64,000 nucleotides of DNA from the IMG/VR virus record IMGVR_UViG_3300028198_000256, positions 1 to 64,000 of that record. One strand, given 5' to 3'. The DNA comes from a virus. The notes beneath the pieces are model-generated. The model was not told the origin of the DNA and did not search any database. It saw nothing but the letters and a program-made list of their open reading frames with translations. A program made the position numbers and the translations under genes. Positions 1 through 64,000 of this stretch are shown here, in pieces. Each line of letters opens with the position of its first letter. Position 1 is the stretch's first letter.

Positions 1-3000
1 ATCAACATCGGTTCCTGATTTGAGTCCTAGTATAGTTGATTGGAGATTATCATAGCTAACTGTATTATGATGTCCACCAGAATAGAGATTATTAACATTA
101 ACAACATCTGTTTTATAAACAATATCTCCCGATATATCATCTTTTTCAAGTCCTTTTGTCCATACTCCCAAACCATCCATAACATCAACTGTAATTTCAA
201 CGTTTTTAATAATATGAAATCTTAAATATGGAACACCCTTAGTTTTACTTGATCTTATGAACGTATCTGCCTCTAATACAAACTCCCCAAACACTTCAAA
301 TCCAGCTGGATGTATAACTTTTTTAATTATATCTCGCCATTTATCAATAGTCACACCACTACGTAATACATACGAATAATCTTGCCATAACATACTATCT
401 TGACATTTCACCGCATTAGATGGCATTGAATCTTTTTCAGATAAACTATATCCTACACGTGAGCAAACGATTCCAGTATTTAATTTTATTTCAGCATTCC
501 CATTACCCTTACTCACCAAATCCAAAATAGGTGTAACTTCATATCCAATGCCAAAATCATCCCATCTGTTCGCCAAACCAGTAACATAACTACCTATAGC
601 AACCGTAGAAATCCCACCTATATCGTCAGACACGCATCTTAAAATCGCACCACTACCTTTAGAAACATAATCACCACTCTTGTCAGAAACACCCACACTA
701 GGCAAAGTTTTATATCCACTTCCACTACTATACAGATGTAATGAAGAAATCCCCCCAACAGATAGATTATGATATTTTAATGATACAGTATACCAATCAG
801 GCAACATTAAAGGAATACGTATATGTCCTTCTTTAGTGTCATCATCCCAGATATTATTAATATCTGTATATATATTATTATGTTCTTTTATATCTTTTAA
901 TAAATAATAATCAACATTATGGTTTTGTGTCTCCCATTTTACCTCGGCACCAAATGTCCAAAAACTAATATCACCACCAACTGGTGATATTATTGTTATT
1001 GTTGATACTCCAGTAGTAACGTCTAATACAACATTCACTGGTATTTTAGCAGCACCAAATAAATCCGGTATTCCAAAATGAGGTTTAGAAGAAATAATAA
1101 CATGATACACCCCACTTACTAATCCATATCCATTAGAAAAAATGATATCCGACCACAATTTACCATTAGATGGTGTTTCTTTTAACTTACCAAGTTTTTC
1201 ATCTGTATCAGTTTCTTCCCAATAATCAAAATGTAGATCTGACATAACTGGATTTATTCTATTAACATTTTTATATATAGTTATATAAGAATCAGAATAT
1301 AGGCCGGTGATTTCGTCCAATATTTGGTCATTAATAGAATATTCATTTGAATTAATAATTCTACTATGAATCATAGGATTAGCGGTCCACATCCTTAGAT
1401 AATTATTCGTATCCTCTGTATCATCTGGAAGTTTGTCAAATCTATGTCCTTTTGTTATTCTAAACGTTGCAAAATCGCCATTACAATGAGTAGTAGATTC
1501 AATCGGAATAATTATAGATCCACTATTTGTTTCTGAAACTATTGAACGTCTTGCTCCAATCAGAAATTCATCTTCTAAATGAGTACCTTCAGTAATAAAA
1601 TATTTATCAAACTCACTTTTAGTTAACATCTCTGATATGATATTAATATAAAATGCCCAATAATATTTTTTAGAATTTAACATCTCAGTTATAATATCAA
1701 TATCATCTGAAGTATCAGAATTTTCATTAATATCATACCTTACAACGCCGTTCACCGACTCCTGTAAAAATAACTTTAACTCATCGTCCTTTGAAGTTAT
1801 ATTAGAATCATTTATAGAATTAATCTCATGAATAACTGCATTAATCGCATTATCCCAACTATAAACCATACTTTGCCAATCATTAGCATACGGACCTTCT
1901 GTTATATTACATGTATAGAGTTCACCACCATCTGTTATAACAAACGACTTCAAATATGTCATTGAAGTGGCTTTACCATTTAAATATAAACTTGCCACAC
2001 TAGATTGGAAATCAATTTCTACCGTAATATGAATCCAACCACTGTCTGAAACTTCAACATTATCATAATCAATAACACCAGCATCTTCCATATCCATAGA
2101 AAGTTCTGTTTGATGACCTTCTGGTCCAAGAACTAAAACAAACTTCAATTTATCATTAAACTCTCTTTGTACTAATGTCAGTTTATTTGGGGTTTCACTA
2201 ATATATTGTGATGCCAATGAAAAAATAACTTCTTCATCCGACCAATTAGGCGGATTTAAATTATAATTAAAATTTGGATGATACCAAAAATCTATAGTAA
2301 ACTTATAAGTTTTATCATCTGTCGCATTAAATTCTGGTGATAGCAATTCACCAACACCATTAATTTTAACATACCCATCTCCATCATCTCCAAACGTCAT
2401 ATGTTCTGTTTTATCAAACACATGATAATTTTCATCAGATCCAGTAGAAGGTGTGTATATGCCCTTATCAACTAAACATGAATGACTATTTAACATGTTT
2501 GTATCAACCGGTTCATAACTGATGGTATGGTCAGTTAATATATCACTATAATCTACTATATAATTCTCGGCATCAATATTAAACCCGGTAATCCATATAC
2601 CAGGTTCTGTCCCAGAATGTGGTAATATAGTCACTACTGATATGCCATAAGTTGATGATTGCGTATCAGTATCAGTTAATACTGATACTGGTAAATATGC
2701 TGGTGAAAAGTTACCTTTTGTACTATCATTGGTATTAGAAATCATTACATAATAATCACCACTTTTTAATCCATATCCACTTACAAACGTAAACTGATTA
2801 AAGTTTGATTCTACATGGCATGAGACTATATCAAGTGAACCATTGGCAAAAAATAAATCAGGGGATATCGATGATAATATTGGGTCAACTCGGTTATCCT
2901 TAACAACTCTACAAACACCATCATGATTCCCAAATGATCCTAAAAGAATTGAATTCTTTTCTATAATTAAGTTATTAGCATAGTCTATAAAATTATTACT

Positions 3001-5685
3001 ACCAAAGTTATAAAAGGTACCACCAAGTAAAACACTAGTTTGAAAATCTAAAAGTAAAATATTATCATCATATTTATCATCCGCATTGGATATAATAACT
3101 TTAACCTCAGTAGAAATCTTAGAATTGTATATTTTATTGTGATATCCAATATTATATGAATGAGTCCTAGCTAGACTATCTTGTACCCATTCCAAAGAAA
3201 TATATTCGGCGCTGCTAGTACAACTAGATATAACACCAAAAACACCAGTACCGCCAGTGCCCAAATCATTAAATTCCAACACTTCACCTGTAATATAATT
3301 CTCACCAGCAGATTCCACAACAACACCGTCAACAGAACCAACTCTAACAGATGCAACATGACAATCAAATCCACTACCACTACCCGGATCTATCATATTA
3401 AATGCAAGTGATTCTCCCACATTATAACCACTTCCACCATGAATAACATCAATTGAGGATATAACTACATATAAACTTTCAGTAAACGAATTATTATCAT
3501 TATCCGTTATTGTTACGGATTCCCCTTTAATAAATCTACCAACCATATTAGAAATGAAATATTCCTCTACTGGACTAATCTCGATATAATATGAAAGATG
3601 TCTGTCTATAGTTGCCACAGAACCACTAATATTACCAACCACCAATTTAGGATTATATGTTTCATCATTATAATTAACAGCAACACCATATCTATCTATA
3701 AATGGCACACATCGTATACTTTGTTGTATTTCCCATGTATTATCACTTGGCTTAAAAGTATATTTACTTGGATAAAAAAAGTCAACATCTTTTTGGAAAA
3801 AAAGATTAAATAAAAATTTATATGACTGTTCCGTTCCTTTATTAGAATAAAATGTCTTCATAAACTTTATAAGTTTAGACCTGTCTGCAAGAACTTTAAT
3901 ATTATCACTATTGGTATTAGAACGTCGTTCTATCTCAGTTTTACTAATATATGTTGTTGATATTCTATAAAGAACACGAACTACTGTCTGTGATTTAGGA
4001 ATCCATCTTGTCTCATTTATAGGATCTTTAAAAACGATTATACCGTCTTCTATGTTATAATAATCATTAGGTAGTTTTACAAAATCACCACTAGACATAT
4101 CATATTTCATATCAAATATTAAATTGTTAAATACCCCACCATCCAATACTTCAACTTTAAACATCATAAAGACTGTTCCTACAGGAACAGGTATATCATT
4201 ATTAATATTATTAATATTAATATAAGGAACTTCCCACAAACCGCCATTTAATTGACATGAACTTTCTGTATTATATCCAGACACAGTACATGACTTGTTG
4301 ACCCCATTATCAAATTTGACAAATAATTTAATATTATTATCAAATAAGTCTAATTTTATATTAGATAAATAAAGAATAGACATGAGCGGGTCTGACACAC
4401 TACCAATAGTAAAGATATGTTCTTCATCCCCGACCGCGTTGCCATTGCCATAGAATATATAATTTCTGATATATTGTGTTATAATAGGAAGATGATACGA
4501 ATCCCCATGTTCTATAATACTTACCTCATTAACTGATTTAGATTCGGAAACATTAAATTCAATTTGACCATCTCTCCCGATTCCATCAATATCTTCCACC
4601 TCTACAATATATTTTCCTGGAGTTAAAGAATGCCCAACATTATATAAACTAGCACCACTTATTAATGTCTCATCTTCATCATCAATCATGACATCAGTCA
4701 ATTCTCCTGAAGAATTTTCAATCTCAAATTTGAATTTAGGTAAAATACTATAGTTAGTTGATATTCCAAAACCACCATGCATATTTAATTTATTTAAAAA
4801 ATCAACACGTAATGATGATGAACTTTGATTATATCCAGATCCGTTCTCTATTATAATCGGGGATGTAATACTACCAGATATTACTGTAACTTCAAGTATC
4901 CCACCTTGTCCGTCGTTACCATCAAACCCCCCAACATTAAGAATATATACACCATCCGTCCACCCATATGATGGATATATAACAACAACTTCATATAACG
5001 ATCCCAATTGTCCAAGAACAAATTCAAATCTAGGATATTCAATAATAATGTTAGAGGGGTTAAATCGAAGTTCGTTAATAAATTCGGAAATATCTGAAGA
5101 AGATCTTGACCCAAATGTATCAATTTCATTATATAATGGAACAGTAGTTGTATTTACTTGATTAGAAAGTAGTGGTATGCCATTTGCATCAATAGGTATA
5201 AAAAAAGAATTTAAATCTGGATTAATATATACTGAAATATCATCTACTTTTTGTAAAAAACTTTTATCGTTATAATATGAAGGTTCATAATGTGATAAAT
5301 TGAATTGAGAAACTACACCATTTCCAACAAAATTATCAGAAGAATATGTTACCGTAGAACTTTCACGATTTCTTAAATTTAATTTATTTCTACGAGTATT
5401 ACTTTCATTCGTTTCATCTATACTATTATTAATAGTAATAACTGTTGGCATATCAAATGCCATTTCTTTAATATAATATTGGCCAAATAAATGAGAAACA
5501 TTATCTATATCAGAATCTTGTAATAATCCAGCAGAAACCCCCAATGGATTACCATCTTGTGCCATCCATTCATAATATAATTCTAAAAATTCAATATATG
5601 TGTTATATTCCCCAGACTCACGCATCCAACTTGGAATTTGTTCCGATATGTCATCTGTCAACCATTTTAATTTAGAAGTATCCAT
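1..5685 (-). CDS. Giant baseplate/virion structural protein, partial (C-terminus off the left edge)
   Basis: One minus-strand frame stays open from an ATG at 5685 to the left edge, at least 1895 residues with no stop, so the gene is truncated only by the window. It starts 4 bases after gp6, the position of gene 7 in T4. The N-terminus (WLTDDISEQIPSWMRES, then a FLELYYEWMAQ stretch) and a late motif near residue 1790 (KKVIHPAGFEVFGEF) are of a kind I associate with large baseplate-associated proteins of T4-like marine phages. Around residues 1090-1250 (nt about 2420-1940) there is a LamG/concanavalin-like segment with FTIDFWYHP and a later SLYLNGK strand, which suggests glycan or receptor binding. 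Many Gly/Asp-rich beta repeats (SGSGYKTLP, GGSGYNVGES) fill the rest. The gp7-type role is inferred from position; the structural role is fairly secure. Confidence 0.8.
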   Translation of the reverse strand, partial: MDTSKLKWLTDDISEQIPSWMRESGEYNTYIEFLELYYEWMAQDGNPLGVSAGLLQDSDIDNVSHLFGQYYIKEMAFDMPTVITINNSIDETNESNTRRNKLNLRNRESSTVTYSSDNFVGNGVVSQFNLSHYEPSYYNDKSFLQKVDDISVYINPDLNSFFIPIDANGIPLLSNQVNTTTVPLYNEIDTFGSRSSSDISEFINELRFNPSNIIIEYPRFEFVLGQLGSLYEVVVIYPSYGWTDGVYILNVGGFDGNDGQGGILEVTVISGSITSPIIIENGSGYNQSSSSLRVDFLNKLNMHGGFGISTNYSILPKFKFEIENSSGELTDVMIDDEDETLISGASLYNVGHSLTPGKYIVEVEDIDGIGRDGQIEFNVSESKSVNEVSIIEHGDSYHLPIITQYIRNYIFYGNGNAVGDEEHIFTIGSVSDPLMSILYLSNIKLDLFDNNIKLFVKFDNGVNKSCTVSGYNTESSCQLNGGLWEVPYININNINNDIPVPVGTVFMMFKVEVLDGGVFNNLIFDMKYDMSSGDFVKLPNDYYNIEDGIIVFKDPINETRWIPKSQTVVRVLYRISTTYISKTEIERRSNTNSDNIKVLADRSKLIKFMKTFYSNKGTEQSYKFLFNLFFQKDVDFFYPSKYTFKPSDNTWEIQQSIRCVPFIDRYGVAVNYNDETYNPKLVVGNISGSVATIDRHLSYYIEISPVEEYFISNMVGRFIKGESVTITDNDNNSFTESLYVVISSIDVIHGGSGYNVGESLAFNMIDPGSGSGFDCHVASVRVGSVDGVVVESAGENYITGEVLEFNDLGTGGTGVFGVISSCTSSAEYISLEWVQDSLARTHSYNIGYHNKIYNSKISTEVKVIISNADDKYDDNILLLDFQTSVLLGGTFYNFGSNNFIDYANNLIIEKNSILLGSFGNHDGVCRVVKDNRVDPILSSISPDLFFANGSLDIVSCHVESNFNQFTFVSGYGLKSGDYYVMISNTNDSTKGNFSPAYLPVSVLTDTDTQSSTYGISVVTILPHSGTEPGIWITGFNIDAENYIVDYSDILTDHTISYEPVDTNMLNSHSCLVDKGIYTPSTGSDENYHVFDKTEHMTFGDDGDGYVKINGVGELLSPEFNATDDKTYKFTIDFWYHPNFNYNLNPPNWSDEEVIFSLASQYISETPNKLTLVQREFNDKLKFVLVLGPEGHQTELSMDMEDAGVIDYDNVEVSDSGWIHITVEIDFQSSVASLYLNGKATSMTYLKSFVITDGGELYTCNITEGPYANDWQSMVYSWDNAINAVIHEINSINDSNITSKDDELKLFLQESVNGVVRYDINENSDTSDDIDIITEMLNSKKYYWAFYINIISEMLTKSEFDKYFITEGTHLEDEFLIGARRSIVSETNSGSIIIPIESTTHCNGDFATFRITKGHRFDKLPDDTEDTNNYLRMWTANPMIHSRIINSNEYSINDQILDEITGLYSDSYITIYKNVNRINPVMSDLHFDYWEETDTDEKLGKLKETPSNGKLWSDIIFSNGYGLVSGVYHVIISSKPHFGIPDLFGAAKIPVNVVLDVTTGVSTITIISPVGGDISFWTFGAEVKWETQNHNVDYYLLKDIKEHNNIYTDINNIWDDDTKEGHIRIPLMLPDWYTVSLKYHNLSVGGISSLHLYSSGSGYKTLPSVGVSDKSGDYVSKGSGAILRCVSDDIGGISTVAIGSYVTGLANRWDDFGIGYEVTPILDLVSKGNGNAEIKLNTGIVCSRVGYSLSEKDSMPSNAVKCQDSMLWQDYSYVLRSGVTIDKWRDIIKKVIHPAGFEVFGEFVLEADTFIRSSKTKGVPYLRFHIIKNVEITVDVMDGLGVWTKGLEKDDISGDIVYKTDVVNVNNLYSGGHHNTVSYDNLQSTILGLKSGTDVD

Positions 5686-5689
5686 AATA

Positions 5690-7621
5690 TTAAATTATAT
5701 TTACTGATCTTACTGAAGAATTTTCTGAACTATAAAATAAATCATTATCCATTATATCTATAGATATATTAGTTTGGTCTATATATAATATTTGATTGCC
5801 CCTTGGATATATATCATCCGATGTCAAAGAACATGTAACCGATATATCAGTATAATAATCACTTTCTAATATAATAACATTATCAATACGCACTAATCCC
5901 TTATTATAATCACATATACCTTTTAAATATGTATTAACTATGAATTCACCTTCTATTTCTCCCTTTCTATGAAATAACAAATGACCATCATGTTTTTCAT
6001 CATCAACAAAATGCCACAAAAATTCAGAATCTGGGATTCTGAATTCAGAAGAACGCACCGTACCTTTCTTTATTTTATTAGAAAAGTTAAAAATATAAGT
6101 ATATGGCTTACCATGTCCAGGGATGTCTTCATTAACTCTAAGAACAATATCCGTTAAATTATTTTCAATAGAGTGATGTGTATTATCTATCATCGCAAGA
6201 AACTTAGAATATCTAAAATAATCACCAAAACTATTTAAATCTTCTTTAGAAAATCTAACAACTTCGTCATAAACCATATTTTTAATATCATCAGAAGAAC
6301 GAGTTGTTTGATCCGAATTGTACTTAATCATGATTTTAATACCCAATTTAATATATTTTGGACTAACAATAATAGGAGAAATACCAAGCATAGAATGATT
6401 ACGTTTTAAATCGTATTCTATATTACTGCGTTCCACTTCTGATATATAATCACCAAACTTAGGTCTTATTGATATAAATATACTTCCATATTTGGGTGGT
6501 ATGTTATCTTCCCCACCCCATACATTTAAAGATTCAACCAATGGATATACTTCTTTAATAATAATTTTATAATCCTCTAATGTGACTGCTCGTTTTTGTG
6601 AAGAAAATGCTCTTGGTGCAGCGTGTCTTATTTCTTCTAAAGTTTCTTTATCACCACCGCCAAATGTTTTAGAATTTATAAAAATCGATGATTCATCAAT
6701 ACCTAAAAACGAAGTATCAACTATATTGTATAACGGATTCTCTGCGTCGTTATCAAATATAATACCTTGCCCTATTCCGTTAGCCGCAGATCCAACGCAA
6801 TCTAAATATGTAACTTTAATCAGGTCATTAGATGTCAATTTTCTACCAAACACTCCATCACCAAAATATATTTCATATTGTTCATTGATGCTCTCTTGCA
6901 AGAAAAAAACCAAACTATCTTTATCTAACTTCATATTATCACGTTCTAAATAATATTCTGATATATTATCACTTTCCATATCAGAATATGTAATAAAAAC
7001 ACGAAGGGTGTCTGTATCTATACCACTATTATTTAATATGAATTTTTGATTTATATCCGACTCATCATAATAAAAATATTCTTCTATTACATTCCCCTGT
7101 AATAATATAAAATCATCTAACCTAAATATATCATACTTACGACCCTCAACACCACCAATAACATTCGAATGAGTACGTACTGCATATCCTTCTTTTTCAG
7201 GATAAAAACTCCACGGACTTCCGTCTTTACGATTCAATTTAAATTTAGCAGATCTAGTGATGGGTAAAAATCTAGTAGGTAATGACTCAGAATCTGACCG
7301 TATTTCAACAACGGCAATAAGATTAACAGAAACTTTAGCACATGTATTAGATTTGGGTATATATCCTAACAATTTACACTTGGATATGACATTTTCCCGT
7401 ATTTGTGCAGTATCTAGAAACATCTCAGATGCTATCATATTTAAATAATATGCATGATGATGTGTATTATATGCTAAAATATCTATTAGTGAGTTTAAAC
7501 CAGATCCCTCAAAATCATAACTATTAAAAGTTTTATTTGTTGGGTGATTTCTCATATACTCAATTATACTAGATTTTATTGCTTTAAAATCTAATTCTGC
7601 AACTTTTATATTCTTTTCCAT
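5690..7621 (-). CDS. gp6: Baseplate wedge protein gp6
   Basis: A 643-residue protein close to the length of T4 gp6, which forms the inner ring of the baseplate wedge with gp25 and gp53. The N-terminal third (FEGSGLNSLIDILAYNTHHH, then SEMFLDTAQIRENVISKCKLLGY) is the typical gp6/baseplate-J opening, and the middle has the IYFGDGVFGRKL and FGGGDKETLEEIRHAAPRAF motifs characteristic of J-like wedge proteins. It lies directly downstream of gp25 (2-base gap), as expected for proteins that assemble together. The start is the ATG at 7621. Confidence 0.92.
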   Translation of the reverse strand: MEKNIKVAELDFKAIKSSIIEYMRNHPTNKTFNSYDFEGSGLNSLIDILAYNTHHHAYYLNMIASEMFLDTAQIRENVISKCKLLGYIPKSNTCAKVSVNLIAVVEIRSDSESLPTRFLPITRSAKFKLNRKDGSPWSFYPEKEGYAVRTHSNVIGGVEGRKYDIFRLDDFILLQGNVIEEYFYYDESDINQKFILNNSGIDTDTLRVFITYSDMESDNISEYYLERDNMKLDKDSLVFFLQESINEQYEIYFGDGVFGRKLTSNDLIKVTYLDCVGSAANGIGQGIIFDNDAENPLYNIVDTSFLGIDESSIFINSKTFGGGDKETLEEIRHAAPRAFSSQKRAVTLEDYKIIIKEVYPLVESLNVWGGEDNIPPKYGSIFISIRPKFGDYISEVERSNIEYDLKRNHSMLGISPIIVSPKYIKLGIKIMIKYNSDQTTRSSDDIKNMVYDEVVRFSKEDLNSFGDYFRYSKFLAMIDNTHHSIENNLTDIVLRVNEDIPGHGKPYTYIFNFSNKIKKGTVRSSEFRIPDSEFLWHFVDDEKHDGHLLFHRKGEIEGEFIVNTYLKGICDYNKGLVRIDNVIILESDYYTDISVTCSLTSDDIYPRGNQILYIDQTNISIDIMDNDLFYSSENSSVRSVNII

Positions 7622-7623
7622 AT

Positions 7624-8070
7624 CTATCTTACTCTATATAATGAAATTGATGTTGATATTATTTCGTTACTATTTGATGTTAGGGTTTGATATCGCAAAG
7701 TAATTTCAAACCCACCGTTAACATCATTGTCGGATTCTTCTAATGATATATCAATTATATCAATTCTCGATTCAAGTGTGCCCAACGTTGTCTTAATACC
7801 TTCGAGAATTCGTCTTATATATATTTTGTCGTTTAAATTCTCAAACAACAATTTACCTATACTTGTACCAAATCCCATATTAAACACACGTTCAGAATTA
7901 TTAGTTAATAAAATATTCTTCATAGATTGAGACATTGCGTCTTTACCATACAATATATTTATATCACCGGTAGTGTTTAATCCATTATGTTCTGTATTTT
8001 TTGAAAAAGTTAAATCAAAATCTTTCCAAAAATCTTCCTTTTTATTTAAAATTGTAGTATTATATGACAT
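7624..8070 (-). CDS. gp25: Baseplate wedge protein gp25 (lysozyme-like fold family)
   Basis: A 148-residue protein matching the size of the gp25/GpW family, the small wedge subunit that bridges gp6 to the sheath. It carries the family hallmark GTSIGKLLFENLND after the NILYGKDAMSQSMKNILLT segment; the family's conserved arginine-containing EPR motif is not evident here, but the spacing and the downstream RRILEGIKTTL helix fit. It sits between the gp5-like hub gene and gp6, in the same transcription unit. Possible late promoter box TATAAATA (minus strand) lies at 8125-8132 inside the upstream gene. Confidence 0.9.
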   Translation of the reverse strand: MSYNTTILNKKEDFWKDFDLTFSKNTEHNGLNTTGDINILYGKDAMSQSMKNILLTNNSERVFNMGFGTSIGKLLFENLNDKIYIRRILEGIKTTLGTLESRIDIIDISLEESDNDVNGGFEITLRYQTLTSNSNEIISTSISLYRVR

Positions 8071-8074
8071 ATCT

Positions 8075-8926
8075 TTAATTTAAATTTATTTTTGGAGCAT
8101 GTAACACAATACTCTCATTACTAATATTTATATATTTCCCACTAACATCCGAATCCCAAACTCCCTTAACTTTAATATTACAATCACCAGAAACCACTAG
8201 ATTAATATTACCATCTATATGCATGTTCTTATCCCCTTTAATAATCTCATAATCGTCTCCAATTATTTTAGTAACCCTATCTCCATTCGGATGATATTCT
8301 TCAAATGATCCGCTTCTATGATAAGTATGTATCCTCTCTGCCCCTGGTGTATCATCCAACTCTTGATGATGACCAGATTCAGTACTAATAACTTTATTAA
8401 ATGGATACACCGTCTTATATTTAGTTACGGGCTCTTTAAACAATGCATTAGAAACAACCGAATCAATCTTACCTTTAACAATAGTATCAGAAGTTTTATC
8501 TCCCCTAGACAATCTATTAACATCTGACTCACCAACAACAGAATTATGTATTGGTGTTTCGTTCAGAGATGGATATTTATTACCAGTATCACCAAATTTA
8601 ACTGTTGAGATATCTGGAGATTTAGGTATTCCAGGAATTGTACCAAGAAGAACTGGTTGTTGATAATTTTCACTATCAACAAAAAATCCCACAACCCACG
8701 CACCAACTAATATTCCAGTGGGCGATATACCAACACCGGCAATAGATGCTGAGGTAATTGGCATAATTGGTGATGCCCATGGTAGTGCATCTGTTGGTAA
8801 AATAGAAGAATCGTGGGTATGTGCCGCCAATATACGAACCCTACATCTACCTATTTTTAATGGGTCATTAATATCTTCTACAACACCATAAAACCAAATA
8901 AATTTATCCTTTCCTAAATATTCCAA
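8075..8926 (-). CDS. gp5: Baseplate hub spike protein, gp5-like OB-fold, without lysozyme domain
   Basis: The first 110 residues have the gp5 N-terminal OB-fold signature: a WFYGVVEDINDPLKIGRCRV strand, then LPWASPIMP and GAWVVGFFVDSENYQQPVLLGTI. The C-terminal part (from about residue 170) is beta-rich with repeated G-D/N-x-x-hydrophobic steps, as in the spike helix. At 283 residues there is no room for the lysozyme domain of T4 gp5, so cell-wall digestion must be done elsewhere. The start is a TTG at 8926 preceded by an AAGGAG ribosome site 7-8 bases away; no ATG fits the conserved N-terminus. It follows the gp27-like gene by 3 bases, consistent with the gp27-gp5 hub complex. Confidence 0.88.
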   Translation of the reverse strand: MEYLGKDKFIWFYGVVEDINDPLKIGRCRVRILAAHTHDSSILPTDALPWASPIMPITSASIAGVGISPTGILVGAWVVGFFVDSENYQQPVLLGTIPGIPKSPDISTVKFGDTGNKYPSLNETPIHNSVVGESDVNRLSRGDKTSDTIVKGKIDSVVSNALFKEPVTKYKTVYPFNKVISTESGHHQELDDTPGAERIHTYHRSGSFEEYHPNGDRVTKIIGDDYEIIKGDKNMHIDGNINLVVSGDCNIKVKGVWDSDVSGKYINISNESIVLHAPKINLN

Positions 8927-8929
8927 TAT

Positions 8930-10192
8930 TTAACTCCTTAATTTCGGAAATGTTACAGCAGTACGATCTTTTACTGCCGTTATCTTCATATAATATCCCA
9001 TACTACTCATCTTGTGAGTTAACTTTATAATTAACCATTTTCCATAATATGACGGATTGTTATACGATTCCTTACTAGTACTTTCTTTAAAAAGTGGTAA
9101 ATCTATACCTATGATATCACCAACTGCAATATTAGTGTCACCAAACACATTCAATTCTATTTTAAAATTATCAAATAATTGCAACCCATATTCTCTAGAT
9201 AATATATTCTCTGATCTATTATAACTATTATATTTATTGTATGGGGTATATGATATTATTTCGGGATTATGTTGTAATCCCTTAGATTTTGATATGTTAG
9301 ATTTATCAAGTAAGGGGTTATTTGCGGATTCACCACCACGACTTTCAATATATTGTTCTGAGTTTTTCCAATACGAATGTGTGGATTTACTAACTTGTCT
9401 AGACAATATATCACAACTAATATTAGTAGAATTGTACATACCCCCCATAATATTACCCAACACATCAAAATTAGATACTATTTTCCACTTATCTATTATA
9501 TTAATACTTGTTATAAGATTTGTGGGGTCTATCTCTCCAATATAATATTCCGCCTTTTTTTCCGGATAAAACAATTCTTCTATTGGTTTAAATACATAAT
9601 TCCTATTATTCTCAAAAAATAGATAAGCAGTAGTCCCACTCTTATATGCCAATGTAGACAACCAACGTATTGCCGCAAATGGTGCAATATTGGGAATTAT
9701 TAGTTTTTGTCTATCATCACTTTTGCTTATGATTAAAGACTTACTTGCATTAAATTCTTCAAATATTTTTAATGCAATAGATGCCGCATCATTACTAAAA
9801 TATCTAGATATTTTATATTCATAATTTTTTACAAGGTCAGATGTAACTAAACTTAATTTATAATCCAACTGATGTCTGGTAGTTTCCATCTCTGATATCA
9901 TATACACCCATAATTCTAAATATACATATCTACTAGAAAACGCACTTTTATATTTAATAATAACACGCTCTTGTCCTATAATTGGTAAATTTGATATTAT
10001 TTCTTCAGTGTCATTAATATATAAATCAACAGAAATACTAGACATCATTATATCTTCTGAAATTATAAGTTGTTCAAATGAGCTACTAAGATCCAAAACA
10101 TTACCATTATGAGAAGTTATTTGTAATAACTCTATCGTATGATCTCCTAATGATTTAGGTATAGATGATACTCCAACGGTATTTAAACTCAT
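8930..10192 (-). CDS. gp27: Baseplate hub protein gp27-like
   Basis: A 420-residue protein (T4 gp27 is 391) located between gp53 and the gp5-like spike. It has the tail-hub features of this family: an N-terminal beta domain (HTIELLQITSHNGNVLDLSS, then IDLYINDTEEII-type strand), a central FAAIRWLSTLAYKSGTTAYLFFE segment typical of gp27/gpD hub proteins, and a C-terminal strand pattern with GDIIGIDLPLFKES. Synteny with gp5 strongly supports the assignment. It overlaps the gp53 stop by 4 bases (ATGA), pointing to coupled translation. Confidence 0.85.
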   Translation of the reverse strand: MSLNTVGVSSIPKSLGDHTIELLQITSHNGNVLDLSSSFEQLIISEDIMMSSISVDLYINDTEEIISNLPIIGQERVIIKYKSAFSSRYVYLELWVYMISEMETTRHQLDYKLSLVTSDLVKNYEYKISRYFSNDAASIALKIFEEFNASKSLIISKSDDRQKLIIPNIAPFAAIRWLSTLAYKSGTTAYLFFENNRNYVFKPIEELFYPEKKAEYYIGEIDPTNLITSINIIDKWKIVSNFDVLGNIMGGMYNSTNISCDILSRQVSKSTHSYWKNSEQYIESRGGESANNPLLDKSNISKSKGLQHNPEIISYTPYNKYNSYNRSENILSREYGLQLFDNFKIELNVFGDTNIAVGDIIGIDLPLFKESTSKESYNNPSYYGKWLIIKLTHKMSSMGYYMKITAVKDRTAVTFPKLRS

Positions 10193-10815
10193 AATTCAAC
10201 CATTCTTTTAAATTCAGATAAAAAATCAGGAATTGAATCTTGTTTTAAAACTCGTATATTGCGCTTTTCTTCATTATTTGAAAAATCATAGTCGTATTTA
10301 CTAATCAGTTTAAATGAATTCTTTTCATTTAAACTTAACTTTTCATATGTATCCGGTGATACTTTATAATCTTCATCAACAACAGTCTCACTATTATTAT
10401 ACTCATCAACAACAACCCTGCTTATTAACTTAACATAACAATGTGGTTTTATCATAGAATATCTAAGACTACCATAATTACGTATAATTTTTTTATTAAA
10501 ACTTTCTTCATTTAACGGCCAATCATCATATTTATTAATCATATTATTAAACAATAACACGATCCAATAATAACTAGAATCACCATAGTATTTCTTTGCA
10601 ATCATTTCTGGGCTATCTTCATCACGAACATACCACGATTCCCATGTATACGGATTATCGATGTATGTCTGTGGAACTTTAACTTTTATAAACAAATTCT
10701 TAACCTTTCTGGGGATATTATCATAATTAATATACATATCATCAACTTTGTTATAAGTAGATTCTGTACCTGAAACAAGAACTTGTTTTTTTAAATTTGG
10801 AATATAATTGAACAT
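10189..10815 (-). CDS. gp53: Baseplate wedge protein gp53
   Basis: A 208-residue protein with a LysM-like region shared with T4 gp53: WYVRDEDSPEMIAKKYYGDS followed by YYWIVLLFNNMIN and a DDWPLNEESFNKKI segment. In T4 this protein joins the wedge inner ring with gp6 and gp25. It is the first of the tightly packed genes running gp53, gp27, gp5, gp25, gp6. The C-terminal part (SIPDFLSEFKRMVEL) matches the usual gp53 helix. The ATG at 10815 is the only sensible start. Confidence 0.9.
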   Translation of the reverse strand: MFNYIPNLKKQVLVSGTESTYNKVDDMYINYDNIPRKVKNLFIKVKVPQTYIDNPYTWESWYVRDEDSPEMIAKKYYGDSSYYWIVLLFNNMINKYDDWPLNEESFNKKIIRNYGSLRYSMIKPHCYVKLISRVVVDEYNNSETVVDEDYKVSPDTYEKLSLNEKNSFKLISKYDYDFSNNEEKRNIRVLKQDSIPDFLSEFKRMVEL

Positions 10816-10857
10816 AATTGATTACTCTCTACAATATTACACACTGATGTATAAAAA

Positions 10858-12813
10858 TTAAACACTGCCGTCAAAAACCTTGTCTACATCTTGTTGACTA
10901 GTTTCTATAAAGGATAAACTTAATGACATCTGTGTTGGTGTTTTTGTTTGTCCAGCTACATTAAATCTCCCCTCTGAACCATAACCAACTCGACAATTAG
11001 TTAAAACCCAATAACTATTAAACGTAAGTGCGGTATTCCGCAAATCGATTTTATAATATCCAGGCAATACCCACTGAGACACCCCAGAATCGTGTTTTTT
11101 TGGAAGCATTAATTTTCTAAAATTAGTGATGATCTTTCTAACGACCAGATATTCTGTTTTACTCTTTGGGACAAAATTAAAGTTAATAGAAAACTCTCTG
11201 AATCCAATTCCATTAAACATAACGGATCTATTATTCTTTTTAGCTAATCCTCGAGCCGCCAGCAAATCTTTACCAGCACCTTCTTGAAATGTGTCACCGA
11301 ATACTTTTACAACTGAACTAGTCGCATCAGATGTCGCAAAATTTGATCCGGGGGTATTAACATTTGCCATCCAGTTTCTAATAACACTTCCGTCCTCACT
11401 CGCCCATTGCGCCTCATTTGCCATTTCAAATCCCTCTGGTACATATAATGCTATAGTGGCACCCAACTGGTCAGCACTTCGCGTGCCAAGTCCACCAAGC
11501 GCTTCCTGTATTATCTTATTCAAACCCTTCCCTATCAACTTCCCCCCGCCACTCGCTATCGATGATACGGCAGAACTGAAAGGATTTGCTGATGATAGAA
11601 CTGTTGAAACGCTCTCTAGAAGACTATCAGATGCCGCATCATTAGCTATATTTTGTATATCCTGTTTAAGAACCTTTTTATAATCTTCTGTCATGAACCC
11701 AGTAGCGTCATCTCCACCAAACATGGGTGTAAATTCAAGATATGGAGCCCCCTGATCCTGAATACCGAGTGGATATTCCAATGTCGGACCTATCTCACCA
11801 AATTGGACCGGCAGCGGCGTATTCATCCAAGAATCTATACCAGTTAATTGTGCTCTCAAATCGTCTCTCTCAGTGCGGGTATTAACGATGGGTTTTGGAG
11901 CGGTTTCTACCGTCTGAGTAATATCAGTAGATGGATTAACAGAAGCCTGTGTGCCTGGCATAGCTTGTTGCAATTTGGAGGTGACAAATTGTTGAGGGGG
12001 GAGTGTTTGGTCCTTTGGAGTCTGCTTGGGTGCGAGTCCCTGATTTAAATTTTTAAATACTGAAGGCAGCTCTGTGATATTTTTACCTCTAATCTCACTT
12101 ATTGCAGCGGCAGTTGACTGAGCATTAATATCTGCCTCACGTTGTTTTGCAGCAGACGACTGATTATCCTTTGCTTTTTGCATTGCTACTAATGATATAT
12201 CCCCGTTACTGTCTACTAACGGCACCATAATAACATCTGTATCGGGTGTTGAATATTGAGTAGCAGAACTATGAGGTTCGGGTGTGTTTGGGTTGTTTGT
12301 TTTAAGTGCTACCGTAAATTCGTCGGTTTCTATTGAATCAGTATCTCCCCAATGATCCTCATAAAAATCTCTTCCTTTTGTCTCTGTTATCTCTACAGTC
12401 TGTCCATTAGATAATGTCCTTTCTAATGGAAATTTCATCGAAATCGGTCCATTAGGTAGACTAATCGTTTCTCCACCACGGTGAGACATAATACCCATAG
12501 CCGTTGCCATTGACTGTAACTGAGCTTGTGACAAACCTGTCGCTAATTGATATGCATCAACTGCCCCCTCGTCACGAGCGTCTGCCACATCATCCTCATA
12601 ATAGGATTTTTTAACATCAAATATATTACCTCTGTCCAAATCAGAGTTATCCTCATACCTCCAAAGGTCACTTAAAATCATCGCAATTTCGTTAACATTT
12701 AGCTGGGGTTCCTGAGTTTCATTATTTTCTCTATCCAAAAGATCTGGAAATATTTCATATAAGTCTTCAGCACCAACCCAACCCTGGGCGGGGTCTAAGG
12801 TAATCCCTTTCAT
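10858..12813 (-). CDS. gp48: Baseplate tail-tube cap protein, gp48-like C-terminus
   Basis: A 651-residue protein, nearly twice T4 gp48 (364). The C-terminal 250 residues carry the tube-cap type pattern: ATIALYVPEGFEM, FREFSINFNFVPKSKTEYLV, a VRKIITNFRKLMLPKK helix and a final TPTQMSLSLSFIET strand. The N-terminal 300 residues are acidic, Gln/Pro/Thr-rich and look disordered, with an unrelated composition. I infer that the extra N-terminal region is a lineage-specific extension. The start ATG overlaps the stop of the small upstream gene (ATGA). Confidence 0.82.
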   Translation of the reverse strand: MKGITLDPAQGWVGAEDLYEIFPDLLDRENNETQEPQLNVNEIAMILSDLWRYEDNSDLDRGNIFDVKKSYYEDDVADARDEGAVDAYQLATGLSQAQLQSMATAMGIMSHRGGETISLPNGPISMKFPLERTLSNGQTVEITETKGRDFYEDHWGDTDSIETDEFTVALKTNNPNTPEPHSSATQYSTPDTDVIMVPLVDSNGDISLVAMQKAKDNQSSAAKQREADINAQSTAAAISEIRGKNITELPSVFKNLNQGLAPKQTPKDQTLPPQQFVTSKLQQAMPGTQASVNPSTDITQTVETAPKPIVNTRTERDDLRAQLTGIDSWMNTPLPVQFGEIGPTLEYPLGIQDQGAPYLEFTPMFGGDDATGFMTEDYKKVLKQDIQNIANDAASDSLLESVSTVLSSANPFSSAVSSIASGGGKLIGKGLNKIIQEALGGLGTRSADQLGATIALYVPEGFEMANEAQWASEDGSVIRNWMANVNTPGSNFATSDATSSVVKVFGDTFQEGAGKDLLAARGLAKKNNRSVMFNGIGFREFSINFNFVPKSKTEYLVVRKIITNFRKLMLPKKHDSGVSQWVLPGYYKIDLRNTALTFNSYWVLTNCRVGYGSEGRFNVAGQTKTPTQMSLSLSFIETSQQDVDKVFDGSV

Positions 12814-12926
12814 GATTTGTTTTCTCCTAACCGTTGACGTTGGTAACTACCATCTTGAACGAGTTTGCACCACGTTTGATTATCAAAACCAACCTCTAAT
12901 AATATTTCATCCATGGACATTCCCAT
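12810..12926 (-). CDS. Small 38-residue protein upstream of the tube-cap gene
   Basis: ATG at 12926 with an AGGGGTG ribosome site 4-6 bases upstream, ending in a TGA that overlaps the next ATG. The peptide begins MGMSMDEILLEVGFDNQTW. It is the first gene of the minus-strand baseplate operon. I do not recognise it; the tight coupling is the main support. Confidence 0.5.
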   Translation of the reverse strand: MGMSMDEILLEVGFDNQTWCKLVQDGSYQRQRLGENKS

Positions 12927-12961
12927 TTAACACCCCTATCTATCCTAATAAATTTAATTCT

Positions 12962-12969
12962 TATAAATA
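12962..12969 (+). promoter_or_regulatory. T4-type late promoter box TATAAATA
   Basis: A perfect TATAAATA lies 24 bases before the gp4 start, in the only divergent intergenic gap of the window. In T4 this -10-like box is read by gp55 with gp33 and the gp45 clamp. A gp33-like gene is present at 23596-23829, so the machinery fits. No equally good box is seen for the opposite operon. Confidence 0.7.
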
Positions 12970-12992
12970 TATATATTTAGTAATTAAATACA

Positions 12993-13430
12993 ATGAGATT
13001 TTATAAAGGCAAATACAAATTAAAAAATATTAATAAATATATAGGAAATAAAAACAACATTATATACAGGTCATCGTGGGAAAAACGGTTCATGAAATAT
13101 TGTGACTCCAATAATAATATAGTATCTTGGTCATCTGAAGAATTATATGTACCCTATATATCACCAATAGACAACAAATATCATAAATATTACCCAGACT
13201 TTTTAATTAAAATTAAAGACAATACTAACCAATTCAAAATAATTATGATAGAAATAAAACCACACAAAGAGACAATTAAACCTTTACACGGGAAAAGAAA
13301 AAGACGCACCACATTTTTAACAGAAATGAGCAAATGGGCAGTTAACTCTTCAAAGTGGCAATACGCACAAAAATATTGTCAAACAAGAAACTGGGAATTT
13401 AAAATACTAACAGAAGAACATATATTATGA
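12993..13430 (+). CDS. gp4: Head completion nuclease gp4
   Basis: A 145-residue protein of the gp4 head-completion family, about the size of T4 gp4. It shows the conserved IIYRSSWEKRFMKYCDSN opening, WSSEELYVPYISPID, the YYPDFLIKI strand and MIEIKPHKET, i.e. a D...E-x-K arrangement typical of PD-(D/E)xK nucleases, and the final WAVNSSKWQYAQKYCQ helix. gp4 acts with gp50 and gp65 to finish DNA-filled heads before tail joining. It is the first gene of the plus-strand unit, preceded by a late promoter box. Confidence 0.93.
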   Translation: MRFYKGKYKLKNINKYIGNKNNIIYRSSWEKRFMKYCDSNNNIVSWSSEELYVPYISPIDNKYHKYYPDFLIKIKDNTNQFKIIMIEIKPHKETIKPLHGKRKRRTTFLTEMSKWAVNSSKWQYAQKYCQTRNWEFKILTEEHIL

Positions 13431-13999
13431 GTAAAACCAATTTTAAACAATTACTACAACGGCTGTCATCGTCTGGAATAAAAGCAAACACACACAAAGC
13501 TAGAGAGTGGTTTAGATCAAAAGTAAGACAATCTGGCATAACTAGAACAACCCTGATGTTAGACAAGGAACGATTTTCTTCTGCTATCACCGTCGGGAAA
13601 ATGTACTGCTATTATTATAGTCCAAAACACGCAAAGATATTGCCGTACTACGACGAATTCCCGTTGATATTTGTTGTTGATATCAACAAGAACGGGTTCT
13701 TAGGGATCAACTTGCATTACGTGTCTCCGCGGGATAGACTTGTGATTATGGAATCACTATCAACAATCACGAACAACAAACGGTACGACAGAAGTACAAA
13801 ACTGGCTCTATCATACAACATATTAAAAAAAATATCTAAATATAATATAATAAAACCATGTGTAAAACAATATCTAATCTCACATGTAAGAAGTAATTTA
13901 ATGAACATAGAAGCTAATGAATGGGATATAGCTATATTTCTGCCAGTGCAAAAATTTAAAAAATCATCTCCATCTAAAATCTGGAATAGAGGTGTATAA
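13427..13999 (+). CDS. Conserved T4-like phage structural protein of unknown role
   Basis: A 190-residue protein whose ATG overlaps the gp4 stop (ATGA). It has the motif pair YYYSPKHAKILPYYDEFPL and GFLGINLHYVSPRDR, which I recognise as recurring in T4-like phages next to gp4, but I cannot name a function. The basic N-terminus (residues 1-35) and position among head/tail genes suggest a virion or assembly role. Confidence 0.75.
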   Translation: MSKTNFKQLLQRLSSSGIKANTHKAREWFRSKVRQSGITRTTLMLDKERFSSAITVGKMYCYYYSPKHAKILPYYDEFPLIFVVDINKNGFLGINLHYVSPRDRLVIMESLSTITNNKRYDRSTKLALSYNILKKISKYNIIKPCVKQYLISHVRSNLMNIEANEWDIAIFLPVQKFKKSSPSKIWNRGV

Positions 14000-14047
14000 A
14001 TGGAATATGATAAAAAATATAACAACTAATTTTCATGGAGAATAAAT

Positions 14048-14638
14048 ATGAAGTTAGACAAATTCATATCAAGTATATCATCACATACTAAAACAAACCG
14101 ATACAAATTAACCATAAATTCGTCGGAAAATCGTGGTGTGTCCTCTGGAACAGTTAACCCAAACGATAGTACAGTTATGTATATAAAATCATTTGATTTG
14201 CCAGGTATTTCTATATCAACCACCGAAATAATAGACGGAACTGGACCTATCAGAAAAATACCATATACTACAACATTTGAAGATATAACATTTACTGTGA
14301 TACTAACAAATACGATCAACCCGTTTCATCTGAGAGACAAAATTTTCAAGATGATTGATGATATTTCCCCATCCAAAAATGTTCATGCTGGAGGTGGTAA
14401 ATTCAGACCTATGAGGTATTATGATGAGGTTGCAATAAACACATTAAAAATAGATACTCTATCAGAAGACGAGGAAAAAGTATTTAGTTCATCGGTATTT
14501 CATAATGCGTATCCTATTGCAATAGGAGCAATATCATATGCATACTCAAATGACGAACCCTCCACTATGGATATAACTTATGCATATGAATACTGGACAC
14601 CGTTAGAACCCTCGGATGTACCATTCGCCGGATTATAG
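14048..14638 (+). CDS. Tail-tube-like protein (gp19/gp54 fold family)
   Basis: A 196-residue protein with the build of contractile-tail tube proteins: N-terminal helix, a SFDLPGISISTTEI loop-strand, IPYTTTFEDITFTVILTN and a NPFHLRDKIFKMIDDI helix, ending YAYEYWTPLEPSDV. T4 gp19 is 163 residues; gp54, the tube initiator, is 320. The place beside gp26 and the probable tape measure suggests a tube-initiation or hub subunit rather than the major tube protein, which is probably outside the window. A GGAG site precedes the ATG, and a near-late box (TATAAATG) lies at 13995-14002. Confidence 0.7.
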   Translation: MKLDKFISSISSHTKTNRYKLTINSSENRGVSSGTVNPNDSTVMYIKSFDLPGISISTTEIIDGTGPIRKIPYTTTFEDITFTVILTNTINPFHLRDKIFKMIDDISPSKNVHAGGGKFRPMRYYDEVAINTLKIDTLSEDEEKVFSSSVFHNAYPIAIGAISYAYSNDEPSTMDITYAYEYWTPLEPSDVPFAGL

Positions 14639-14707
14639 ATATTTCAAATAAGTGGCATCGACAAAAAATAATGAAAGACGCTTTAAACAATGAAAGGAAA
14701 AAAAATT

Positions 14708-15439
14708 ATGAATTTACCAAAAATAGAAACAGTAACATATGAATTGACAGTACCATCATCAAACGAAATTATAAAGTATAGACCCTTTTTAGTAAAAGAA
14801 GAAAAAATATTATTAATGACAAAAGAAAGTGAAAATCCAGACGCATTAGAAATTTCAGTTGTAATAAAACAAATTGTTAATAATTGTATACTATCTGATG
14901 TAAATATAAATGACCTTGCAACATTTGACTTGGAATATATATTTATAAATTTACGATCCAAATCGGTTGGGAATACCATTGATTTAATATATGACCACGA
15001 CTGTCCAAATGAGGAAACGACTGAAAATATACCATTTATCGTAAATTTAGATGAAGTTGTCGTGGAAGATATTAATCCAGATAGTAATATTATAAAAATA
15101 ACAGATGATGTATCTATTATTATGAAATACCCAGATTATGATCTAATAAAAGACTTATATTCTAATAATGAAGATAATAACAAAAAAATAGAAGATATGG
15201 AAATAGTTATTCGTTCAATAAAATATATTACTGAGAATGATACTAAACATCTTGTGGCTAATTATTCAACTGAAGAAATCACAGAATTTTTAGAATCGCT
15301 CACTTCTAATCAATTTAAAAAAATCTTTTCTTTCTTCAATACTATGCCGGCAACTTCATATAGAACAGAATTAAAATGTGAACATTGTGACTTTACACAT
15401 GACGCACACTTGACAGGAATAGTTGATTTTTTCGTATAA
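14708..15439 (+). CDS. gp26: Baseplate hub assembly protein gp26-like (tail chaperone, short form)
   Basis: A 243-residue protein with the gp26 family N-terminus (NLPKIETVTYELTVPSSNEI, then YRPFLVKEEKILLMTKES) and a C-terminal Cys pair region (LKCEHCDFTHDAHLTGIVDF). An earlier ATG at 14690 exists, but AAAGGA sits 10 bases before the ATG at 14708, so I take 14708. The family helps build the hub around the tape measure. The last codons contain a T TTT TTC slippery heptamer followed by an open -1 frame, so this is probably the short product of a frameshifting pair. Confidence 0.85.
   Translation: MNLPKIETVTYELTVPSSNEIIKYRPFLVKEEKILLMTKESENPDALEISVVIKQIVNNCILSDVNINDLATFDLEYIFINLRSKSVGNTIDLIYDHDCPNEETTENIPFIVNLDEVVVEDINPDSNIIKITDDVSIIMKYPDYDLIKDLYSNNEDNNKKIEDMEIVIRSIKYITENDTKHLVANYSTEEITEFLESLTSNQFKKIFSFFNTMPATSYRTELKCEHCDFTHDAHLTGIVDFFV
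15427..15433 (+). other. Slippery heptamer for -1 ribosomal frameshifting
   Basis: The sequence is T TTT TTC in phase with the gp26 codons (GAT TTT TTC GTA TAA), 2 codons before the gp26 stop. The -1 frame has a stop just before the heptamer (15424-15426) and is then open to 15603. This is the X XXY YYZ layout of programmed -1 frameshift sites in tail-assembly chaperone genes. Confidence 0.75.
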
Positions 15440-15603
15440 GTCTATATCATGATACATTATTTGAACATTATAAAACTAATTTTGCATTGATGCAACACCA
15501 CAACTATTCGTTAACCGAACTGGATAACATGATACCATTTGAACGAGATATATATATATCTTTATTGTCACAACATATTTTAGAAATGGAAAACAAAAAA
15601 TAA
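15433..15603 (+). CDS. gp51: gp51-like extension made by -1 frameshift from gp26
   Basis: After slippage the frame reads RISLYHDTLFEHYKTNF, then HHNYSLTELDNMIPFERDIY and a final helix, ending TAA at 15603 (56 codons). The segment resembles the C-terminal T-domain of G/GT tail chaperones (an aromatic-rich helix, then SLTELxxMIPFERxIY). The first ATG in this frame is at 15490, after the conserved start of the segment, and it has no good ribosome site, so independent translation is unlikely. The fusion product would be about 300 residues. Confidence 0.72.
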   Translation, partial: RISLYHDTLFEHYKTNFALMQHHNYSLTELDNMIPFERDIYISLLSQHILEMENKK

Positions 15604-15604
15604 T

Positions 15605-15820
15605 ATGATAAATAAAATAATCAAACTGGCAGAAGCTATAGATTCATTAAGAATATTTCCAAGAATATTTATATCTATATATATGATTTTATTATATAAA
15701 TCAATTATATGGTTTATGGATCTATCAGCACCAACATCAGAACAAGCAGCATTAATATCAGTAATTACTGGTGTTGGTGCTGCTTGGTTTGGTTTATATA
15801 TTGGATCAGGAAAAAAATAA
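15605..15820 (+). CDS. Small holin-like membrane protein
   Basis: A 71-residue protein with a hydrophobic segment at residues 18-38 and a second at 47-66 (AALISVITGVGAAWFGLYIG), with a charged GSGKK end. The TSEQAALISVITG..AAWFGLYI pattern recurs in marine phage small membrane proteins often listed as holins. It lies between the tail chaperone and the tape measure, so a virion role is also possible. Function is inferred. Confidence 0.65.
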   Translation: MINKIIKLAEAIDSLRIFPRIFISIYMILLYKSIIWFMDLSAPTSEQAALISVITGVGAAWFGLYIGSGKK

Positions 15821-15843
15821 AATAATAATAAAAGAGAACTAAT

Positions 15844-18800
15844 ATGCCTTCATTAAAATCAACGACTAATAAAGTTAAATCATCAAATTTAAATGATGTC
15901 ATAACTGAAAATACAAAAAATTTGTCATCAAACGATTCTCAGAAATTATTAGATGAAATTAAACAATCTCTTGATAATACAAATATAAATGATAATAAAT
16001 CATTAAACCAATTACATACGTCATTATCTGATATATCTAACTATATTAATTCTAATACAAAAATAACAGAAAACGAACATAGAATATTAAAAAATATAGT
16101 ACAACAACAATCTAATATAATAAAAAATGAAACTTCATTATCTACAAGAATATCAAAATCACTTTCAGATAAAACAAATGCCATAGCTGATAAAGGATTT
16201 GATTTTGACGCATCTACTATTGGAATCATGATGCAATCTCCTGCAATTGCATGGATGCTTGGAAAAATGCAAAAAGGCGTGGAATCTGGAATTAACAAAT
16301 ATAGAAACAAAAAACAAGAAGAACAAAGACAAAAAGAAGAATTTGAATCTAGAAGAAATAGATTCAATAGTGGACAGAAAACCGACCCAAAAGTCGAAGT
16401 TGATGTACACAAAAATATAATACCCGATGCCGCAAAATCATATTATACATACAAAATGCATGGTATGATGAAATCCATGACTAACACCAACACTCAAAGA
16501 AAACCAGTTAACCCAAACCCATTAGTGGGACCTACATACTCAGATAACAGTTCTCCTACATCTATAGAATCTATAATGGAGAATAAAAGAAGTGCAATTA
16601 GAATATATAAAGTATTAAAACATATCGATAAAGATTTACATAAAATATTAAAATGTGTATGTAAGAAATCTAAAAAGAAAAGAATGGTCAATCCAAACAA
16701 TGATTGGAATTTAGACCCCTTTAAGATATATGCAGCGTGGAAACTTTACAAATGGTTGAGAAAATTGTTCAAAAAACCAGTCGGTCCGGAAAAAAAGAAA
16801 AAAGCAGTCGGTCCAGAAAAAAAGAAAAAGCCACTCTTATTAGAAAAGATACCAGAAGCGGATAAAGTTAAGAAAAAACCAGTCACCACGGAATTGATAA
16901 AAAAACCAATCCTATTAGAAAAGGTTAAAAAAATACCCAATGTGAGGTTTAGTCCAAAATCCAAAAACTTGTTGGAAAGATTGATACTATCTTTAGAAAA
17001 ACTATCCAAAGTATGGTTTAAACCACGATACCAAAACTTGTTGGAGGCTCCAAAAACACAAACAAACCAAAAAATTTTTGGTTTAGGTCATAATGATGCA
17101 GTCAAAGTTAACTTAGGAGATCAGATATTCGATAAAGAACTTACAAAGTTACGTCAGCAAATGGCAGATAGCGGGGTATTATTGGGGAAAAATACAGAAT
17201 CGATTAAACGCAATACAGAATCGATTAAACGCAATACATCATTTAATGGGAAATCAACTGGCACTACATCTAATCCAAATACTGGAAAATCAACTGGCAC
17301 TACTGGTGGTTCTGGTTCAAAAACTACTGGTAGAAGAGATTGGGGAAGAACCGACCATTTTAATGATAACGGTGAAAAAACCCATACCACGTGGGAATAC
17401 AGAGGCAACAAGAATACTGATACCGGCGGGAGGGTTGGGACAGAAAGACCAACAGAAAGACCAGCGTCGTGGAGAGAAGACGGGAAGGTACATGTATCAC
17501 CGAGTGCAGAAAGCAGTAAGTATCAACTGAGACAAATGGGGATGTTTGAGGGTCTGTTTACTGGAGGATTTGCAATCTTAAATTTGCCCAAACAAATACA
17601 AGATATAAAAACTGCGCTTGACGAAGGTCACAATATAACCGCTGGTCTTGAATCGATATCGACTGCTCTGGAATTTATGCCTTACGTACCAGCACAAATA
17701 CTCGCCATAATAACCAATCTAATTGCTAGATACACATCACCAAAAGATGGATCCCTCGTTGATGAAAAAAAATTCAGGGATGAATTATCAATATTGCAAA
17801 ATGAGATGCAGCTTTATATTGCCACCAACTCATTCTGGGGAGAAAAGGGATTTGTATCTGATGTTGGTCAACTTGGTATTGATTGGGCAATACAAACAGG
17901 TAAAGCAGCATTGGGTGTAGTAAATGGTGAATTCAAGGATCAACTCATTGAGGCGTATCAGGGTAATCTTACCTTTTTACCCACAAAACTTGAAGCAGCT
18001 ACGCGTGCCCCAACTATCTATGATAAGGCCTTTGCGCTTAGAAATAAACCTGAATATGGTATCAACCAACAACTAATCGGTGATAACGCCAACGTTATCA
18101 ACCAACCTGGATTCTGGGATACCATAAGAAAAATCCACAATACAGTTGGCGATTTTGGCATTTCACTTAACCCTCTTGGTGAGGCACATGCATCAGAATT
18201 AATGCCCCTTCGACCACCTCTACCAGAAGGACATAGTTACTTAAACATATCAAAGGACTCAGAACACCTTACTAATGAAACCAAAATACGACAGGACTTA
18301 TTTCATGAAATGGATGATTCATTACTTAGCATGCACGAAACTGTTAGTAATATAAAAAGACAATCCGCAGAAGACACACCCTTACCAGCAGATGCTATAA
18401 CGACACTCCAAAATGGTCAATCAACAGACATACATGAACTACACAACAATTTATTATCAAATACCGAAAGAACATTCGAACATATTAATATTTCTATAGA
18501 AGATACCGTAGAAAATATAAGTAGTTCTTTAGAAAATACCTTTGCAAATATAGGTGGTTCTATATCAAACATGTTTGATAGTATAAATTTAATTTCATCG
18601 GCAAATGCAGATAATACCTCTAATAATTATGTCGGACATGGCAATGCCGGGTCACCAATACCAGCAGATGAAAAACGCAAATATGATTTGCTAACCCAAA
18701 ATGATGACGACATATTTCCAAGAGATTTTTCTCAATGGACAGACGACATGGATGACCATTATACTCAAGCAATAAATAATCTTGGTCCTACCGGTTTAGA

Positions 18801-19992
18801 ACAAACAAGAGAATCGAACAGAAATACTCAAACATTAACAAAGGCAATCAAGGAATTCAATAATAATCATTTGAGAACCATGTTGCCAGACAACCTACCG
18901 ACAAGTGCCAATGTTCCGGTAAAACCTAATTACGAAAAACGGGCAGAAACAGAGAGTGAAGGTAGGACAAGAAGATTTACGGCAGATATCGCGAGATATC
19001 TAGGAGATACAAGCTTAGCTAACAAATTAGATTCAAAACCACTACAAAAAGATTTTGAACAACCAGGAATAGACAACAATAATGTGAATCAAAATCCTAT
19101 ATCAAGAGGATTTCAAAATCAACAACTAACAATGTTACAAAAAGTAAATATGCTTTCAGAAGAAGACAGAGATACTTATGAGTTTGGTGATAGAGATTAT
19201 TCAGGATGGACAAATAAAATGCAAAATACATTGATAAATTCAATGGATGATGATGAATTTGGTGCCAGAGATTATTCAGGATGGACAAATAAAATGCAAG
19301 ACTATTCCGAATGGTCTAAGTTCCAGGCAGACCCAAGGAATAATGATTATTCTCCTAACCCTTGGATGGAATTACTTCCTAATCACCCTAAGTGGGACGA
19401 ACCATATAAAGAAGCAGAAACAGAATATTATAATGACTATAACAGCAGGAACAGTGAATATGATAATTCACCATATCAAGACATTGACAAATCTGAAACT
19501 GCCGCCAGAACCTATGCAGAAATATTAAGAAATTTACAAATACCACAATATATACAATCACAATTACCAAATGGAATGATAAAGGATTATAGCACAGGCG
19601 GATTTATTAGCCGAGGATTTTCCCAATCACCAAACTCATCTGATGAAGAAGGATTGGGCGGTGCATATGAAGCGTTTAATAAAAGAGCAATGGAAGGATG
19701 GAAACAAGAAGCAAAAAATGAAAGAATGAGATCCGGTAGACAAAGAAGAATAGAAGATGACAGAAACGCAAAAATATTTACTACCCCTACACCACATTAT
19801 GATGCTATGATGGCGAAAATGGCAGCTCACGACAAAGAATTTGGTTGGGGAGATATGGGGTATGATAGAACCGCAATAGAAGGATATAATCAACCAGCAA
19901 ACAACTCGGTGACAAACAACACAAACGTAACAAACAACTACTCGTCATCATCAAATAACTCATTCGCGTCATCTAACTATAACAACAACTAA
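15844..19992 (+). CDS. Probable tail tape-measure protein
   Basis: A 1382-residue protein following the gp26/gp51 chaperone and the tube-like gene. Residues 1-120 are a Ser/Asn-rich helical coiled coil; 260-390 are strongly basic with a duplicated GPEKKKK unit; 445-470 have a repeated ESIKRNT; 470-530 are Gly/Thr-rich; about 560-630 form a hydrophobic stretch (FEGLFTGGFAILNLP onwards); two YSGWTNKMQ copies lie near 1120-1150; a TGGFISRGF motif near 1245 is frequent in tape measures; and the end is Asn/Ser-rich. With the usual 0.15 nm per residue this would give a tail of about 200 nm, twice T4. It is too long for T4 gp29 (590), so the name rests on position and composition. Confidence 0.7.
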   Translation: MPSLKSTTNKVKSSNLNDVITENTKNLSSNDSQKLLDEIKQSLDNTNINDNKSLNQLHTSLSDISNYINSNTKITENEHRILKNIVQQQSNIIKNETSLSTRISKSLSDKTNAIADKGFDFDASTIGIMMQSPAIAWMLGKMQKGVESGINKYRNKKQEEQRQKEEFESRRNRFNSGQKTDPKVEVDVHKNIIPDAAKSYYTYKMHGMMKSMTNTNTQRKPVNPNPLVGPTYSDNSSPTSIESIMENKRSAIRIYKVLKHIDKDLHKILKCVCKKSKKKRMVNPNNDWNLDPFKIYAAWKLYKWLRKLFKKPVGPEKKKKAVGPEKKKKPLLLEKIPEADKVKKKPVTTELIKKPILLEKVKKIPNVRFSPKSKNLLERLILSLEKLSKVWFKPRYQNLLEAPKTQTNQKIFGLGHNDAVKVNLGDQIFDKELTKLRQQMADSGVLLGKNTESIKRNTESIKRNTSFNGKSTGTTSNPNTGKSTGTTGGSGSKTTGRRDWGRTDHFNDNGEKTHTTWEYRGNKNTDTGGRVGTERPTERPASWREDGKVHVSPSAESSKYQLRQMGMFEGLFTGGFAILNLPKQIQDIKTALDEGHNITAGLESISTALEFMPYVPAQILAIITNLIARYTSPKDGSLVDEKKFRDELSILQNEMQLYIATNSFWGEKGFVSDVGQLGIDWAIQTGKAALGVVNGEFKDQLIEAYQGNLTFLPTKLEAATRAPTIYDKAFALRNKPEYGINQQLIGDNANVINQPGFWDTIRKIHNTVGDFGISLNPLGEAHASELMPLRPPLPEGHSYLNISKDSEHLTNETKIRQDLFHEMDDSLLSMHETVSNIKRQSAEDTPLPADAITTLQNGQSTDIHELHNNLLSNTERTFEHINISIEDTVENISSSLENTFANIGGSISNMFDSINLISSANADNTSNNYVGHGNAGSPIPADEKRKYDLLTQNDDDIFPRDFSQWTDDMDDHYTQAINNLGPTGLEQTRESNRNTQTLTKAIKEFNNNHLRTMLPDNLPTSANVPVKPNYEKRAETESEGRTRRFTADIARYLGDTSLANKLDSKPLQKDFEQPGIDNNNVNQNPISRGFQNQQLTMLQKVNMLSEEDRDTYEFGDRDYSGWTNKMQNTLINSMDDDEFGARDYSGWTNKMQDYSEWSKFQADPRNNDYSPNPWMELLPNHPKWDEPYKEAETEYYNDYNSRNSEYDNSPYQDIDKSETAARTYAEILRNLQIPQYIQSQLPNGMIKDYSTGGFISRGFSQSPNSSDEEGLGGAYEAFNKRAMEGWKQEAKNERMRSGRQRRIEDDRNAKIFTTPTPHYDAMMAKMAAHDKEFGWGDMGYDRTAIEGYNQPANNSVTNNTNVTNNYSSSSNNSFASSNYNNN

Positions 19993-20003
19993 CGCGAGAA
20001 CAG

Positions 20004-20861
20004 ATGATTGAACTATATTCACTGTTGTTGATTATATCAATGATTATGAATGGCGGGGAGGCGGGTGATTTTAAAAAAAATTATTTAGAGGGGGAAGAAA
20101 TAAAGTCACTATCAACATTAGTGACGGGACAAACCGTAATTTCTGTACACGGTATTTCCGAACATTCTTCAACTTTCTCCAACCTACATTCATTCCTATC
20201 TAATAATAATGTAGATCTATTATCGTATGACATTAATGGATTCGGGGAAAATGTAGAAAAAAATGTCGGTGTAGATGCATGGAATAAACAACTACTCAAT
20301 AAAATCGATTATGTAATTCAATCTTACCCAAACACACACATAACTCTTATAGGTAATTCTATGGGGGCTGCGATTATACTTAATAATTATGTGAAATTAA
20401 AAAAATATATACATAATAAAACTGGTAGAAATCCTACTGTAATTCTTATTTCTCCAGGTATCATAAAACACCACTATGTATATTCACCGTTCAAATATAT
20501 TCTCAAGACATTTAATTTTAATATATACTATGACTTATTACCACAATTTAAAGTATCTAATTCCACCAAACAAACTGAAATAAGATACAATGATAAACTT
20601 ATTAGACATTATATTAATTCTAATACTCTATATCACTCTATTAATGTTATGGAATCAGGGTTCAATAACATTATGAAGTTGGGTGGGGACGACAATATAC
20701 ATATTCTATATCCTGACAACGACCTCCCAATACTTAATGATTGGGAAACGTCGCTACCATATACTCATACTATAAAATATTATAATTCATATCACCTTCT
20801 CCTTAATTCGAATGAATCAATTATGAAGGATATTCTCAAAATTATTACCGCACAGGAATAA
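20004..20861 (+). CDS. Alpha/beta hydrolase (monoacylglycerol lipase/lysophospholipase type)
   Basis: A 285-residue serine hydrolase of the Hydrolase_4 type. It has the oxyanion-loop VHGISEHS (residues 48-55), the nucleophile elbow GNSMG with Ser119, a likely acid at Asp238 or Asp240 (YPDNDLP) and His264 (SYHLLL). The N-terminal 18 residues are hydrophobic and could be a membrane anchor or signal. It ends the plus-strand late region. Attack on host membrane lipids during lysis or lipid scavenging are both plausible; neither is proven. Confidence 0.82.
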   Translation: MIELYSLLLIISMIMNGGEAGDFKKNYLEGEEIKSLSTLVTGQTVISVHGISEHSSTFSNLHSFLSNNNVDLLSYDINGFGENVEKNVGVDAWNKQLLNKIDYVIQSYPNTHITLIGNSMGAAIILNNYVKLKKYIHNKTGRNPTVILISPGIIKHHYVYSPFKYILKTFNFNIYYDLLPQFKVSNSTKQTEIRYNDKLIRHYINSNTLYHSINVMESGFNNIMKLGGDDNIHILYPDNDLPILNDWETSLPYTHTIKYYNSYHLLLNSNESIMKDILKIITAQE

Positions 20862-20899
20862 TTCACTAATATATTAAGATATTTCCAATATTATTCCTG
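20853..20899. terminator. Inverted repeat between convergent genes (likely bidirectional terminator)
   Basis: A perfect 10-base inverted repeat (CAGGAATAAT at 20853-20862, ATTATTCCTG at 20890-20899) flanks the gap between the convergent ends at 20861 and 20891. The right arm is also part of a palindrome, ATTCCTGATCAGGAAT. There is no long T run, so it may work with other factors. Confidence 0.5.
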
Positions 20900-21559
20900 A
20901 TCAGGAATATCCTCAACTTCCTTTTCAGTACCGACAACTCCCTGTAATGCATTTAATAACTCAATACATTCTTCTACTATCTCATTCCTCTCAGATGGTG
21001 TCAACTGAGTGACAAAGATTGTATTTCGTATACCTAATATACTATCTAAATGGTCATCCGTTATCTGCGGATTTACTTCCTTGTATAGTGCCGAGGAATA
21101 TATTCGGAGGTCATCTGCAACTGAATGGATCTTTACTTCCTTTCCAGATTTCTTGTCCTTTATTGTCTCATATACTGACCATGTATTACGAATAGCTGAG
21201 GAACACGTCATTAATTGCTCTGCCGTTTCATAGATAGATTGCTTTATGTTTTCTTTCGGAGATGATACTTTTTTTGCCATTGCCCTATCTTCTGATATCC
21301 TCTCACGTTCTCTATCTTCTTCCTCATAATACGCTTTAATTCTTATCTTTTCACGTGCCTCCCATTCAACTTGATCCGGTGGGGTTATGCAAGAATATAA
21401 ACAGTCCGAATTGTCAAACGACGAACCCGCCTGAGCATTTGCAACAAAACCCAGAACATATAATATACTCAAAACCCAGAATATACCTACCAATATTATT
21501 ACAAACCGCACTATTAAATCCATACTGAACTTCTTTATTAAATTTAGTATATCTCTCAT
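20891..21559 (-). CDS. Membrane-anchored coiled-coil protein, unknown
   Basis: A 222-residue protein with an N-terminal transmembrane segment (about residues 14-40, VIILVGIFWVLSILYVLGF) ending in ANAQA, which could also be a signal cleavage site, then a highly charged helix (EEEDRERERISEDRAMAKK) and an acidic C-terminus. The start is taken as the ATG at 21559, which has AGGTGA 5 bases upstream, rather than the GTG at 21568. It follows the cyclophilin gene closely. I do not recognise a family. Confidence 0.75.
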   Translation of the reverse strand: MRDILNLIKKFSMDLIVRFVIILVGIFWVLSILYVLGFVANAQAGSSFDNSDCLYSCITPPDQVEWEAREKIRIKAYYEEEDRERERISEDRAMAKKVSSPKENIKQSIYETAEQLMTCSSAIRNTWSVYETIKDKKSGKEVKIHSVADDLRIYSSALYKEVNPQITDDHLDSILGIRNTIFVTQLTPSERNEIVEECIELLNALQGVVGTEKEVEDIPDQE

Positions 21560-21568
21560 CTCTCTCAC

Positions 21569-22081
21569 CTATAATATAATTTCGGTACTCTCTATAATGA
21601 TATCATTCACTGGAACATTCTCATGCTGACGTACCGTGATTTTCTCTACTGATGATAGAGAATCTAATACATCCATCCCCTCTATAACTTTTCCAAATAC
21701 AGCATATCCCCAACCCTGTTGCGTCTTACCTGTATGATTTAGAAAACTATTATCTGCATAATTTATGAAAAACTGTGCAGTTGCTGAGTGCGGAACTCCT
21801 GTCCTTGCCATGGATATAGTTCCTCTCTTATTAGACACACCATTGTCTGCCTCATTCAGTATCGGTCCCTTAACAGTTTTTTGTGTCATTTCGTCGTTTA
21901 TCATCGGCTCAAATCCACCACCCTGTATCATGAATCCTGGTATCACTCTATGGAATATTGTACCATCATAAAAATTTTCATTACAATAACTTAAAAAATT
22001 CTCACACGTTACTGGGGAATTCTCTTCATCCAATTCTATTACTACTTCTCCATAATTCGTTATCATTTTTACTTTTTTCAT
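21569..22081 (-). CDS. ppiB: Cyclophilin-type peptidyl-prolyl isomerase
   Basis: A 170-residue single-domain cyclophilin, the size of bacterial PpiB. It shows FHRVIPGFMIQGGGF with the catalytic Arg, the SMARTGVPHSATAQFFIN loop and the final WGYAVFGKVIEGMDVLD. There is no signal peptide, so it should act in the cytoplasm, speeding proline isomerisation during folding of phage or host proteins. The ATG at 22081 is preceded by AAAGGTG; the longer TTG start would include that ribosome site, so it is rejected. Phage-encoded cyclophilins are uncommon. Confidence 0.93.
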   Translation of the reverse strand: MKKVKMITNYGEVVIELDEENSPVTCENFLSYCNENFYDGTIFHRVIPGFMIQGGGFEPMINDEMTQKTVKGPILNEADNGVSNKRGTISMARTGVPHSATAQFFINYADNSFLNHTGKTQQGWGYAVFGKVIEGMDVLDSLSSVEKITVRQHENVPVNDIIIESTEIIL

Positions 22082-22208
22082 TTTTTCACCTTTCAAATAT
22101 TTTTTTCAAATAAAATTTTTCAAATAAACACTTTTTCACAGAGTGAGCCTTTACCCCTTTCTCGGCAACCTACCCCACTTCCTAATATAAAGTGTCAAGC
22201 GTTGATTG

Positions 22209-22541
22209 CTATCTCCAATCAGTTATTATATAATATACTAATAATATACATGATATACCAATTAATATAGGTAATAATAATATAGCTATAATATAGTTGA
22301 ATATGTTAATATTATCTGTTCTCATAGACTCCCACCTCATATTATTACTTTTAGCCCCGTCGTCTGAACGTTTCCATCGTTTCACTTTCTGTATATATTC
22401 ATCTATATTATATAATGGTTTAGTATATGATTTACCATTAGAATACATGTATATATTATACCCAAAGAGTAGACATACTAATATGGCTACTCCAAAGGTA
22501 CCGGTACATATTATTAATACTGTTGAATATACCGTTAACAT
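22209..22541 (-). CDS. Two-span membrane protein, unknown
   Basis: A 110-residue protein with transmembrane segments at about 8-32 and 79-106 and a charged loop between them (VKRWKRSDDGAKSN). It begins 4 bases after the gp32 stop and is probably co-transcribed with it. No family recognised. Confidence 0.65.
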   Translation of the reverse strand: MLTVYSTVLIICTGTFGVAILVCLLFGYNIYMYSNGKSYTKPLYNIDEYIQKVKRWKRSDDGAKSNNMRWESMRTDNINIFNYIIAILLLPILIGISCILLVYYIITDWR

Positions 22542-22545
22542 AATA

Positions 22546-23496
22546 TTACCAATCAGTATTGGCTAATTTATTGAAATAGCTAATATCCTCATCATCCTCA
22601 TCAGTTTCCGTTAAAACCTCTCTATCGTCCTTAGAATCCCTTACAACACCCTTTTCAGTAGTAGCATGAACTTCCCCTGATATTGGCATTGATGGTGCTG
22701 GTTCAGTAATTAATACCGGTTCATCTACTTTCTTAAATTCCGTTTCCATTGATTGGTCCTCAAATCCTAATACTTTATATAATCTGGCAGCCAAATCATC
22801 ATAAGATTTAAATGCAGTATCTGGGTCAGTAAACTCATCTAAAAACTTAATCTGTTCTGCTACCGTTAACGTGAAATCATCATCATCTGAAAATGATGTA
22901 GCACTACCAAATTCTGATTTATCATAATTAATATACCCATCTACCTTACGGATCTTTAATTTAAAGTTGCAACCCTCATCAAAATCGAATGGGTTACGTG
23001 GTACCTCATCAGGAAATTCAGGTATCATTAAATTATGTATCTTCTCATATATCTTTTTACCATACTTATATAAGAATACCTTTCCATCATTATCAGGATT
23101 ACTTGGGTCATCCACCACATATATATAACTTATATAATGTAATCTTCTCTTACGATCCCTCGCAATATTACGCGAAGCCGTATCCCCTGTATCCCATAAC
23201 TTTGTGTTCTCTTTACATAATGGGCATTTACCATTAATCGTTGTTGGGCAATTCTCTAAATACCATCCACCTGGACCTTGGAATCCATGAGAAAATACCT
23301 GTCTCCATGGTATATCGCCTTCTCTTTCTACTGGTAAAAATCGTATTGTTGCGAATCCATTACCACTTTTATCAGTAGTTGGCTTCCAAAATCTCTCATC
23401 TATATAACTTTTCTTTGTGCCTGATGACTTAGCTAATTCATTTGTCAACTTATCTATAGACATCTTATTCTTTCTAAACTTATTTAATGCACTCAT
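22546..23496 (-). CDS. gp32: Single-stranded DNA-binding protein gp32
   Basis: A 316-residue protein (T4 gp32 is 301) with all three gp32 parts. The basic N-terminal domain for cooperativity starts SALNKFRKNKMSIDKL. The core has the zinc site His70-Cys83-Cys91-Cys94 (CPLCKEN) and aromatic residues for DNA. The C-terminus is acidic (ETDEDDEDISYF) and in T4 recruits gp59, gp43 and others; a gp59 homologue lies nearby. A sigma70-type promoter lies 44-72 bases upstream. Confidence 0.96.
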   Translation of the reverse strand: MSALNKFRKNKMSIDKLTNELAKSSGTKKSYIDERFWKPTTDKSGNGFATIRFLPVEREGDIPWRQVFSHGFQGPGGWYLENCPTTINGKCPLCKENTKLWDTGDTASRNIARDRKRRLHYISYIYVVDDPSNPDNDGKVFLYKYGKKIYEKIHNLMIPEFPDEVPRNPFDFDEGCNFKLKIRKVDGYINYDKSEFGSATSFSDDDDFTLTVAEQIKFLDEFTDPDTAFKSYDDLAARLYKVLGFEDQSMETEFKKVDEPVLITEPAPSMPISGEVHATTEKGVVRDSKDDREVLTETDEDDEDISYFNKLANTDW

Positions 23497-23539
23497 TGCT
23501 TATATCCTCTTATCGTTGTATATTAATATCGTTATATCT

Positions 23540-23568
23540 ACTATCATTATATAATATTATAGTGTCAA
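23540..23568 (-). promoter_or_regulatory. Sigma70-type promoter for gp32
   Basis: On the minus strand TTGACA (23563-23568) is followed after 17 bases by GATAGT (23540-23545). Transcription would enter gp32, whose start is at 23496. Confidence 0.7.
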
Positions 23569-23595
23569 TATACTGACACTATATCCAGAGTTAAC

Positions 23596-23829
23596 TCAAA
23601 ATATTATCTCTGGTACTGCCTCTATCTTAAGTAATTTCAATTTACTCGATTCATACTTTATCTTATCTATTATTAATGGACTTAATAATGACATTATATC
23701 TTCTATCTCTATATTATTATCCTCTGCATATTCTGATATTATCTCTATATATGTACAACTATCTGTAATAGATTTAATATCCTCTATATCAGAACATACT
23801 GAAGCACTAGTAATTATATTTAATGGCAT
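23596..23829 (-). CDS. gp33: Late transcription coactivator gp33-like
   Basis: A 77-residue protein whose centre (TYIEIISEYAEDNNIEIED, then SLLSPLIIDKIKYESSKLK) matches the helical core of the short gp33 proteins of T4-like marine phages. In T4, gp33 bridges RNA polymerase beta flap to the gp45 clamp on late promoters. Its place right beside gp32 matches other T4-like genomes. It is shorter than T4 gp33 (112). The ATG has a GGGGAG site. Confidence 0.8.
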   Translation of the reverse strand: MPLNIITSASVCSDIEDIKSITDSCTYIEIISEYAEDNNIEIEDIMSLLSPLIIDKIKYESSKLKLLKIEAVPEIIF

Positions 23830-23870
23830 TAATTCTCCCCTTAATTTAATATATTAACCTCTACACAGAT

Positions 23871-23899
23871 AGTATAACACAATATAGTGCCTTTGTCAA
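23871..23899 (-). promoter_or_regulatory. Sigma70-type promoter for gp33
   Basis: Minus strand: TTGACA (23894-23899), 17-base spacer, TATACT (23871-23876), 42 bases before the gp33 start. Confidence 0.75.
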
Positions 23900-24039
23900 G
23901 TCGATTGAGATTTCCTGACTACTTATACATAATTTGTATGAAAATATACTCGGAACATCTCCAAATGATAATGATTCTCAGTTAGATTTAATCATTTTAT
24001 ATAATATATTTACTATAATAATTGATTATAGCAAACCCC

Positions 24040-24057
24040 ATGTCAAAAAATTGACAT
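24040..24057. repeat. Short inverted repeat ATGTCAA-AAAA-TTGACAT
   Basis: A perfect 7-base stem with 4-base loop, 20 bases past the end of the minus-strand membrane protein gene. It contains TTGACA on both strands and could be a weak terminator hairpin or an operator. The rest of 23900-24076 is AT-rich with no gene that I can support. Confidence 0.4.
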
Positions 24058-24076
24058 ACGTGTGTGCCGTATACAC

Positions 24077-25075
24077 TCAAATATCATGTTTTTTAGTTAG
24101 GTCGTTGACTCTTTCTTTTTTAATTCTAGATAGCGTATTCCCTATTGCAATGTTATTAGTATCATTGGAATATTCCCCACCGCCTAAACCTATTTTATCT
24201 ATATTATTATCTATATTATTATCTATACTATTATCTATACTATTATCTATATTATTATCTTCTATCTCTATAATATTATGTATTATATTATCTCTCGTTG
24301 CTCCTATTATATCATCATTATTTCTATTATCATATTCTTTTTTCAATATAATAGTTCCCGATAGAGTAAGTAATAGAGCAAGAGGATCGAATACGAAAAT
24401 AATAAGAATGATCAATATATTAAGAGAATTATTATAATCATTAATATTAAATAGTTTAGCAATAGAAATGATAGGACCGACTTCATTTAAATTATCTTGA
24501 TTTTTTGACTGTTCGTTATGTATTATATTATTAATAGTATGTATATCATTATTAGACTGATTGATAACATTATTTAGATTATCTCTTTCTACTTTTTGAT
24601 TATTTCTAGTATTAATTGCGCCCTGTGGTCCTCTAATTCTATCATATTTAATAAGAGTATCGATAGTATCATCTAATTGATTTCTTTGTTTTATAGCGGA
24701 GTTGATAATTGATTGATAATATAGAATTTGTTTATTATTATATTCTTGATTAATATTAGATTGTTGAATATCATTATTAATATTGGCGGATGAATTAGAT
24801 AAGAACCCGTATACACCTAAAGAAGTAATCATCATAATACCAGTAATAGCGATTAAGAAATATGATTTCATAATTACTTTATAGTTATTCCATTGCAGAT
24901 ATAGCCAATTAATAGAAATGAGTTTAGCGATTTCTAGGCATACTCCCATAATAATAATAGGTATGACATTATTAATAAAGATTTGTACTAGTCCTGAAAT
25001 AGAGAAATAAGCTGCGGTTGCAGACATAATAACACCGAGTGTAATAACTAGTTTAGATTTTGTTATGTTTTCCAT
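24077..25075 (-). CDS. Multi-span membrane protein with coiled coil, T4-like marine phage type
   Basis: A 332-residue protein with transmembrane segments at about 8-32, 35-55 and 70-92 (ITGIMMITSLGVYGFL), a long Asn/Gln-rich coiled coil (95-200) and one more span near 220-243 containing VFDPLALLLTLSG. The opening pattern (SATAAYFSISGL, then GVCLEIAKLISINWLY) recurs in T4-like marine phages without a known role. The tail carries an ID-NNIDN repeat encoded by a 12-base tandem repeat. It overlaps the gp59 gene by 23 bases. Confidence 0.75.
   Translation of the reverse strand: MENITKSKLVITLGVIMSATAAYFSISGLVQIFINNVIPIIIMGVCLEIAKLISINWLYLQWNNYKVIMKSYFLIAITGIMMITSLGVYGFLSNSSANINNDIQQSNINQEYNNKQILYYQSIINSAIKQRNQLDDTIDTLIKYDRIRGPQGAINTRNNQKVERDNLNNVINQSNNDIHTINNIIHNEQSKNQDNLNEVGPIISIAKLFNINDYNNSLNILIILIIFVFDPLALLLTLSGTIILKKEYDNRNNDDIIGATRDNIIHNIIEIEDNNIDNSIDNSIDNNIDNNIDKIGLGGGEYSNDTNNIAIGNTLSRIKKERVNDLTKKHDI
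24195..24260. repeat. 12-base tandem repeat inside the membrane protein gene
   Basis: Five and a half copies of TTATCTATATTA (two with a C for T) run without a break and encode the repeated NIDN/SIDN units. The length is a multiple of 3, so copy-number change keeps the frame. Confidence 0.85.
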
Positions 25076-25685
25076 TTAGTATATTATAAGTTAAGTTAGC
25101 ATAGTATTTATTATCTAATTGAATAAACTGTTGGTATTTAGTAGCATTAGATATAAATTGATTAAAATATATATCCTTATGTAATATTTTATTAAAGAAG
25201 TTCAGTAGTATATTAAGTATAATAACTGATTCTATATTGATTTTATTATCTATTACAAGGTTATGCCAAATTGGATATTGATTATCTCCTTCGAGTATTA
25301 TATTTAGTTTAATATTATTATCTCTCATAATATAATGTAATATATTAATATCATTAATATAGTTATACTTCATAGATTGAATTTTTTTATTGTATGTATT
25401 ATAGTTTTTAATTGATTGTTGATTAATCAGGTCATTAATATACGGAATATTATTATGAATTTTAACGCCATTGCCTACTATTTGTGCAAGTATAAAGAGT
25501 TTAGCGTGTTGAGTATCTTTAAAATATTTGGCGTTGTATGCATACGCATATTTGTCTTTTCTTTGATTGAATTGATTATGATTAGTGAGTGATTTTCCTT
25601 GATATTTAATATAGTCATAAGATTGATTAAAATGTAGTTTGATTCCATTATATATTTGATATAGTTCAATAGGTTCAATTGTCAT
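25053..25685 (-). CDS. gp59: Replicative helicase loader gp59
   Basis: A 210-residue protein (T4 gp59 is 217). The N-terminus follows T4 gp59 closely in pattern: Y-IYNGIKLHFNQSYDYIKY, then NQRKDKYAYAYNAKYF, in T4 a KLYLMIKQHMNGKYDVIKY and RRDKYFFQKLSEKY arrangement. gp59 loads the gp41 helicase onto gp32-coated forks. The protein is very rich in Asn, Ile, Lys and Tyr. Its ATG overlaps the thioesterase gene by 11 bases. Confidence 0.85.
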   Translation of the reverse strand: MTIEPIELYQIYNGIKLHFNQSYDYIKYQGKSLTNHNQFNQRKDKYAYAYNAKYFKDTQHAKLFILAQIVGNGVKIHNNIPYINDLINQQSIKNYNTYNKKIQSMKYNYINDINILHYIMRDNNIKLNIILEGDNQYPIWHNLVIDNKINIESVIILNILLNFFNKILHKDIYFNQFISNATKYQQFIQLDNKYYANLTYNILNGKHNKI

Positions 25686-26208
25686 TATTACTTGATTTTA
25701 GTGTTCCGCAGTCTCTGTCTTCAGTTTCTTCAAAATATTGTGAGTAATGGTTATTCATTTTAGGATTAAACCAGTTATCATTAACATTATGTTTCACGTG
25801 CCCGCATGATTTACATTTATCTTTATGGTGTTCGGGTATTCTAGGAACGGGTGTAGGTACTTTATTAGCGTCTACCCCCACCATAAGGAATTGAGCAGTA
25901 ATACATTTAACTTGGTTCGAAGTTTCAATATTTTCAGTTACTGCTACAATATCTATAGTCATAGAAGTTCTACCTACTTTGATGACTTCGCCTCTAATAG
26001 ATAGAAGGCAACCAATATCTATAGGTTCAAGGTATTGCACTTCAATAACTTTAGCGGTAATACAGTATAGTCTAGAAAATCTTCTAGACGTAGCGGAAGC
26101 GACTTGATCTAATAATTTAAGTAATTCTCCCCCATGCAGTTTATTATTAAAATTTGCCTGTTGTGGTGAAGGTGAAACAACAATAGTAGTTGATATTGGG
26201 TTATCCAT
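25675..26208 (-). CDS. Acyl-CoA thioesterase (hot-dog fold) with C-terminal Cys/His tail
   Basis: Residues 10-115 form one hot-dog domain of the acyl-CoA thioester hydrolase type: ANFNNKLHGGELLKLLDQ with the N...HGG motif and a conserved Asp, then ITAKVIEVQYLEPIDIG and a strand ending TAQFLMVGVD. The expected reaction is acyl-CoA to free acid and CoA. The C-terminal 60 residues are unusual, with CKSCGH and further His and Cys that may bind metal. The ATG has AAGGAG. Together with FadE and PanD it points to acyl-CoA and CoA as a theme. Confidence 0.85.
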   Translation of the reverse strand: MDNPISTTIVVSPSPQQANFNNKLHGGELLKLLDQVASATSRRFSRLYCITAKVIEVQYLEPIDIGCLLSIRGEVIKVGRTSMTIDIVAVTENIETSNQVKCITAQFLMVGVDANKVPTPVPRIPEHHKDKCKSCGHVKHNVNDNWFNPKMNNHYSQYFEETEDRDCGTLKSSNNDN

Positions 26209-26223
26209 TTTGATTCTCCTTTA

Positions 26224-28035
26224 TTAGTCATACCCCATTGGTTCTCTAATAGTATCTTTTCTTTCTAATAAATCGTCAAGTTGATATTTATCAATAGTTT
26301 CATATTCCATTAAGCATTCAGTCATAGAATGTAGAATATCCATATTATCCTCAAGTATTTTCTGAGCCTTATCATAATTTTTAGTAGTTAATTTAATAAC
26401 TTCCTCATCTAATAGTTTAGATATTTCGGGTGAAATGCTTTGAGCGGGTTGCCCCATTGATCTACCCATAAAGGGATCTCCCTGTTCATCTTCATAACAA
26501 AGTGGTCCTACTGCGTCACATAATCCCCATCGTTTGACCATATTTCTAGCAATAGAAGTAGCACGTTCAATATCATTAGATGCACCAGTAGTAACTTTAT
26601 CTTTACCGTATATTAATTCTTCTGCGATACGTCCACCATATAATGATTGTAGTTGAGATTCTAATTTTTCTTTAGATGCAGAATAAGCGTCTTTCTCTGG
26701 TAGGAACATAGTAACCCCAAGTGCTCTACCTCTAGGCATAATAGACACTTTATATACTGGGTCATGGGTTTCTGTTAATCTACCTACGATAGCGTGTCCT
26801 GCTTCATGATATGCAGTCATACGTTTTTCATCTTCCCCCATCACCATAGTTCTCTTTTCTACACCCATAATCAATTTATCTTTTGCCCTTTCTAAGTCTG
26901 CCATGCAGACATTTTGTTTATTCTCTTTTGCCGCAAAAAGAGCAGCCTCATTAATAAGATTTGCAAGTTCGGCACCACTGAATCCTGTAGTACCTTGAGC
27001 AATATATTTTAATTTAATATCATCGGAAGTTGGAACTTTTCTCATATGCACTTGAAGTATTTGACCACGACCCTTGACATCAGGGAGTCCAACATTAATT
27101 TCTCTATCGAATCTTCCAGGTCTTAATAAAGCTTTATCTAACACATCTGCTCTATTGGTTGCACCGAGTATAACGATTCCATCCGAATCATCAAACCCAT
27201 CCATTTCAACTAATAATTGGTTTAAGGTTTGTTCTCTCTCATCATTACCCCCACCATGACCCGCTCCACGCTGTCTTCCTACTGCATCAATTTCGTCTAT
27301 GAATATAATACAAGGTGATGATTTTCTTGCCTCAGTAAACATATCTCTAACTCTAGATGCACCGACACCAACAAACATTTCCACAAAATCGGATCCAGAT
27401 ATAGAAAAGAATGGAACATCTGCTTCACCAGCAATAGCACGAGCAAGTAAGGTTTTACCTGTGCCTGGTGGACCAACCATCAATGCACCCTTCGGTATTT
27501 TTGCACCGAGTCTTACATATTTCGGTGGGTTTCGAAGAAAGTCTACCATCTCAGAAACTTCATCAAGAGCTTCTTCTACCCCTGCAACATCGGCAAAGGT
27601 AACTTTCCCCTTTAACGGTTCAAGTTTTTTGGCTTTATTTCCGTTTCCGGTCATTCCCCCGATTCCACCTCTTTTTTTCATATACCATATCCATACCCCT
27701 ATCAATAATAATATAGGAAACCAAGAAATAAATATAGAACCCAAAAGTGATGTTTCTTCTGGTGGATTTGCAATAACATCTACACCGTTTTCCAATAGAT
27801 CATCTACCATGTGAGGGTCATTCGGAGCATATGTTACAAACTGTCCACCATCACGATATTCGCCAACAACAGTTCCTCTCTTATCTATTACAACTTTCAG
27901 TACTTGCCCATCATTCACTAAATCTATGAATTTAGCATATGACACCTCTTGACCCATTTGTCCTTTATTCATATTCCCTAAGAATGAAATAAAGAAAAAT
28001 CCAATAACGGTCCAAACTAATAGTTTTTTTATCAT
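26224..28035 (-). CDS. ftsH: ATP-dependent membrane zinc protease FtsH, full length
   Basis: A 603-residue protein with every FtsH part: transmembrane helix 1 (residues 4-21), a periplasmic domain of about 75 residues, helix 2 (99-118), Walker A GPPGTGKT (188-195), Walker B IIFIDEID (243-250), the pore loop MFVGVG, arginine fingers in [10 protein letters not shown] and the zinc site HEAGH (410-414) with a third-ligand Asp in SNDIERA. FtsH degrades membrane and regulatory proteins. It looks active. It lies 9 bases from PEP synthase, so the two are likely co-expressed. Confidence 0.96.
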
Positions 28036-28044
28036 AATCTTATC

Positions 28045-30435
28045 CTATATTTCAAATATTTCAGATTCTACTGATCTAACAACATTATTCATTGTTAAAA
28101 TAGAATCATAGTTAAGTGATAGAGAATCAATCCCTTGATTAACCAACCACGAAGTTATTTCTGGGAAATCTGATGGTGCTTGACCACAAATCCCGATATA
28201 TTTACCATGTTTTTTACATGATGTTATTGCCATTTCCATTAATTTAAGCACTGCTTCATTCCTTTCGTCACATCCTTCAATATTAGAAGAATCTCTGTCA
28301 ACTCCAAGTGTTAATTGAGTTAAATCATTAGACCCTATAGAAAACCCGTCACAATATTCCAAGAATTCATCTGCTAATAGGGCATTTGCTGGTATTTCAC
28401 ACATAAAAATGATTTTAATACCATTTTTCCCTGATTTTATACCATTTTCCGCTAATAATTCTATTACATTCTTAGCCTCTGTGATTGTTCTAATAAAAGG
28501 CACCATCACCTGTATATTAGTTAACCCATATTCTAGAATAACTTTCCTTATTGCGGAGCATTCCAACTCAAATGCAAGTTCAAATTCGGGTGAATTGTAC
28601 CTATATGCACCCCTAAACCCAATCATGGGATTTTCTTCTACTGGTTCATAGAGTTGTCCACCGTATAAATGGGAGTATTCATTAGATTTGAAGTCAGATA
28701 GTCTAAATATAACCGGTTTAGGGTATACTGAAGCAGCAATAGTGGCAATACCATCTGCGAGTCTGCTTCTATAAAATTCTGTTGGTCGTGAATACCCAAT
28801 TGTTTTTTCCGTTATATAGTCATACATCTCATCAGATAAGAGTGCCCAATTAAGTATTGCATTGGGGTGTATACCGATACGAGAATTAATTATAAATTCT
28901 AATCTGGCAAGTCCAATACCATCATTTGGATATTTTGATACTTTAAATGCCATATCAGGATTACCCAGATTAAGCATTATTTTAGTTTTTGTTGGTTTGA
29001 ATGATGAAAAATCAGTTTTTTCTGTAGTATATGGTAATATACCATTATAAACATACCCTATTTCACCTTGGGCACAAGATATTGTTACATCTTCTCCATT
29101 TTCTATGGTAGAAGTGGCATCATCACACCCCACCACTGCTGGGATACCTAATTCTCTTGCTATAATCGCAGCATGACAAGTTCTCCCCCCTCTATTAGTA
29201 ATGATACCAGAAGATTTCTTCATTATTGGTTCCCAATCTGGGTCTGTTATATCAGTTACCAATATATCACCATCATTAAATTGATTCATATCCGACACAT
29301 CATTAATTATAGATGTTTTACCAGATCCAATTTTAGAACCAATAGGTTTACCTGTAGTAATCACATCTGACATACGTTGAAGTGTAAACACCTCGTCAGC
29401 ACACCCAGAATCCACAGAATGGACTGTTTCTGGACGTGATTGAACTATAAAGATTTCCTTGGTTAAACCATCAATTGCCCATTCTATGTCCATATGTGTT
29501 TTCTTACCATATTTCTTAGAATAGTGTTCTTCAATGATTACTGCTGATTTAGCTAATGATATAACTTGGTCATCCGATAAACAAAATTCTTGTTGTAATG
29601 ATTTATCAACTTCTATATTATTTGTTCTATTAGACTCCGAATATATCATTTTGACTAATTTAGTACCAAGATGTCGTTGTATAATAGAATTATACCCACG
29701 TTTTAGTGTTGGTTTAAATACATAAAACTCATCGGGGTTAACATTACCAGAGACTACATTTTCACCCAATCCGTATGCACCAGTAATAAACACAACATCA
29801 TCAAACCCAGATTCAGTATCAAGTGTGAACATAACACCTGCGGTACCTCTATCGGAACGCACCATTTTTTGAATACCTATTGACACTCTTATATCTTTAT
29901 GAGAATATCCATTAGATACTCTATATGATATAACTCTATCAGTAAATAATGATGCAAATACTAATTTACATGCGTGGATTATATCCACATCTCCAAATAC
30001 ATTAAGATATGTTTCTAACTGTCCAGCAAATGAATTTGATATTGAATCTTCGGTAGTTGCGGAGGATCTAACAGCAACAGAGCCACCAAGGTCATGATAT
30101 GATGTTAATATCTCTGATTCTAAGTCTGGTGGCATATCACCATTAATAAACCAAGATCTAATAGTTGTACCAACATCAGATAAGGAATCCACATCATCGA
30201 CATCAATAGTTTCTAATATATCCTCGATTTTAGATGATAAGTGATTATAATCTACATAATCACAATACCCATCAACGGTTACGGCGAACCCATTAGGCAC
30301 ATTAATACCAGAATCGGTAAGTTCAGAATACATTTCACCTAATGAAGCATTCTTACCACCTACCAACGAAACATCTGATATATTTAATTTACCAAAATTT
30401 CTTATATATGATAAATTGTTATCATTTTCGGACAT
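28045..30435 (-). CDS. ppsA: Phosphoenolpyruvate synthase, full length
   Basis: A 796-residue PEP synthase (E. coli PpsA is 792). The ATP-grasp domain covers about 1-340 (VGGKNASLGEM, VAVRSSATTEDS, VQSRPETV), the swivelling phosphohistidine domain has GGRTCHAAIIAREL with the catalytic His at 421, and the C-terminal barrel has GSNDLTQLTLGVDRD and GICGQAPSDFPE with the active-site Cys at 750. The reaction is pyruvate + ATP to PEP + AMP + Pi. All key residues are present. It would favour gluconeogenic flow, feeding sugar-phosphate and nucleotide synthesis. AGGAGGAT-type ribosome site. Confidence 0.97.
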   Translation of the reverse strand: MSENDNNLSYIRNFGKLNISDVSLVGGKNASLGEMYSELTDSGINVPNGFAVTVDGYCDYVDYNHLSSKIEDILETIDVDDVDSLSDVGTTIRSWFINGDMPPDLESEILTSYHDLGGSVAVRSSATTEDSISNSFAGQLETYLNVFGDVDIIHACKLVFASLFTDRVISYRVSNGYSHKDIRVSIGIQKMVRSDRGTAGVMFTLDTESGFDDVVFITGAYGLGENVVSGNVNPDEFYVFKPTLKRGYNSIIQRHLGTKLVKMIYSESNRTNNIEVDKSLQQEFCLSDDQVISLAKSAVIIEEHYSKKYGKKTHMDIEWAIDGLTKEIFIVQSRPETVHSVDSGCADEVFTLQRMSDVITTGKPIGSKIGSGKTSIINDVSDMNQFNDGDILVTDITDPDWEPIMKKSSGIITNRGGRTCHAAIIARELGIPAVVGCDDATSTIENGEDVTISCAQGEIGYVYNGILPYTTEKTDFSSFKPTKTKIMLNLGNPDMAFKVSKYPNDGIGLARLEFIINSRIGIHPNAILNWALLSDEMYDYITEKTIGYSRPTEFYRSRLADGIATIAASVYPKPVIFRLSDFKSNEYSHLYGGQLYEPVEENPMIGFRGAYRYNSPEFELAFELECSAIRKVILEYGLTNIQVMVPFIRTITEAKNVIELLAENGIKSGKNGIKIIFMCEIPANALLADEFLEYCDGFSIGSNDLTQLTLGVDRDSSNIEGCDERNEAVLKLMEMAITSCKKHGKYIGICGQAPSDFPEITSWLVNQGIDSLSLNYDSILTMNNVVRSVESEIFEI

Positions 30436-30453
30436 AAATATCCTCCAAATATA

Positions 30454-30678
30454 TTATAGTATAATACCTTTAATCACTTCAAGTATCCCAAATGAAGTCA
30501 ACAGATACAATAAGCAAGCACCATAAACCATATGTTTAATCTGTACTAATGTATAATTGACCCCATCTATAGACTGAGATAACTGTTTATTTGTCTCTTT
30601 TAATTCTTGTATATCTTCATCGTGTTCTGATAAATGCCACTCATGACGTTCTAATAAAACTCTATCTTCTACTTTCAT
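30454..30678 (-). CDS. Small coiled-coil membrane protein (XhlA-like build)
   Basis: A 74-residue protein: an N-terminal charged coiled coil (residues 1-45, EDIQELKETNKQLSQ) and one C-terminal membrane span (ACLLYLLTSFGILEVI). The layout is that of haemolysin XhlA-type proteins that help holins, but similarity in detail is not clear. A late promoter box TATAAATA lies 32 bases upstream. Confidence 0.6.
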   Translation of the reverse strand: MKVEDRVLLERHEWHLSEHDEDIQELKETNKQLSQSIDGVNYTLVQIKHMVYGACLLYLLTSFGILEVIKGIIL

Positions 30679-30709
30679 ATATTACTCTATATTGTTAATA
30701 GTTGAGTTA

Positions 30710-30717
30710 TATTTATA
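30710..30717 (-). promoter_or_regulatory. T4-type late promoter box
   Basis: TATAAATA on the minus strand, 32 bases before the ATG of the small coiled-coil membrane protein gene and just past the stop of the upstream gene. Confidence 0.6.
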
Positions 30718-31368
30718 TCATTTAGAATAGTATACATCTACCGACTTATGCATATGTTCAAAGAACTTAATGATTTTATTCTTTTGTCGAGTAGTATAGT
30801 TAGAATACCCCTCTTTCATCTCTGGATCTGTCTTAGACAACAGAAATTCAGAATGTTTCTCATCAATCCATTTAATTAAATACTTTTTATATGATGGTTT
30901 AATTTCAGAAGTTTTTAAATATGATTTCATATCAAACTTCTGTGTCATACCAGATTCTAAAAACTCTTCAAATCCATCATCTAATCCATCAATATACGAA
31001 TCACCCTTGATACGCATTCTTTCTTGAATTGTAATACGTTTAATTGGATTCTTAATAGGTTCTTTATCTTTTAACTGATCTACCCACTCATTCATCCATT
31101 TAATGGTCTTGGTATCGGTGACTTGCCCTCTATCAATCAATCGTGCAACAACTGATGATGTTAGATAAGACACTTTCTCATCAACAACCTTATCCAATCC
31201 TCTAGATTTAAGATAATCTGATAGATATTTTTCTTTCGTTTTGGTATCAACCATTGCGGCATACCAACTCAAGGCAGACATAAGTTCAAATTGTGTATAA
31301 TCTTCCGACAATACAGGTTCGACTAAATCCGTTGCCCATTTTGCTCTAATTTTTTTCTTCATACTCAT
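30718..31368 (-). CDS. Conserved T4-like phage protein of unknown function
   Basis: A 216-residue, mostly helical, basic protein. The opening (KWATDLVEPVLSEDYTQFE, then ALSWYAAMVDTKTKEKYLS) recurs in T4-like marine phages without assigned role. There are no membrane spans or obvious catalytic motifs. It is followed by a late promoter box for the next gene. Confidence 0.7.
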   Translation of the reverse strand: MSMKKKIRAKWATDLVEPVLSEDYTQFELMSALSWYAAMVDTKTKEKYLSDYLKSRGLDKVVDEKVSYLTSSVVARLIDRGQVTDTKTIKWMNEWVDQLKDKEPIKNPIKRITIQERMRIKGDSYIDGLDDGFEEFLESGMTQKFDMKSYLKTSEIKPSYKKYLIKWIDEKHSEFLLSKTDPEMKEGYSNYTTRQKNKIIKFFEHMHKSVDVYYSK

Positions 31369-31374
31369 AATATA

Positions 31375-31572
31375 TTACCACTTTCCAAGTTGAACATACG
31401 TATTAAAATCATTACATTCAGTCATACAACCATTTGCAAAGTCACATCCCACACAAGGAGCATCATTTATATATGTAGACTCCCTTCCCCTAACATCTCT
31501 ATCAGAATTGAATGTTGCATAAACTGTATCATCTGTCTTTATAATATCCACACTTTCACTACACCACACCAT
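31375..31572 (-). CDS. Small four-cysteine protein
   Basis: A 65-residue protein with cysteines grouped as CVGCDFANGCMTECNDF near the C-terminus, which could bind zinc or an Fe-S cluster. An AGGA site precedes the ATG. It lies between the HAD phosphatase and a conserved gene. The function is unknown. Confidence 0.6.
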   Translation of the reverse strand: MVWCSESVDIIKTDDTVYATFNSDRDVRGRESTYINDAPCVGCDFANGCMTECNDFNTYVQLGKW

Positions 31573-31581
31573 AATATAATC

Positions 31582-32205
31582 CTACCCTGTTATATGTTCA
31601 TAAATTTCTTTCCAACTATCGAGTCTAGCCGCATCTCCCACGTAATCAGCATTATGTGAATGAGCAACTAAAATACCAGACAACCCTAATGAAATACCAA
31701 TATCAACATTTTCTGGTTTATCTTCAATCCAATATGCATCAGAATCTTCATATTGTGCTAACACCTCATCTTTATCATCACCAGTACCCAATATAGTGTA
31801 TTCAGTGAATACCTTACCGAATAACGACTCAAGGTTAAATATTCTAAGTTGTTGAGCAGAAAGTCTATTAGATTGTGATGTTATTGCATGAAACATATAA
31901 CCATGTTCCTCATGCAATTTTTTCACATATTTAATTGAATCTCTAAGTGGTAATAAATAACCAATATCAGCTGATTCATTAAATTCTTTTGATAATTCTT
32001 TACCATAATATCTTGTTATAGGGTCACCATCACGTTTACTCCCCAAAACCCAACCAGAATATACTATCTTATCATCAACTTTATACGCATTTTCATTAAT
32101 TAAATCTAAATGTGGTTTAGTTTCTCGTATCCATTTATGGAATGAATACTCCCAATCTAAGAGTACACCATCCACATCAACCAATATCAACTTATCCTTT
32201 ATCAT
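31582..32205 (-). CDS. HAD-family hydrolase (5'-nucleotidase/phosphatase type)
   Basis: A 207-residue HAD protein with the nucleophile motif LVDVDGVLLDW near the N-terminus, a motif II Thr/Ser in FHAITSQSN and an acidic motif IV around DAYWIEDKPENVDI. The family often removes phosphate from nucleotides. The ATG at 32205 overlaps the stop of the upstream small gene (ATGA), which favours it over the GTG at 32217. Confidence 0.78.
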   Translation of the reverse strand: MIKDKLILVDVDGVLLDWEYSFHKWIRETKPHLDLINENAYKVDDKIVYSGWVLGSKRDGDPITRYYGKELSKEFNESADIGYLLPLRDSIKYVKKLHEEHGYMFHAITSQSNRLSAQQLRIFNLESLFGKVFTEYTILGTGDDKDEVLAQYEDSDAYWIEDKPENVDIGISLGLSGILVAHSHNADYVGDAARLDSWKEIYEHITG

Positions 32206-32369
32206 AAAACATCCCACGGTTTAGTGTAAACAACAACAAACTCATCATCAACATGATCCTCATCATCCATTATATATCTAGTAGTATCTATTTTTGATAG
32301 ATGTCTTAAATATCGTATCACCAATATCAAGAAAAGAACAAAAATGATAGAAACTAACAAAATTAACAT
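32202..32369 (-). CDS. Small single-span membrane protein
   Basis: A 55-residue protein starting MLILLVSIIFVLFLILVI, then a basic stop-transfer (RYLRHLSK) and an acidic tail. The stop overlaps the HAD start (ATGA), and a good promoter lies 45-70 bases upstream. No function known. Confidence 0.6.
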   Translation of the reverse strand: MLILLVSIIFVLFLILVIRYLRHLSKIDTTRYIMDDEDHVDDEFVVVYTKPWDVL

Positions 32370-32412
32370 AATTATTACCTAAAAAAACTAAAAACCCCCA
32401 AACCACAGTGAT

Positions 32413-32441
32413 ATTATCTCACAATTTCACCTAAATGTCAA
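32413..32441 (-). promoter_or_regulatory. Sigma70-type promoter
   Basis: Minus strand: TTGACA (32436-32441), 17-base spacer, GATAAT (32413-32418), followed by ATCACTGTGGTTTGGGG, a leader similar to the repeated modules at 46-51 kb. It serves the small membrane protein and HAD genes. Confidence 0.8.
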
Positions 32442-32459
32442 GGTTTATTTTCATTTATT

Positions 32460-32669
32460 TTATGTTCTACCACCCGGCATATCAGCATTATCAATATAAT
32501 ACAATTCTAAAGCAATTGATTCCATTTTTTCTGATATATCATTTCTACCTATTAATACATCCTTATGTATAACATTATAAGTATCTTTATTAGTAAAATC
32601 AACCGACAATATAACTTCACCAGTTTCTGATGAAGAACATTTTGACCAATTAATCTTCCAAGAGTACAT
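32460..32669 (-). CDS. Hypothetical 69-residue protein
   Basis: A small mixed alpha/beta protein (MYSWKINWSKCSSSETGEVI onwards). Its ATG overlaps the stop of the upstream 28-residue gene as TAATG. No motif recognised. Confidence 0.55.
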   Translation of the reverse strand: MYSWKINWSKCSSSETGEVILSVDFTNKDTYNVIHKDVLIGRNDISEKMESIALELYYIDNADMPGGRT

Positions 32670-32755
32670 TACTTTCTATATTTCCACATTCTATATAAAA
32701 TTGCAACAAAACCACCAAATAACAAACCAGACATTGATACAAATATATCTGTCAT
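32669..32755 (-). CDS. 28-residue membrane peptide
   Basis: ATG at 32755 with an AGGAGG site 8 bases upstream. One hydrophobic span (MSGLLFGGFVAILYRMW) and a basic end. Coupled by TAATG to the next gene. Confidence 0.55.
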   Translation of the reverse strand: MTDIFVSMSGLLFGGFVAILYRMWKYRK

Positions 32756-32767
32756 AATTAATTCCTC

Positions 32768-33745
32768 CTATAAAAGATGTTTAATTTCATCACGTTCTAA
32801 TATTAATTCAGATTCACTCAATTTAATCATAGATAATGAGTATTCGTCAATATCTAAATCATCAACTATAAACAATTCACCTCTAGCGTGTCTAACAGGA
32901 AATGAAAATACTAAATCAGAGTCAATACCATACTGTCCTGACGACAATACTGCCATGGATTCCCATCGTTGAGATCCACCCTTACCTGTCCACATTTTCA
33001 TTTGTTGTATTGCTGCATTAGCAGCTGAAGCAGCAGACGACGCACCGAGCCATTCAATAACCGAATGACCTCTATCTTGTACTAATGGTATATAATCTTT
33101 AACATACCAATCATCATCAATCAAATCCATTGCGGGAAATCCTTTCACTTGTGCATGATTCAAATCAGGATATAATGTTGATGAATGATTACCCCATATT
33201 ATAACATCATTAATTGTGGTATGAGGCACCCCACAATGTTTAGATACAATAGATTTACAACGATTAACATCTAATTGCATCATTCCAGTAAAATTGGTTG
33301 AATTCAACCCAACCGCATTAGATAAAGCCACTAAGGTATTAGTATTAGATGGATTGCCAGCAATCAACACTTTAACATCTTTCGATGCAACTTTACCTAA
33401 AGTTCGTCCATGAGAAGCAAATATCTTCGCATTATCTTGTAATAGATCGGAACGTTCCATACCCTTTAATCTGGGTTTAGCCCCCATCATAAACACATAA
33501 TCAGCATCACCAAATGCAACTTCGGGTTCATCAGTAATAACCACATCACCCAATGATGTGAAATTACAATCATCCAATTCCATTTGTATACCATGCAACG
33601 ATTTCATTGCTGATGGTACCTCTAATAACCTCAAATTAACAACATCATGTGTACCAAACAAATCACCACTCGCAAGACGGAATACTAAAGCATATCCAAT
33701 CCTACCAGCAGCACCTGTAATTGCAATATTAATAGATTTACTCAT
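32768..33745 (-). CDS. mdh: NAD-dependent malate dehydrogenase
   Basis: A 325-residue MDH of the long (cytosolic/proteobacterial) type. It has the Rossmann loop ITGAAGRIGYAL, the substrate-loop arginines in AKPRLKGMERSDLL, AGNPSNTNTL, the QLDVNRCKS segment with catalytic Asp and substrate-binding Arg, and IIWGNHSSTLYPD with the catalytic His. It interconverts malate and oxaloacetate. The usual LDHNR is LDVNR here, a mild change next to the Asp. It links with malyl-CoA lyase and PEP synthase in this window. Confidence 0.94.
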   Translation of the reverse strand: MSKSINIAITGAAGRIGYALVFRLASGDLFGTHDVVNLRLLEVPSAMKSLHGIQMELDDCNFTSLGDVVITDEPEVAFGDADYVFMMGAKPRLKGMERSDLLQDNAKIFASHGRTLGKVASKDVKVLIAGNPSNTNTLVALSNAVGLNSTNFTGMMQLDVNRCKSIVSKHCGVPHTTINDVIIWGNHSSTLYPDLNHAQVKGFPAMDLIDDDWYVKDYIPLVQDRGHSVIEWLGASSAASAANAAIQQMKMWTGKGGSQRWESMAVLSSGQYGIDSDLVFSFPVRHARGELFIVDDLDIDEYSLSMIKLSESELILERDEIKHLL

Positions 33746-33759
33746 AATTTACCTCAATA

Positions 33760-34182
33760 TTAATAGATTCCAAAATACCCCAAATCTCTATCATGAATAT
33801 TTAAAAACTTAAATTTCAATCCACGTTCCCACTTAACCGTACCATCAAGTTCATATAATGACATATCAGCAAATCTAATATTACCCTTTAGTACATTAAT
33901 AATTGCAATAGTTCTATGTTCCCATGAACCGGGTTTAGATAACGGTGTCTCTAATCTCACTAGAACATCGCCGTTCTTCATACCCTTACCAAATTCTTTA
34001 TAATCAGCCCCATCCGCCTTAAATACTACTTGCCATTTGTTAGTCTGTTTTTGTTCTAATACGGCAATACCATCAGAAAATGCACCAAGTGATGGTCTAT
34101 TTGAATGACTTATAGTCTTTGCAACAGATTCAAATGGTATCTTACCTGACATCTCAGTAACAAATGTGTTAAAACTCTTCAT
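33760..34182 (-). CDS. Capsid-targeted internal protein, unknown
   Basis: A 140-residue protein starting MKSFNTFVTEMSG, the T4 capsid-targeting type start (T4 internal proteins begin MKTYQEFIAE and are cut after the Glu by gp21). The rest is a basic alpha/beta domain of unknown fold. It is the first of a set of nine such genes between 33.7 and 41.8 kb. An AGGA site precedes the ATG. Confidence 0.7.
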   Translation of the reverse strand: MKSFNTFVTEMSGKIPFESVAKTISHSNRPSLGAFSDGIAVLEQKQTNKWQVVFKADGADYKEFGKGMKNGDVLVRLETPLSKPGSWEHRTIAIINVLKGNIRFADMSLYELDGTVKWERGLKFKFLNIHDRDLGYFGIY

Positions 34183-34185
34183 ACC

Positions 34186-34338
34186 CTAATCCTCTTTTTT
34201 CTTAGTAAATATAGTCTTACCATATTCGGCAGTCATATCTTTTATTTTAGTACCAGACATATCATATAACTTTTGTTTTATTTCATCATTAAATTCTGAT
34301 ACCTTTTTATTTTTTAAATTATCAATCAAAGTACTCAT
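34186..34338 (-). CDS. Small 50-residue charged helical protein
   Basis: Starts MSTLIDNLKNKKVSEFNDEI, wholly helical and basic at the end. AAGGAGAAGTG ribosome site; the start overlaps the stop of the previous gene (TGATG). Similar small helical proteins occur near head genes in T4-like phages, but the role is unknown. Confidence 0.6.
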   Translation of the reverse strand: MSTLIDNLKNKKVSEFNDEIKQKLYDMSGTKIKDMTAEYGKTIFTKKKED

Positions 34339-34541
34339 CACTTCTCCTTTTTTGTAAAATATACTGCCAATCCAGTAACATATAATAACATACTTAAAGG
34401 CATTAATAGTATAAGAATTGGATATTGTTCTATATTAGTAAATCCAAATACAACAAACATTATACCAATAAAGACTATACTTAATACTATTTTAGTATCC
34501 CTACGTTTAAATATATTTATAACATCATCCATTCTCAGCAT
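34338..34541 (-). CDS. Two-span membrane protein
   Basis: A 67-residue protein with spans at about 19-38 and 42-62. The first ATG (34541) overlaps the upstream gene's end; the ATG at 34532 is an alternative start. No family recognised. Confidence 0.55.
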   Translation of the reverse strand: MLRMDDVINIFKRRDTKIVLSIVFIGIMFVVFGFTNIEQYPILILLMPLSMLLYVTGLAVYFTKKEK

Positions 34542-34695
34542 CTTTCCGTTTTTTTATTTTTTCATCAACTGCATCAAAAAATGGTGTTATTTCTGTTGGG
34601 TTACGAAACTCCGAATGTGTCATTCCTTGAACTCTCGCCCATTCCTCATCTGACATTATACCAGATTCTTTATCATTTGTCAAGTCTTTTTCCAT
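34525..34695 (-). CDS. Small 56-residue hydrophilic protein
   Basis: Starts MEKDLTNDKESGIMSDEEWA. I use the ATG at 34695 because GGAG lies 8 bases upstream; a longer frame upstream overlaps the kinase gene and looks non-coding. Function unknown. Confidence 0.6.
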   Translation of the reverse strand: MEKDLTNDKESGIMSDEEWARVQGMTHSEFRNPTEITPFFDAVDEKIKKRKDAENG

Positions 34696-34711
34696 AATTT
34701 CTACTCCATAT

Positions 34712-35662
34712 TTAAGGTCTTGGCCGTAATACCTTCGGTTCAGTATCAGATCTATCTGATAATATTTTCTGTAATTCAGATTCAGGTATATTATCAACAA
34801 TCCATTGGTATAATTGTTGCATAATTTGATCCTCTGTCTTATTAGGTTTACCACGGTGTTTAATAGTTAAATAAGTGAAATCCTTAATAACTCCCAACTT
34901 CTCACCTTTCTTAGCCTTTACATATTTACCTGATGTTCTATTTGACACGGCAGATCTAGTTAGTTTTTGTCCACCTTTAGCAGTATCACCCTCTTTCCAC
35001 TTAATAGTATTATTTTTATTATTCAGAATAACTTTAATCTCACCATTAATTGCCATCTTTTTACCTTTGTTCTTGATGATATCAAACATAGTATTGGCTG
35101 CACCAGTATGAGTCAAGAACATGATGTCATCAGGAACTACCCTTTCTCTATTTTGATTATTATCAATTGCAACTTGATAGTCAGTAAGAACCCATATCAT
35201 ATGAATATTGGCTGGGTTGTAACCGGCATTTAGTAGATCTGGCATCATCTTTGAAATTGAAGAAATACTCTTTGCAGTAATATCAAACATTATATTAGGT
35301 AGTACACTCTTATTCTTCATACCCTTTAACAATAACTGCATAGTATGATCTTTAATTCCCATGTCAGAAACAAATTTGTGTAATTTCCCTACATCATCTG
35401 GTTTCTTTAAGTCCAAACCTTGTGTTTCTGGATATTTGTTTTTAAGTTTACCTATTTTTATAAAGGCTTTCTTCCATTCATCCACATCACGTATCTTAAA
35501 CAGTTCAGACTGCATAAAATTAGTAGAGGCGAAACCTTTACCAGAACCGGCACCACCAGCAAGAAATACTATTTGTCCATACTTCTTACCATTAGAGAGC
35601 ATTATTATCTTCTCTTCTAAATAGTCAAGTTCCTCTGATATAAATTCGTTAAATGTTTTCAT
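34712..35662 (-). CDS. Capsid-targeted P-loop kinase (zeta-toxin-like)
   Basis: A 316-residue protein starting MKTFNEFISEELDYLEE, a capsid-targeting type N-terminus with a likely gp21 cut after Glu10 (ISE). A P-loop follows at about residues 35-43 (FLAGGAGSGKGFAS), then helical segments and a MIWVLTDYQVAIDNNQNRERVV lid-like arginine region. The fold suggests a small-molecule or zeta-type kinase. As an internal head protein it would be ejected with the DNA and act at once in the new host. The substrate is unknown. Confidence 0.78.
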   Translation of the reverse strand: MKTFNEFISEELDYLEEKIIMLSNGKKYGQIVFLAGGAGSGKGFASTNFMQSELFKIRDVDEWKKAFIKIGKLKNKYPETQGLDLKKPDDVGKLHKFVSDMGIKDHTMQLLLKGMKNKSVLPNIMFDITAKSISSISKMMPDLLNAGYNPANIHMIWVLTDYQVAIDNNQNRERVVPDDIMFLTHTGAANTMFDIIKNKGKKMAINGEIKVILNNKNNTIKWKEGDTAKGGQKLTRSAVSNRTSGKYVKAKKGEKLGVIKDFTYLTIKHRGKPNKTEDQIMQQLYQWIVDNIPESELQKILSDRSDTEPKVLRPRP

Positions 35663-35684
35663 TTTAAGTCCTGTAATCCCGTTG

Positions 35685-37211
35685 TTATGATATCTTTACA
35701 AAGAATGATGAAAAGTCTGTATTCGAAGATGCATATCTAAATATGTCTTGCCCAAAATTACCACCTAATTTAGAATCATTATTACCAATAGATTCGAGGC
35801 ATAATAGTCCCATATACTTAGAAAATATAAATGCCTTAGATGCATCTTTATTTTGATATGTGTAGTCCTTACATTTCTTTATAAACTCTGTTTCACTTTT
35901 AATAGTATCTATATACGTATCCATCTGATTTTCATTAAATCTTACATACAAATTATACATATTCTTCATATTCGGAGATTTTGTTTCTGCCCAATTATGT
36001 GTATTTCCGCCTGATTTAGATACCTTTGTATTCTTACCTATAGTACGTCCAAAATGCTTTTCTGTATAATAATTAACACCACCACCACCTATTTTACCAC
36101 CAGCAGCTGCACCACCCTTTATCTCACCCTGCCATGATGTTGTTCCATTAAATGAACGTAGTTGCATCTTCTGTCCACCAGAAAAATATAGATATATATC
36201 AGTAGATGAAAAGAAATCACCGTTTGTTCCAAAAGTAAATCCTAAATATGTCACAGTATCTCTTTTTGTTCTAATACCATTATATTCTTGAACTTTTGCA
36301 CCATCCTTACCAATCTTCTTGAGTGATACTCCCATGGTAATACCTCTACGAGCAGCTATATATACAGCAGATTGAAGTGCATACCAATCACAAGTATGTA
36401 CACCCAACTTCCCTTCCCATAGTTCACCCGTATCGGGGAATGGGTGTGGTGATGACATAGATAGTGTTGACATCCATATATCACCAGGATTCCATTTGTC
36501 ATTAGAGAATGTTGATGGTGCTTGAACTGAAATATTTTTTTCTTTAGCTAAGTCTTTATCATGATCCATGCATCGTTTTCTTCTAGCATACACAGCATCC
36601 ATGAACTTAGAACCTCGATGAAAGTATACGGGTTTACTAAACTTCTTACCCGCTGTAGATTTATAAAGGGCATTTGCTGTCTTTATGTAACTGTCATGCC
36701 ATTCTTCAGGAGATGCCTTATATAATGTCGCAAGCGGCAATCTAGTATCACAGTAATTGGCAGTTGTTTTTAAAAGTGTTTCTGTAACCCTTGTCCCTTT
36801 AAGTTTTGTAATTCCAGATGTATTATATAAATATGAGCAATAATAGCATTGTAGAGATTCAGTAATTTCTGTTATTTTTGCTCCACCACCGGATCCTCCG
36901 GTTGAATAAGCACCTTTGTATATAGACCTCCATGTATAGATAACATCTGAACCTTCAACTTGAAAATAATCGCCCCCTTTATCATTTTCAAGTTTGGATT
37001 TGAGAATTTTCTCATCATATGAACCTAATTTAGCAAATATCTTTTTATCAAATTTAACTTCTTTCGGCCATTCAATACCTTTTTGGGGTGCAATTTTATC
37101 ACTTTTACCTTTACCATCTTTCCCAATCTTAATAGCAGTTCCTGATTCAATATCTTCTCGAACCTTTGCAAAATATCCTTTTAATATATCATCATTCTTA
37201 AATACTGCCAT
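35685..37211 (-). CDS. Conserved 508-residue T4-like phage protein, unknown
   Basis: A basic, Lys/Gly/Tyr-rich protein with FHRGSKFMDAVYARRKRC and DKWNPGDIWMST motifs that I recognise from marine T4-like phages, but without known role. It lacks the capsid-targeting start of its neighbours, yet is coupled (TAATG) to a gene that has one. Possibly a virion or ejected protein. Confidence 0.7.
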   Translation of the reverse strand: MAVFKNDDILKGYFAKVREDIESGTAIKIGKDGKGKSDKIAPQKGIEWPKEVKFDKKIFAKLGSYDEKILKSKLENDKGGDYFQVEGSDVIYTWRSIYKGAYSTGGSGGGAKITEITESLQCYYCSYLYNTSGITKLKGTRVTETLLKTTANYCDTRLPLATLYKASPEEWHDSYIKTANALYKSTAGKKFSKPVYFHRGSKFMDAVYARRKRCMDHDKDLAKEKNISVQAPSTFSNDKWNPGDIWMSTLSMSSPHPFPDTGELWEGKLGVHTCDWYALQSAVYIAARRGITMGVSLKKIGKDGAKVQEYNGIRTKRDTVTYLGFTFGTNGDFFSSTDIYLYFSGGQKMQLRSFNGTTSWQGEIKGGAAAGGKIGGGGVNYYTEKHFGRTIGKNTKVSKSGGNTHNWAETKSPNMKNMYNLYVRFNENQMDTYIDTIKSETEFIKKCKDYTYQNKDASKAFIFSKYMGLLCLESIGNNDSKLGGNFGQDIFRYASSNTDFSSFFVKIS

Positions 37212-37453
37212 TATTTTAACTCGTAATCATACCCAAAGTCACCAGAGTCATTCTCTACAACATATATTCTAACTGCACCATATAAATCAAATATACCAGG
37301 TTTTAAACCATTTCTTGTCTGACTGGCATCAGGGTCATAATATACAACATCACGCTTAGTTAAACTCCATTCCTTCTTTATACAAGCCGTTATGATAGAC
37401 GCCAATACTCTATCATCTCCACGTGCCTCATTAAATCTCTTAAATGTTTTCAT
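37211..37453 (-). CDS. Capsid-targeted small protein
   Basis: An 80-residue protein starting MKTFKRFNEARGDDRVL. After the targeting start comes a small alpha/beta domain (IFDLYGAVRIYVVE). Stop and next start overlap as TAATG. The function is unknown. Confidence 0.62.
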   Translation of the reverse strand: MKTFKRFNEARGDDRVLASIITACIKKEWSLTKRDVVYYDPDASQTRNGLKPGIFDLYGAVRIYVVENDSGDFGYDYELK

Positions 37454-37462
37454 ATCATACCC

Positions 37463-37684
37463 CTAATATGCCGGTGCAATGGAAAGTAGTCCTTTCTTAG
37501 AGTTAGGTACTTTAAGTTCTTTCATTGCAAACTTCTTAGCACCATACAAAGAATCAGCATCTTTGTCTAACTTGATTTCAAGTTTTTTGCCTTTATAAAT
37601 CGCAATCCAACCTTTAAGTTCATCACCCTCTCTAACTACTTCTACGTGTTTAATATCTTTTAATAATTCTTCATATGTTTTCAT
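37463..37684 (-). CDS. Capsid-targeted small basic protein
   Basis: A 73-residue protein starting MKTYEELLKDIKHVEVV, then a compact basic domain (GWIAIYKGKKLEIKLD). The start overlaps the end of the gene at 37681 by 4 bases. Confidence 0.62.
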   Translation of the reverse strand: MKTYEELLKDIKHVEVVREGDELKGWIAIYKGKKLEIKLDKDADSLYGAKKFAMKELKVPNSKKGLLSIAPAY

Positions 37685-38499
37685 TTCTTTCGTCCTTTAA
37701 TTATATCTTTAGCATCCCATTGAAGAAACTTAATCTCTGCATCAACAATCTGTTGAAGTACCACAGTTGGCAATGAAGTAAGTTTATTTTTCATTCTCTT
37801 ATATGCCGGTGTAGTTGGGTCAATCTTATCTACTTTAGCATACTCTTTCTTTAGAGTGGCAAGTTGTGATTTAGATAATTTCTTAGCATCCTCTTGTGAC
37901 TTTACCTGTTTATCAAAATAATCCTTTAATGTCTCATCTAGTAGTTCAACAGATTCCTTTACAGTACCTATGACTTCTACTTTTAGTTTGATTTTAGATG
38001 ATATCTCTTTAGCAACCTTTGCCATATCACCCTTATGCTTTGTATTAGCATCACGTATAATCTTTCTTACTGAAGCATCAGAACCCTCTGGTTTCATATT
38101 GAAACCTATATTACCAAGGTTATTAGGAACACCACTAGAAGTAACCAACCGAACCTCGTTGCCATTTATTTTAAGTCTAAGTCCATCTATTAAATAAGAA
38201 TCCCATGATCCTGAATCCGTTTTCACATGAAATTTCTTGGTGCCTTTCTTACTGTATTGACCCTCAACTAACGGCATACCAGCATGTTGTTTTTTTCTGG
38301 TCTTAACTATTTTCAAAGTAGACTTATCTTTAATATTCATTGGTGGTCTTTCAGCACTACGAATTGAATCTTTAGCATCTGATTCATCTGATGCCATAGC
38401 AACCACTTTATTATCATCAGCAGTATCTACTACAACCCATGGAAATTTTACTTCATTTAATGGTTCAATATCTTCTAATAATTTTTTATATGTCTTCAT
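37681..38499 (-). CDS. Capsid-targeted basic protein
   Basis: A 272-residue, strongly Lys-rich protein starting MKTYKKLLEDIEPLNEV, with a possible gp21-type cut after Glu12 (DIE). The C-terminal third is helical and basic, as expected of an internal protein packed with DNA. No catalytic motif seen. Confidence 0.68.
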   Translation of the reverse strand: MKTYKKLLEDIEPLNEVKFPWVVVDTADDNKVVAMASDESDAKDSIRSAERPPMNIKDKSTLKIVKTRKKQHAGMPLVEGQYSKKGTKKFHVKTDSGSWDSYLIDGLRLKINGNEVRLVTSSGVPNNLGNIGFNMKPEGSDASVRKIIRDANTKHKGDMAKVAKEISSKIKLKVEVIGTVKESVELLDETLKDYFDKQVKSQEDAKKLSKSQLATLKKEYAKVDKIDPTTPAYKRMKNKLTSLPTVVLQQIVDAEIKFLQWDAKDIIKGRKK

Positions 38500-38509
38500 A
38501 CCATATCCC

Positions 38510-38770
38510 CTAATGACTATAAGATATTTTAGTCATCAACACACTAGAACCATTTGCTACTGCGGATAACTCATCCCCTGGTTTTTTCTCAATATACATC
38601 TCCCCACCATCTGGAATAGTAAATGAACCAACCGTTACTGTATCACGTTTTATAAGAACTTTAACTGTTGATGTATGAGTAGACAACAATCGTACAACTC
38701 TTGCAAAATCAACATGAGTTGCCGATGATAAAGTTATCTCTTCTCCTAATACATTTATTAAATTTGCCAT
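38510..38770 (-). CDS. Small beta-rich virion-type protein
   Basis: An 86-residue protein (MANLINVLGEEITLSSATHV onwards) with alternating strands and a GGEMYIEKKPGDELSA turn. This pattern is common among small virion or decoration proteins of T4-like marine phages. The assignment is by resemblance only. Confidence 0.6.
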   Translation of the reverse strand: MANLINVLGEEITLSSATHVDFARVVRLLSTHTSTVKVLIKRDTVTVGSFTIPDGGEMYIEKKPGDELSAVANGSSVLMTKISYSH

Positions 38771-38782
38771 AGTTTTTCCCCT

Positions 38783-39046
38783 TTATTTTATTTTTCGTTT
38801 AGAACCCTTTAATCTACTTTTCTCAGACCGTCCACGGTTTTTCTTTTCAGATTCAAACCCAGCAATCTTACCTTTTTTATGAGATGCATCCTTACCATCA
38901 CCATTACCATATGTGCCTTTATCTCTATTATACTTTACTAATTCGGCTCTATACTTTCTACGTTTCGCAGATGATTGAAATTTCTTATATTCATCTTTGT
39001 AATCACGTTTGGCTAATTCTAATATGTAATCTATAAATGACTTCAA
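38783..39046 (-). CDS. Capsid-targeted very basic protein, HNH-like remnant
   Basis: An 87-residue protein starting (TTG) MKSFIDYILELAKRDYK, then more than 30 Lys/Arg residues. KYRAELVKYNRDKG and DASHKKGKIAGFES resemble the D-H-K part of phage HNH proteins but without a full His-Asn-His set. It probably binds DNA inside the head. A late promoter box lies 30 bases upstream. The TTG start is supported by GAGG 7-8 bases before it. Confidence 0.65.
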   Translation of the reverse strand: MKSFIDYILELAKRDYKDEYKKFQSSAKRRKYRAELVKYNRDKGTYGNGDGKDASHKKGKIAGFESEKKNRGRSEKSRLKGSKRKIK

Positions 39047-39049
39047 CTT

Positions 39050-40012
39050 CTAATCCTCATATGTGTCCTTTCTACTATTTATAGTAGTAATCATTTCTAA
39101 TATATTTTTTGCCATTTTCTCAGAAGCAACATCTATCATTTTACCATCAAGTGATGCGGCACCATGCCCTTCTTTAGATGCTCTATATAATGCATCAAGT
39201 ATTCTGTCAGCCATGTGTATTTCTTCATCTGATGGTGTGAATACTTCATTTGCAAGTGGAATTTGTGACGGATGAATCGCCCACTTACCAGTACATCCAA
39301 GAGCAGCAGCACGCTTAGCAGCAAGTACATATCCCTCTGTATCCTTAATATCCCCATAAGGACCGTCTATTGGACGTAATCCATATGCCCTACACGCAAC
39401 TACCATCCTACTTAATGCAGAATGCCATTGATCTCCTGGATAATTCTCATTCAATCCACCAATATTAGTAGTTCTTGCTCTTGTAGACGCCGCATAATCA
39501 GCAACTCCAAAATGCATGGATTCTAACCTAGAATTAGCACTCTTTCTTGCAATTTCATCAACATTAGACATACCTAGAGCAGTTTCTATTAGACACTCTA
39601 ACTGGATATGTTGATACAAATCATGTTTTATCTCTAGTGTATTAATAATACATTCAACCATATATATATCATCATATACACCTACTTTTGGTATTAATAT
39701 AGTATCTAAGTTCTCACCACAATGTTCTACTAATTGTATAACATCATCTAACCAATAACCAGTTTCAAGTCCATTAATACGAACACATATAGTTTTGTTC
39801 GCACCTTTCCAATCAAGAGTATTAACAGCCTCAATCACATTTAAACGTGCATTTATTTTATCTGGTTCTGCAACTGAATCTTCTAAATCTAAAAATACAA
39901 AATCGGCATCAGAATTTAATGCCTTCTCAAACATTTTCGGACTAGATCCAGGTACTGTTAAATCACAACGTTGTAATCTAGATACTGATGGTTCATAAAC
40001 TGTATAACTCAT
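39050..40012 (-). CDS. mcl: L-malyl-CoA/beta-methylmalyl-CoA lyase (CitE/HpcH family)
   Basis: A 320-residue protein very like alphaproteobacterial malyl-CoA lyases along its length: LTVPGSSPKMFEKAL, VFLDLEDSVAEPDK, CVRINGLET with Arg78, PKVGVYDDIY, ECLIETALG with Glu143, HFGVADYAAST with Asp172, and GKWAIHPSQIPLANEVFTPS. The reaction is malyl-CoA to glyoxylate and acetyl-CoA, reversible. All metal and CoA-binding residues I can check are present. It lies inside the capsid-targeted gene cluster but lacks the targeting start. Simple citrate lyase beta subunit is less likely given these motifs. Confidence 0.9.
   Translation of the reverse strand: MSYTVYEPSVSRLQRCDLTVPGSSPKMFEKALNSDADFVFLDLEDSVAEPDKINARLNVIEAVNTLDWKGANKTICVRINGLETGYWLDDVIQLVEHCGENLDTILIPKVGVYDDIYMVECIINTLEIKHDLYQHIQLECLIETALGMSNVDEIARKSANSRLESMHFGVADYAASTRARTTNIGGLNENYPGDQWHSALSRMVVACRAYGLRPIDGPYGDIKDTEGYVLAAKRAAALGCTGKWAIHPSQIPLANEVFTPSDEEIHMADRILDALYRASKEGHGAASLDGKMIDVASEKMAKNILEMITTINSRKDTYED
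39076..39083 (-). promoter_or_regulatory. T4-type late promoter box
   Basis: TATAAATA on the minus strand within the end of the lyase gene, 30 bases before the TTG start of the basic capsid-targeted protein. Confidence 0.55.
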
Positions 40013-40032
40013 AAACTTCTCCCATTCAATTA

Positions 40033-40434
40033 TTAAACATCCAATTTAGGATTACTTGTCTTAAAATTAGTCTTTCTCATTACTGTCTTTGAAATCATAT
40101 CGAACTCTTGATTCTTTTCATCCCACTTCAATACAAATGGTATATTAACATGTGAATTAATATCATGTAATACTCGTTGGGCATCATCTCCCAGTTTAGA
40201 TATCTTCTTACCATGTTTCTTATAAGTTAACTTGAATATCCGTACAAGTTCAGCCGATGAAATAGGTTTCTTATTACGAGCATCATTTACTCTATCTAGG
40301 AAATGCCTTGTAAATTCAACATCAATACCAACTTTAGCAAATAACTTATCTGCCATTCGTTCCACCGCATCTAAGTCGGATTTACTTAAATCCTCTAGAA
40401 ATAGTTCTTTAGTAAATTCATTATATGATTTCAT
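40033..40434 (-). CDS. Capsid-targeted conserved protein
   Basis: A 133-residue protein starting MKSYNEFTKELFLEDLSKSD. The core (FTRHFLDRVNDARNKKPIS, then ELVRIFKLTYKKHGKKI) and end (SKTVMRKTNFKTSNP) recur in T4-like marine phages. The small alpha/beta core could be a RelE-like nuclease fold, but I see no decisive residues. Confidence 0.68.
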   Translation of the reverse strand: MKSYNEFTKELFLEDLSKSDLDAVERMADKLFAKVGIDVEFTRHFLDRVNDARNKKPISSAELVRIFKLTYKKHGKKISKLGDDAQRVLHDINSHVNIPFVLKWDEKNQEFDMISKTVMRKTNFKTSNPKLDV

Positions 40435-40446
40435 TTAATTATTCCC

Positions 40447-41298
40447 TTAAGGTGTTATTCCGGCAATAAAATCATCCGTCTTGGTGACGATTTTACCTCT
40501 AAACCCTATAGATTTAGATGTCTCTTTAACTTCATCTAAAGTGGGTCCTTTTTCAGTTTGATAATGATATATATTTACTATCTTATATTGATGTATAAGA
40601 ACTTCATTATATGTATCCTTAGCAGCCTTATTAACGAAAAGTAGTTTTTCCAGATGAGATACAATACTCATTACCACATTAGCACCTAGTAATTTTTTTG
40701 ACTCTCTCATATAAAACCCAACATATTTGCCCTTTTCTTTGCCACTCATACGTTCAATCATCTTATAGATAATTTGCCAATCATCCCAATGACCCCTATC
40801 TACTTTCAATTTATCATCTGGAAAATCGATTATAATTTGTTCGAACTCATTTTTATACATTTTTTTAACTATTTTTAATATTTTATCAGAAAAAATGTTA
40901 TCTATCTGTTTATTTACAGAAGCATCCGATGACATCTTTCTTGAAAGCCACAGATGACCACCTCTATCTTTCTGTGTATAAGCATCTTTATTAAATATTA
41001 TAGAAGTCTTACCCTCTAGATTTACTAGGACACCACCTACTGTTCCTACCCCTTTTGTTGATATTTCAGATGAACCTTTAGTAAATGCAGATACATTTTT
41101 ACCTTTATTTTCATACTTTTTTAATTTAACCAATCCTTTTAAATCTGTTACATGATAAGCAGTTATATCTCGTTCTAGTTCCTTTAAGATATAAGAATGT
41201 AGTGGGATAAATCCTAAAGAAGCATGCTGCCATTCTTTTGAGGATTCTGGGAACAAATAATTACGCTTTTCATATATGAAATCTTTAAAAGTTTTCAT
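40447..41298 (-). CDS. Capsid-targeted protein, ADP-ribosyltransferase-like
   Basis: A 283-residue protein starting MKTFKDFIYEKRNYLFP. After it, ITAYHVTDLKGLVKLKKYEN and NVSAFTKGSSEI look like the first strand and Ser-Thr strand of ADP-ribosyltransferase folds (Y-H...S-x-F-T). T4 packs such enzymes (Alt) in its head. The catalytic Glu cannot be placed safely. The stop overlaps the next start by 4 bases. Confidence 0.62.
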   Translation of the reverse strand: MKTFKDFIYEKRNYLFPESSKEWQHASLGFIPLHSYILKELERDITAYHVTDLKGLVKLKKYENKGKNVSAFTKGSSEISTKGVGTVGGVLVNLEGKTSIIFNKDAYTQKDRGGHLWLSRKMSSDASVNKQIDNIFSDKILKIVKKMYKNEFEQIIIDFPDDKLKVDRGHWDDWQIIYKMIERMSGKEKGKYVGFYMRESKKLLGANVVMSIVSHLEKLLFVNKAAKDTYNEVLIHQYKIVNIYHYQTEKGPTLDEVKETSKSIGFRGKIVTKTDDFIAGITP

Positions 41299-41792
41299 TT
41301 AATAATACCGATTGTCTGTATACCATTTTCATCAGTATGAATGTATTTGTATCCTAATGACTTGAGCCATGCTATAAGTTTCTCTGACCCCACTTTATAA
41401 AAGAATTTATCCAATGTTAATCGTTTATTAGAAAAATGATATAATACTTCTTGTTTTAGTTTATCCGTCTTATCTGACTCTGGTTTAGGTGGGTTGTCAT
41501 TAGACGAATGACCATAGTTCTTACCTATACCATCAATGATATCTTTAACTTCACCAGTTCGATTTATCCTAATAACTGCAAAGGTATATTTCTCATTAGA
41601 CTTTGCATTAAATTCAACCTCTGACACTTCACCTTGATTTGCACCAAATTGATCCGCATATCCTTTAGCGTGTTCTTTAGACTGTGATATCCACATAATA
41701 GCAGACCTTGATTGTGATACAGTTTCGCCTTTCTTGTGACCTCTATACCATGTATTCCTTCCTTCATTTATAAACCGATTAAAACTTTTCAT
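41295..41792 (-). CDS. Capsid-targeted protein, ADP-ribosyltransferase-like (Alt-like idea)
   Basis: A 165-residue protein starting MKSFNRFINEGRNTWYRG, with a likely cut after INE. TWYRGHKKGE followed by IMWISQSKEHAKGYADQFG has the R...S/T-x-S...A..Y layout of small ADP-ribosyltransferases. An acidic catalytic residue is not certain. It is coupled by ATGA to its neighbours on both sides. Confidence 0.6.
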   Translation of the reverse strand: MKSFNRFINEGRNTWYRGHKKGETVSQSRSAIMWISQSKEHAKGYADQFGANQGEVSEVEFNAKSNEKYTFAVIRINRTGEVKDIIDGIGKNYGHSSNDNPPKPESDKTDKLKQEVLYHFSNKRLTLDKFFYKVGSEKLIAWLKSLGYKYIHTDENGIQTIGIIK

Positions 41793-42211
41793 GGGTTTTC
41801 ATATCTCCCTTCAATATGAGCTTTAAGATCTTCTTTATTATTATTAATTAATCCACTATTTTCGTCAATGCTTTTTTTATTATTCATAGACTCCGCATCA
41901 TATATAACCTTCTCTAATTTTAAAAGATGTATCATTTCATTTGGTACATATCTCCAAACATAATCACCATCATCCTTAATAATAGAAAATACTGTTTGTG
42001 TCAATCCTATCTTCACAATAATCGCATCTGAATCATCAACCTTTACTTTATCCCCTTCCCCAAATGACCTATTCAAGAAAAAGGAAATCCCTTTAGCAGC
42101 AGATGATAAAAAATCCTTTACCCATACCGCTATAATACCAGCCATTAAAACTTTAACAATTGGTATCATATCATTTGTTAAAGAACCAATCAACCTCGAT
42201 TCATCTATCAT
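41789..42211 (-). CDS. Mini MscS-like membrane protein
   Basis: A 140-residue protein with one membrane span (residues 16-32), an amphipathic VKDFLSSAAKGISFFLNRSF helix and a beta domain (GEGDKVKVDDSDAIIVKIG, then VWRYVPNEMI). This is the pore helix plus beta domain of MscS channels, without the first two spans and the C-terminal vestibule. Whether it forms a channel or alters the host's MscS is unknown. Confidence 0.68.
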   Translation of the reverse strand: MIDESRLIGSLTNDMIPIVKVLMAGIIAVWVKDFLSSAAKGISFFLNRSFGEGDKVKVDDSDAIIVKIGLTQTVFSIIKDDGDYVWRYVPNEMIHLLKLEKVIYDAESMNNKKSIDENSGLINNNKEDLKAHIEGRYENP

Positions 42212-42228
42212 ATATTATTTCCCTATAA

Positions 42229-42399
42229 TTACCAGTTATTAACTGGACACGTAGCACGTTTCATTTTAGTTTTCATTTTAATAACACAACCACATTTACC
42301 ACATAATTTTACCTTAGCAATCGATGTCATTATATGTTCACATTTTGAACATATTTCAAGTCGTTTCGCAACAACCTCATCTGATGCAACTACATCCAT
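42229..42399 (-). CDS. Zinc-ribbon protein
   Basis: A 56-residue protein with KRLEICSKCEHI and LCGKCGCVI, then TCPVNNW, giving two CxxC pairs and a further Cys. I start it at the ATG at 42399, with GGA 9 bases upstream; an upstream TTG start would add a hydrophobic stretch that belongs to the overlapping gene. Confidence 0.7.
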   Translation of the reverse strand: MDVVASDEVVAKRLEICSKCEHIMTSIAKVKLCGKCGCVIKMKTKMKRATCPVNNW

Positions 42400-42503
42400 A
42401 TAAATTTTCCAAGCATAGAACCAACCAATGCCCATAATATACAACAAAATATAACACCTAATATAATACCAATGCCTTTAATTTTTTCCATATTATTCTT
42501 CAT
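42390..42503 (-). CDS. 37-residue single-span membrane protein
   Basis: Starts MKNNMEKIKGIGIILGVIF; the ATG overlaps the stop of the upstream gene (TAATG) and the end overlaps the zinc-ribbon start by 10 bases. No function known. Confidence 0.5.
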   Translation of the reverse strand: MKNNMEKIKGIGIILGVIFCCILWALVGSMLGKFIWM

Positions 42504-42619
42504 TATAATATACCCCACTCCATTAATGTTGGAACTAAAAATATCATAGTTGTCTGTACTGCAAAAGCAAATAAGACTATTAATACCAACTCACAAAAAA
42601 TTATTAATTTCTTCTTCAT
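42503..42619 (-). CDS. 38-residue single-span membrane protein
   Basis: Starts MKKKLIIFCELVLIVLFAF, with GAGGTGG 4-5 bases before the ATG. Coupled to the next gene. No function known. Confidence 0.55.
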   Translation of the reverse strand: MKKKLIIFCELVLIVLFAFAVQTTMIFLVPTLMEWGIL

Positions 42620-42639
42620 ATATCCACCTCAAATAATCA

Positions 42640-43080
42640 TCAACGATTTAATATCATTGGTAATAACCCAAATAATGCACCACCAATAATACAAAATCCA
42701 ATACCCCATGCGAAAACCGTTATAATCAATTCGGTCCTCTCGGCCTTCTTTTTCGCAATCATAATACGTTCTCGTTCGCGTGATTTCTGTTGTTCACCTT
42801 CGAACCGCAAAAAATCGTCCCACATCATATGGCGAGTTCGGATCATCAATTCCTTCAGTTGTTCTCTTTTATTTTTCATTGACTCTTGTGCCATAAACAA
42901 CTCAAGGTCAGATTCTTGTTCAGAACCCTTTCTTGCCAACTTGGCTTTCTTATCTATTTCTCGTCCAGCATCTGAAAACTTTGATAAGTGATCACCTAAT
43001 TCAAAAATATCCTTACCATGTGATATACTTTCGGCAATCACACTAAATGCCGCATTCGCTATAGCCAACTCAGCTAACAT
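42640..43080 (-). CDS. Coiled-coil protein with C-terminal membrane span
   Basis: A 146-residue protein: a helical N-terminal part (IANAAFSVIAESISHGKDI), a basic coiled coil (KSRERERIMIAKKKAERTE) and a final span (VFAWGIGFCIIGGALFGLL). This pattern is common in T4-like marine phages near lysis genes, without proven role. Confidence 0.68.
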   Translation of the reverse strand: MLAELAIANAAFSVIAESISHGKDIFELGDHLSKFSDAGREIDKKAKLARKGSEQESDLELFMAQESMKNKREQLKELMIRTRHMMWDDFLRFEGEQQKSRERERIMIAKKKAERTELIITVFAWGIGFCIIGGALFGLLPMILNR

Positions 43081-43127
43081 ATTATCTCTCCTTTTATTAT
43101 TATTATCTATCCATGATAAAATATTAA

Positions 43128-43340
43128 CTATACATTCACATCAATATACTTCCCCTTTAATATATCCATATATGTCTGTATTTGTGCATCCTTAATCTTA
43201 TTTCTAAGAGAATTATCTACCGTTTTAGTATCTGATACATGCTTAACATCTGGTATAGTTCTTGAAACGACACCATTAACTACCTTATACTCATTAGGCA
43301 TACTTTGAAAATATACTTTAGAATCACCCTGTATATACAT
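43128..43340 (-). CDS. Hypothetical 70-residue protein
   Basis: A small protein (MYIQGDSKVYFQSMPNEYK onwards) that overlaps the endolysin end by 17 bases. No motif recognised. Confidence 0.55.
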   Translation of the reverse strand: MYIQGDSKVYFQSMPNEYKVVNGVVSRTIPDVKHVSDTKTVDNSLRNKIKDAQIQTYMDILKGKYIDVNV

Positions 43341-43791
43341 CGTACTTCACCCTACCTAAAGAATCGTGATACGACACTAACGATTCACTACGATTAGAAT
43401 CTAAATTCCCCTTACACGATACGTGTATCCACCCAGAGTCATCATCACCTTCAGTATGAAACTCTAAAATCAATTGATCGAACTTACAATTAGTAATAAT
43501 CCAATCTGCAACAAGCTTATTACTAATACCCCTAACTTCTAAATCAACAGCCTCGCCTAAACAATGTTGTGACCTAGCAGAACCACCCACAACCTTATTT
43601 AATTGTTCTGACCTATATCCAGAATTAATTCTGGTTGGTCCAAATTCATCTCTAACCAATTGCACCACATTCTCAAAGAGATTAGTAATAATGGGTAATA
43701 ATGCCTCTGGTGGCTGATTATCTATATTATTACGTCTAGCAGTATATGACCGTGTATATTCGGACATACTAAAATTCTTAGTTATTTTCAT
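43324..43791 (-). CDS. M15-family peptidase endolysin
   Basis: A 155-residue single-domain peptidase of the M15A (D-Ala-D-Ala carboxypeptidase/endolysin) type. Zinc ligands are visible in GGSARSQHCLGEAVDLE (His and Asp) and GWIHVS (His), with the INSGYRSEQLN loop before them. It cuts peptidoglycan cross-bridges. There is no signal sequence, so a holin is needed for export. ATG at 43791 with GGGGG; an upstream GTG is less likely. The gp5 spike lacks lysozyme, so this is the main candidate lysin here. Confidence 0.9.
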   Translation of the reverse strand: MKITKNFSMSEYTRSYTARRNNIDNQPPEALLPIITNLFENVVQLVRDEFGPTRINSGYRSEQLNKVVGGSARSQHCLGEAVDLEVRGISNKLVADWIITNCKFDQLILEFHTEGDDDSGWIHVSCKGNLDSNRSESLVSYHDSLGRVKYDVYTG

Positions 43792-43801
43792 ACAACCCCC
43801 A

Positions 43802-43963
43802 TTAATAAAATATTGTTTGTTTATCCCCACACGTAACTATGCGATAAGAAACATCAGATAATGATACAAAACAAAATTCAGATACCATTACCATGAAAAT
43901 AAACAATACCACCATAAGAATGAAAGTGGCTATATATTGTGTTCTATATGTTCCCCATCGCAT
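43802..43963 (-). CDS. 53-residue membrane protein next to the endolysin (holin/spanin candidate)
   Basis: Starts MRWGTYRTQYIATFILMVVL with one long hydrophobic span and a short polar tail containing two Cys. It lies 10 bases upstream of the endolysin. The GGAG site is about 10 bases before the ATG. A role in lysis is inferred only from place and build. Confidence 0.55.
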   Translation of the reverse strand: MRWGTYRTQYIATFILMVVLFIFMVMVSEFCFVSLSDVSYRIVTCGDKQTIFY

Positions 43964-43979
43964 ATCATGTTACTCCCTA

Positions 43980-44408
43980 CTAATTAATGTCAATAGTACG
44001 TCTTTTTTTACTTTCAGGAACAATACGCTCCAGATTAATAATTAACATACCATTCTCCATTAAAACATCAACTATCTCAATATCAACCGACAATGTAAAC
44101 TCTTTATTAAACAACCGTCTTGATATACCATGATGTAAATAATCAGTCATATCTGTCTTATGTTGTTGATCATTAGATTTTATTGTTAGTAATGAATCAT
44201 AATATTCAACTATAATATCGTCTTTTGCAAAACCAGCTAATGCCAATTCAATCTTATACTTATCCACATTCACCCTAACTATATTGTAAGGTGGATATTT
44301 AGAAAGAGCTTGAGAAGTAGACAACTCTTCTAACTGTTTCATTGCACGATCCATACCAATTGATATCTGTGAGTATGGAAATATAGATGGAAATTTTGTA
44401 TTTGTCAT
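43980..44408 (-). CDS. Small heat-shock protein Hsp20/IbpA
   Basis: A 142-residue alpha-crystallin protein in the IbpA style: GMDRAMKQLEEL, YPPYNIVRVNVDKYKIELAL, AGFAKDDIIVEY, the YLHHGISRRLFNKEFTL stretch and NGMLIINLERIVPE. It holds unfolding proteins for other chaperones. The ATG at 44408 has AAGGAG. A late promoter box sits 61-68 bases upstream. Hsp20 genes are widespread in T4-like marine phages. Confidence 0.93.
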   Translation of the reverse strand: MTNTKFPSIFPYSQISIGMDRAMKQLEELSTSQALSKYPPYNIVRVNVDKYKIELALAGFAKDDIIVEYYDSLLTIKSNDQQHKTDMTDYLHHGISRRLFNKEFTLSVDIEIVDVLMENGMLIINLERIVPESKKRRTIDIN

Positions 44409-44433
44409 AATAGACTCCTTATAAAAAAGCAAG

Positions 44434-44467
44434 TTAAAAAAATGTGACCCCTTATGGCAATCACATT
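44434..44467 (-). terminator. Rho-independent terminator
   Basis: Minus strand: AATGTGA, 13-base loop, TCACATT, then a run of T. It ends the gene at 44496-44825 and separates it from hsp20. Confidence 0.7.
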
Positions 44468-44468
44468 A

Positions 44469-44476
44469 TATTTATA
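44469..44476 (-). promoter_or_regulatory. T4-type late promoter box
   Basis: TATAAATA on the minus strand, just upstream of the terminator hairpin and 61 bases before hsp20. A transcript from here would pass the hairpin, so its role is less sure. Confidence 0.45.
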
Positions 44477-44495
44477 ATATTATAAAATTATAATA

Positions 44496-44825
44496 TTATA
44501 ATAGTTCCTTCAATCCTTCCTGATTAGATTTACTCATCAACGGAATCCAATCCTTCATATCTTCAAGTAATTCTAAATTCTCAAAATGCCAAGTGGTGTG
44601 TGAACCATCTTCAAAAAATAAAACACGAACCATAACATCATCTTCAGATGTAACCATACCAACTACACCATATTTAGAATCAGATTCATGAACAGGAGTT
44701 ACTAAAGCACCAACATTACCATTACCAACAACTTCAAAATCTAATTCAGGAACTGTCAAAACAGGCACCTTTGTTTCTACCTTCTCTATCTCTAATTTAA
44801 ATCCAAACCAATCAAATAATTTCAT
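44496..44825 (-). CDS. Hypothetical 109-residue acidic protein
   Basis: Starts MKLFDWFGFKLEIEKVE, then a Val-rich beta domain (ALVTPVHESDSKYGVVGMV) and an acidic helical end. No family recognised. It ends at a clear terminator. Confidence 0.62.
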   Translation of the reverse strand: MKLFDWFGFKLEIEKVETKVPVLTVPELDFEVVGNGNVGALVTPVHESDSKYGVVGMVTSEDDVMVRVLFFEDGSHTTWHFENLELLEDMKDWIPLMSKSNQEGLKELL

Positions 44826-44827
44826 TA

Positions 44828-44914
44828 TTATACACCAAATCTAATTGTAAACGTAACAATCATATACAAAATAAAAATAAACATAAACAACAAAGTCCAA
44901 TATATTTTATACAT
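44828..44914 (-). CDS. 28-residue hydrophobic peptide
   Basis: Reads MYKIYWTLLFMFIFILYMIV and a short end. Its ATG overlaps the stop region of another tiny hydrophobic frame. Weakly supported. Confidence 0.3.
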   Translation of the reverse strand: MYKIYWTLLFMFIFILYMIVTFTIRFGV

Positions 44915-44984
44915 GAATATACAACACATATATTAAAAAAAATGGGAAAAGTGTAACAATTAATACATACAACTTATATATCAT
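44907..44984 (-). CDS. 25-residue hydrophobic peptide
   Basis: Reads MIYKLYVLIVTLFPFFLIYV and a short end, with AAAGG before the ATG. The same sequence holds an inverted repeat (TGGGAAAAG/CTTTTCCCA at about 44943-44995). Weakly supported. Confidence 0.3.
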   Translation of the reverse strand: MIYKLYVLIVTLFPFFLIYVLYIHV

Positions 44985-45019
44985 TACCTTTTCCCATAAA
45001 CACACCCTCGGAGAAAACC

Positions 45020-46174
45020 TTATCCTACTTCTAAATTAGTATTAAATGGAGCATTAACTTCTTCTACATCATCAGTAGTACTTGATGCATCAAACTTAGT
45101 ATACAATTCCATGAAAGTATTTTTGGTATCTTCATCAAATCGTGAAATGGCTAAGTTAATAGACTTCATACGATCTTCAAAAATTGCATATGTCTGAACA
45201 ATATGTCCTAAACGACGAGTTGAAATAACATCATCAACACCATCATCATAAAACGTCTTACGAATACCATCTGCCCATGACACCAACAGTTTAGCAAACT
45301 CTACATCAACCTTACCAAACGCCTTCATGTGGTTCATTAAAATCTTTTCTTCAGTAACAACTGGAGCAAATGGTTGTTCTACTGTAATCGTGAATCGTTC
45401 AAGAAACGCCTCATCAATAATTGTAGCAGCAGAGAACTTACCAGATTCAGAACCTTGACCCTTTGTGTTTGCAGTAGCAATCACATTAAAACCACGTTTC
45501 GGTTCAATCAATTCACCAGTTTTCTTAATAACAATGGGTTTACCCTCAAGAACACCTTGAAGAGCCATAATCTTATTAGAACCACGGTCAATCTCATCAA
45601 TCAAGAGAATGGCACCAAGTTCCATAGCCTTTACTACTGGACCTTTTTCAAAAACAGTATCACCATTAACCAGACGGAAACCACCAATCAAATCATCTTG
45701 ATCTGTTTCTGGTGAAATCTGAACACGAATGAATTCACGTTTAGCATTAGCAGCAGCCTGTTCTACCATCATAGTTTTACCATTACCAGACAAACCAGTA
45801 ACAAAGATAGGATAGAAAAACTTTGATTTAATAATCTTCAATATGTCTTTATAAGCACCCCACTTAACAAAGTTAGGATCTACTTGTGGAACATATGACG
45901 TTTTAAATACAGGTAATGGTGGTTGTTGAACACGTTCAACAACTGGTTCAGGACCAACAGTATTAACAGGCAATACTGGTTCACGTTTTAATGGAACCAC
46001 CACACCAGTAATATTATAAACACCATGACTAACCTTATCCAATCCTTTATTAACACCTTGTCCGTTAGCATAACCAATTTTTAATGCAGCCTCGGACAAT
46101 TCCTTTAATGTATATTCATTTTTCTCTGGGTTTTCTGATAAAAGATAATCTTTTACCTTTTCAACTTTATTCAT
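45020..46174 (-). CDS. MoxR/CobS-like AAA+ ATPase
   Basis: A 384-residue protein with a variable N-terminal 110 residues and a MoxR-type AAA+ core: FVTGLSGNGKTMMVEQA (Walker A), AILLIDEIDRGS (Walker B), IATANTKGQG (sensor 1) and DEAFLERFTI (arginine finger region). T4-like marine phages carry this as a cobS-like gene. It probably acts with the VWA/HExxH protein at 56374-58554 as an ATPase-VWA pair, as CobS does with CobT. True cobalt chelation is not shown. Confidence 0.88.
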   Translation of the reverse strand: MNKVEKVKDYLLSENPEKNEYTLKELSEAALKIGYANGQGVNKGLDKVSHGVYNITGVVVPLKREPVLPVNTVGPEPVVERVQQPPLPVFKTSYVPQVDPNFVKWGAYKDILKIIKSKFFYPIFVTGLSGNGKTMMVEQAAANAKREFIRVQISPETDQDDLIGGFRLVNGDTVFEKGPVVKAMELGAILLIDEIDRGSNKIMALQGVLEGKPIVIKKTGELIEPKRGFNVIATANTKGQGSESGKFSAATIIDEAFLERFTITVEQPFAPVVTEEKILMNHMKAFGKVDVEFAKLLVSWADGIRKTFYDDGVDDVISTRRLGHIVQTYAIFEDRMKSINLAISRFDEDTKNTFMELYTKFDASSTTDDVEEVNAPFNTNLEVG

Positions 46175-46186
46175 AATATACCTTTT

Positions 46187-46327
46187 TTATTTAATTTGTT
46201 TCTCAATTTCTGAATCTTCTAATGGAATTTCAGTAACGGTAGGGTCAGATGACGAATCATCCGCAAACCAACTGGTATATTCTTCATTAATCTCTTCAGC
46301 AGTAATAAACTCATCAAAATCAAACAT
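46187..46327 (-). CDS. 46-residue acidic protein
   Basis: Starts MFDFDEFITAEEINEEYTSW; 14 acidic residues. AGGTGA 5 bases before the ATG, and a promoter module just upstream. It is the first gene before the MoxR-like ATPase. Function unknown. Confidence 0.6.
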   Translation of the reverse strand: MFDFDEFITAEEINEEYTSWFADDSSSDPTVTEIPLEDSEIEKQIK

Positions 46328-46375
46328 TTCTTTCACCTTTCATAATTAAACACAATAACCCCAACCTTCATATGT

Positions 46376-46404
46376 ATTGTCTCATACTTTGATATAAAAG
46401 TCAA
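46376..46404 (-). promoter_or_regulatory. Sigma70-type promoter module
   Basis: Minus strand: TTGACT (46399-46404), 17-base spacer, GACAAT (46376-46381), then a leader with GGTTGGGGTTATTGTG. Drives the 46-residue gene and the ATPase. Confidence 0.78.
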
Positions 46405-46412
46405 GCTTTATT

Positions 46413-46640
46413 TTACTTTATTTCATCCATTTTTTCAATCTCTTGTTTAATCCAAATTAAAGCAAGATGTTCAGTATTTTCAATAAACGCCTCATCCGAA
46501 ACAGGAGAAGGCAACACAGACACCATCCATTTTATCTTATCATATGCAGACATAAGCATATCATCTGAAATGGTGAATTTAGACTTCTGTTTTCGTTCAG
46601 TCTTAATAATTTTAAGTACAGTTTCCATTGGTATAATCAT
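46413..46640 (-). CDS. Hypothetical 75-residue protein
   Basis: Starts MIIPMETVLKIIKTERKQK, helical. AGGAT lies 6 bases before the ATG at 46640. It ends just before the next promoter module. No motif recognised. Confidence 0.58.
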   Translation of the reverse strand: MIIPMETVLKIIKTERKQKSKFTISDDMLMSAYDKIKWMVSVLPSPVSDEAFIENTEHLALIWIKQEIEKMDEIK

Positions 46641-46648
46641 AATAGATC

Positions 46649-46762
46649 CTATAATGTTAAGTATAATTCATTAACGTAAGCCACCCTAAGTAATACAATT
46701 ACCGCAGTAACAGTTATTAATTTAGTAACCAACACCTCTATAATCACAAGTAATCTTTTCAT
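46649..46762 (-). CDS. 37-residue membrane peptide
   Basis: Starts MKRLLVIIEVLVTKLITVTA, one span. Its ATG overlaps the stop of the upstream gene (ATGA). No function known. Confidence 0.5.
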   Translation of the reverse strand: MKRLLVIIEVLVTKLITVTAVIVLLRVAYVNELYLTL

Positions 46763-47046
46763 CTCATCTCTTCTCTATAATTATTTTTAGCATATAACAC
46801 ATCAGGATAAACATCAGCAACATCATCTACCATAGTATCATCATATGGTTCATCATCAGTTAAACCCATCTCATATAGACTCTGTTCAAATGCATCCAGA
46901 TCAATAACTTCCTTTGGATTATAAACCCTTAATCGTGCAATGAAATTCCTTTTAATCAAGTCAGTAGTAGATACTTGACGATAATGATTTGCCGCAGCAT
47001 CCTTCATCAACATTTTCAATTCATTTTGTATTTCGTAATTATTCAT
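46759..47046 (-). CDS. Hypothetical 95-residue protein
   Basis: Starts MNNYEIQNELKMLMKDAAAN, helical then acidic. I use the ATG at 47046 rather than the TTG at 47064. No family recognised. Confidence 0.6.
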   Translation of the reverse strand: MNNYEIQNELKMLMKDAAANHYRQVSTTDLIKRNFIARLRVYNPKEVIDLDAFEQSLYEMGLTDDEPYDDTMVDDVADVYPDVLYAKNNYREEMR

Positions 47047-47064
47047 AATATAGGTTTCTCTCAA

Positions 47065-47232
47065 TTAATGTAAAACTTTCTTTGTTTTAACATTGGTGGA
47101 TAATAATGAACGATTTTGTTCATATTCATTAGCTAGTGCAGAATACACTCTATCCCATTCATTAGGGGTAACATCATTTAAACGTCGTTTAGTATTTGAT
47201 TCAAGTGTAACTAACTTTAATTGATTTTTCAT
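47065..47232 (-). CDS. 55-residue basic protein
   Basis: Starts MKNQLKLVTLESNTKRRLND; AAGGA lies 6 bases upstream. It lies between two short genes in one operon. Function unknown. Confidence 0.55.
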   Translation of the reverse strand: MKNQLKLVTLESNTKRRLNDVTPNEWDRVYSALANEYEQNRSLLSTNVKTKKVLH

Positions 47233-47240
47233 TTTAATCC

Positions 47241-47501
47241 TTATTTAGTAGTATTTTTCCAAACTAATTGACTAAAAACAGTAACATTGTCTTTTTTAAC
47301 ACGGAGGGTTAATGGTAAAAATGGGTCAGCAACCATATAATATGTAATCTTTACCCATAACCATTTTAGATCTAATTTCTCATTCTTATTCCACTCATTA
47401 CGAATCGCAATAAGTTTCTCTTTAACAATTTGAGCTTCTGGTATAGAATTATAGGTCATTACAACCTTTCTTTCAGAAACAAACTCAACAACAATACTCA
47501 T
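47241..47501 (-). CDS. Hypothetical 86-residue protein
   Basis: Starts MSIVVEFVSERKVVMTYNS. The ATG at 47501 has TTTTGGAG 8-9 bases before it, part of the conserved leader. It is the first gene after a promoter module. Function unknown. Confidence 0.62.
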   Translation of the reverse strand: MSIVVEFVSERKVVMTYNSIPEAQIVKEKLIAIRNEWNKNEKLDLKWLWVKITYYMVADPFLPLTLRVKKDNVTVFSQLVWKNTTK

Positions 47502-47546
47502 AATAAACTCCAAAAAATAAACTCAATAACCCCAACTCACAGTAAT

Positions 47547-47575
47547 ATTATCTCATACTTTTATATAAATGTCAA
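47547..47575 (-). promoter_or_regulatory. Sigma70-type promoter module with conserved leader
   Basis: Minus strand: TTGACA (47570-47575), 17-base spacer, GATAAT (47547-47552), then ACTGTGAGTTGGGGTTATTG and a TTTTTTGGAG ribosome site. Nearly identical modules lie at 48206, 50174 and 50716. Confidence 0.85.
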
Positions 47576-47594
47576 GCTTTATTTTCATTTATTT

Positions 47595-47951
47595 TCAAAA
47601 ACCTGTCCATTGTATAACATCAGGCATATTAGTAAGAACATTACCACGATCAAAATTACGTGCCGGTGATGACCATGATGCAGCTTTAAGGAGATCTCCA
47701 TAAGCAAACTTCTTATCTTTTTTGGATATCACAATAAATCCCTTTACGGAACCGTTGTGTATCAATTTAACATAGTTTCTTCCTATCTTAAATTCGGTGT
47801 CAACCTTGTATTCATCATACCAATGCACCCACACCTTGTCTTTATTATGGGCATATTGGGCAATTTTTTGTGCTCTTTGTGCCCAATTGGCATAATCAGA
47901 TGCCATCTTATTAAGAACATTCTCAATTACTTCTCTATTCACTTCACTCAT
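47595..47951 (-). CDS. Conserved T4-like phage protein, unknown
   Basis: A 118-residue protein with VWVHWYDEYKVDTEFKIGRN, AYGDLLKAASWSSPARNFDRG, a pattern I know from T4-like phages without a role. The start is the ATG at 47951 (GGAG upstream). Confidence 0.68.
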   Translation of the reverse strand: MSEVNREVIENVLNKMASDYANWAQRAQKIAQYAHNKDKVWVHWYDEYKVDTEFKIGRNYVKLIHNGSVKGFIVISKKDKKFAYGDLLKAASWSSPARNFDRGNVLTNMPDVIQWTGF

Positions 47952-47966
47952 AATATACTCCATAAT

Positions 47967-48161
47967 TTAATAGTCAAGGGAAGAGTAATAAGCATCTAAA
48001 GCATACCAATATAAATCATTATCAAGAATCTCAATTTCCTCTTCCTTCATCTCCCTGACAATATCCTTAGCTACATCTAACTCTAAGTAAACATTATCTT
48101 CCTTTTCCAATCTCTCAATAACCCTTTTGATAACAATCAGATCACCTTTATCTATAATCAT
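47967..48161 (-). CDS. Hypothetical 64-residue acidic helical protein
   Basis: Starts MIIDKGDLIVIKRVIERLEK; acidic. ATG at 48161 in the same leader context (TTGGAGTTTATT). First gene after the module at 48206. Confidence 0.6.
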   Translation of the reverse strand: MIIDKGDLIVIKRVIERLEKEDNVYLELDVAKDIVREMKEEEIEILDNDLYWYALDAYYSSLDY

Positions 48162-48205
48162 AATAAACTCCAAAAATTAAACTCAATAACCCCAACCACA
48201 GTACT

Positions 48206-48234
48206 ATTGTCTCATACTATGGTTATAAAGTCAA
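48206..48234 (-). promoter_or_regulatory. Sigma70-type promoter module with conserved leader
   Basis: Minus strand: TTGACT (48229-48234), 17-base spacer, GACAAT (48206-48211), leader GGTTGGGGTTATTGAG. Confidence 0.83.
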
Positions 48235-48254
48235 GGCTTATTTTCATTTATTTC

Positions 48255-49187
48255 TCATAAAAAATCATCCAATGTTGATGTTTTCAATCTTTGTTCTGCA
48301 ATCTCAACATATTCAGGGGAAAGTTCACATCCAATATATTTTTTACCTAGAGATTTACTAACTATAGCGGTAGTTCCAGACCCCATAAATGGGTCTAAAA
48401 CAATTCCGTTTGGTGGACATGTAGTTGAAATTGGAGTTTTTATTAAATCCTGTGGGTATACAGCAAAATGTGCCCCCCTATATGATGTCGTTGCAATATC
48501 CCAAACACTGAACATTGGTCTTGTCGGGCATTTACCAGAATCTATTAATTCTTGATAATCAAAATCCTTTTTTATGTTTAAAGTTTCTCTCATTTTAGTA
48601 TAATGTTTATCTTGATTATCAGAAGATAAACTATACCCCTCTTTTACAGAAGCCTTAGCATCTTTTCGTTTATCTAAATTATTATCACTAAACATTCTAC
48701 GAACACTTACCTCAGCTTGGGGAATCACCATTTTACTTCTATCAAAATAATATCCCTTTAAGTTTTTTACAAACCAAAATATTTTTTCATGATTTGACCA
48801 AAATCTATCTTTTGCTGAGATTGGTTGTGGGTTAGGTTTACTCCAAATTATTTCATTACGAAGATACCAACCACGATCCGACATTGCAATTTCAAATCTT
48901 GACGGAACCTGTAAAAGTTTTTTATTATTATAAGTATCTCCAATATTCACCCAACAAGACCCAGTAGGTTTTAGCACACGATAAACTTCGTCAAATACGT
49001 TACACAAATTTTCAACAAATTCTGTTACGGAATCTTCTATGCCTATCTGTTTTTTGTTTTTATAATCACGGAGATTATAATAGGGCGGAGAGGTGATACA
49101 CATATCTACTGAATTATCTGGCAGTTTTCGCAATGATTCTATATTATCTCCAATGTGGATTATTCCAGTTTCTAGTAAATTTGTCAA
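48255..49187 (-). CDS. DNA methyltransferase (N4-cytosine/N6-adenine type) with STLDDFL tail
   Basis: A 310-residue beta-class enzyme: catalytic motif IV TSPPYYNLRDYKN near residue 33 and the SAM motif LDPFMGSGTTAI near residue 270, an order typical of this class. TSPPY occurs in N4-cytosine and some N6-adenine enzymes, so the target base is open. The last residues (KTSTLDDFL) are nearly the same as those of the Dam-like and Mom-like proteins of this window. Its start overlaps the upstream partner gene by 4 bases. Confidence 0.93.
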   Translation of the reverse strand: MTNLLETGIIHIGDNIESLRKLPDNSVDMCITSPPYYNLRDYKNKKQIGIEDSVTEFVENLCNVFDEVYRVLKPTGSCWVNIGDTYNNKKLLQVPSRFEIAMSDRGWYLRNEIIWSKPNPQPISAKDRFWSNHEKIFWFVKNLKGYYFDRSKMVIPQAEVSVRRMFSDNNLDKRKDAKASVKEGYSLSSDNQDKHYTKMRETLNIKKDFDYQELIDSGKCPTRPMFSVWDIATTSYRGAHFAVYPQDLIKTPISTTCPPNGIVLDPFMGSGTTAIVSKSLGKKYIGCELSPEYVEIAEQRLKTSTLDDFL

Positions 49188-49723
49188 ATTTCTTCTCCAA
49201 CTGCAACCAACTTGAACTTTTCATATGGGAACAACTTGTCGAATCTATTTTGAGTGATTCCACCACCCTTACTAAAAGTTCCCAACGATCTGGGAAAATT
49301 CTTTCGTTTAGCTTCCTTCCACATATCATAGATCAATGATGATGGAATTTCAAAAACTCTAAAGTCGGGAAACTTTCGTAAATCAAAAATAACATAGGAA
49401 TCAATAGCCTCCATTTTTGATTCCGTTTCCTCATGAATAATCGCCACAGCTCTATCACCACGACCAACACCTGTGGTGGTCGATGGACCAAAATGTGCAG
49501 AAACTTTCCACATATTTCTAACTTCAATTAATTTGTATTTGTAATGAGGGGCAACAACATCCCACTTTTTCTGTTCTTTACCCATTCTCTTACCTTTAAC
49601 ATATTTGGCAGTTTTATTTTCCGACCACCCAGAAAGAGTCACACCAGATAGAGATTCTGTGTATTCTTTCACCGACATATCATCTAATTTAGCATGAGAT
49701 TCAACAGGATATCTTTCTTTCAT
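49184..49723 (-). CDS. Partner protein of the methyltransferase, possible nuclease
   Basis: A 179-residue protein. KWDVVAPHYKYKLIEVRN followed by a SYVIFDLRKFPDFRVFEIP strand set resembles the D...E-x-K core of some PD-(D/E)xK enzymes (here E-V-R). This, and its 4-base overlap with a methyltransferase, suggest a restriction- or nick-type partner, but the lysine is missing, so it may be inactive or something else. Confidence 0.5.
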   Translation of the reverse strand: MKERYPVESHAKLDDMSVKEYTESLSGVTLSGWSENKTAKYVKGKRMGKEQKKWDVVAPHYKYKLIEVRNMWKVSAHFGPSTTTGVGRGDRAVAIIHEETESKMEAIDSYVIFDLRKFPDFRVFEIPSSLIYDMWKEAKRKNFPRSLGTFSKGGGITQNRFDKLFPYEKFKLVAVGEEI

Positions 49724-49743
49724 ATTTACCTCTAATTATAATT

Positions 49744-50127
49744 TTAAATTAACTCGTATGGTTTTTCCCAAGTTCCTATCTGCAAATCAATATAAAATGC
49801 AGTATGAAAATAGTCAGTCATAATGTCAGAATCATCAAACCAAGCTTCTCCATTCTCTGCATTGGCAGGTGCAGTCTTAATAATTTCAAGAATTTTATTC
49901 AGAACCTTTGCGGGTTTCTTTGACCAATGTTTATCAATAAAGTATTGATTAACTCCTTCATATTTCTCAGTAGGATCACGGAATTCAGAACGAAAGTCAA
50001 GATCAGACTTCAATATATTAACCGATACGGAATGTTGTCGTTTACGAACAGAAAATTTATACTTTGGGAATTCTTTCTTTAACTCTTTACGAATCTCTCT
50101 AACTTCTTCAGCACTTATATATGCCAT
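49744..50127 (-). CDS. LPD29-like protein, unknown
   Basis: A 127-residue protein. Opening AEEVREIRKELKKEFPKYKFSV and end FYIDLQIGTWEKPYE resemble the LPD29 domain found in large mobile-element proteins. The role of that domain is not known. It follows a promoter module. Confidence 0.55.
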   Translation of the reverse strand: MAYISAEEVREIRKELKKEFPKYKFSVRKRQHSVSVNILKSDLDFRSEFRDPTEKYEGVNQYFIDKHWSKKPAKVLNKILEIIKTAPANAENGEAWFDDSDIMTDYFHTAFYIDLQIGTWEKPYELI

Positions 50128-50173
50128 CTAACTTCTCCAATAATAAAAATAAATAACCCCAACTCACAGTAAT

Positions 50174-50202
50174 ATTATCTCATACTTTTATATAAATGTC
50201 AA
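50174..50202 (-). promoter_or_regulatory. Sigma70-type promoter module
   Basis: Minus strand: TTGACA (50197-50202), 17-base spacer, GATAAT (50174-50179), leader ACTGTGAGTTGGGGTTATTT. Serves 49744-50127 and probably the methyltransferase pair. Confidence 0.83.
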
Positions 50203-50220
50203 GAACTATTTTCATTTATT

Positions 50221-50547
50221 TTAATACCGTGATGGTTTTTCAGGCCAAAAAACAGTTTCAGTCGGTTGACCAGTTGCCAACTCTTCTTCATAAATTTCAT
50301 TGGGTAAGTCTCTCAATTCTTGTCTATACTCCATCCATTCATTTAAATATTCATGAACAGATGAATATCTCGCATAAGGATCACGAAATTTAGCATCATC
50401 CTTATCTCTAATATGAATCTCATTATCTGTATATGTCTTACCAAGCACCGTATATGGACGTGGTAATTTAACACTTACATCTACGCCAATCCAATCACTT
50501 TCTTCCAATAATTCATCACGTTTTTTTCTCAATTCAATCATATCCAT
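50221..50547 (-). CDS. Hypothetical 108-residue protein
   Basis: Starts MDMIELRKKRDELLEESDW; contains RYSSVHEYLNEWMEYRQEL. The ATG at 50547 has AGGTGG 5 bases upstream; the GTG at 50556 lies inside that site. No family recognised. Confidence 0.6.
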   Translation of the reverse strand: MDMIELRKKRDELLEESDWIGVDVSVKLPRPYTVLGKTYTDNEIHIRDKDDAKFRDPYARYSSVHEYLNEWMEYRQELRDLPNEIYEEELATGQPTETVFWPEKPSRY

Positions 50548-50559
50548 AACAACCACCTA

Positions 50560-50670
50560 TTAACTTAAAATATTAACTACTAATGCAACTGAAGCACCAA
50601 TAGACCATAGTGTTAACAATTCATAATCAACAACAACCTCAACTCTACCATCAATCAATCGTACCAACAT
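50560..50670 (-). CDS. 36-residue membrane peptide
   Basis: Starts MLVRLIDGRVEVVVDYELL, then LWSIGASVALVVNIL. It has the module ribosome site TTTTGGAG and is the first gene after the module at 50716. Function unknown. Confidence 0.55.
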   Translation of the reverse strand: MLVRLIDGRVEVVVDYELLTLWSIGASVALVVNILS

Positions 50671-50715
50671 AATATACTCCAAAAAATAAACTCAATAACC
50701 CCAACTCACAGTAAT

Positions 50716-50744
50716 ATTATCTCATACTTTTGTATAAATGTCAA
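50716..50744 (-). promoter_or_regulatory. Sigma70-type promoter module with conserved leader
   Basis: Minus strand: TTGACA (50739-50744), 17-base spacer, GATAAT (50716-50721), leader ACTGTGAGTTGGGGTTATTG. The leader is nearly the same as at 47.5 kb. Confidence 0.85.
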
Positions 50745-50932
50745 GATTTATTTGTATATATATTATAAAATATATACAATGCAAAGACAACCATAATAGG
50801 GAATAACAATATATAACTAACGGCTTCTAAAAATGTCATTTCTGATACAAATAAAACCAAAATCTCCCAATTAGTCTTATCAGGCATTATTCTCATTAGG
50901 AATTCTGAATATAATACCCCAAAACCCACCAT
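50741..50932 (-). CDS. Membrane protein, 63 residues
   Basis: Two hydrophobic spans (about 25-40 and 42-57; ILLFPIMVVFALYIFYNIY). Its stop overlaps the -35 box of the module. Function unknown. Confidence 0.5.
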   Translation of the reverse strand: MVGFGVLYSEFLMRIMPDKTNWEILVLFVSEMTFLEAVSYILLFPIMVVFALYIFYNIYTNKS

Positions 50933-51015
50933 ACTATGAAAGGTAATGTGATTATAAAATGGGATAAAAATGTAGTCTTATTACACCTTAAAATATATAA
51001 CATAGGTTTCTTCAT
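50896..51015 (-). CDS. 39-residue membrane peptide
   Basis: Starts MKKPMLYILRCNKTTFLSH, then FIITLPFIVWWVLGYYI. AGAGGTG precedes the ATG by 5 bases. It overlaps the next gene by 37 bases. Confidence 0.45.
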   Translation of the reverse strand: MKKPMLYILRCNKTTFLSHFIITLPFIVWWVLGYYIQNS

Positions 51016-51049
51016 ATCACACCTCTTACATACCATTTTTCTAATGCCA

Positions 51050-51949
51050 TTATGTTAAGAAAAAATCATCCAATACAGTTGACGTTGAAGACGTTATATT
51101 ATTATGTTTAATATTATCAACTCCCATTTCAAAATCAGGTCTATTTTTATCCGATTCATTAATAATAATAACATCTTTAAGATCTGTTACATCTTTCCAT
51201 TGTAGTTTATCTTTTTTTGGATAATTCTTAGTCCAATTCATAGACGATAATTTAAGTAATATTTTAGCAGAACGTTTATCTAATGGATATATGTATCTAA
51301 ACATATAACCCTTATATCTACGTATACCACGTTCTTTCATAAATCCTGTGGTCAACCAACTCAACTTATCTTTTTTAAACATATCATCATTACGTCTTTC
51401 CCACTCTACATTTTCTTTACATAAATCTTTACTACTTCTTGGATGTAATTTCTCACCATTTTCCATCATATAAACATCTGTCCAATACCGTTCACCAAAA
51501 TAAAAATTAGATGCTTGATAAACATATCCACATTTACCCATAATTCCATCTGCCATAGTATACAAATATTTACAATTAGTATTCCGTTTAATCCACCTAA
51601 TACTTGATGATATCATGCAAGACCCATATGACTTAGTTCCATTTAATTTAGGTAACAAACACATTTTACCAATTTCAAAATAATAATTAGTCAAAGAATG
51701 TTTATATCCAGAACTCCGAACATTTGGAACATTCAATTCAAACAATTCATCCTTCAACGTTGGTAATATTTTAGCAATAGTATGTCTTGGTCGTGTACCC
51801 CACCCCAATGTCATAACTCCTGATAATTCATCCTTTAAAAAAAACCCAAGATAATGTGTAGTTAGTGCCGGCATAACTGGTGAATAATGATACTTTTCTA
51901 TAAACATAACAGCTGTTATTTTATCAATTTTTTTTACTTCAAACTTCAT
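51050..51949 (-). CDS. Mom-like DNA-modification protein (GNAT-type) with STVLDDFF tail
   Basis: A 299-residue protein of the Mu Mom type. Seen features: FIEKYHYSPVMPA, GVMTLGWGTRPRH, YFEIGKMCLLPKLNGTKSYG, and LYTMADGIMGKCGYVYQASN, then FYFGERYW, which is the typical Mom core. In Mu, Mom turns adenines into a bulky modified base that blocks restriction enzymes. The C-terminal 60 residues are an extension ending STSTVLDDFFLT, like the tails of the two methyltransferases. It overlaps ald by 11 bases. Confidence 0.83.
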   Translation of the reverse strand: MKFEVKKIDKITAVMFIEKYHYSPVMPALTTHYLGFFLKDELSGVMTLGWGTRPRHTIAKILPTLKDELFELNVPNVRSSGYKHSLTNYYFEIGKMCLLPKLNGTKSYGSCMISSSIRWIKRNTNCKYLYTMADGIMGKCGYVYQASNFYFGERYWTDVYMMENGEKLHPRSSKDLCKENVEWERRNDDMFKKDKLSWLTTGFMKERGIRRYKGYMFRYIYPLDKRSAKILLKLSSMNWTKNYPKKDKLQWKDVTDLKDVIIINESDKNRPDFEMGVDNIKHNNITSSTSTVLDDFFLT

Positions 51950-53048
51950 AATACTCCATAAGTTCTAATGATTCAGCAACCATTAAATTAGTGATTCTAC
52001 CATTATGTGTATATATACCATTTGTGAAATTAGGATCCACGTTATCAAGACCCATATCAGCCAAAACAGTTATATATGGTAATGTCGCCTTAGTAAGTAT
52101 GTTAGTAGCACTTTTAGGATATGCACCGGGCATATTAGACACACAATAATGAATAACCCCATGGTGCATAAATACAGGGTTCTGATGACTCCTAATATGT
52201 GACGTTTCAATGCAACCACCTTGGTCAATAGACACATCAACCACCACCGAACCGTTCCTCATACTTTTTACCATATCTTCAGTAACAACAATAGGAGATT
52301 TCTTTCCTGGTATTGAAACTGCACCAATAACTAAATCAGCATCTTTAACAGCAGGCTCCAAATTCCATGAAGTGGAACACTTATATTCAATAGAAGTATC
52401 CATATGACCTCTACTCAAATACTCCCAACGATAATCGGTTTCCAACCCTAAAATAATAACATTAGCACCCATCCCATTTGCCATCTCAGCCGCATGTCTA
52501 CCAACAACACCATCACCAACAACTACCACATTACCAGAATTAACACCATTAATTTTTCCTAGTTGTACACCAGACCCATCAAAAAACATTGACTTATCTG
52601 TATACTGAAGATAATAACTACCAATAGTAACCGCCATATTACCAGCAATAGCAGACATAGGTGACAACAACGGTAAATTACCAAAATTATCTGTTATTGA
52701 TTCATATGCTATGGCAGTAGTATTGGTGGATAATAATTTAAGTGTCAGTTCTTTATCTACACCCGCAAGATGAAGATAAGTAAATAATATTTGCCCATTA
52801 AAATATTTGTATTCTTCCACTTGAGGTTCTTTAACTTTAACCACAAGATCCGAATCCCATGCATAAAAGTCGTGGCATATTGTCGCACCGGATGATATGT
52901 AATCATCATCCGAATAACCAGAACCAACCCCAGCTTCAAATGTTACACATACAGAGTGACCTCTATCAACCAATTCACGCACACCATTTGGGGTAATTGC
53001 TACCCTATGTTCGTTTTCCTTTATTTCTTTGATTAATCCAATTTTCAT
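51939..53048 (-). CDS. ald: Alanine dehydrogenase, full length
   Basis: A 369-residue Ald (typical length 371-373). It has KEIKENEHRVAITP with Arg15, VVKVKEPQ with catalytic Lys73, FTYLHLAG with His93, the Rossmann loop VVVVGDGVVGRHAA, VDVSIDQGG and SNMPGAYPKSAT. The reaction is alanine + NAD+ to pyruvate + NH4+ + NADH, reversible. All key residues are present. It starts inside the formyltransferase gene (44-base overlap) with its own GAGGA site. Confidence 0.96.
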   Translation of the reverse strand: MKIGLIKEIKENEHRVAITPNGVRELVDRGHSVCVTFEAGVGSGYSDDDYISSGATICHDFYAWDSDLVVKVKEPQVEEYKYFNGQILFTYLHLAGVDKELTLKLLSTNTTAIAYESITDNFGNLPLLSPMSAIAGNMAVTIGSYYLQYTDKSMFFDGSGVQLGKINGVNSGNVVVVGDGVVGRHAAEMANGMGANVIILGLETDYRWEYLSRGHMDTSIEYKCSTSWNLEPAVKDADLVIGAVSIPGKKSPIVVTEDMVKSMRNGSVVVDVSIDQGGCIETSHIRSHQNPVFMHHGVIHYCVSNMPGAYPKSATNILTKATLPYITVLADMGLDNVDPNFTNGIYTHNGRITNLMVAESLELMEYYEV

Positions 53049-53652
53049 ATTTAGTCCTCACTGATTCAACTTCCATCAATCTAGGAAGAATTTCATTAAT
53101 AACCCCTATATACAATTCAGATTCAGTAGCACGACAAGCATCACCTAACGATTGCACATCATCATTATCTCTAACTAAAACTAAATTCTGTTTCAATATC
53201 GGTCCAGAATCATATTCATCAGTAACAATATGTACAGTAACTCCTGTAACCTTATCATTAGACTCTAAGACTGATTTATATATATCATCACCAAACATAT
53301 TACCATGTTTAGGCAATAATGATGGATGGATGTTTAATATTCTATTTTCATACCCATTCAATACTATATTATTAACATGTTTCCTGTATCCAGACAACAC
53401 TACCAGATCAGTTGCAACTGATTTTAATTTATTAAAAATAGCATTATCTTCGTCATGTAGATTAGTTTTACCAGATATTATAGAAACATTAATACCATTA
53501 TCATGACACCATTGAACTATAGGAGCATCTTTATTATTACATATAACAACACCAACTTCAGCTACAATTCTCCATGAATTAATTGCTCCTATAACATCCC
53601 TAGCAGCAGTACCACCATCTGACGCCAAAAAACTAATAATTGGTGTCTTCAT
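53005..53652 (-). CDS. purN: Formyltransferase, PurN-like
   Basis: A 215-residue formyltransferase. LNIHPSLLPKHG carries the catalytic Asn and His, and VHIVTDEYDSGPIL the Asp. In PurN the reaction adds formyl from 10-formyl-THF to GAR in purine synthesis. The N-terminus (SFLASDGGTAARDVI) departs from the usual SGxGSNLQAL loop of PurN, so the amine substrate could differ. GAGGTGA lies 5 bases before the ATG. Confidence 0.82.
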   Translation of the reverse strand: MKTPIISFLASDGGTAARDVIGAINSWRIVAEVGVVICNNKDAPIVQWCHDNGINVSIISGKTNLHDEDNAIFNKLKSVATDLVVLSGYRKHVNNIVLNGYENRILNIHPSLLPKHGNMFGDDIYKSVLESNDKVTGVTVHIVTDEYDSGPILKQNLVLVRDNDDVQSLGDACRATESELYIGVINEILPRLMEVESVRTKYENWINQRNKGKRT

Positions 53653-53656
53653 AATA

Positions 53657-55780
53657 TCACCTCAAATCTTTATCAAAATCATCTACCATAATTGATTCAT
53701 GTTCTAAAATTCCATCTAATTCGCCTTTCAGATTAGACTCATATGCCCTTTCTAAAATATTTAATGCATCCTTTGTATTAGATGATGTAAAAGTTTTATC
53801 TGTCAACCTAGACCTTGCATCAAATCCTAATGCAGATTTAATTGAATTAGGAACATTGACCACCGACTTCACCATTCTACTATTCAACTTATCTGATGGA
53901 CCCTTATATCTTCTACCAAATGGAAATATCAAACGTCTTAATATAAACCCAATGAACTTTGAAGGATAATTGTCTAAAATGTCCTCAAACGATTTCTGTA
54001 TATTATATAATCCAGACTCAGCACCCCATGTAACATATAATATATCATTCTTCTTATCCATATCATCAGTATCTTCGTAACGTTTTAATACCGCAGATGT
54101 CATATACAACTCTGAAAATGCATCTGCAAATCTACCAGTTATTCTTTGTCGTTTCTTAAGATCAGCACCCAACACCGATATACTTATATCAGATAACAAT
54201 GCAAAGTTCTTTGATTCCAATTCAATACGTTTATAATACTTACCAATTTCACATGATGCGTCTTTTGGTTTAGATATAAACATACCACCAGTAATATTAT
54301 GATATAATGACCCAAATATATTACCAATAGTATATTTAAGATGACCCATTAACGCCTTATTAAATGCAATCGCATCACCACATTCAGCAGAAGTTACTTC
54401 ATCTTTTATAAATGGATGACACCGTAAAGATCCTTGAGAAAATACAATTAGAGATCTCGTTAATATATTCGCACCCTCAACAGTATTAGCAATAGGTTGT
54501 GTTATATAATAATTCAATAATAAATTATTAGGACCATCAGATATACCCTTTCCAGCCAAAATGTCCATACCATCAATAATACATTGTCGCATCCTTTCAG
54601 TACATTGATATTTCAACATGGCAGAAATAACAGATGGTTTTTCACCATTTACTATTGCAGTAGTAGTGAGATTACACGCAGCCTCTACAACATAACATTG
54701 TCCAATTATCCTAGACAATGGCTCTTCAATACCTTCCATCTTGGAAATTGGAATTTTAAATTGTTTTCTTATCCTAGAATATGCAGTAGTAACTTTTAAT
54801 GTATGTTTAATACCAGCCATAGATAATGATGGTAATGATATTGCCCTACCAGCCGCAAGACACGCCATTAACATTCGCCAACCCTTTCCTACCCCATCAA
54901 TTCCACCTATAACATGATTCAATGGTAAAAATACATCTTTACCATAATTTGGTCCATTCATAAATGCTTGTCTAGCAGGATAATGTCTGCGTCCTATACG
55001 AACACCCTTAGTATCAGTTGGAACTAATACTAAACTTATACCCTCAACAGGAGGCGAATGCTCAGATTCTTTCAATAACTCATCAGGATCCACAATATGA
55101 CACGCAACACCAAGTAATGTAGATACTGGTCCTAGTGTGATATATCGTTTTTCCCAATTTAATCTAATACCTAATACCTTTTCACCGTCATATTCCCCAT
55201 ATTCAACAACACCATAATCTTCCATCGCCGCAGCATCTGAACCAGAATATGGTCCTGTTAATGCAAATGCCGGTATATCTTTACCTGATGATAATGTAGG
55301 TAACCATTTATCTTTTTGTTCTTGTGTGCCAAACTCATAAAGCAATTCACCAGGACCCAAAGAATTTGGAACCATAGTAGTAATTGCTAATGATATACTT
55401 CTTGATGCTAAAATTGATATGATACACGATTGTGCATATGCTGAAAATTCCAAACCACCATATTCTTTCTTGATATTAAGTGCAAAAAAACCATTATCTT
55501 TTAAATAATCCCACACCTCAACTGGTAAATCTTTATGTATAACATTAACTTCCCAATCAGACACCATTTCACAAACAGTATCAACTTCAGAGTTAATGAA
55601 ATCATGTTCTTCTTGTGTTAATTTAGTTTGTTCTGTATTTAATAATATATCCCAGTTTGGTCTACCACCAAATAACTCAGATTCCCACCATACTGTACCG
55701 GCATCTAAAGCCTCTCTTTCAGTATTTGATATCTTTGGTAATATCTTTTGGAATAATTTCATACCATATTCATTCATCAT
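53657..55780 (-). CDS. fadE: Acyl-CoA dehydrogenase, FadE type
   Basis: A 707-residue protein like E. coli FadE (814) but without its N-terminal membrane part. It has LNIKKEYGGLEFSAYAQS, AFALTGPYSGSDAAAM, a WRMLMACLAAGRAISLP helix, AYSRIRKQFK and NTVEGANILTRSLIVFSQGS with the catalytic Glu, then the long C-terminal helical domain (from about 480) special to FadE. It takes the first step of fatty acid beta-oxidation (FAD-dependent). It appears complete and active. AGAGGT 7 bases before the ATG at 55780. Confidence 0.93.
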   Translation of the reverse strand: MMNEYGMKLFQKILPKISNTEREALDAGTVWWESELFGGRPNWDILLNTEQTKLTQEEHDFINSEVDTVCEMVSDWEVNVIHKDLPVEVWDYLKDNGFFALNIKKEYGGLEFSAYAQSCIISILASRSISLAITTMVPNSLGPGELLYEFGTQEQKDKWLPTLSSGKDIPAFALTGPYSGSDAAAMEDYGVVEYGEYDGEKVLGIRLNWEKRYITLGPVSTLLGVACHIVDPDELLKESEHSPPVEGISLVLVPTDTKGVRIGRRHYPARQAFMNGPNYGKDVFLPLNHVIGGIDGVGKGWRMLMACLAAGRAISLPSLSMAGIKHTLKVTTAYSRIRKQFKIPISKMEGIEEPLSRIIGQCYVVEAACNLTTTAIVNGEKPSVISAMLKYQCTERMRQCIIDGMDILAGKGISDGPNNLLLNYYITQPIANTVEGANILTRSLIVFSQGSLRCHPFIKDEVTSAECGDAIAFNKALMGHLKYTIGNIFGSLYHNITGGMFISKPKDASCEIGKYYKRIELESKNFALLSDISISVLGADLKKRQRITGRFADAFSELYMTSAVLKRYEDTDDMDKKNDILYVTWGAESGLYNIQKSFEDILDNYPSKFIGFILRRLIFPFGRRYKGPSDKLNSRMVKSVVNVPNSIKSALGFDARSRLTDKTFTSSNTKDALNILERAYESNLKGELDGILEHESIMVDDFDKDLR

Positions 55781-55791
55781 ATATCATACCT

Positions 55792-55938
55792 CTAAAATAA
55801 AATAAAATCCACCACCCATACTATTATATATAACATTAATGGTATACCAAATGTCAATACAGACATCCAAACCGACTTAGTAACAGATTTACACAACCCA
55901 TTACATTGATAATTAATCTTTTCCCTTATTCTCTCCAT
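55792..55938 (-). CDS. 48-residue single-span membrane protein
   Basis: Starts MERIREKINYQCNGLCKSVT, then a hydrophobic part (SVLTFGIPLMLYIIVWVVDF). It overlaps the upstream small gene by 26 bases. Its TTGACA is part of the coding sequence, not a promoter. Moderately supported. Confidence 0.45.
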   Translation of the reverse strand: MERIREKINYQCNGLCKSVTKSVWMSVLTFGIPLMLYIIVWVVDFILF

Positions 55939-56080
55939 CCTTGACTGTACTAATTCTTCCACTTTCTTTATTCTCCGTTTTTTGTTTATTATTAAATATC
56001 ATATCCCAATTATCTCTATATTGTTTATTACTTACTTTAGATTTTATAGAATCTCCTGTTATATCATTCTTAGCTACCAT
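55913..56080 (-). CDS. 55-residue basic protein
   Basis: Starts MVAKNDITGDSIKSKVSNKQ, then YRDNWDMIFNNK, a pattern seen in short T4-like phage proteins, and a Lys/Glu-rich end. It overlaps the coiled-coil gene by 11 bases. Function unknown. Confidence 0.58.
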   Translation of the reverse strand: MVAKNDITGDSIKSKVSNKQYRDNWDMIFNNKQKTENKESGRISTVKDGENKGKD

Positions 56081-56336
56081 TTTCTATTTTTCTGTTTAAT
56101 TTTTCTATTTTTCTGTTTAATTTGTCGCGATTCCGTTTAAGAGATTTAATCTCACGTTTTAAGTTTCTCACATCATCCAAATACCGGTTTGCATCATTTA
56201 TATCACCACATTTAGCCTCCATACGATTACCAATGCTCTGTAATTCCTCCAGTAATCCCATAACAATTGAAAAGTTTCGTGTTTTATAACAAGAACGCAT
56301 TTCATCTATCACAGTACAAAAATATCTATTTGCCAT
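56070..56336 (-). CDS. 88-residue coiled-coil protein
   Basis: Starts MANRYFCTVIDEMRSCYKTR and ends in a basic coiled coil with a repeated LNRKIE unit. AGGAGG lies 6 bases before the ATG at 56336, which I choose; an ATG at 56372 (MKKEIWIDEEEF) is a weaker option. Function unknown. Confidence 0.68.
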   Translation of the reverse strand: MANRYFCTVIDEMRSCYKTRNFSIVMGLLEELQSIGNRMEAKCGDINDANRYLDDVRNLKREIKSLKRNRDKLNRKIEKLNRKIENGS

Positions 56337-56373
56337 AAATTCCTCCTCATCTATCCAAATTTCTTTTTTCATA

Positions 56374-58554
56374 TTAAGCAACCATTCTTGCAAATTCTTG
56401 TGCAATCAACTTGTTAGATTTCTTGTTCTTTTGGAACTTTTTAAAATCACGTTTGATTGTATTCATTCTCTTACGGTCTGTTGTAAACAAAGGGTCATCA
56501 TCAGCAACTGTTACAAATTCATCATCTTCTGCCTGTAACCGTTTATCATGAACCACAATGTAACGGTCATAAAACTCATTATCCGAATCAATTTTATCAT
56601 GAACAATATATCCCACTTTTGGATTAACCAATTTACGATATGATGTTAAGAAAAAACCAATTACATTATATCGTTTTCGTAATGCATCAAACATCGCCTT
56701 TTGATATAATTTAGTTCTTGAATAATATGAATAAATACCACCCACGTTCGCCTCAAGTCTACCATAACCTTCAACATCAAAAACTACAACCTTTTGATCA
56801 CCATAACCCAAACTTTTAGTTCTGATATCTTGTGCCTGACCATCAGTCAGGAAAACCACATTCATCTTTTCAGTATTATGTTTCTTAACAAAATCATCCG
56901 CAAGAATTAATGAGTAAGCAGCAGTTTCAATTAATGGTGTTCCACCCATTGAAAACAGTTTCTCTTTCATCCAAGCATTACCACCTGTCAATGTTTCAGA
57001 AGAAAACATAACTCGTTGAGTCATTTTGTTCTGTTTACTCGTTGTCCAACTAGAATCGGCAATTTTAATCATTCCTAATGCATAATTGGCAAGGTCATAT
57101 TTACCATAATCTTCACCTTTACCAAACATGTTTCTTTTGCCATTATCTTTCCATTTTTTACCATTAGTAGTAAATGTATATAATTCATATGGAATACCAA
57201 CACGTTTCGCAAACATAATCAAAATAACAGACTGTTTTACGGTTTCATATAAACGACCCCACATAGAACTAGAGAAATCAACATACATCAATAATCCATG
57301 ATTCTTAGCATCAGGAAATGACATGATTGACTTGAAAATATGATCGTCTAACTTATATTGCCACAATTTATCCACATCAATTGAACCACTTGTAGACTGT
57401 CTTGCCTTTCTTGATTCCATTGCAGATTTACGAAGTTCAAATTGTTGAACCATAGCATTTACTGCGGGTTTAACATCACGAATAAACTCTTTATATCTTA
57501 CATTAATGAACTCATCATGATAAATTTGCATAGCGGGTTGATTATTCTTCATTTCTAAGAATTCAGTATAACTTCTCTCCACCTCTTCATCAGTATATAA
57601 AAACTCATTAACCAATTGTTCCTTTGTGAATTTAAGATATGAAGTACCACTACCCTCATTAATCATCTTATTTTCATTCTTTCTAAATGCATCATCAGTA
57701 ACAGAATGATATGGATCTTCACCAGTAGTATCACCAGTATCAGAAAGTCCACCACCAGAAGAAGAAGAAACATTATCTTCTTCAACACTATTATCATCAG
57801 TAACATTAGCATCAGCATCAGTATCAGAAGAACCAGATTCTAATGAGTCATCACCATCTTCTGAAGATTCAGTATCACCAACATCAGAATTTAAACTTTC
57901 AGACAATCCAGAAGAATCTTCAGATTCTTCAGATTCTTCTGAATCACCAGAACCATCACTTGATTGTTGCTGCTGTTGCTGTTGTGGTTGCTGCTGTTCA
58001 TCAAGAAACTCCATCAACTCACGTGAAACTCTAACTGTATCATCCCAAGTATCAATTTGAAATACTTTAGACATCATAACAGATTCTTTAAATGAAAACT
58101 TAATATCAATAGTTTTTGATAACTTAGCCTTCAAATTCAATCTATCAAGAAATCCCAAAGTATCAACATCAACATCTTTAATACCAAAGAAATTATCTGC
58201 AACTAAATGACGATATCCTTTTAGGAAATCATTAATTAATCCAGGATAAAATTCACGAACAAGACGTTCAATACGAACATCTTCAACAATATTTAAAATA
58301 GAATGTGGTATATCTTCAATATCAGGTAATAACTTATTTATACTTTCATCATGACTGAAAATACTAGGTGTATATAATGCATGACCAACCTCATGTCCAA
58401 TGAACAGAGTGGCAGCATCTTTATATTCTTCTTTCAATAATGGCAATCTAAGAATACGATTAGTAGGGTCAAATGAAGCAGTTCTAAAATTACCCTCAAT
58501 AACTTCTAAATCTTCTCTTGCCATTAATTTGGAAAGTAGTGAAGTGTTTAACAT
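56374..58554 (-). CDS. CobT-like VWA-domain protein with HExxH motif
   Basis: A 726-residue protein in three parts. The first 150 residues hold a zinc-type HEVGH (54-58). Residues 180-300 are a disordered run with Gln repeats (QQPQQQQQQQ) and many Ser/Asp/Glu. The C-terminal half has a VWA domain with the MIDAS motif YVDFSSSMWG and VVFLTDGQAQD. This fits the VWA partner of MoxR/CobS ATPases; the ATPase is at 45020-46174. Annotated in T4-like phages as a peptidase or cobT. What it acts on is unknown. Confidence 0.88.
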   Translation of the reverse strand: MLNTSLLSKLMAREDLEVIEGNFRTASFDPTNRILRLPLLKEEYKDAATLFIGHEVGHALYTPSIFSHDESINKLLPDIEDIPHSILNIVEDVRIERLVREFYPGLINDFLKGYRHLVADNFFGIKDVDVDTLGFLDRLNLKAKLSKTIDIKFSFKESVMMSKVFQIDTWDDTVRVSRELMEFLDEQQQPQQQQQQQSSDGSGDSEESEESEDSSGLSESLNSDVGDTESSEDGDDSLESGSSDTDADANVTDDNSVEEDNVSSSSGGGLSDTGDTTGEDPYHSVTDDAFRKNENKMINEGSGTSYLKFTKEQLVNEFLYTDEEVERSYTEFLEMKNNQPAMQIYHDEFINVRYKEFIRDVKPAVNAMVQQFELRKSAMESRKARQSTSGSIDVDKLWQYKLDDHIFKSIMSFPDAKNHGLLMYVDFSSSMWGRLYETVKQSVILIMFAKRVGIPYELYTFTTNGKKWKDNGKRNMFGKGEDYGKYDLANYALGMIKIADSSWTTSKQNKMTQRVMFSSETLTGGNAWMKEKLFSMGGTPLIETAAYSLILADDFVKKHNTEKMNVVFLTDGQAQDIRTKSLGYGDQKVVVFDVEGYGRLEANVGGIYSYYSRTKLYQKAMFDALRKRYNVIGFFLTSYRKLVNPKVGYIVHDKIDSDNEFYDRYIVVHDKRLQAEDDEFVTVADDDPLFTTDRKRMNTIKRDFKKFQKNKKSNKLIAQEFARMVA

Positions 58555-58585
58555 TTAATTTACCTCTTTATTAACTTATATAGAG

Positions 58586-58614
58586 AGTATATCATACTTT
58601 AACCGATATGTCAA
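58586..58614 (-). promoter_or_regulatory. Sigma70-type promoter
   Basis: Minus strand: TTGACA (58609-58614), 17-base spacer, TATACT (58586-58591), 32 bases before the VWA gene. Confidence 0.78.
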
Positions 58615-58622
58615 GAACTATT

Positions 58623-59498
58623 TTATAAAAATTCATCCAATGTTGATACGTTACTCTTATAATTCATCAATAACAATTCCTTTCTTTTCTTTTGATTCTC
58701 CACATATGACGTTAACTGATTATTCATGGTGTATGTGAGATCCCATTCCTCTTGAGTCCATTCACTATACCATTCACGCAGAGTTGGATTGGAATTATAT
58801 GTAATCATACACGTATTACCAGACTTTGATACCTTTTCATAGAATTCTCTATGATTAAATCCTTTATGCATCGAACCATCCTTTCCATATAAAGAATCCT
58901 TGATATCATATGGCGGATCCAGAAACAAAAATACATTCGGGTCATCATCAATTAATTCAGAATAATCTAGGTTCGTGATTTTCCAATTCTTGATAATCTT
59001 TCCGAATATTGTTAACGATTCTATTACCCTAAAGTTGAAACAATCTCTCATTGCCCATGTTGACATAGTACCAGATTCAGTTAAACCAGAGAAAGACATT
59101 CTATTCATAGCATACCATCTCCATCCAACCTCAAATGGGTCTGTCTGATCTCCTATCTCCGATTTCATTTCATTGAACAATTCACGACTCTTGTCCACAT
59201 CATCTCCTACTGATTCCTTCTTTTTCTTTAAAATATTGACTAATTGTTCGGTATCACTCTGCAAAGTAATCCAGAAATAATATAGATTCTGATACTTATC
59301 ATTTATATGAATGGGAATATTTGGGAATAAACGTGCAAATGCCAAGGAAGGAGACCCCCCACCACCGAAAGCATCTCGGTACTGGGTAATCTCCTTTATA
59401 TTGGCTGGAAGTTTGGTATCATGAAACAAATACTTCATTGCCTTTGATTTACCACCTGGATACCTTAGTGGTGTTTTATAGTTGTTTAACGACCTCAC
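58623..59498 (-). CDS. dam: DNA adenine methyltransferase (Dam, D12 class) with STLDEFL tail
   Basis: A 291-residue Dam-type enzyme: LRYPGGKSKAMKYL near residue 11 (SAM binding), a central AMNRMSFSGL and LFLDPPYDIKDS (motif IV) near 190. Expected to methylate adenine N6, often in GATC. It starts with GTG at 59498, which overlaps the upstream stop (TAGTG); no ATG lies before the PGGK motif. The end, KSNVSTLDEFL, nearly equals the tails of two other modification proteins here. Confidence 0.93.
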   Translation of the reverse strand: MRSLNNYKTPLRYPGGKSKAMKYLFHDTKLPANIKEITQYRDAFGGGGSPSLAFARLFPNIPIHINDKYQNLYYFWITLQSDTEQLVNILKKKKESVGDDVDKSRELFNEMKSEIGDQTDPFEVGWRWYAMNRMSFSGLTESGTMSTWAMRDCFNFRVIESLTIFGKIIKNWKITNLDYSELIDDDPNVFLFLDPPYDIKDSLYGKDGSMHKGFNHREFYEKVSKSGNTCMITYNSNPTLREWYSEWTQEEWDLTYTMNNQLTSYVENQKKRKELLLMNYKSNVSTLDEFL

Positions 59499-60595
59499 TA
59501 TTTGCTATTTACCTCTTCCAACATCCAATCTTCTAAAATAACAGACTGTTCCTTTGGTAATCCATCCTTCGTTTCAATTGGTGAAATATCTTGATGAAGA
59601 AACCCCTTAAACACTATAGGTAAATCAAAAACATACTCTTGACCCGTAGTTTTCTCATAAAACTCTTTAGCAAACAACAAAACATGTTTTTTAAAACTTT
59701 TTAACCACGCCATCCTTTGTCTTTTAAGAACGTCAGATGCCGGCGATGGGTCTTCTATAAACCCTCGGATTTCTATTGGAATATACACACCATCAACTTT
59801 AGATACCTTCTCATTAACAATTAATGCCATACAATCATGCAATAATGGTTTAAATGTGCCTTGGGGTTTAACATAACCACATTTTCCAGATTCCTGTTCA
59901 TTAACAGATCCCTTATATGGCAACGTCTTTTCCTTACAGAAAGCGTTGGCTGAATCACTATCCCATGTTTTAAGTGTAACATGTCCGCTATCACATGCTC
60001 TATACTTTTTAAGTATCAAATTACGATGTTTTGTATCCTTACCAGGAGTCAATTTGATAATAAGATCTTTAATTGCGATTTGTTCTGGGTCTACCAACTT
60101 ATCAGCAGTAATAGTGTTTTGCTCAACACACCTCTTAACAGAATTAACTGTATCTTTAATCCTGTTAATTTTCTTTGGATTGCCATTATTTGAATTGTGT
60201 TTTGCAATTTCTCTAAATAATGGAGTTCTATAAACTACCTTATCAAAAGGTAAACAATCCCACTGCGGAATCTTTGCCGCCTCGTAACGGTGAAACCCAG
60301 TAGTACCCTTATTACCATCACGTGAGTCTTCATATTGCAACGGTGGTTCACCATGATCCCAATTTTTAGCTAAAAAAGATTCCCCAATTTCTGATATATT
60401 TTCCTTAATATTTTCTTCAACCTTGTTTTGGTCATTGACATCAAACCTAACTTTGTTTAAGTTCATAACATGTCTTTTCAAAAATTGCACTCCCGGCTCT
60501 CCATACCATTTTTCCCCATTGGGACCTATGCCATAAATATATTCAGGTGGACACCTTTTTAATGAGTCTTTTAAATCAAAATTTAATTCTAACAT
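59498..60595 (-). CDS. ParB/Srx-like protein, partner of the Dam gene
   Basis: A 365-residue protein. NWDHGEPPLQYEDSRDG followed by TTGFHRYEAAK resembles the ParB/Srx fold (P-P-x-V ... G-x-H-R-x-x-A) found in some DNA-processing proteins. The rest is alpha/beta, ending LEDWMLEEVNSK. Its overlap with dam implies joint action on DNA. No catalytic site can be named. Confidence 0.58.
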   Translation of the reverse strand: MLELNFDLKDSLKRCPPEYIYGIGPNGEKWYGEPGVQFLKRHVMNLNKVRFDVNDQNKVEENIKENISEIGESFLAKNWDHGEPPLQYEDSRDGNKGTTGFHRYEAAKIPQWDCLPFDKVVYRTPLFREIAKHNSNNGNPKKINRIKDTVNSVKRCVEQNTITADKLVDPEQIAIKDLIIKLTPGKDTKHRNLILKKYRACDSGHVTLKTWDSDSANAFCKEKTLPYKGSVNEQESGKCGYVKPQGTFKPLLHDCMALIVNEKVSKVDGVYIPIEIRGFIEDPSPASDVLKRQRMAWLKSFKKHVLLFAKEFYEKTTGQEYVFDLPIVFKGFLHQDISPIETKDGLPKEQSVILEDWMLEEVNSK

Positions 60596-60759
60596 TTTCT
60601 TTCCTTCTAATAAAGAGGTCTACTGACCAAATGATAAGGACATCACTGACATCCTTTTAATAAAAAGTATTATCTTTCACTGAAACTTTCACTGAAGATT
60701 AATACTAACTTTGTTCTTATTTTTTATAACTCATTGAGAAATAAGAAACTCAATTTAAA

Positions 60760-60834
60760 TGGAGCGGACGGGTCGGAATCAAACCGCCTCTTTCTGTATG
60801 GTATACAGATATTCTATCATTAAATTACACCCGC
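60760..60834 (-). tRNA. tRNA-Gly with anticodon ACC, divergent
   Basis: A 75-base cloverleaf on the minus strand with CCA encoded. The acceptor stem is GCGGGTG/CGTCCGC (with G-T pairs), the D arm (ATTTAATGATAGAAT) is Gly-like, and the anticodon stem is TCTGT/ACAGA with loop ATACCAT, giving ACC at positions 34-36. The T stem GGCGG/CCG(A)CC needs one bulged A. A promoter lies 30-58 bases upstream. A34 in tRNA-Gly is very unusual in bacteria. Confidence 0.72.
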
Positions 60835-60863
60835 AATATTATTTTAACTTAGTACTTATAATG

Positions 60864-60892
60864 ATCATAACACATAATGTCGGAATTGTCAA
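60864..60892 (-). promoter_or_regulatory. Sigma70-type promoter for the tRNA
   Basis: Minus strand: TTGACA (60887-60892), 17-base spacer, TATGAT (60864-60869), 30 bases before the tRNA. The stretch 60596-60759 after the tRNA holds no gene that I can support, only short inverted repeats. Confidence 0.75.
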
Positions 60893-61071
60893 GTTTTTAA
60901 CACCGTCACATTTCCCTCAATAACCTTTACTGTGTTTTCTTGTCTCCACGTATATCTGTCATCAAATTTATGTCCACATTTTTTATAATCATCCCACTTC
61001 ATACATAAAATATCCTCTGTCAATTTACCACCACCTTCACCTTCAATTATCGGTTGTATCATCATTCCCAT
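60889..61071 (-). CDS. Hypothetical 60-residue protein
   Basis: Starts MGMMIQPIIEGEGGGKLTED; a CMKWDDYKKCGHKFDDRY segment has two Cys and His. CAGGTGA lies 3-4 bases before the ATG. Function unknown. Confidence 0.55.
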   Translation of the reverse strand: MGMMIQPIIEGEGGGKLTEDILCMKWDDYKKCGHKFDDRYTWRQENTVKVIEGNVTVLKT

Positions 61072-61081
61072 ACTTCACCTG

Positions 61082-61288
61082 TCATATTTTAATTTGTGTC
61101 TTCTTTACTAATGGATATACTATATCTGTATTACTAAAACTAGGAATCTTCTCCAACAATCTAGAAGTCCAAACTACTAAAATTATTAATGATAAAAATA
61201 AAGAAAGTATAATTATTAACTTATAATCACCCCACCCCATATCAGAATCAATATAATGTATTCGATTATTTTTCGTCCGTGTAATCAT
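61082..61288 (-). CDS. 68-residue single-span membrane protein
   Basis: Spans at about 24-41 (LIIILSLFLSLIILVVW). AAGGAG is 6 bases before the ATG. A late box and a sigma70-type promoter lie just upstream. Confidence 0.62.
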   Translation of the reverse strand: MITRTKNNRIHYIDSDMGWGDYKLIIILSLFLSLIILVVWTSRLLEKIPSFSNTDIVYPLVKKTQIKI

Positions 61289-61320
61289 AAATACTCCTTT
61301 TTTTTATAAAGTTGTATTAG

Positions 61321-61328
61321 TATTTATA
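61321..61328 (-). promoter_or_regulatory. T4-type late promoter box
   Basis: TATAAATA on the minus strand, 33 bases before the small membrane protein gene, next to a sigma70-type promoter. Confidence 0.55.
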
Positions 61329-61330
61329 CT

Positions 61331-61359
61331 ATAATAACACATTGCGTCAGAATTGTCAA
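61331..61359 (-). promoter_or_regulatory. Sigma70-type promoter
   Basis: Minus strand: TTGACA (61354-61359), 17-base spacer, TATTAT (61331-61336). Serves 61082-61288. Confidence 0.75.
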
Positions 61360-61366
61360 GGATTAT

Positions 61367-61882
61367 TTAAGTTTTACACTTAGATGAGTGAACATCCACC
61401 GTTTCCTTCACACACGTTAATGATTCAATCGTAACTTCTCCTGGATATGGCCAAGTTTGTCTTGGTGGCAATTTCCCCACCTGACTCCCATTATCATACC
61501 ACCGTTCACCATATGCCATTTGATTAACAGGGTCTACCGTATCAAGAAAAGTAACTACTGTGGGGAAATACCCACTTTCAATTAACTGCAAATGATATTC
61601 CCAAGTAACTGTACCATATGCAACTATTATAACGTTATCACCAACATCACATAATTTTGCTGCGGCACCATTCACTGAAATAGTAAAAGATCTTTCATCG
61701 GGGATTGCATATGTTGTGAATCTCTCACCATTATTAATATTATATATTTCAATTTGTTGATAAGGTAATATATTCGACTTCTCTAATATATCATTGGAAA
61801 TACCACAAGAACCCTCATAATCAATATCACATTCTGTAATTGTTGCACCGTGTATTTTTGATTTTAATATCTGTATTTCCAT
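61367..61882 (-). CDS. panD: Aspartate 1-decarboxylase (PanD) with C-terminal extension
   Basis: Residues 1-115 are PanD: LKSKIHGATITECDIDYEGS with Lys9, His11 and the Gly24-Ser25 self-cleavage site that makes the pyruvoyl group, then NNGERFTTYAIP with Arg54, Thr57 and Tyr58, and NGAAAKLCDVGDNVIIVAYG. The reaction is aspartate to beta-alanine and CO2, feeding pantothenate and CoA. About 55 extra C-terminal residues, with two Cys, have no match that I know. It is 2 bases after the lipoprotein gene. Confidence 0.93.
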   Translation of the reverse strand: MEIQILKSKIHGATITECDIDYEGSCGISNDILEKSNILPYQQIEIYNINNGERFTTYAIPDERSFTISVNGAAAKLCDVGDNVIIVAYGTVTWEYHLQLIESGYFPTVVTFLDTVDPVNQMAYGERWYDNGSQVGKLPPRQTWPYPGEVTIESLTCVKETVDVHSSKCKT

Positions 61883-61884
61883 AA

Positions 61885-62322
61885 TTATCCAACCGACCGA
61901 CTAACAAACGATTCCATACACGTTAATACACTCTCACTAAAATTCCTATGAGCATCACTTAACCCCTTTTGACCAAATTCACGCTTTAATCTATACCACA
62001 TATCTTTAGGAGTAAGTTCTTCCATAGTATGAAGTTCTTTATTAAATTTAGAAGAATAGTTCTCGGTAACTGTTTTAAATTTAACTAAATCTGAATATAA
62101 TCCATATTCTTTACCACGTCTTGGATCAAACGTAACATATCCAGACATATTCTTCCCAGATACATCAACCACACACTTACTAAATGACCTAGGCTCAATT
62201 GAATAATCTATAAGGTCTTGTTCATTCTCAAATAATTTATATACGGCATCTTCATACTTATCTTTGTTTTCAGAACACCCAACCAAAAATAATACCATAA
62301 ATACCAACACAACTTTCTTCAT
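61885..62322 (-). CDS. Lipoprotein, unknown
   Basis: A 145-residue protein with a clear lipoprotein signal, KKVVLVFMVLFLVGCSEN (lipobox LVGC, Cys16). After cleavage the protein would be membrane-anchored in the periplasm. Superinfection exclusion or an o-spanin role are possible but not shown. It overlaps the upstream gene by ATGA. Confidence 0.72.
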   Translation of the reverse strand: MKKVVLVFMVLFLVGCSENKDKYEDAVYKLFENEQDLIDYSIEPRSFSKCVVDVSGKNMSGYVTFDPRRGKEYGLYSDLVKFKTVTENYSSKFNKELHTMEELTPKDMWYRLKREFGQKGLSDAHRNFSESVLTCMESFVSRSVG

Positions 62323-62687
62323 ATCACACTCCCATTTTGTTCAATCATAAAATCATAATATAATACATATTCAAACGAATAAGCATAATCTTCATCTAAT
62401 TCTCTTAAATTTATATACTGATATACATGAACCATCTCATGCATAACCGTACTAATTATTGTACCCCTATCCATATCACGATCAATGTATATATCATATG
62501 AACTCCTATCATCTGGGTCGCATAATGCATATCCACGTAATGGTCCACCGGGTTCATTACTTAAATCATCAACATAAATTTTAATTTCAATATCATCTGG
62601 TATATCTAAACGATAACATACCCACTCAATGACTGCCTTAAATACAGACACATAATAATCATTAACGTCATCGTCATACGATACCAC
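62319..62687 (-). CDS. Small metalloprotease-like protein
   Basis: A 122-residue acidic protein with TVMHEMVHVYQYI (HExxH). The build, a short alpha/beta start then the helix, resembles SprT/minigluzincin proteins. It starts with GTG at 62687. A third ligand is not obvious (possibly Glu in DEDYAYSFEYV). Confidence 0.7.
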   Translation of the reverse strand: MVSYDDDVNDYYVSVFKAVIEWVCYRLDIPDDIEIKIYVDDLSNEPGGPLRGYALCDPDDRSSYDIYIDRDMDRGTIISTVMHEMVHVYQYINLRELDEDYAYSFEYVLYYDFMIEQNGSVI

Positions 62688-62693
62688 TTACAC

Positions 62694-63860
62694 TCAACGT
62701 AAATCCACGCCAATTGCTTCAGATATATTATTATAACCATCACGTCTAAGTAATTCTACAAGTCCTATATTAATTTCAGCTGAAATTTGAGGTCCGTGAA
62801 ATATCATACCAGTAATCAAATGTATTAATGTCGCACCACTTCTTATTTTCAAATAAGCATCTTCAGCAGTATCACACCCACCTATACCTATAACTATAAA
62901 TTTATATTCATTATCTTTAACATGTTGTCCACATACCTTAATTATATGATTAGTCATAGGACGTAATATATGTCCACTTAAACCACCACGGTCATCTGGC
63001 ATAACTCGTTTTTCTATCTTACCACCATGTATGACATATGTAACCTTATCATCATCGGGTATCAATTCACGTTTTACTGTAAGATTACAAGTCAAAATAC
63101 CATTAATACCATACGTATGCATAACATCTATCATCTGACAGATTTCTTCATCTGTATGATCTGGACCAATCTTACAATATACAGGATATTCATTCAACCC
63201 CATCAATTCTCTTACACTCTTAACCTTTACTAACAATTCTGTTAAATTTTCCATATCAAAAAAGGGATTAGATACCCCCAAATTAGGACAACTAAGATTA
63301 ATAGTAGTATAATCTCCATATGGAGACAATCGTTTAAATGAAGTTAATAAATCATCTATAACATCATCCTTATCAGATACACCGTTTGTTGCAGAAACTG
63401 ATACACCACAAACACCATCGGCATGTTTCCAATCAGGGGCAACACGGTCTGCCACATGTAATGAACCAGAATTATTCAACCCATACCAAACATTAATAGA
63501 TTGTGACTTAACCGCTCTCCATAATCTAACCGGTGGATTACCATCATGTGGTTCTTTTGAAAATGAACCAAGTTCAATACCAGAAAATCCTAAATCACGT
63601 ATGACAGGTGGCAATACCCCATACTTATCAAATCCAGCAGAAATCAACAATGGATTACTATAATGAACACCATTTACACCTTGAGATAACATAGTATTAT
63701 CATACCTATATAAATATCTCAATAACTTTTTACTATATGGGATACGTTGAACCCATCCTATAATATTTTTAACTACATCGTGTGCCGTTTCAGGACACAA
63801 TTTAAACAATATAGGTCGTAATAACCACTTATAAACAATCCTTTGCATTCTATACTTCAT
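62694..63860 (-). CDS. pyrD: Dihydroorotate dehydrogenase, class 2-like with catalytic Cys
   Basis: A 388-residue DHODH. The N-terminus (LLRPILFKLCPETAHDVV) has the membrane-associating helix of class 2 (quinone) enzymes, followed by SAGFDKYGVLPPVIRDLGF, ELGSFSKEPHDGNPPVR, CKIGPDHTDEEI and FIVIGIGGCDTAEDAY. Where class 2 has the catalytic Ser (NxSSPN) this one has INLSCPNLG, i.e. Cys as in class 1. It oxidises dihydroorotate to orotate for pyrimidines. Confidence 0.93.
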   Translation of the reverse strand: MKYRMQRIVYKWLLRPILFKLCPETAHDVVKNIIGWVQRIPYSKKLLRYLYRYDNTMLSQGVNGVHYSNPLLISAGFDKYGVLPPVIRDLGFSGIELGSFSKEPHDGNPPVRLWRAVKSQSINVWYGLNNSGSLHVADRVAPDWKHADGVCGVSVSATNGVSDKDDVIDDLLTSFKRLSPYGDYTTINLSCPNLGVSNPFFDMENLTELLVKVKSVRELMGLNEYPVYCKIGPDHTDEEICQMIDVMHTYGINGILTCNLTVKRELIPDDDKVTYVIHGGKIEKRVMPDDRGGLSGHILRPMTNHIIKVCGQHVKDNEYKFIVIGIGGCDTAEDAYLKIRSGATLIHLITGMIFHGPQISAEINIGLVELLRRDGYNNISEAIGVDLR

Positions 63861-63869
63861 AATATTCCT

Positions 63870-64000
63870 TTATAATTTATTTCCTGGATTATGCTCTGAC
63901 GGCAATTCTTCATATTTCTCTTCTGGCATATGATTTCCACCACATCCACCCTCTATATGGTGGTTAGCGCCACAACCAAATTCACCAGTAAATGTATATT
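63870..64000 (-). CDS. Partial gene, Cys/His/Gly-rich C-terminus
   Basis: The last 42 residues of a protein that runs off the right edge: FTGEFGCGANHHIEGGCGGN and an acidic tail ending NPGNKL. The GCGxNHH...GCGGNH pattern could bind metal. No identity can be given. Confidence 0.55.
   Translation of the reverse strand, partial: YTFTGEFGCGANHHIEGGCGGNHMPEEKYEELPSEHNPGNKL

Follow-up and report, generated by a model that had tools for sequence, protein, structure and literature searches.

Reading frames at the end of gp26

The DNA under study comprises positions 1 to 64,000 of the IMG/VR virus record IMGVR_UViG_3300028198_000256 (the window), an AT-rich record of 115 kb in total. A gp26-like reading frame in the window ends in GGA ATA GTT GAT TTT TTC GTA TAA, with the TAA at positions 15437–15439. 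This end contains a slippery heptamer of the X_XXY_YYZ type, in phase with gp26, and a TGA of the -1 frame is located directly 5′ of it (Table 1). As this stop codon abuts the heptamer, any upstream start for the -1 frame is excluded. The initial annotation of the locus had described an in-phase T TTT TTC right after a -1 stop, and both elements are present. Its placement of the heptamer two codons before the gp26 stop is correct as to location; put exactly, only one codon separates the last codon of the heptamer from the stop. As had been claimed, the -1 frame is open: the stretch at 15427–15603 spans 58 codons including the heptamer and 56 past the slip.

The -1 frame after gp26 encodes SLTELDNMIPFERDIY, and its product reads FFRISLYHDTLFEHYKTNFALMQHHNYSLTELDNMIPFERDIYISLLSQHILEMENKK. 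In the window sequence, no ATG, GTG or TTG of this frame precedes position 15487 in the coding sequence of FFRISLYHDTLFEHYKTNFALMQHHNYSLTELDNMIPFERDIYISLLSQHILEMENKK; the earliest TTG and ATG are located at 15487 and 15490, within the conserved domain. The first ATG comes too late to take in the beginning of the conserved sequence, as originally noted. The open reading frame of gp26 itself begins at an ATG at 14690 (frame 14690–15439). The true start is probably the ATG at 14708, because the MALPK start of relatives aligns with MNLPK in the window. With this start, the short form would comprise about 243 amino acids and the fusion about 298, and the predicted peptide across the frame junction of the fusion is GIVDFFRISLYH. 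TTTTTTC is present at 60 places in the 115 kb record; a heptamer this frequent in AT-rich DNA is weak proof if taken alone.

Table 1. Features of the gp26 locus in the window (positions refer to the window).
Feature	Position	Strand	Evidence and remarks
gp26-like short form (G / TAC-N)	14708–15439	+	PF12322 6.7e-51; phrog_150 5.5e-53; probable start from alignment with relatives
Shine-Dalgarno-like AGGA, possible stimulator	15415–15418	+	gap to heptamer 8 nt; putative function
-1 frame TGA stop, directly 5′ of heptamer	15424–15426	+	sequence, list of open reading frames
Slippery heptamer T TTT TTC	15427–15433	+	in phase with gp26, X_XXY_YYZ type
-1 frame T domain	15433–15603 (stop TAA 15601–15603)	+	56 codons after slip; phrog_634 3e-24; phrog_150 C-terminal part 5.3e-9; third-position changes
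Candidate tape measure gene, 1382 aa	15844–19992	+	putative G-GT-TMP synteny; weak phrog_4372 match, E 0.021

Domains encoded by the two frames

The gp26 short form matches PF12322 at residues 15–248, and phrog_150. The -1 frame matches phrog_634, a family described as "baseplate hub assembly catalyst" (gp51), as well as the C-terminal end of phrog_150, in agreement with the earlier proposal of a T-domain-like or gp51-like sequence in this frame. The phrog_634 match is shared by the -1 frame of the window and residues 147–246 of T4 gp51 (1.2e-23). In the 115 kb record, PF12322 is found at one place, which is this locus, and so is phrog_634; a search for a second, separate gp51 gene across the same record returned none. 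Databases assign the two domains to different proteins, "hub" and "hub assembly catalyst", whereas the product encoded in the window matches both.

An AlphaFold model of a T4-like gp51 (pLDDT 95) matches other T4-like hub proteins, including gp26. Comparison of this model with the PDB gave no match at E <= 0.001, and no solved tail chaperone; a search by sequence for a solved structural relative found none either.

Conservation of the slippery site and the -1 frame

Alignment of relatives had been proposed as a check of the frameshift. IMG/VR and named phages supplied 150 complete loci, which were grouped into 56 clusters at 85% protein identity. They cover Kyanoviridae, KVP40-like phages, Emmerichvirinae, Pootjesviridae, Menderavirus and uncultured phages. 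Named Kyanoviridae and relatives include S-PM2, P-HM1, S-CRM01, Mosig, Melnitz-3 and OC; other named members are KVP40, Aeromonas 65, AS-yj, Cronobacter LPCS28, phiM9 and OLIVR5 (both Pootjesviridae), Marzo and Milchi. Used as lone scan queries, the gp26 proteins of KVP40 and of one Ackermannviridae phage retrieved only two loci each.

An in-phase T TTT TTN closes gp26 in 56 of 56 clusters and opens into the same -1 frame domain in each of them. The variants are TTTTTTC (30 clusters), TTTTTTT (22), TTTTTTA (2) and TTTTTTG (2), so that the second residue is Phe or Leu. Elsewhere in gp26, just 8 of 13,027 codon positions carry TTTTTT in phase. The stop codon of the 0 frame follows at a variable distance, 7–31 nt when counted from the heptamer's first T, and the amino acids vary among relatives. 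All 56 slip sites use TTT as the first Phe codon, versus 16 of 50 Phe-Phe pairs elsewhere in these genes, and the base preceding it is T in all 56 versus 14 of 50. This bias indicates that nucleotides are held at the site, beyond the amino acids that they encode. Clusters share descent, and these counts are therefore not independent trials.

The -1 frame is open in all complete cases, and 52 of the 56 clusters display the motif MxP[WFYL]E. Differences within this frame are distributed over the three codon positions as 9684/5792/16168, mostly at third positions. The same arrangement is found in 14 named phage genomes.

Possible stimulators of slippage

In 46 of 56 clusters, the 20 nt that precede the heptamer contain a Shine-Dalgarno-like match (4 nt or longer), with a gap of mostly 8–10 nt, compared with a background of 26% of windows elsewhere in gp26. 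Part of this signal is due to a conserved Gly codon, so that selection for the motif is not separable from protein constraint. Just downstream of the site, RNA structure in relatives reaches a mean z of -1.2 at +12, while other windows of gp26 are mostly close to 0. Long, strong hairpins are present in some of these relatives, whereas no stimulatory hairpin was found downstream of the site in the window (z about +1).

In S-PM2, a 14-bp hairpin is located a few bases past the slippery site, near the gp26 stop (4218), with a z of -9.4. It is likely an extra stimulator that is absent from the window.

Interpretation and alternative explanations

We are highly confident, on the basis of sequence comparison, that gp26 and its -1 frame make up a single tail-assembly chaperone gene from which a programmed -1 frameshift would give G and GT forms. 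The initial annotation had proposed such a frameshift by analogy with lambda G/GT, and the domain matches together with the conservation of the site in 56/56 clusters strongly support it.

Most ribosomes would terminate at 15437 and release the short form (G or TAC-N). A minority would move back by one base at T TTT TTC, where tRNA-Phe would pair anew in both the P and the A site; the Shine-Dalgarno-like motif 8 nt upstream probably aids this step. Slipped ribosomes would continue into the long form (GT or TAC-NC), which carries a small helical T domain. By analogy with lambda, both forms probably bind the tape measure protein or coat it, with the T domain as the probable recruiter of the tail tube protein, and both forms would be gone before the virion is complete. 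T4 gp51 is required for assembly and absent from the particle (PMC3004832), which fits the expectation for a chaperone.

One objection is that the -1 frame is open by chance, or that it reflects a recent frameshift mutation or a sequencing error in gp26. The frame is short, the genome is AT-rich and TTTTTTC is common; recurrence of the arrangement in 56 clusters and 14 named phage genomes, together with substitutions of coding type in the -1 frame, refutes this reading, and we regard its probability as close to nil. The T domain may instead be a separate small protein whose translation begins at a start of its own or, through termination-reinitiation, at the gp26 stop. Many database records do annotate a short separate gp51 open reading frame, and in 22 of 56 clusters an ATG no more than 6 nt from the gp26 stop could permit reinitiation. 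Yet none of the start codons is conserved among the 56 clusters, and 19 of them, the window included, have no ATG, GTG or TTG ahead of the T core. Moreover, the conserved sequence starts at the heptamer itself, the spacing of the Shine-Dalgarno-like motif appears to suit the slip site and not the ATG, and the T-even phages carry both domains in one chain. Taken together, this makes a separate protein improbable.

The two frames might also be joined by the transcribing polymerase rather than by the ribosome, given the six consecutive T of the site, a run that extends to seven or eight in some relatives. In many members the run stops at six, and strict codon phase in 56/56 clusters and a Shine-Dalgarno-like motif at the spacing of ribosomal stimulators both suit ribosomal slippage better. 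Hence we consider transcriptional slippage very improbable, and a programmed ribosomal frameshift is retained as the preferred reading.

Gene 26 and gene 51 of T4 and the T-even phages

In T4, gene 26 (208 aa, minus strand) adjoins gene 51 (249 aa, plus strand) in divergent orientation. T4 gp26 consists of PF12322 only (8.8e-64). T4 gp51 displays PF12322 at residues 1–201 (3.9e-52), followed by the T domain (phrog_634), and it aligns free of gaps across the frameshift junction. With a full PF12322 domain and a T domain, gp51 equals the whole frameshift product: it is the complete long form, and gp26 is a separate short-form paralogue. This revises the initial suggestion, in which T4 gp26 stood for one part of the fusion and gp51 for the other. 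A separate gp51 gene in relatives, which had been named as evidence against a frameshift, does occur in the T-even phages; being an in-frame long form, it supports the frameshift reading rather than refuting it.

The same two-gene layout is found in JS98, AhMtk13a and Ac42, and by annotation also in the Krischvirus GoldenSnicker. In a tree, T-even gp26 and gp51 group together, apart from all frameshift-type proteins (branch 93/82), as a single duplication would give, with long branches that render the grouping uncertain. T-even phages would thus obtain both forms from paralogous genes, the short one from gene 26 and the long one from gene 51. A weak match (E 9e-4) also links T4 gp26 to phrog_1140, the family of the baseplate hub distal subunit gp28, which is perhaps a further paralogue.

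In the Ackermannviridae SS3, 3M, 207E48.1 and 1.244.A and in the related phage Cygsa01, a T-like domain (pattern GYSxxExxxMPWH) is encoded in the -1 frame after gp26; Cygsa01 falls into the same tree group as Ackermannviridae. Where other members have T TTT TTN, the sites in these phages are G ATT TTC ATT, G GTT TTC ATC, C ATT TTC ACC and CTT TTT CGN, and slippage may take place at such degenerate sites as well. Tentatively, and with considerable doubt, the -1 frameshift may be ancestral to the T4 superfamily, including Ackermannviridae with their degenerate site; the T-even phages would then have lost it once via duplication into 26 (short) and 51 (long).

Relation to known systems

The slippery site of phage lambda is G GGA AAG. 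Both this site and the protein sequence differ from those of the window. Lambda gpG/gpGT likewise consists of a short form and a -1 frameshifted long form, encoded upstream of the tape measure gene (Xu, Hendrix and Duda, 2004; reviewed in PMC5009743). T4 is named there as the exception to the G/GT rule (Atkins et al., 2016; PMC5009743).

Chaperone genes of T4-like phages were identified by Vladimirov, Gautam and Davidson (2022; Virology 566:9–15), with one short gene and one long fusion gene in some of these phages, as cited in PMC10885494. PMC12846349 credits the same work with the poly-T slippery sites of T4-like TAC-N genes. The T4-like gp26/gp51 chaperones resemble the window in protein family and in the pair of a short and a long form, while T4 uses two genes on opposite strands and the window one gene with a -1 site. 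The TAC locus of phage Adele (Vandenendeviridae/Andersonviridae) also has a conserved -1 T-run site at the end of TAC-N, and an open -1 frame that is annotated as a hypothetical open reading frame of its own; it differs from the window in its GTTTTT motif and in the phage families concerned (PMC12846349).

The window adds a new member to a kind of system already described in 2022, and a claim of full novelty was dropped in view of the credit given to Vladimirov et al. by citing papers. As the core idea is already published, the value of the present analysis lies mainly in breadth and precision. Its survey may exceed the 2022 paper in breadth, and precise breadth, Shine-Dalgarno spacing and the degenerate site of Ackermannviridae are possibly new. 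Reading gp26 and its -1 frame as one gene would explain the functions of gp26 and gp51 in a group where T4 has long been listed as an exception to G/GT (PMC5009743). It would also correct the annotation of short "gp51" open reading frames in the cyanophage and related records examined, and flag the likely tape measure gene where genomes state "hypothetical". Finally, it would provide a clear example of gene duplication taking the place of recoding.

Downstream genes and the tape measure candidate

In the window, the T domain is followed by an open reading frame of 71 amino acids and then by one of 1382 amino acids; open reading frames of 575–1109 amino acids follow in relatives. The large product weakly matches the tape measure family phrog_4372 and is a candidate for the tape measure protein, the presumed client of the chaperones. 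The 71-aa product (15605–15820) is a probable membrane protein that matches part of phrog_10198 (8e-22). Other small open reading frames occupy its place in Mosig, Melnitz-3, phiM9 and OLIVR5. In S-PM2, the large open reading frame after the T domain (4389–7717) shows an ADP-ribosyltransferase-like match at its N-terminus (PF01129, 1.1e-5) and a phage tail lysozyme at its C-terminus (PF18013, 6.5e-25), an unusual mix at a tape measure position.
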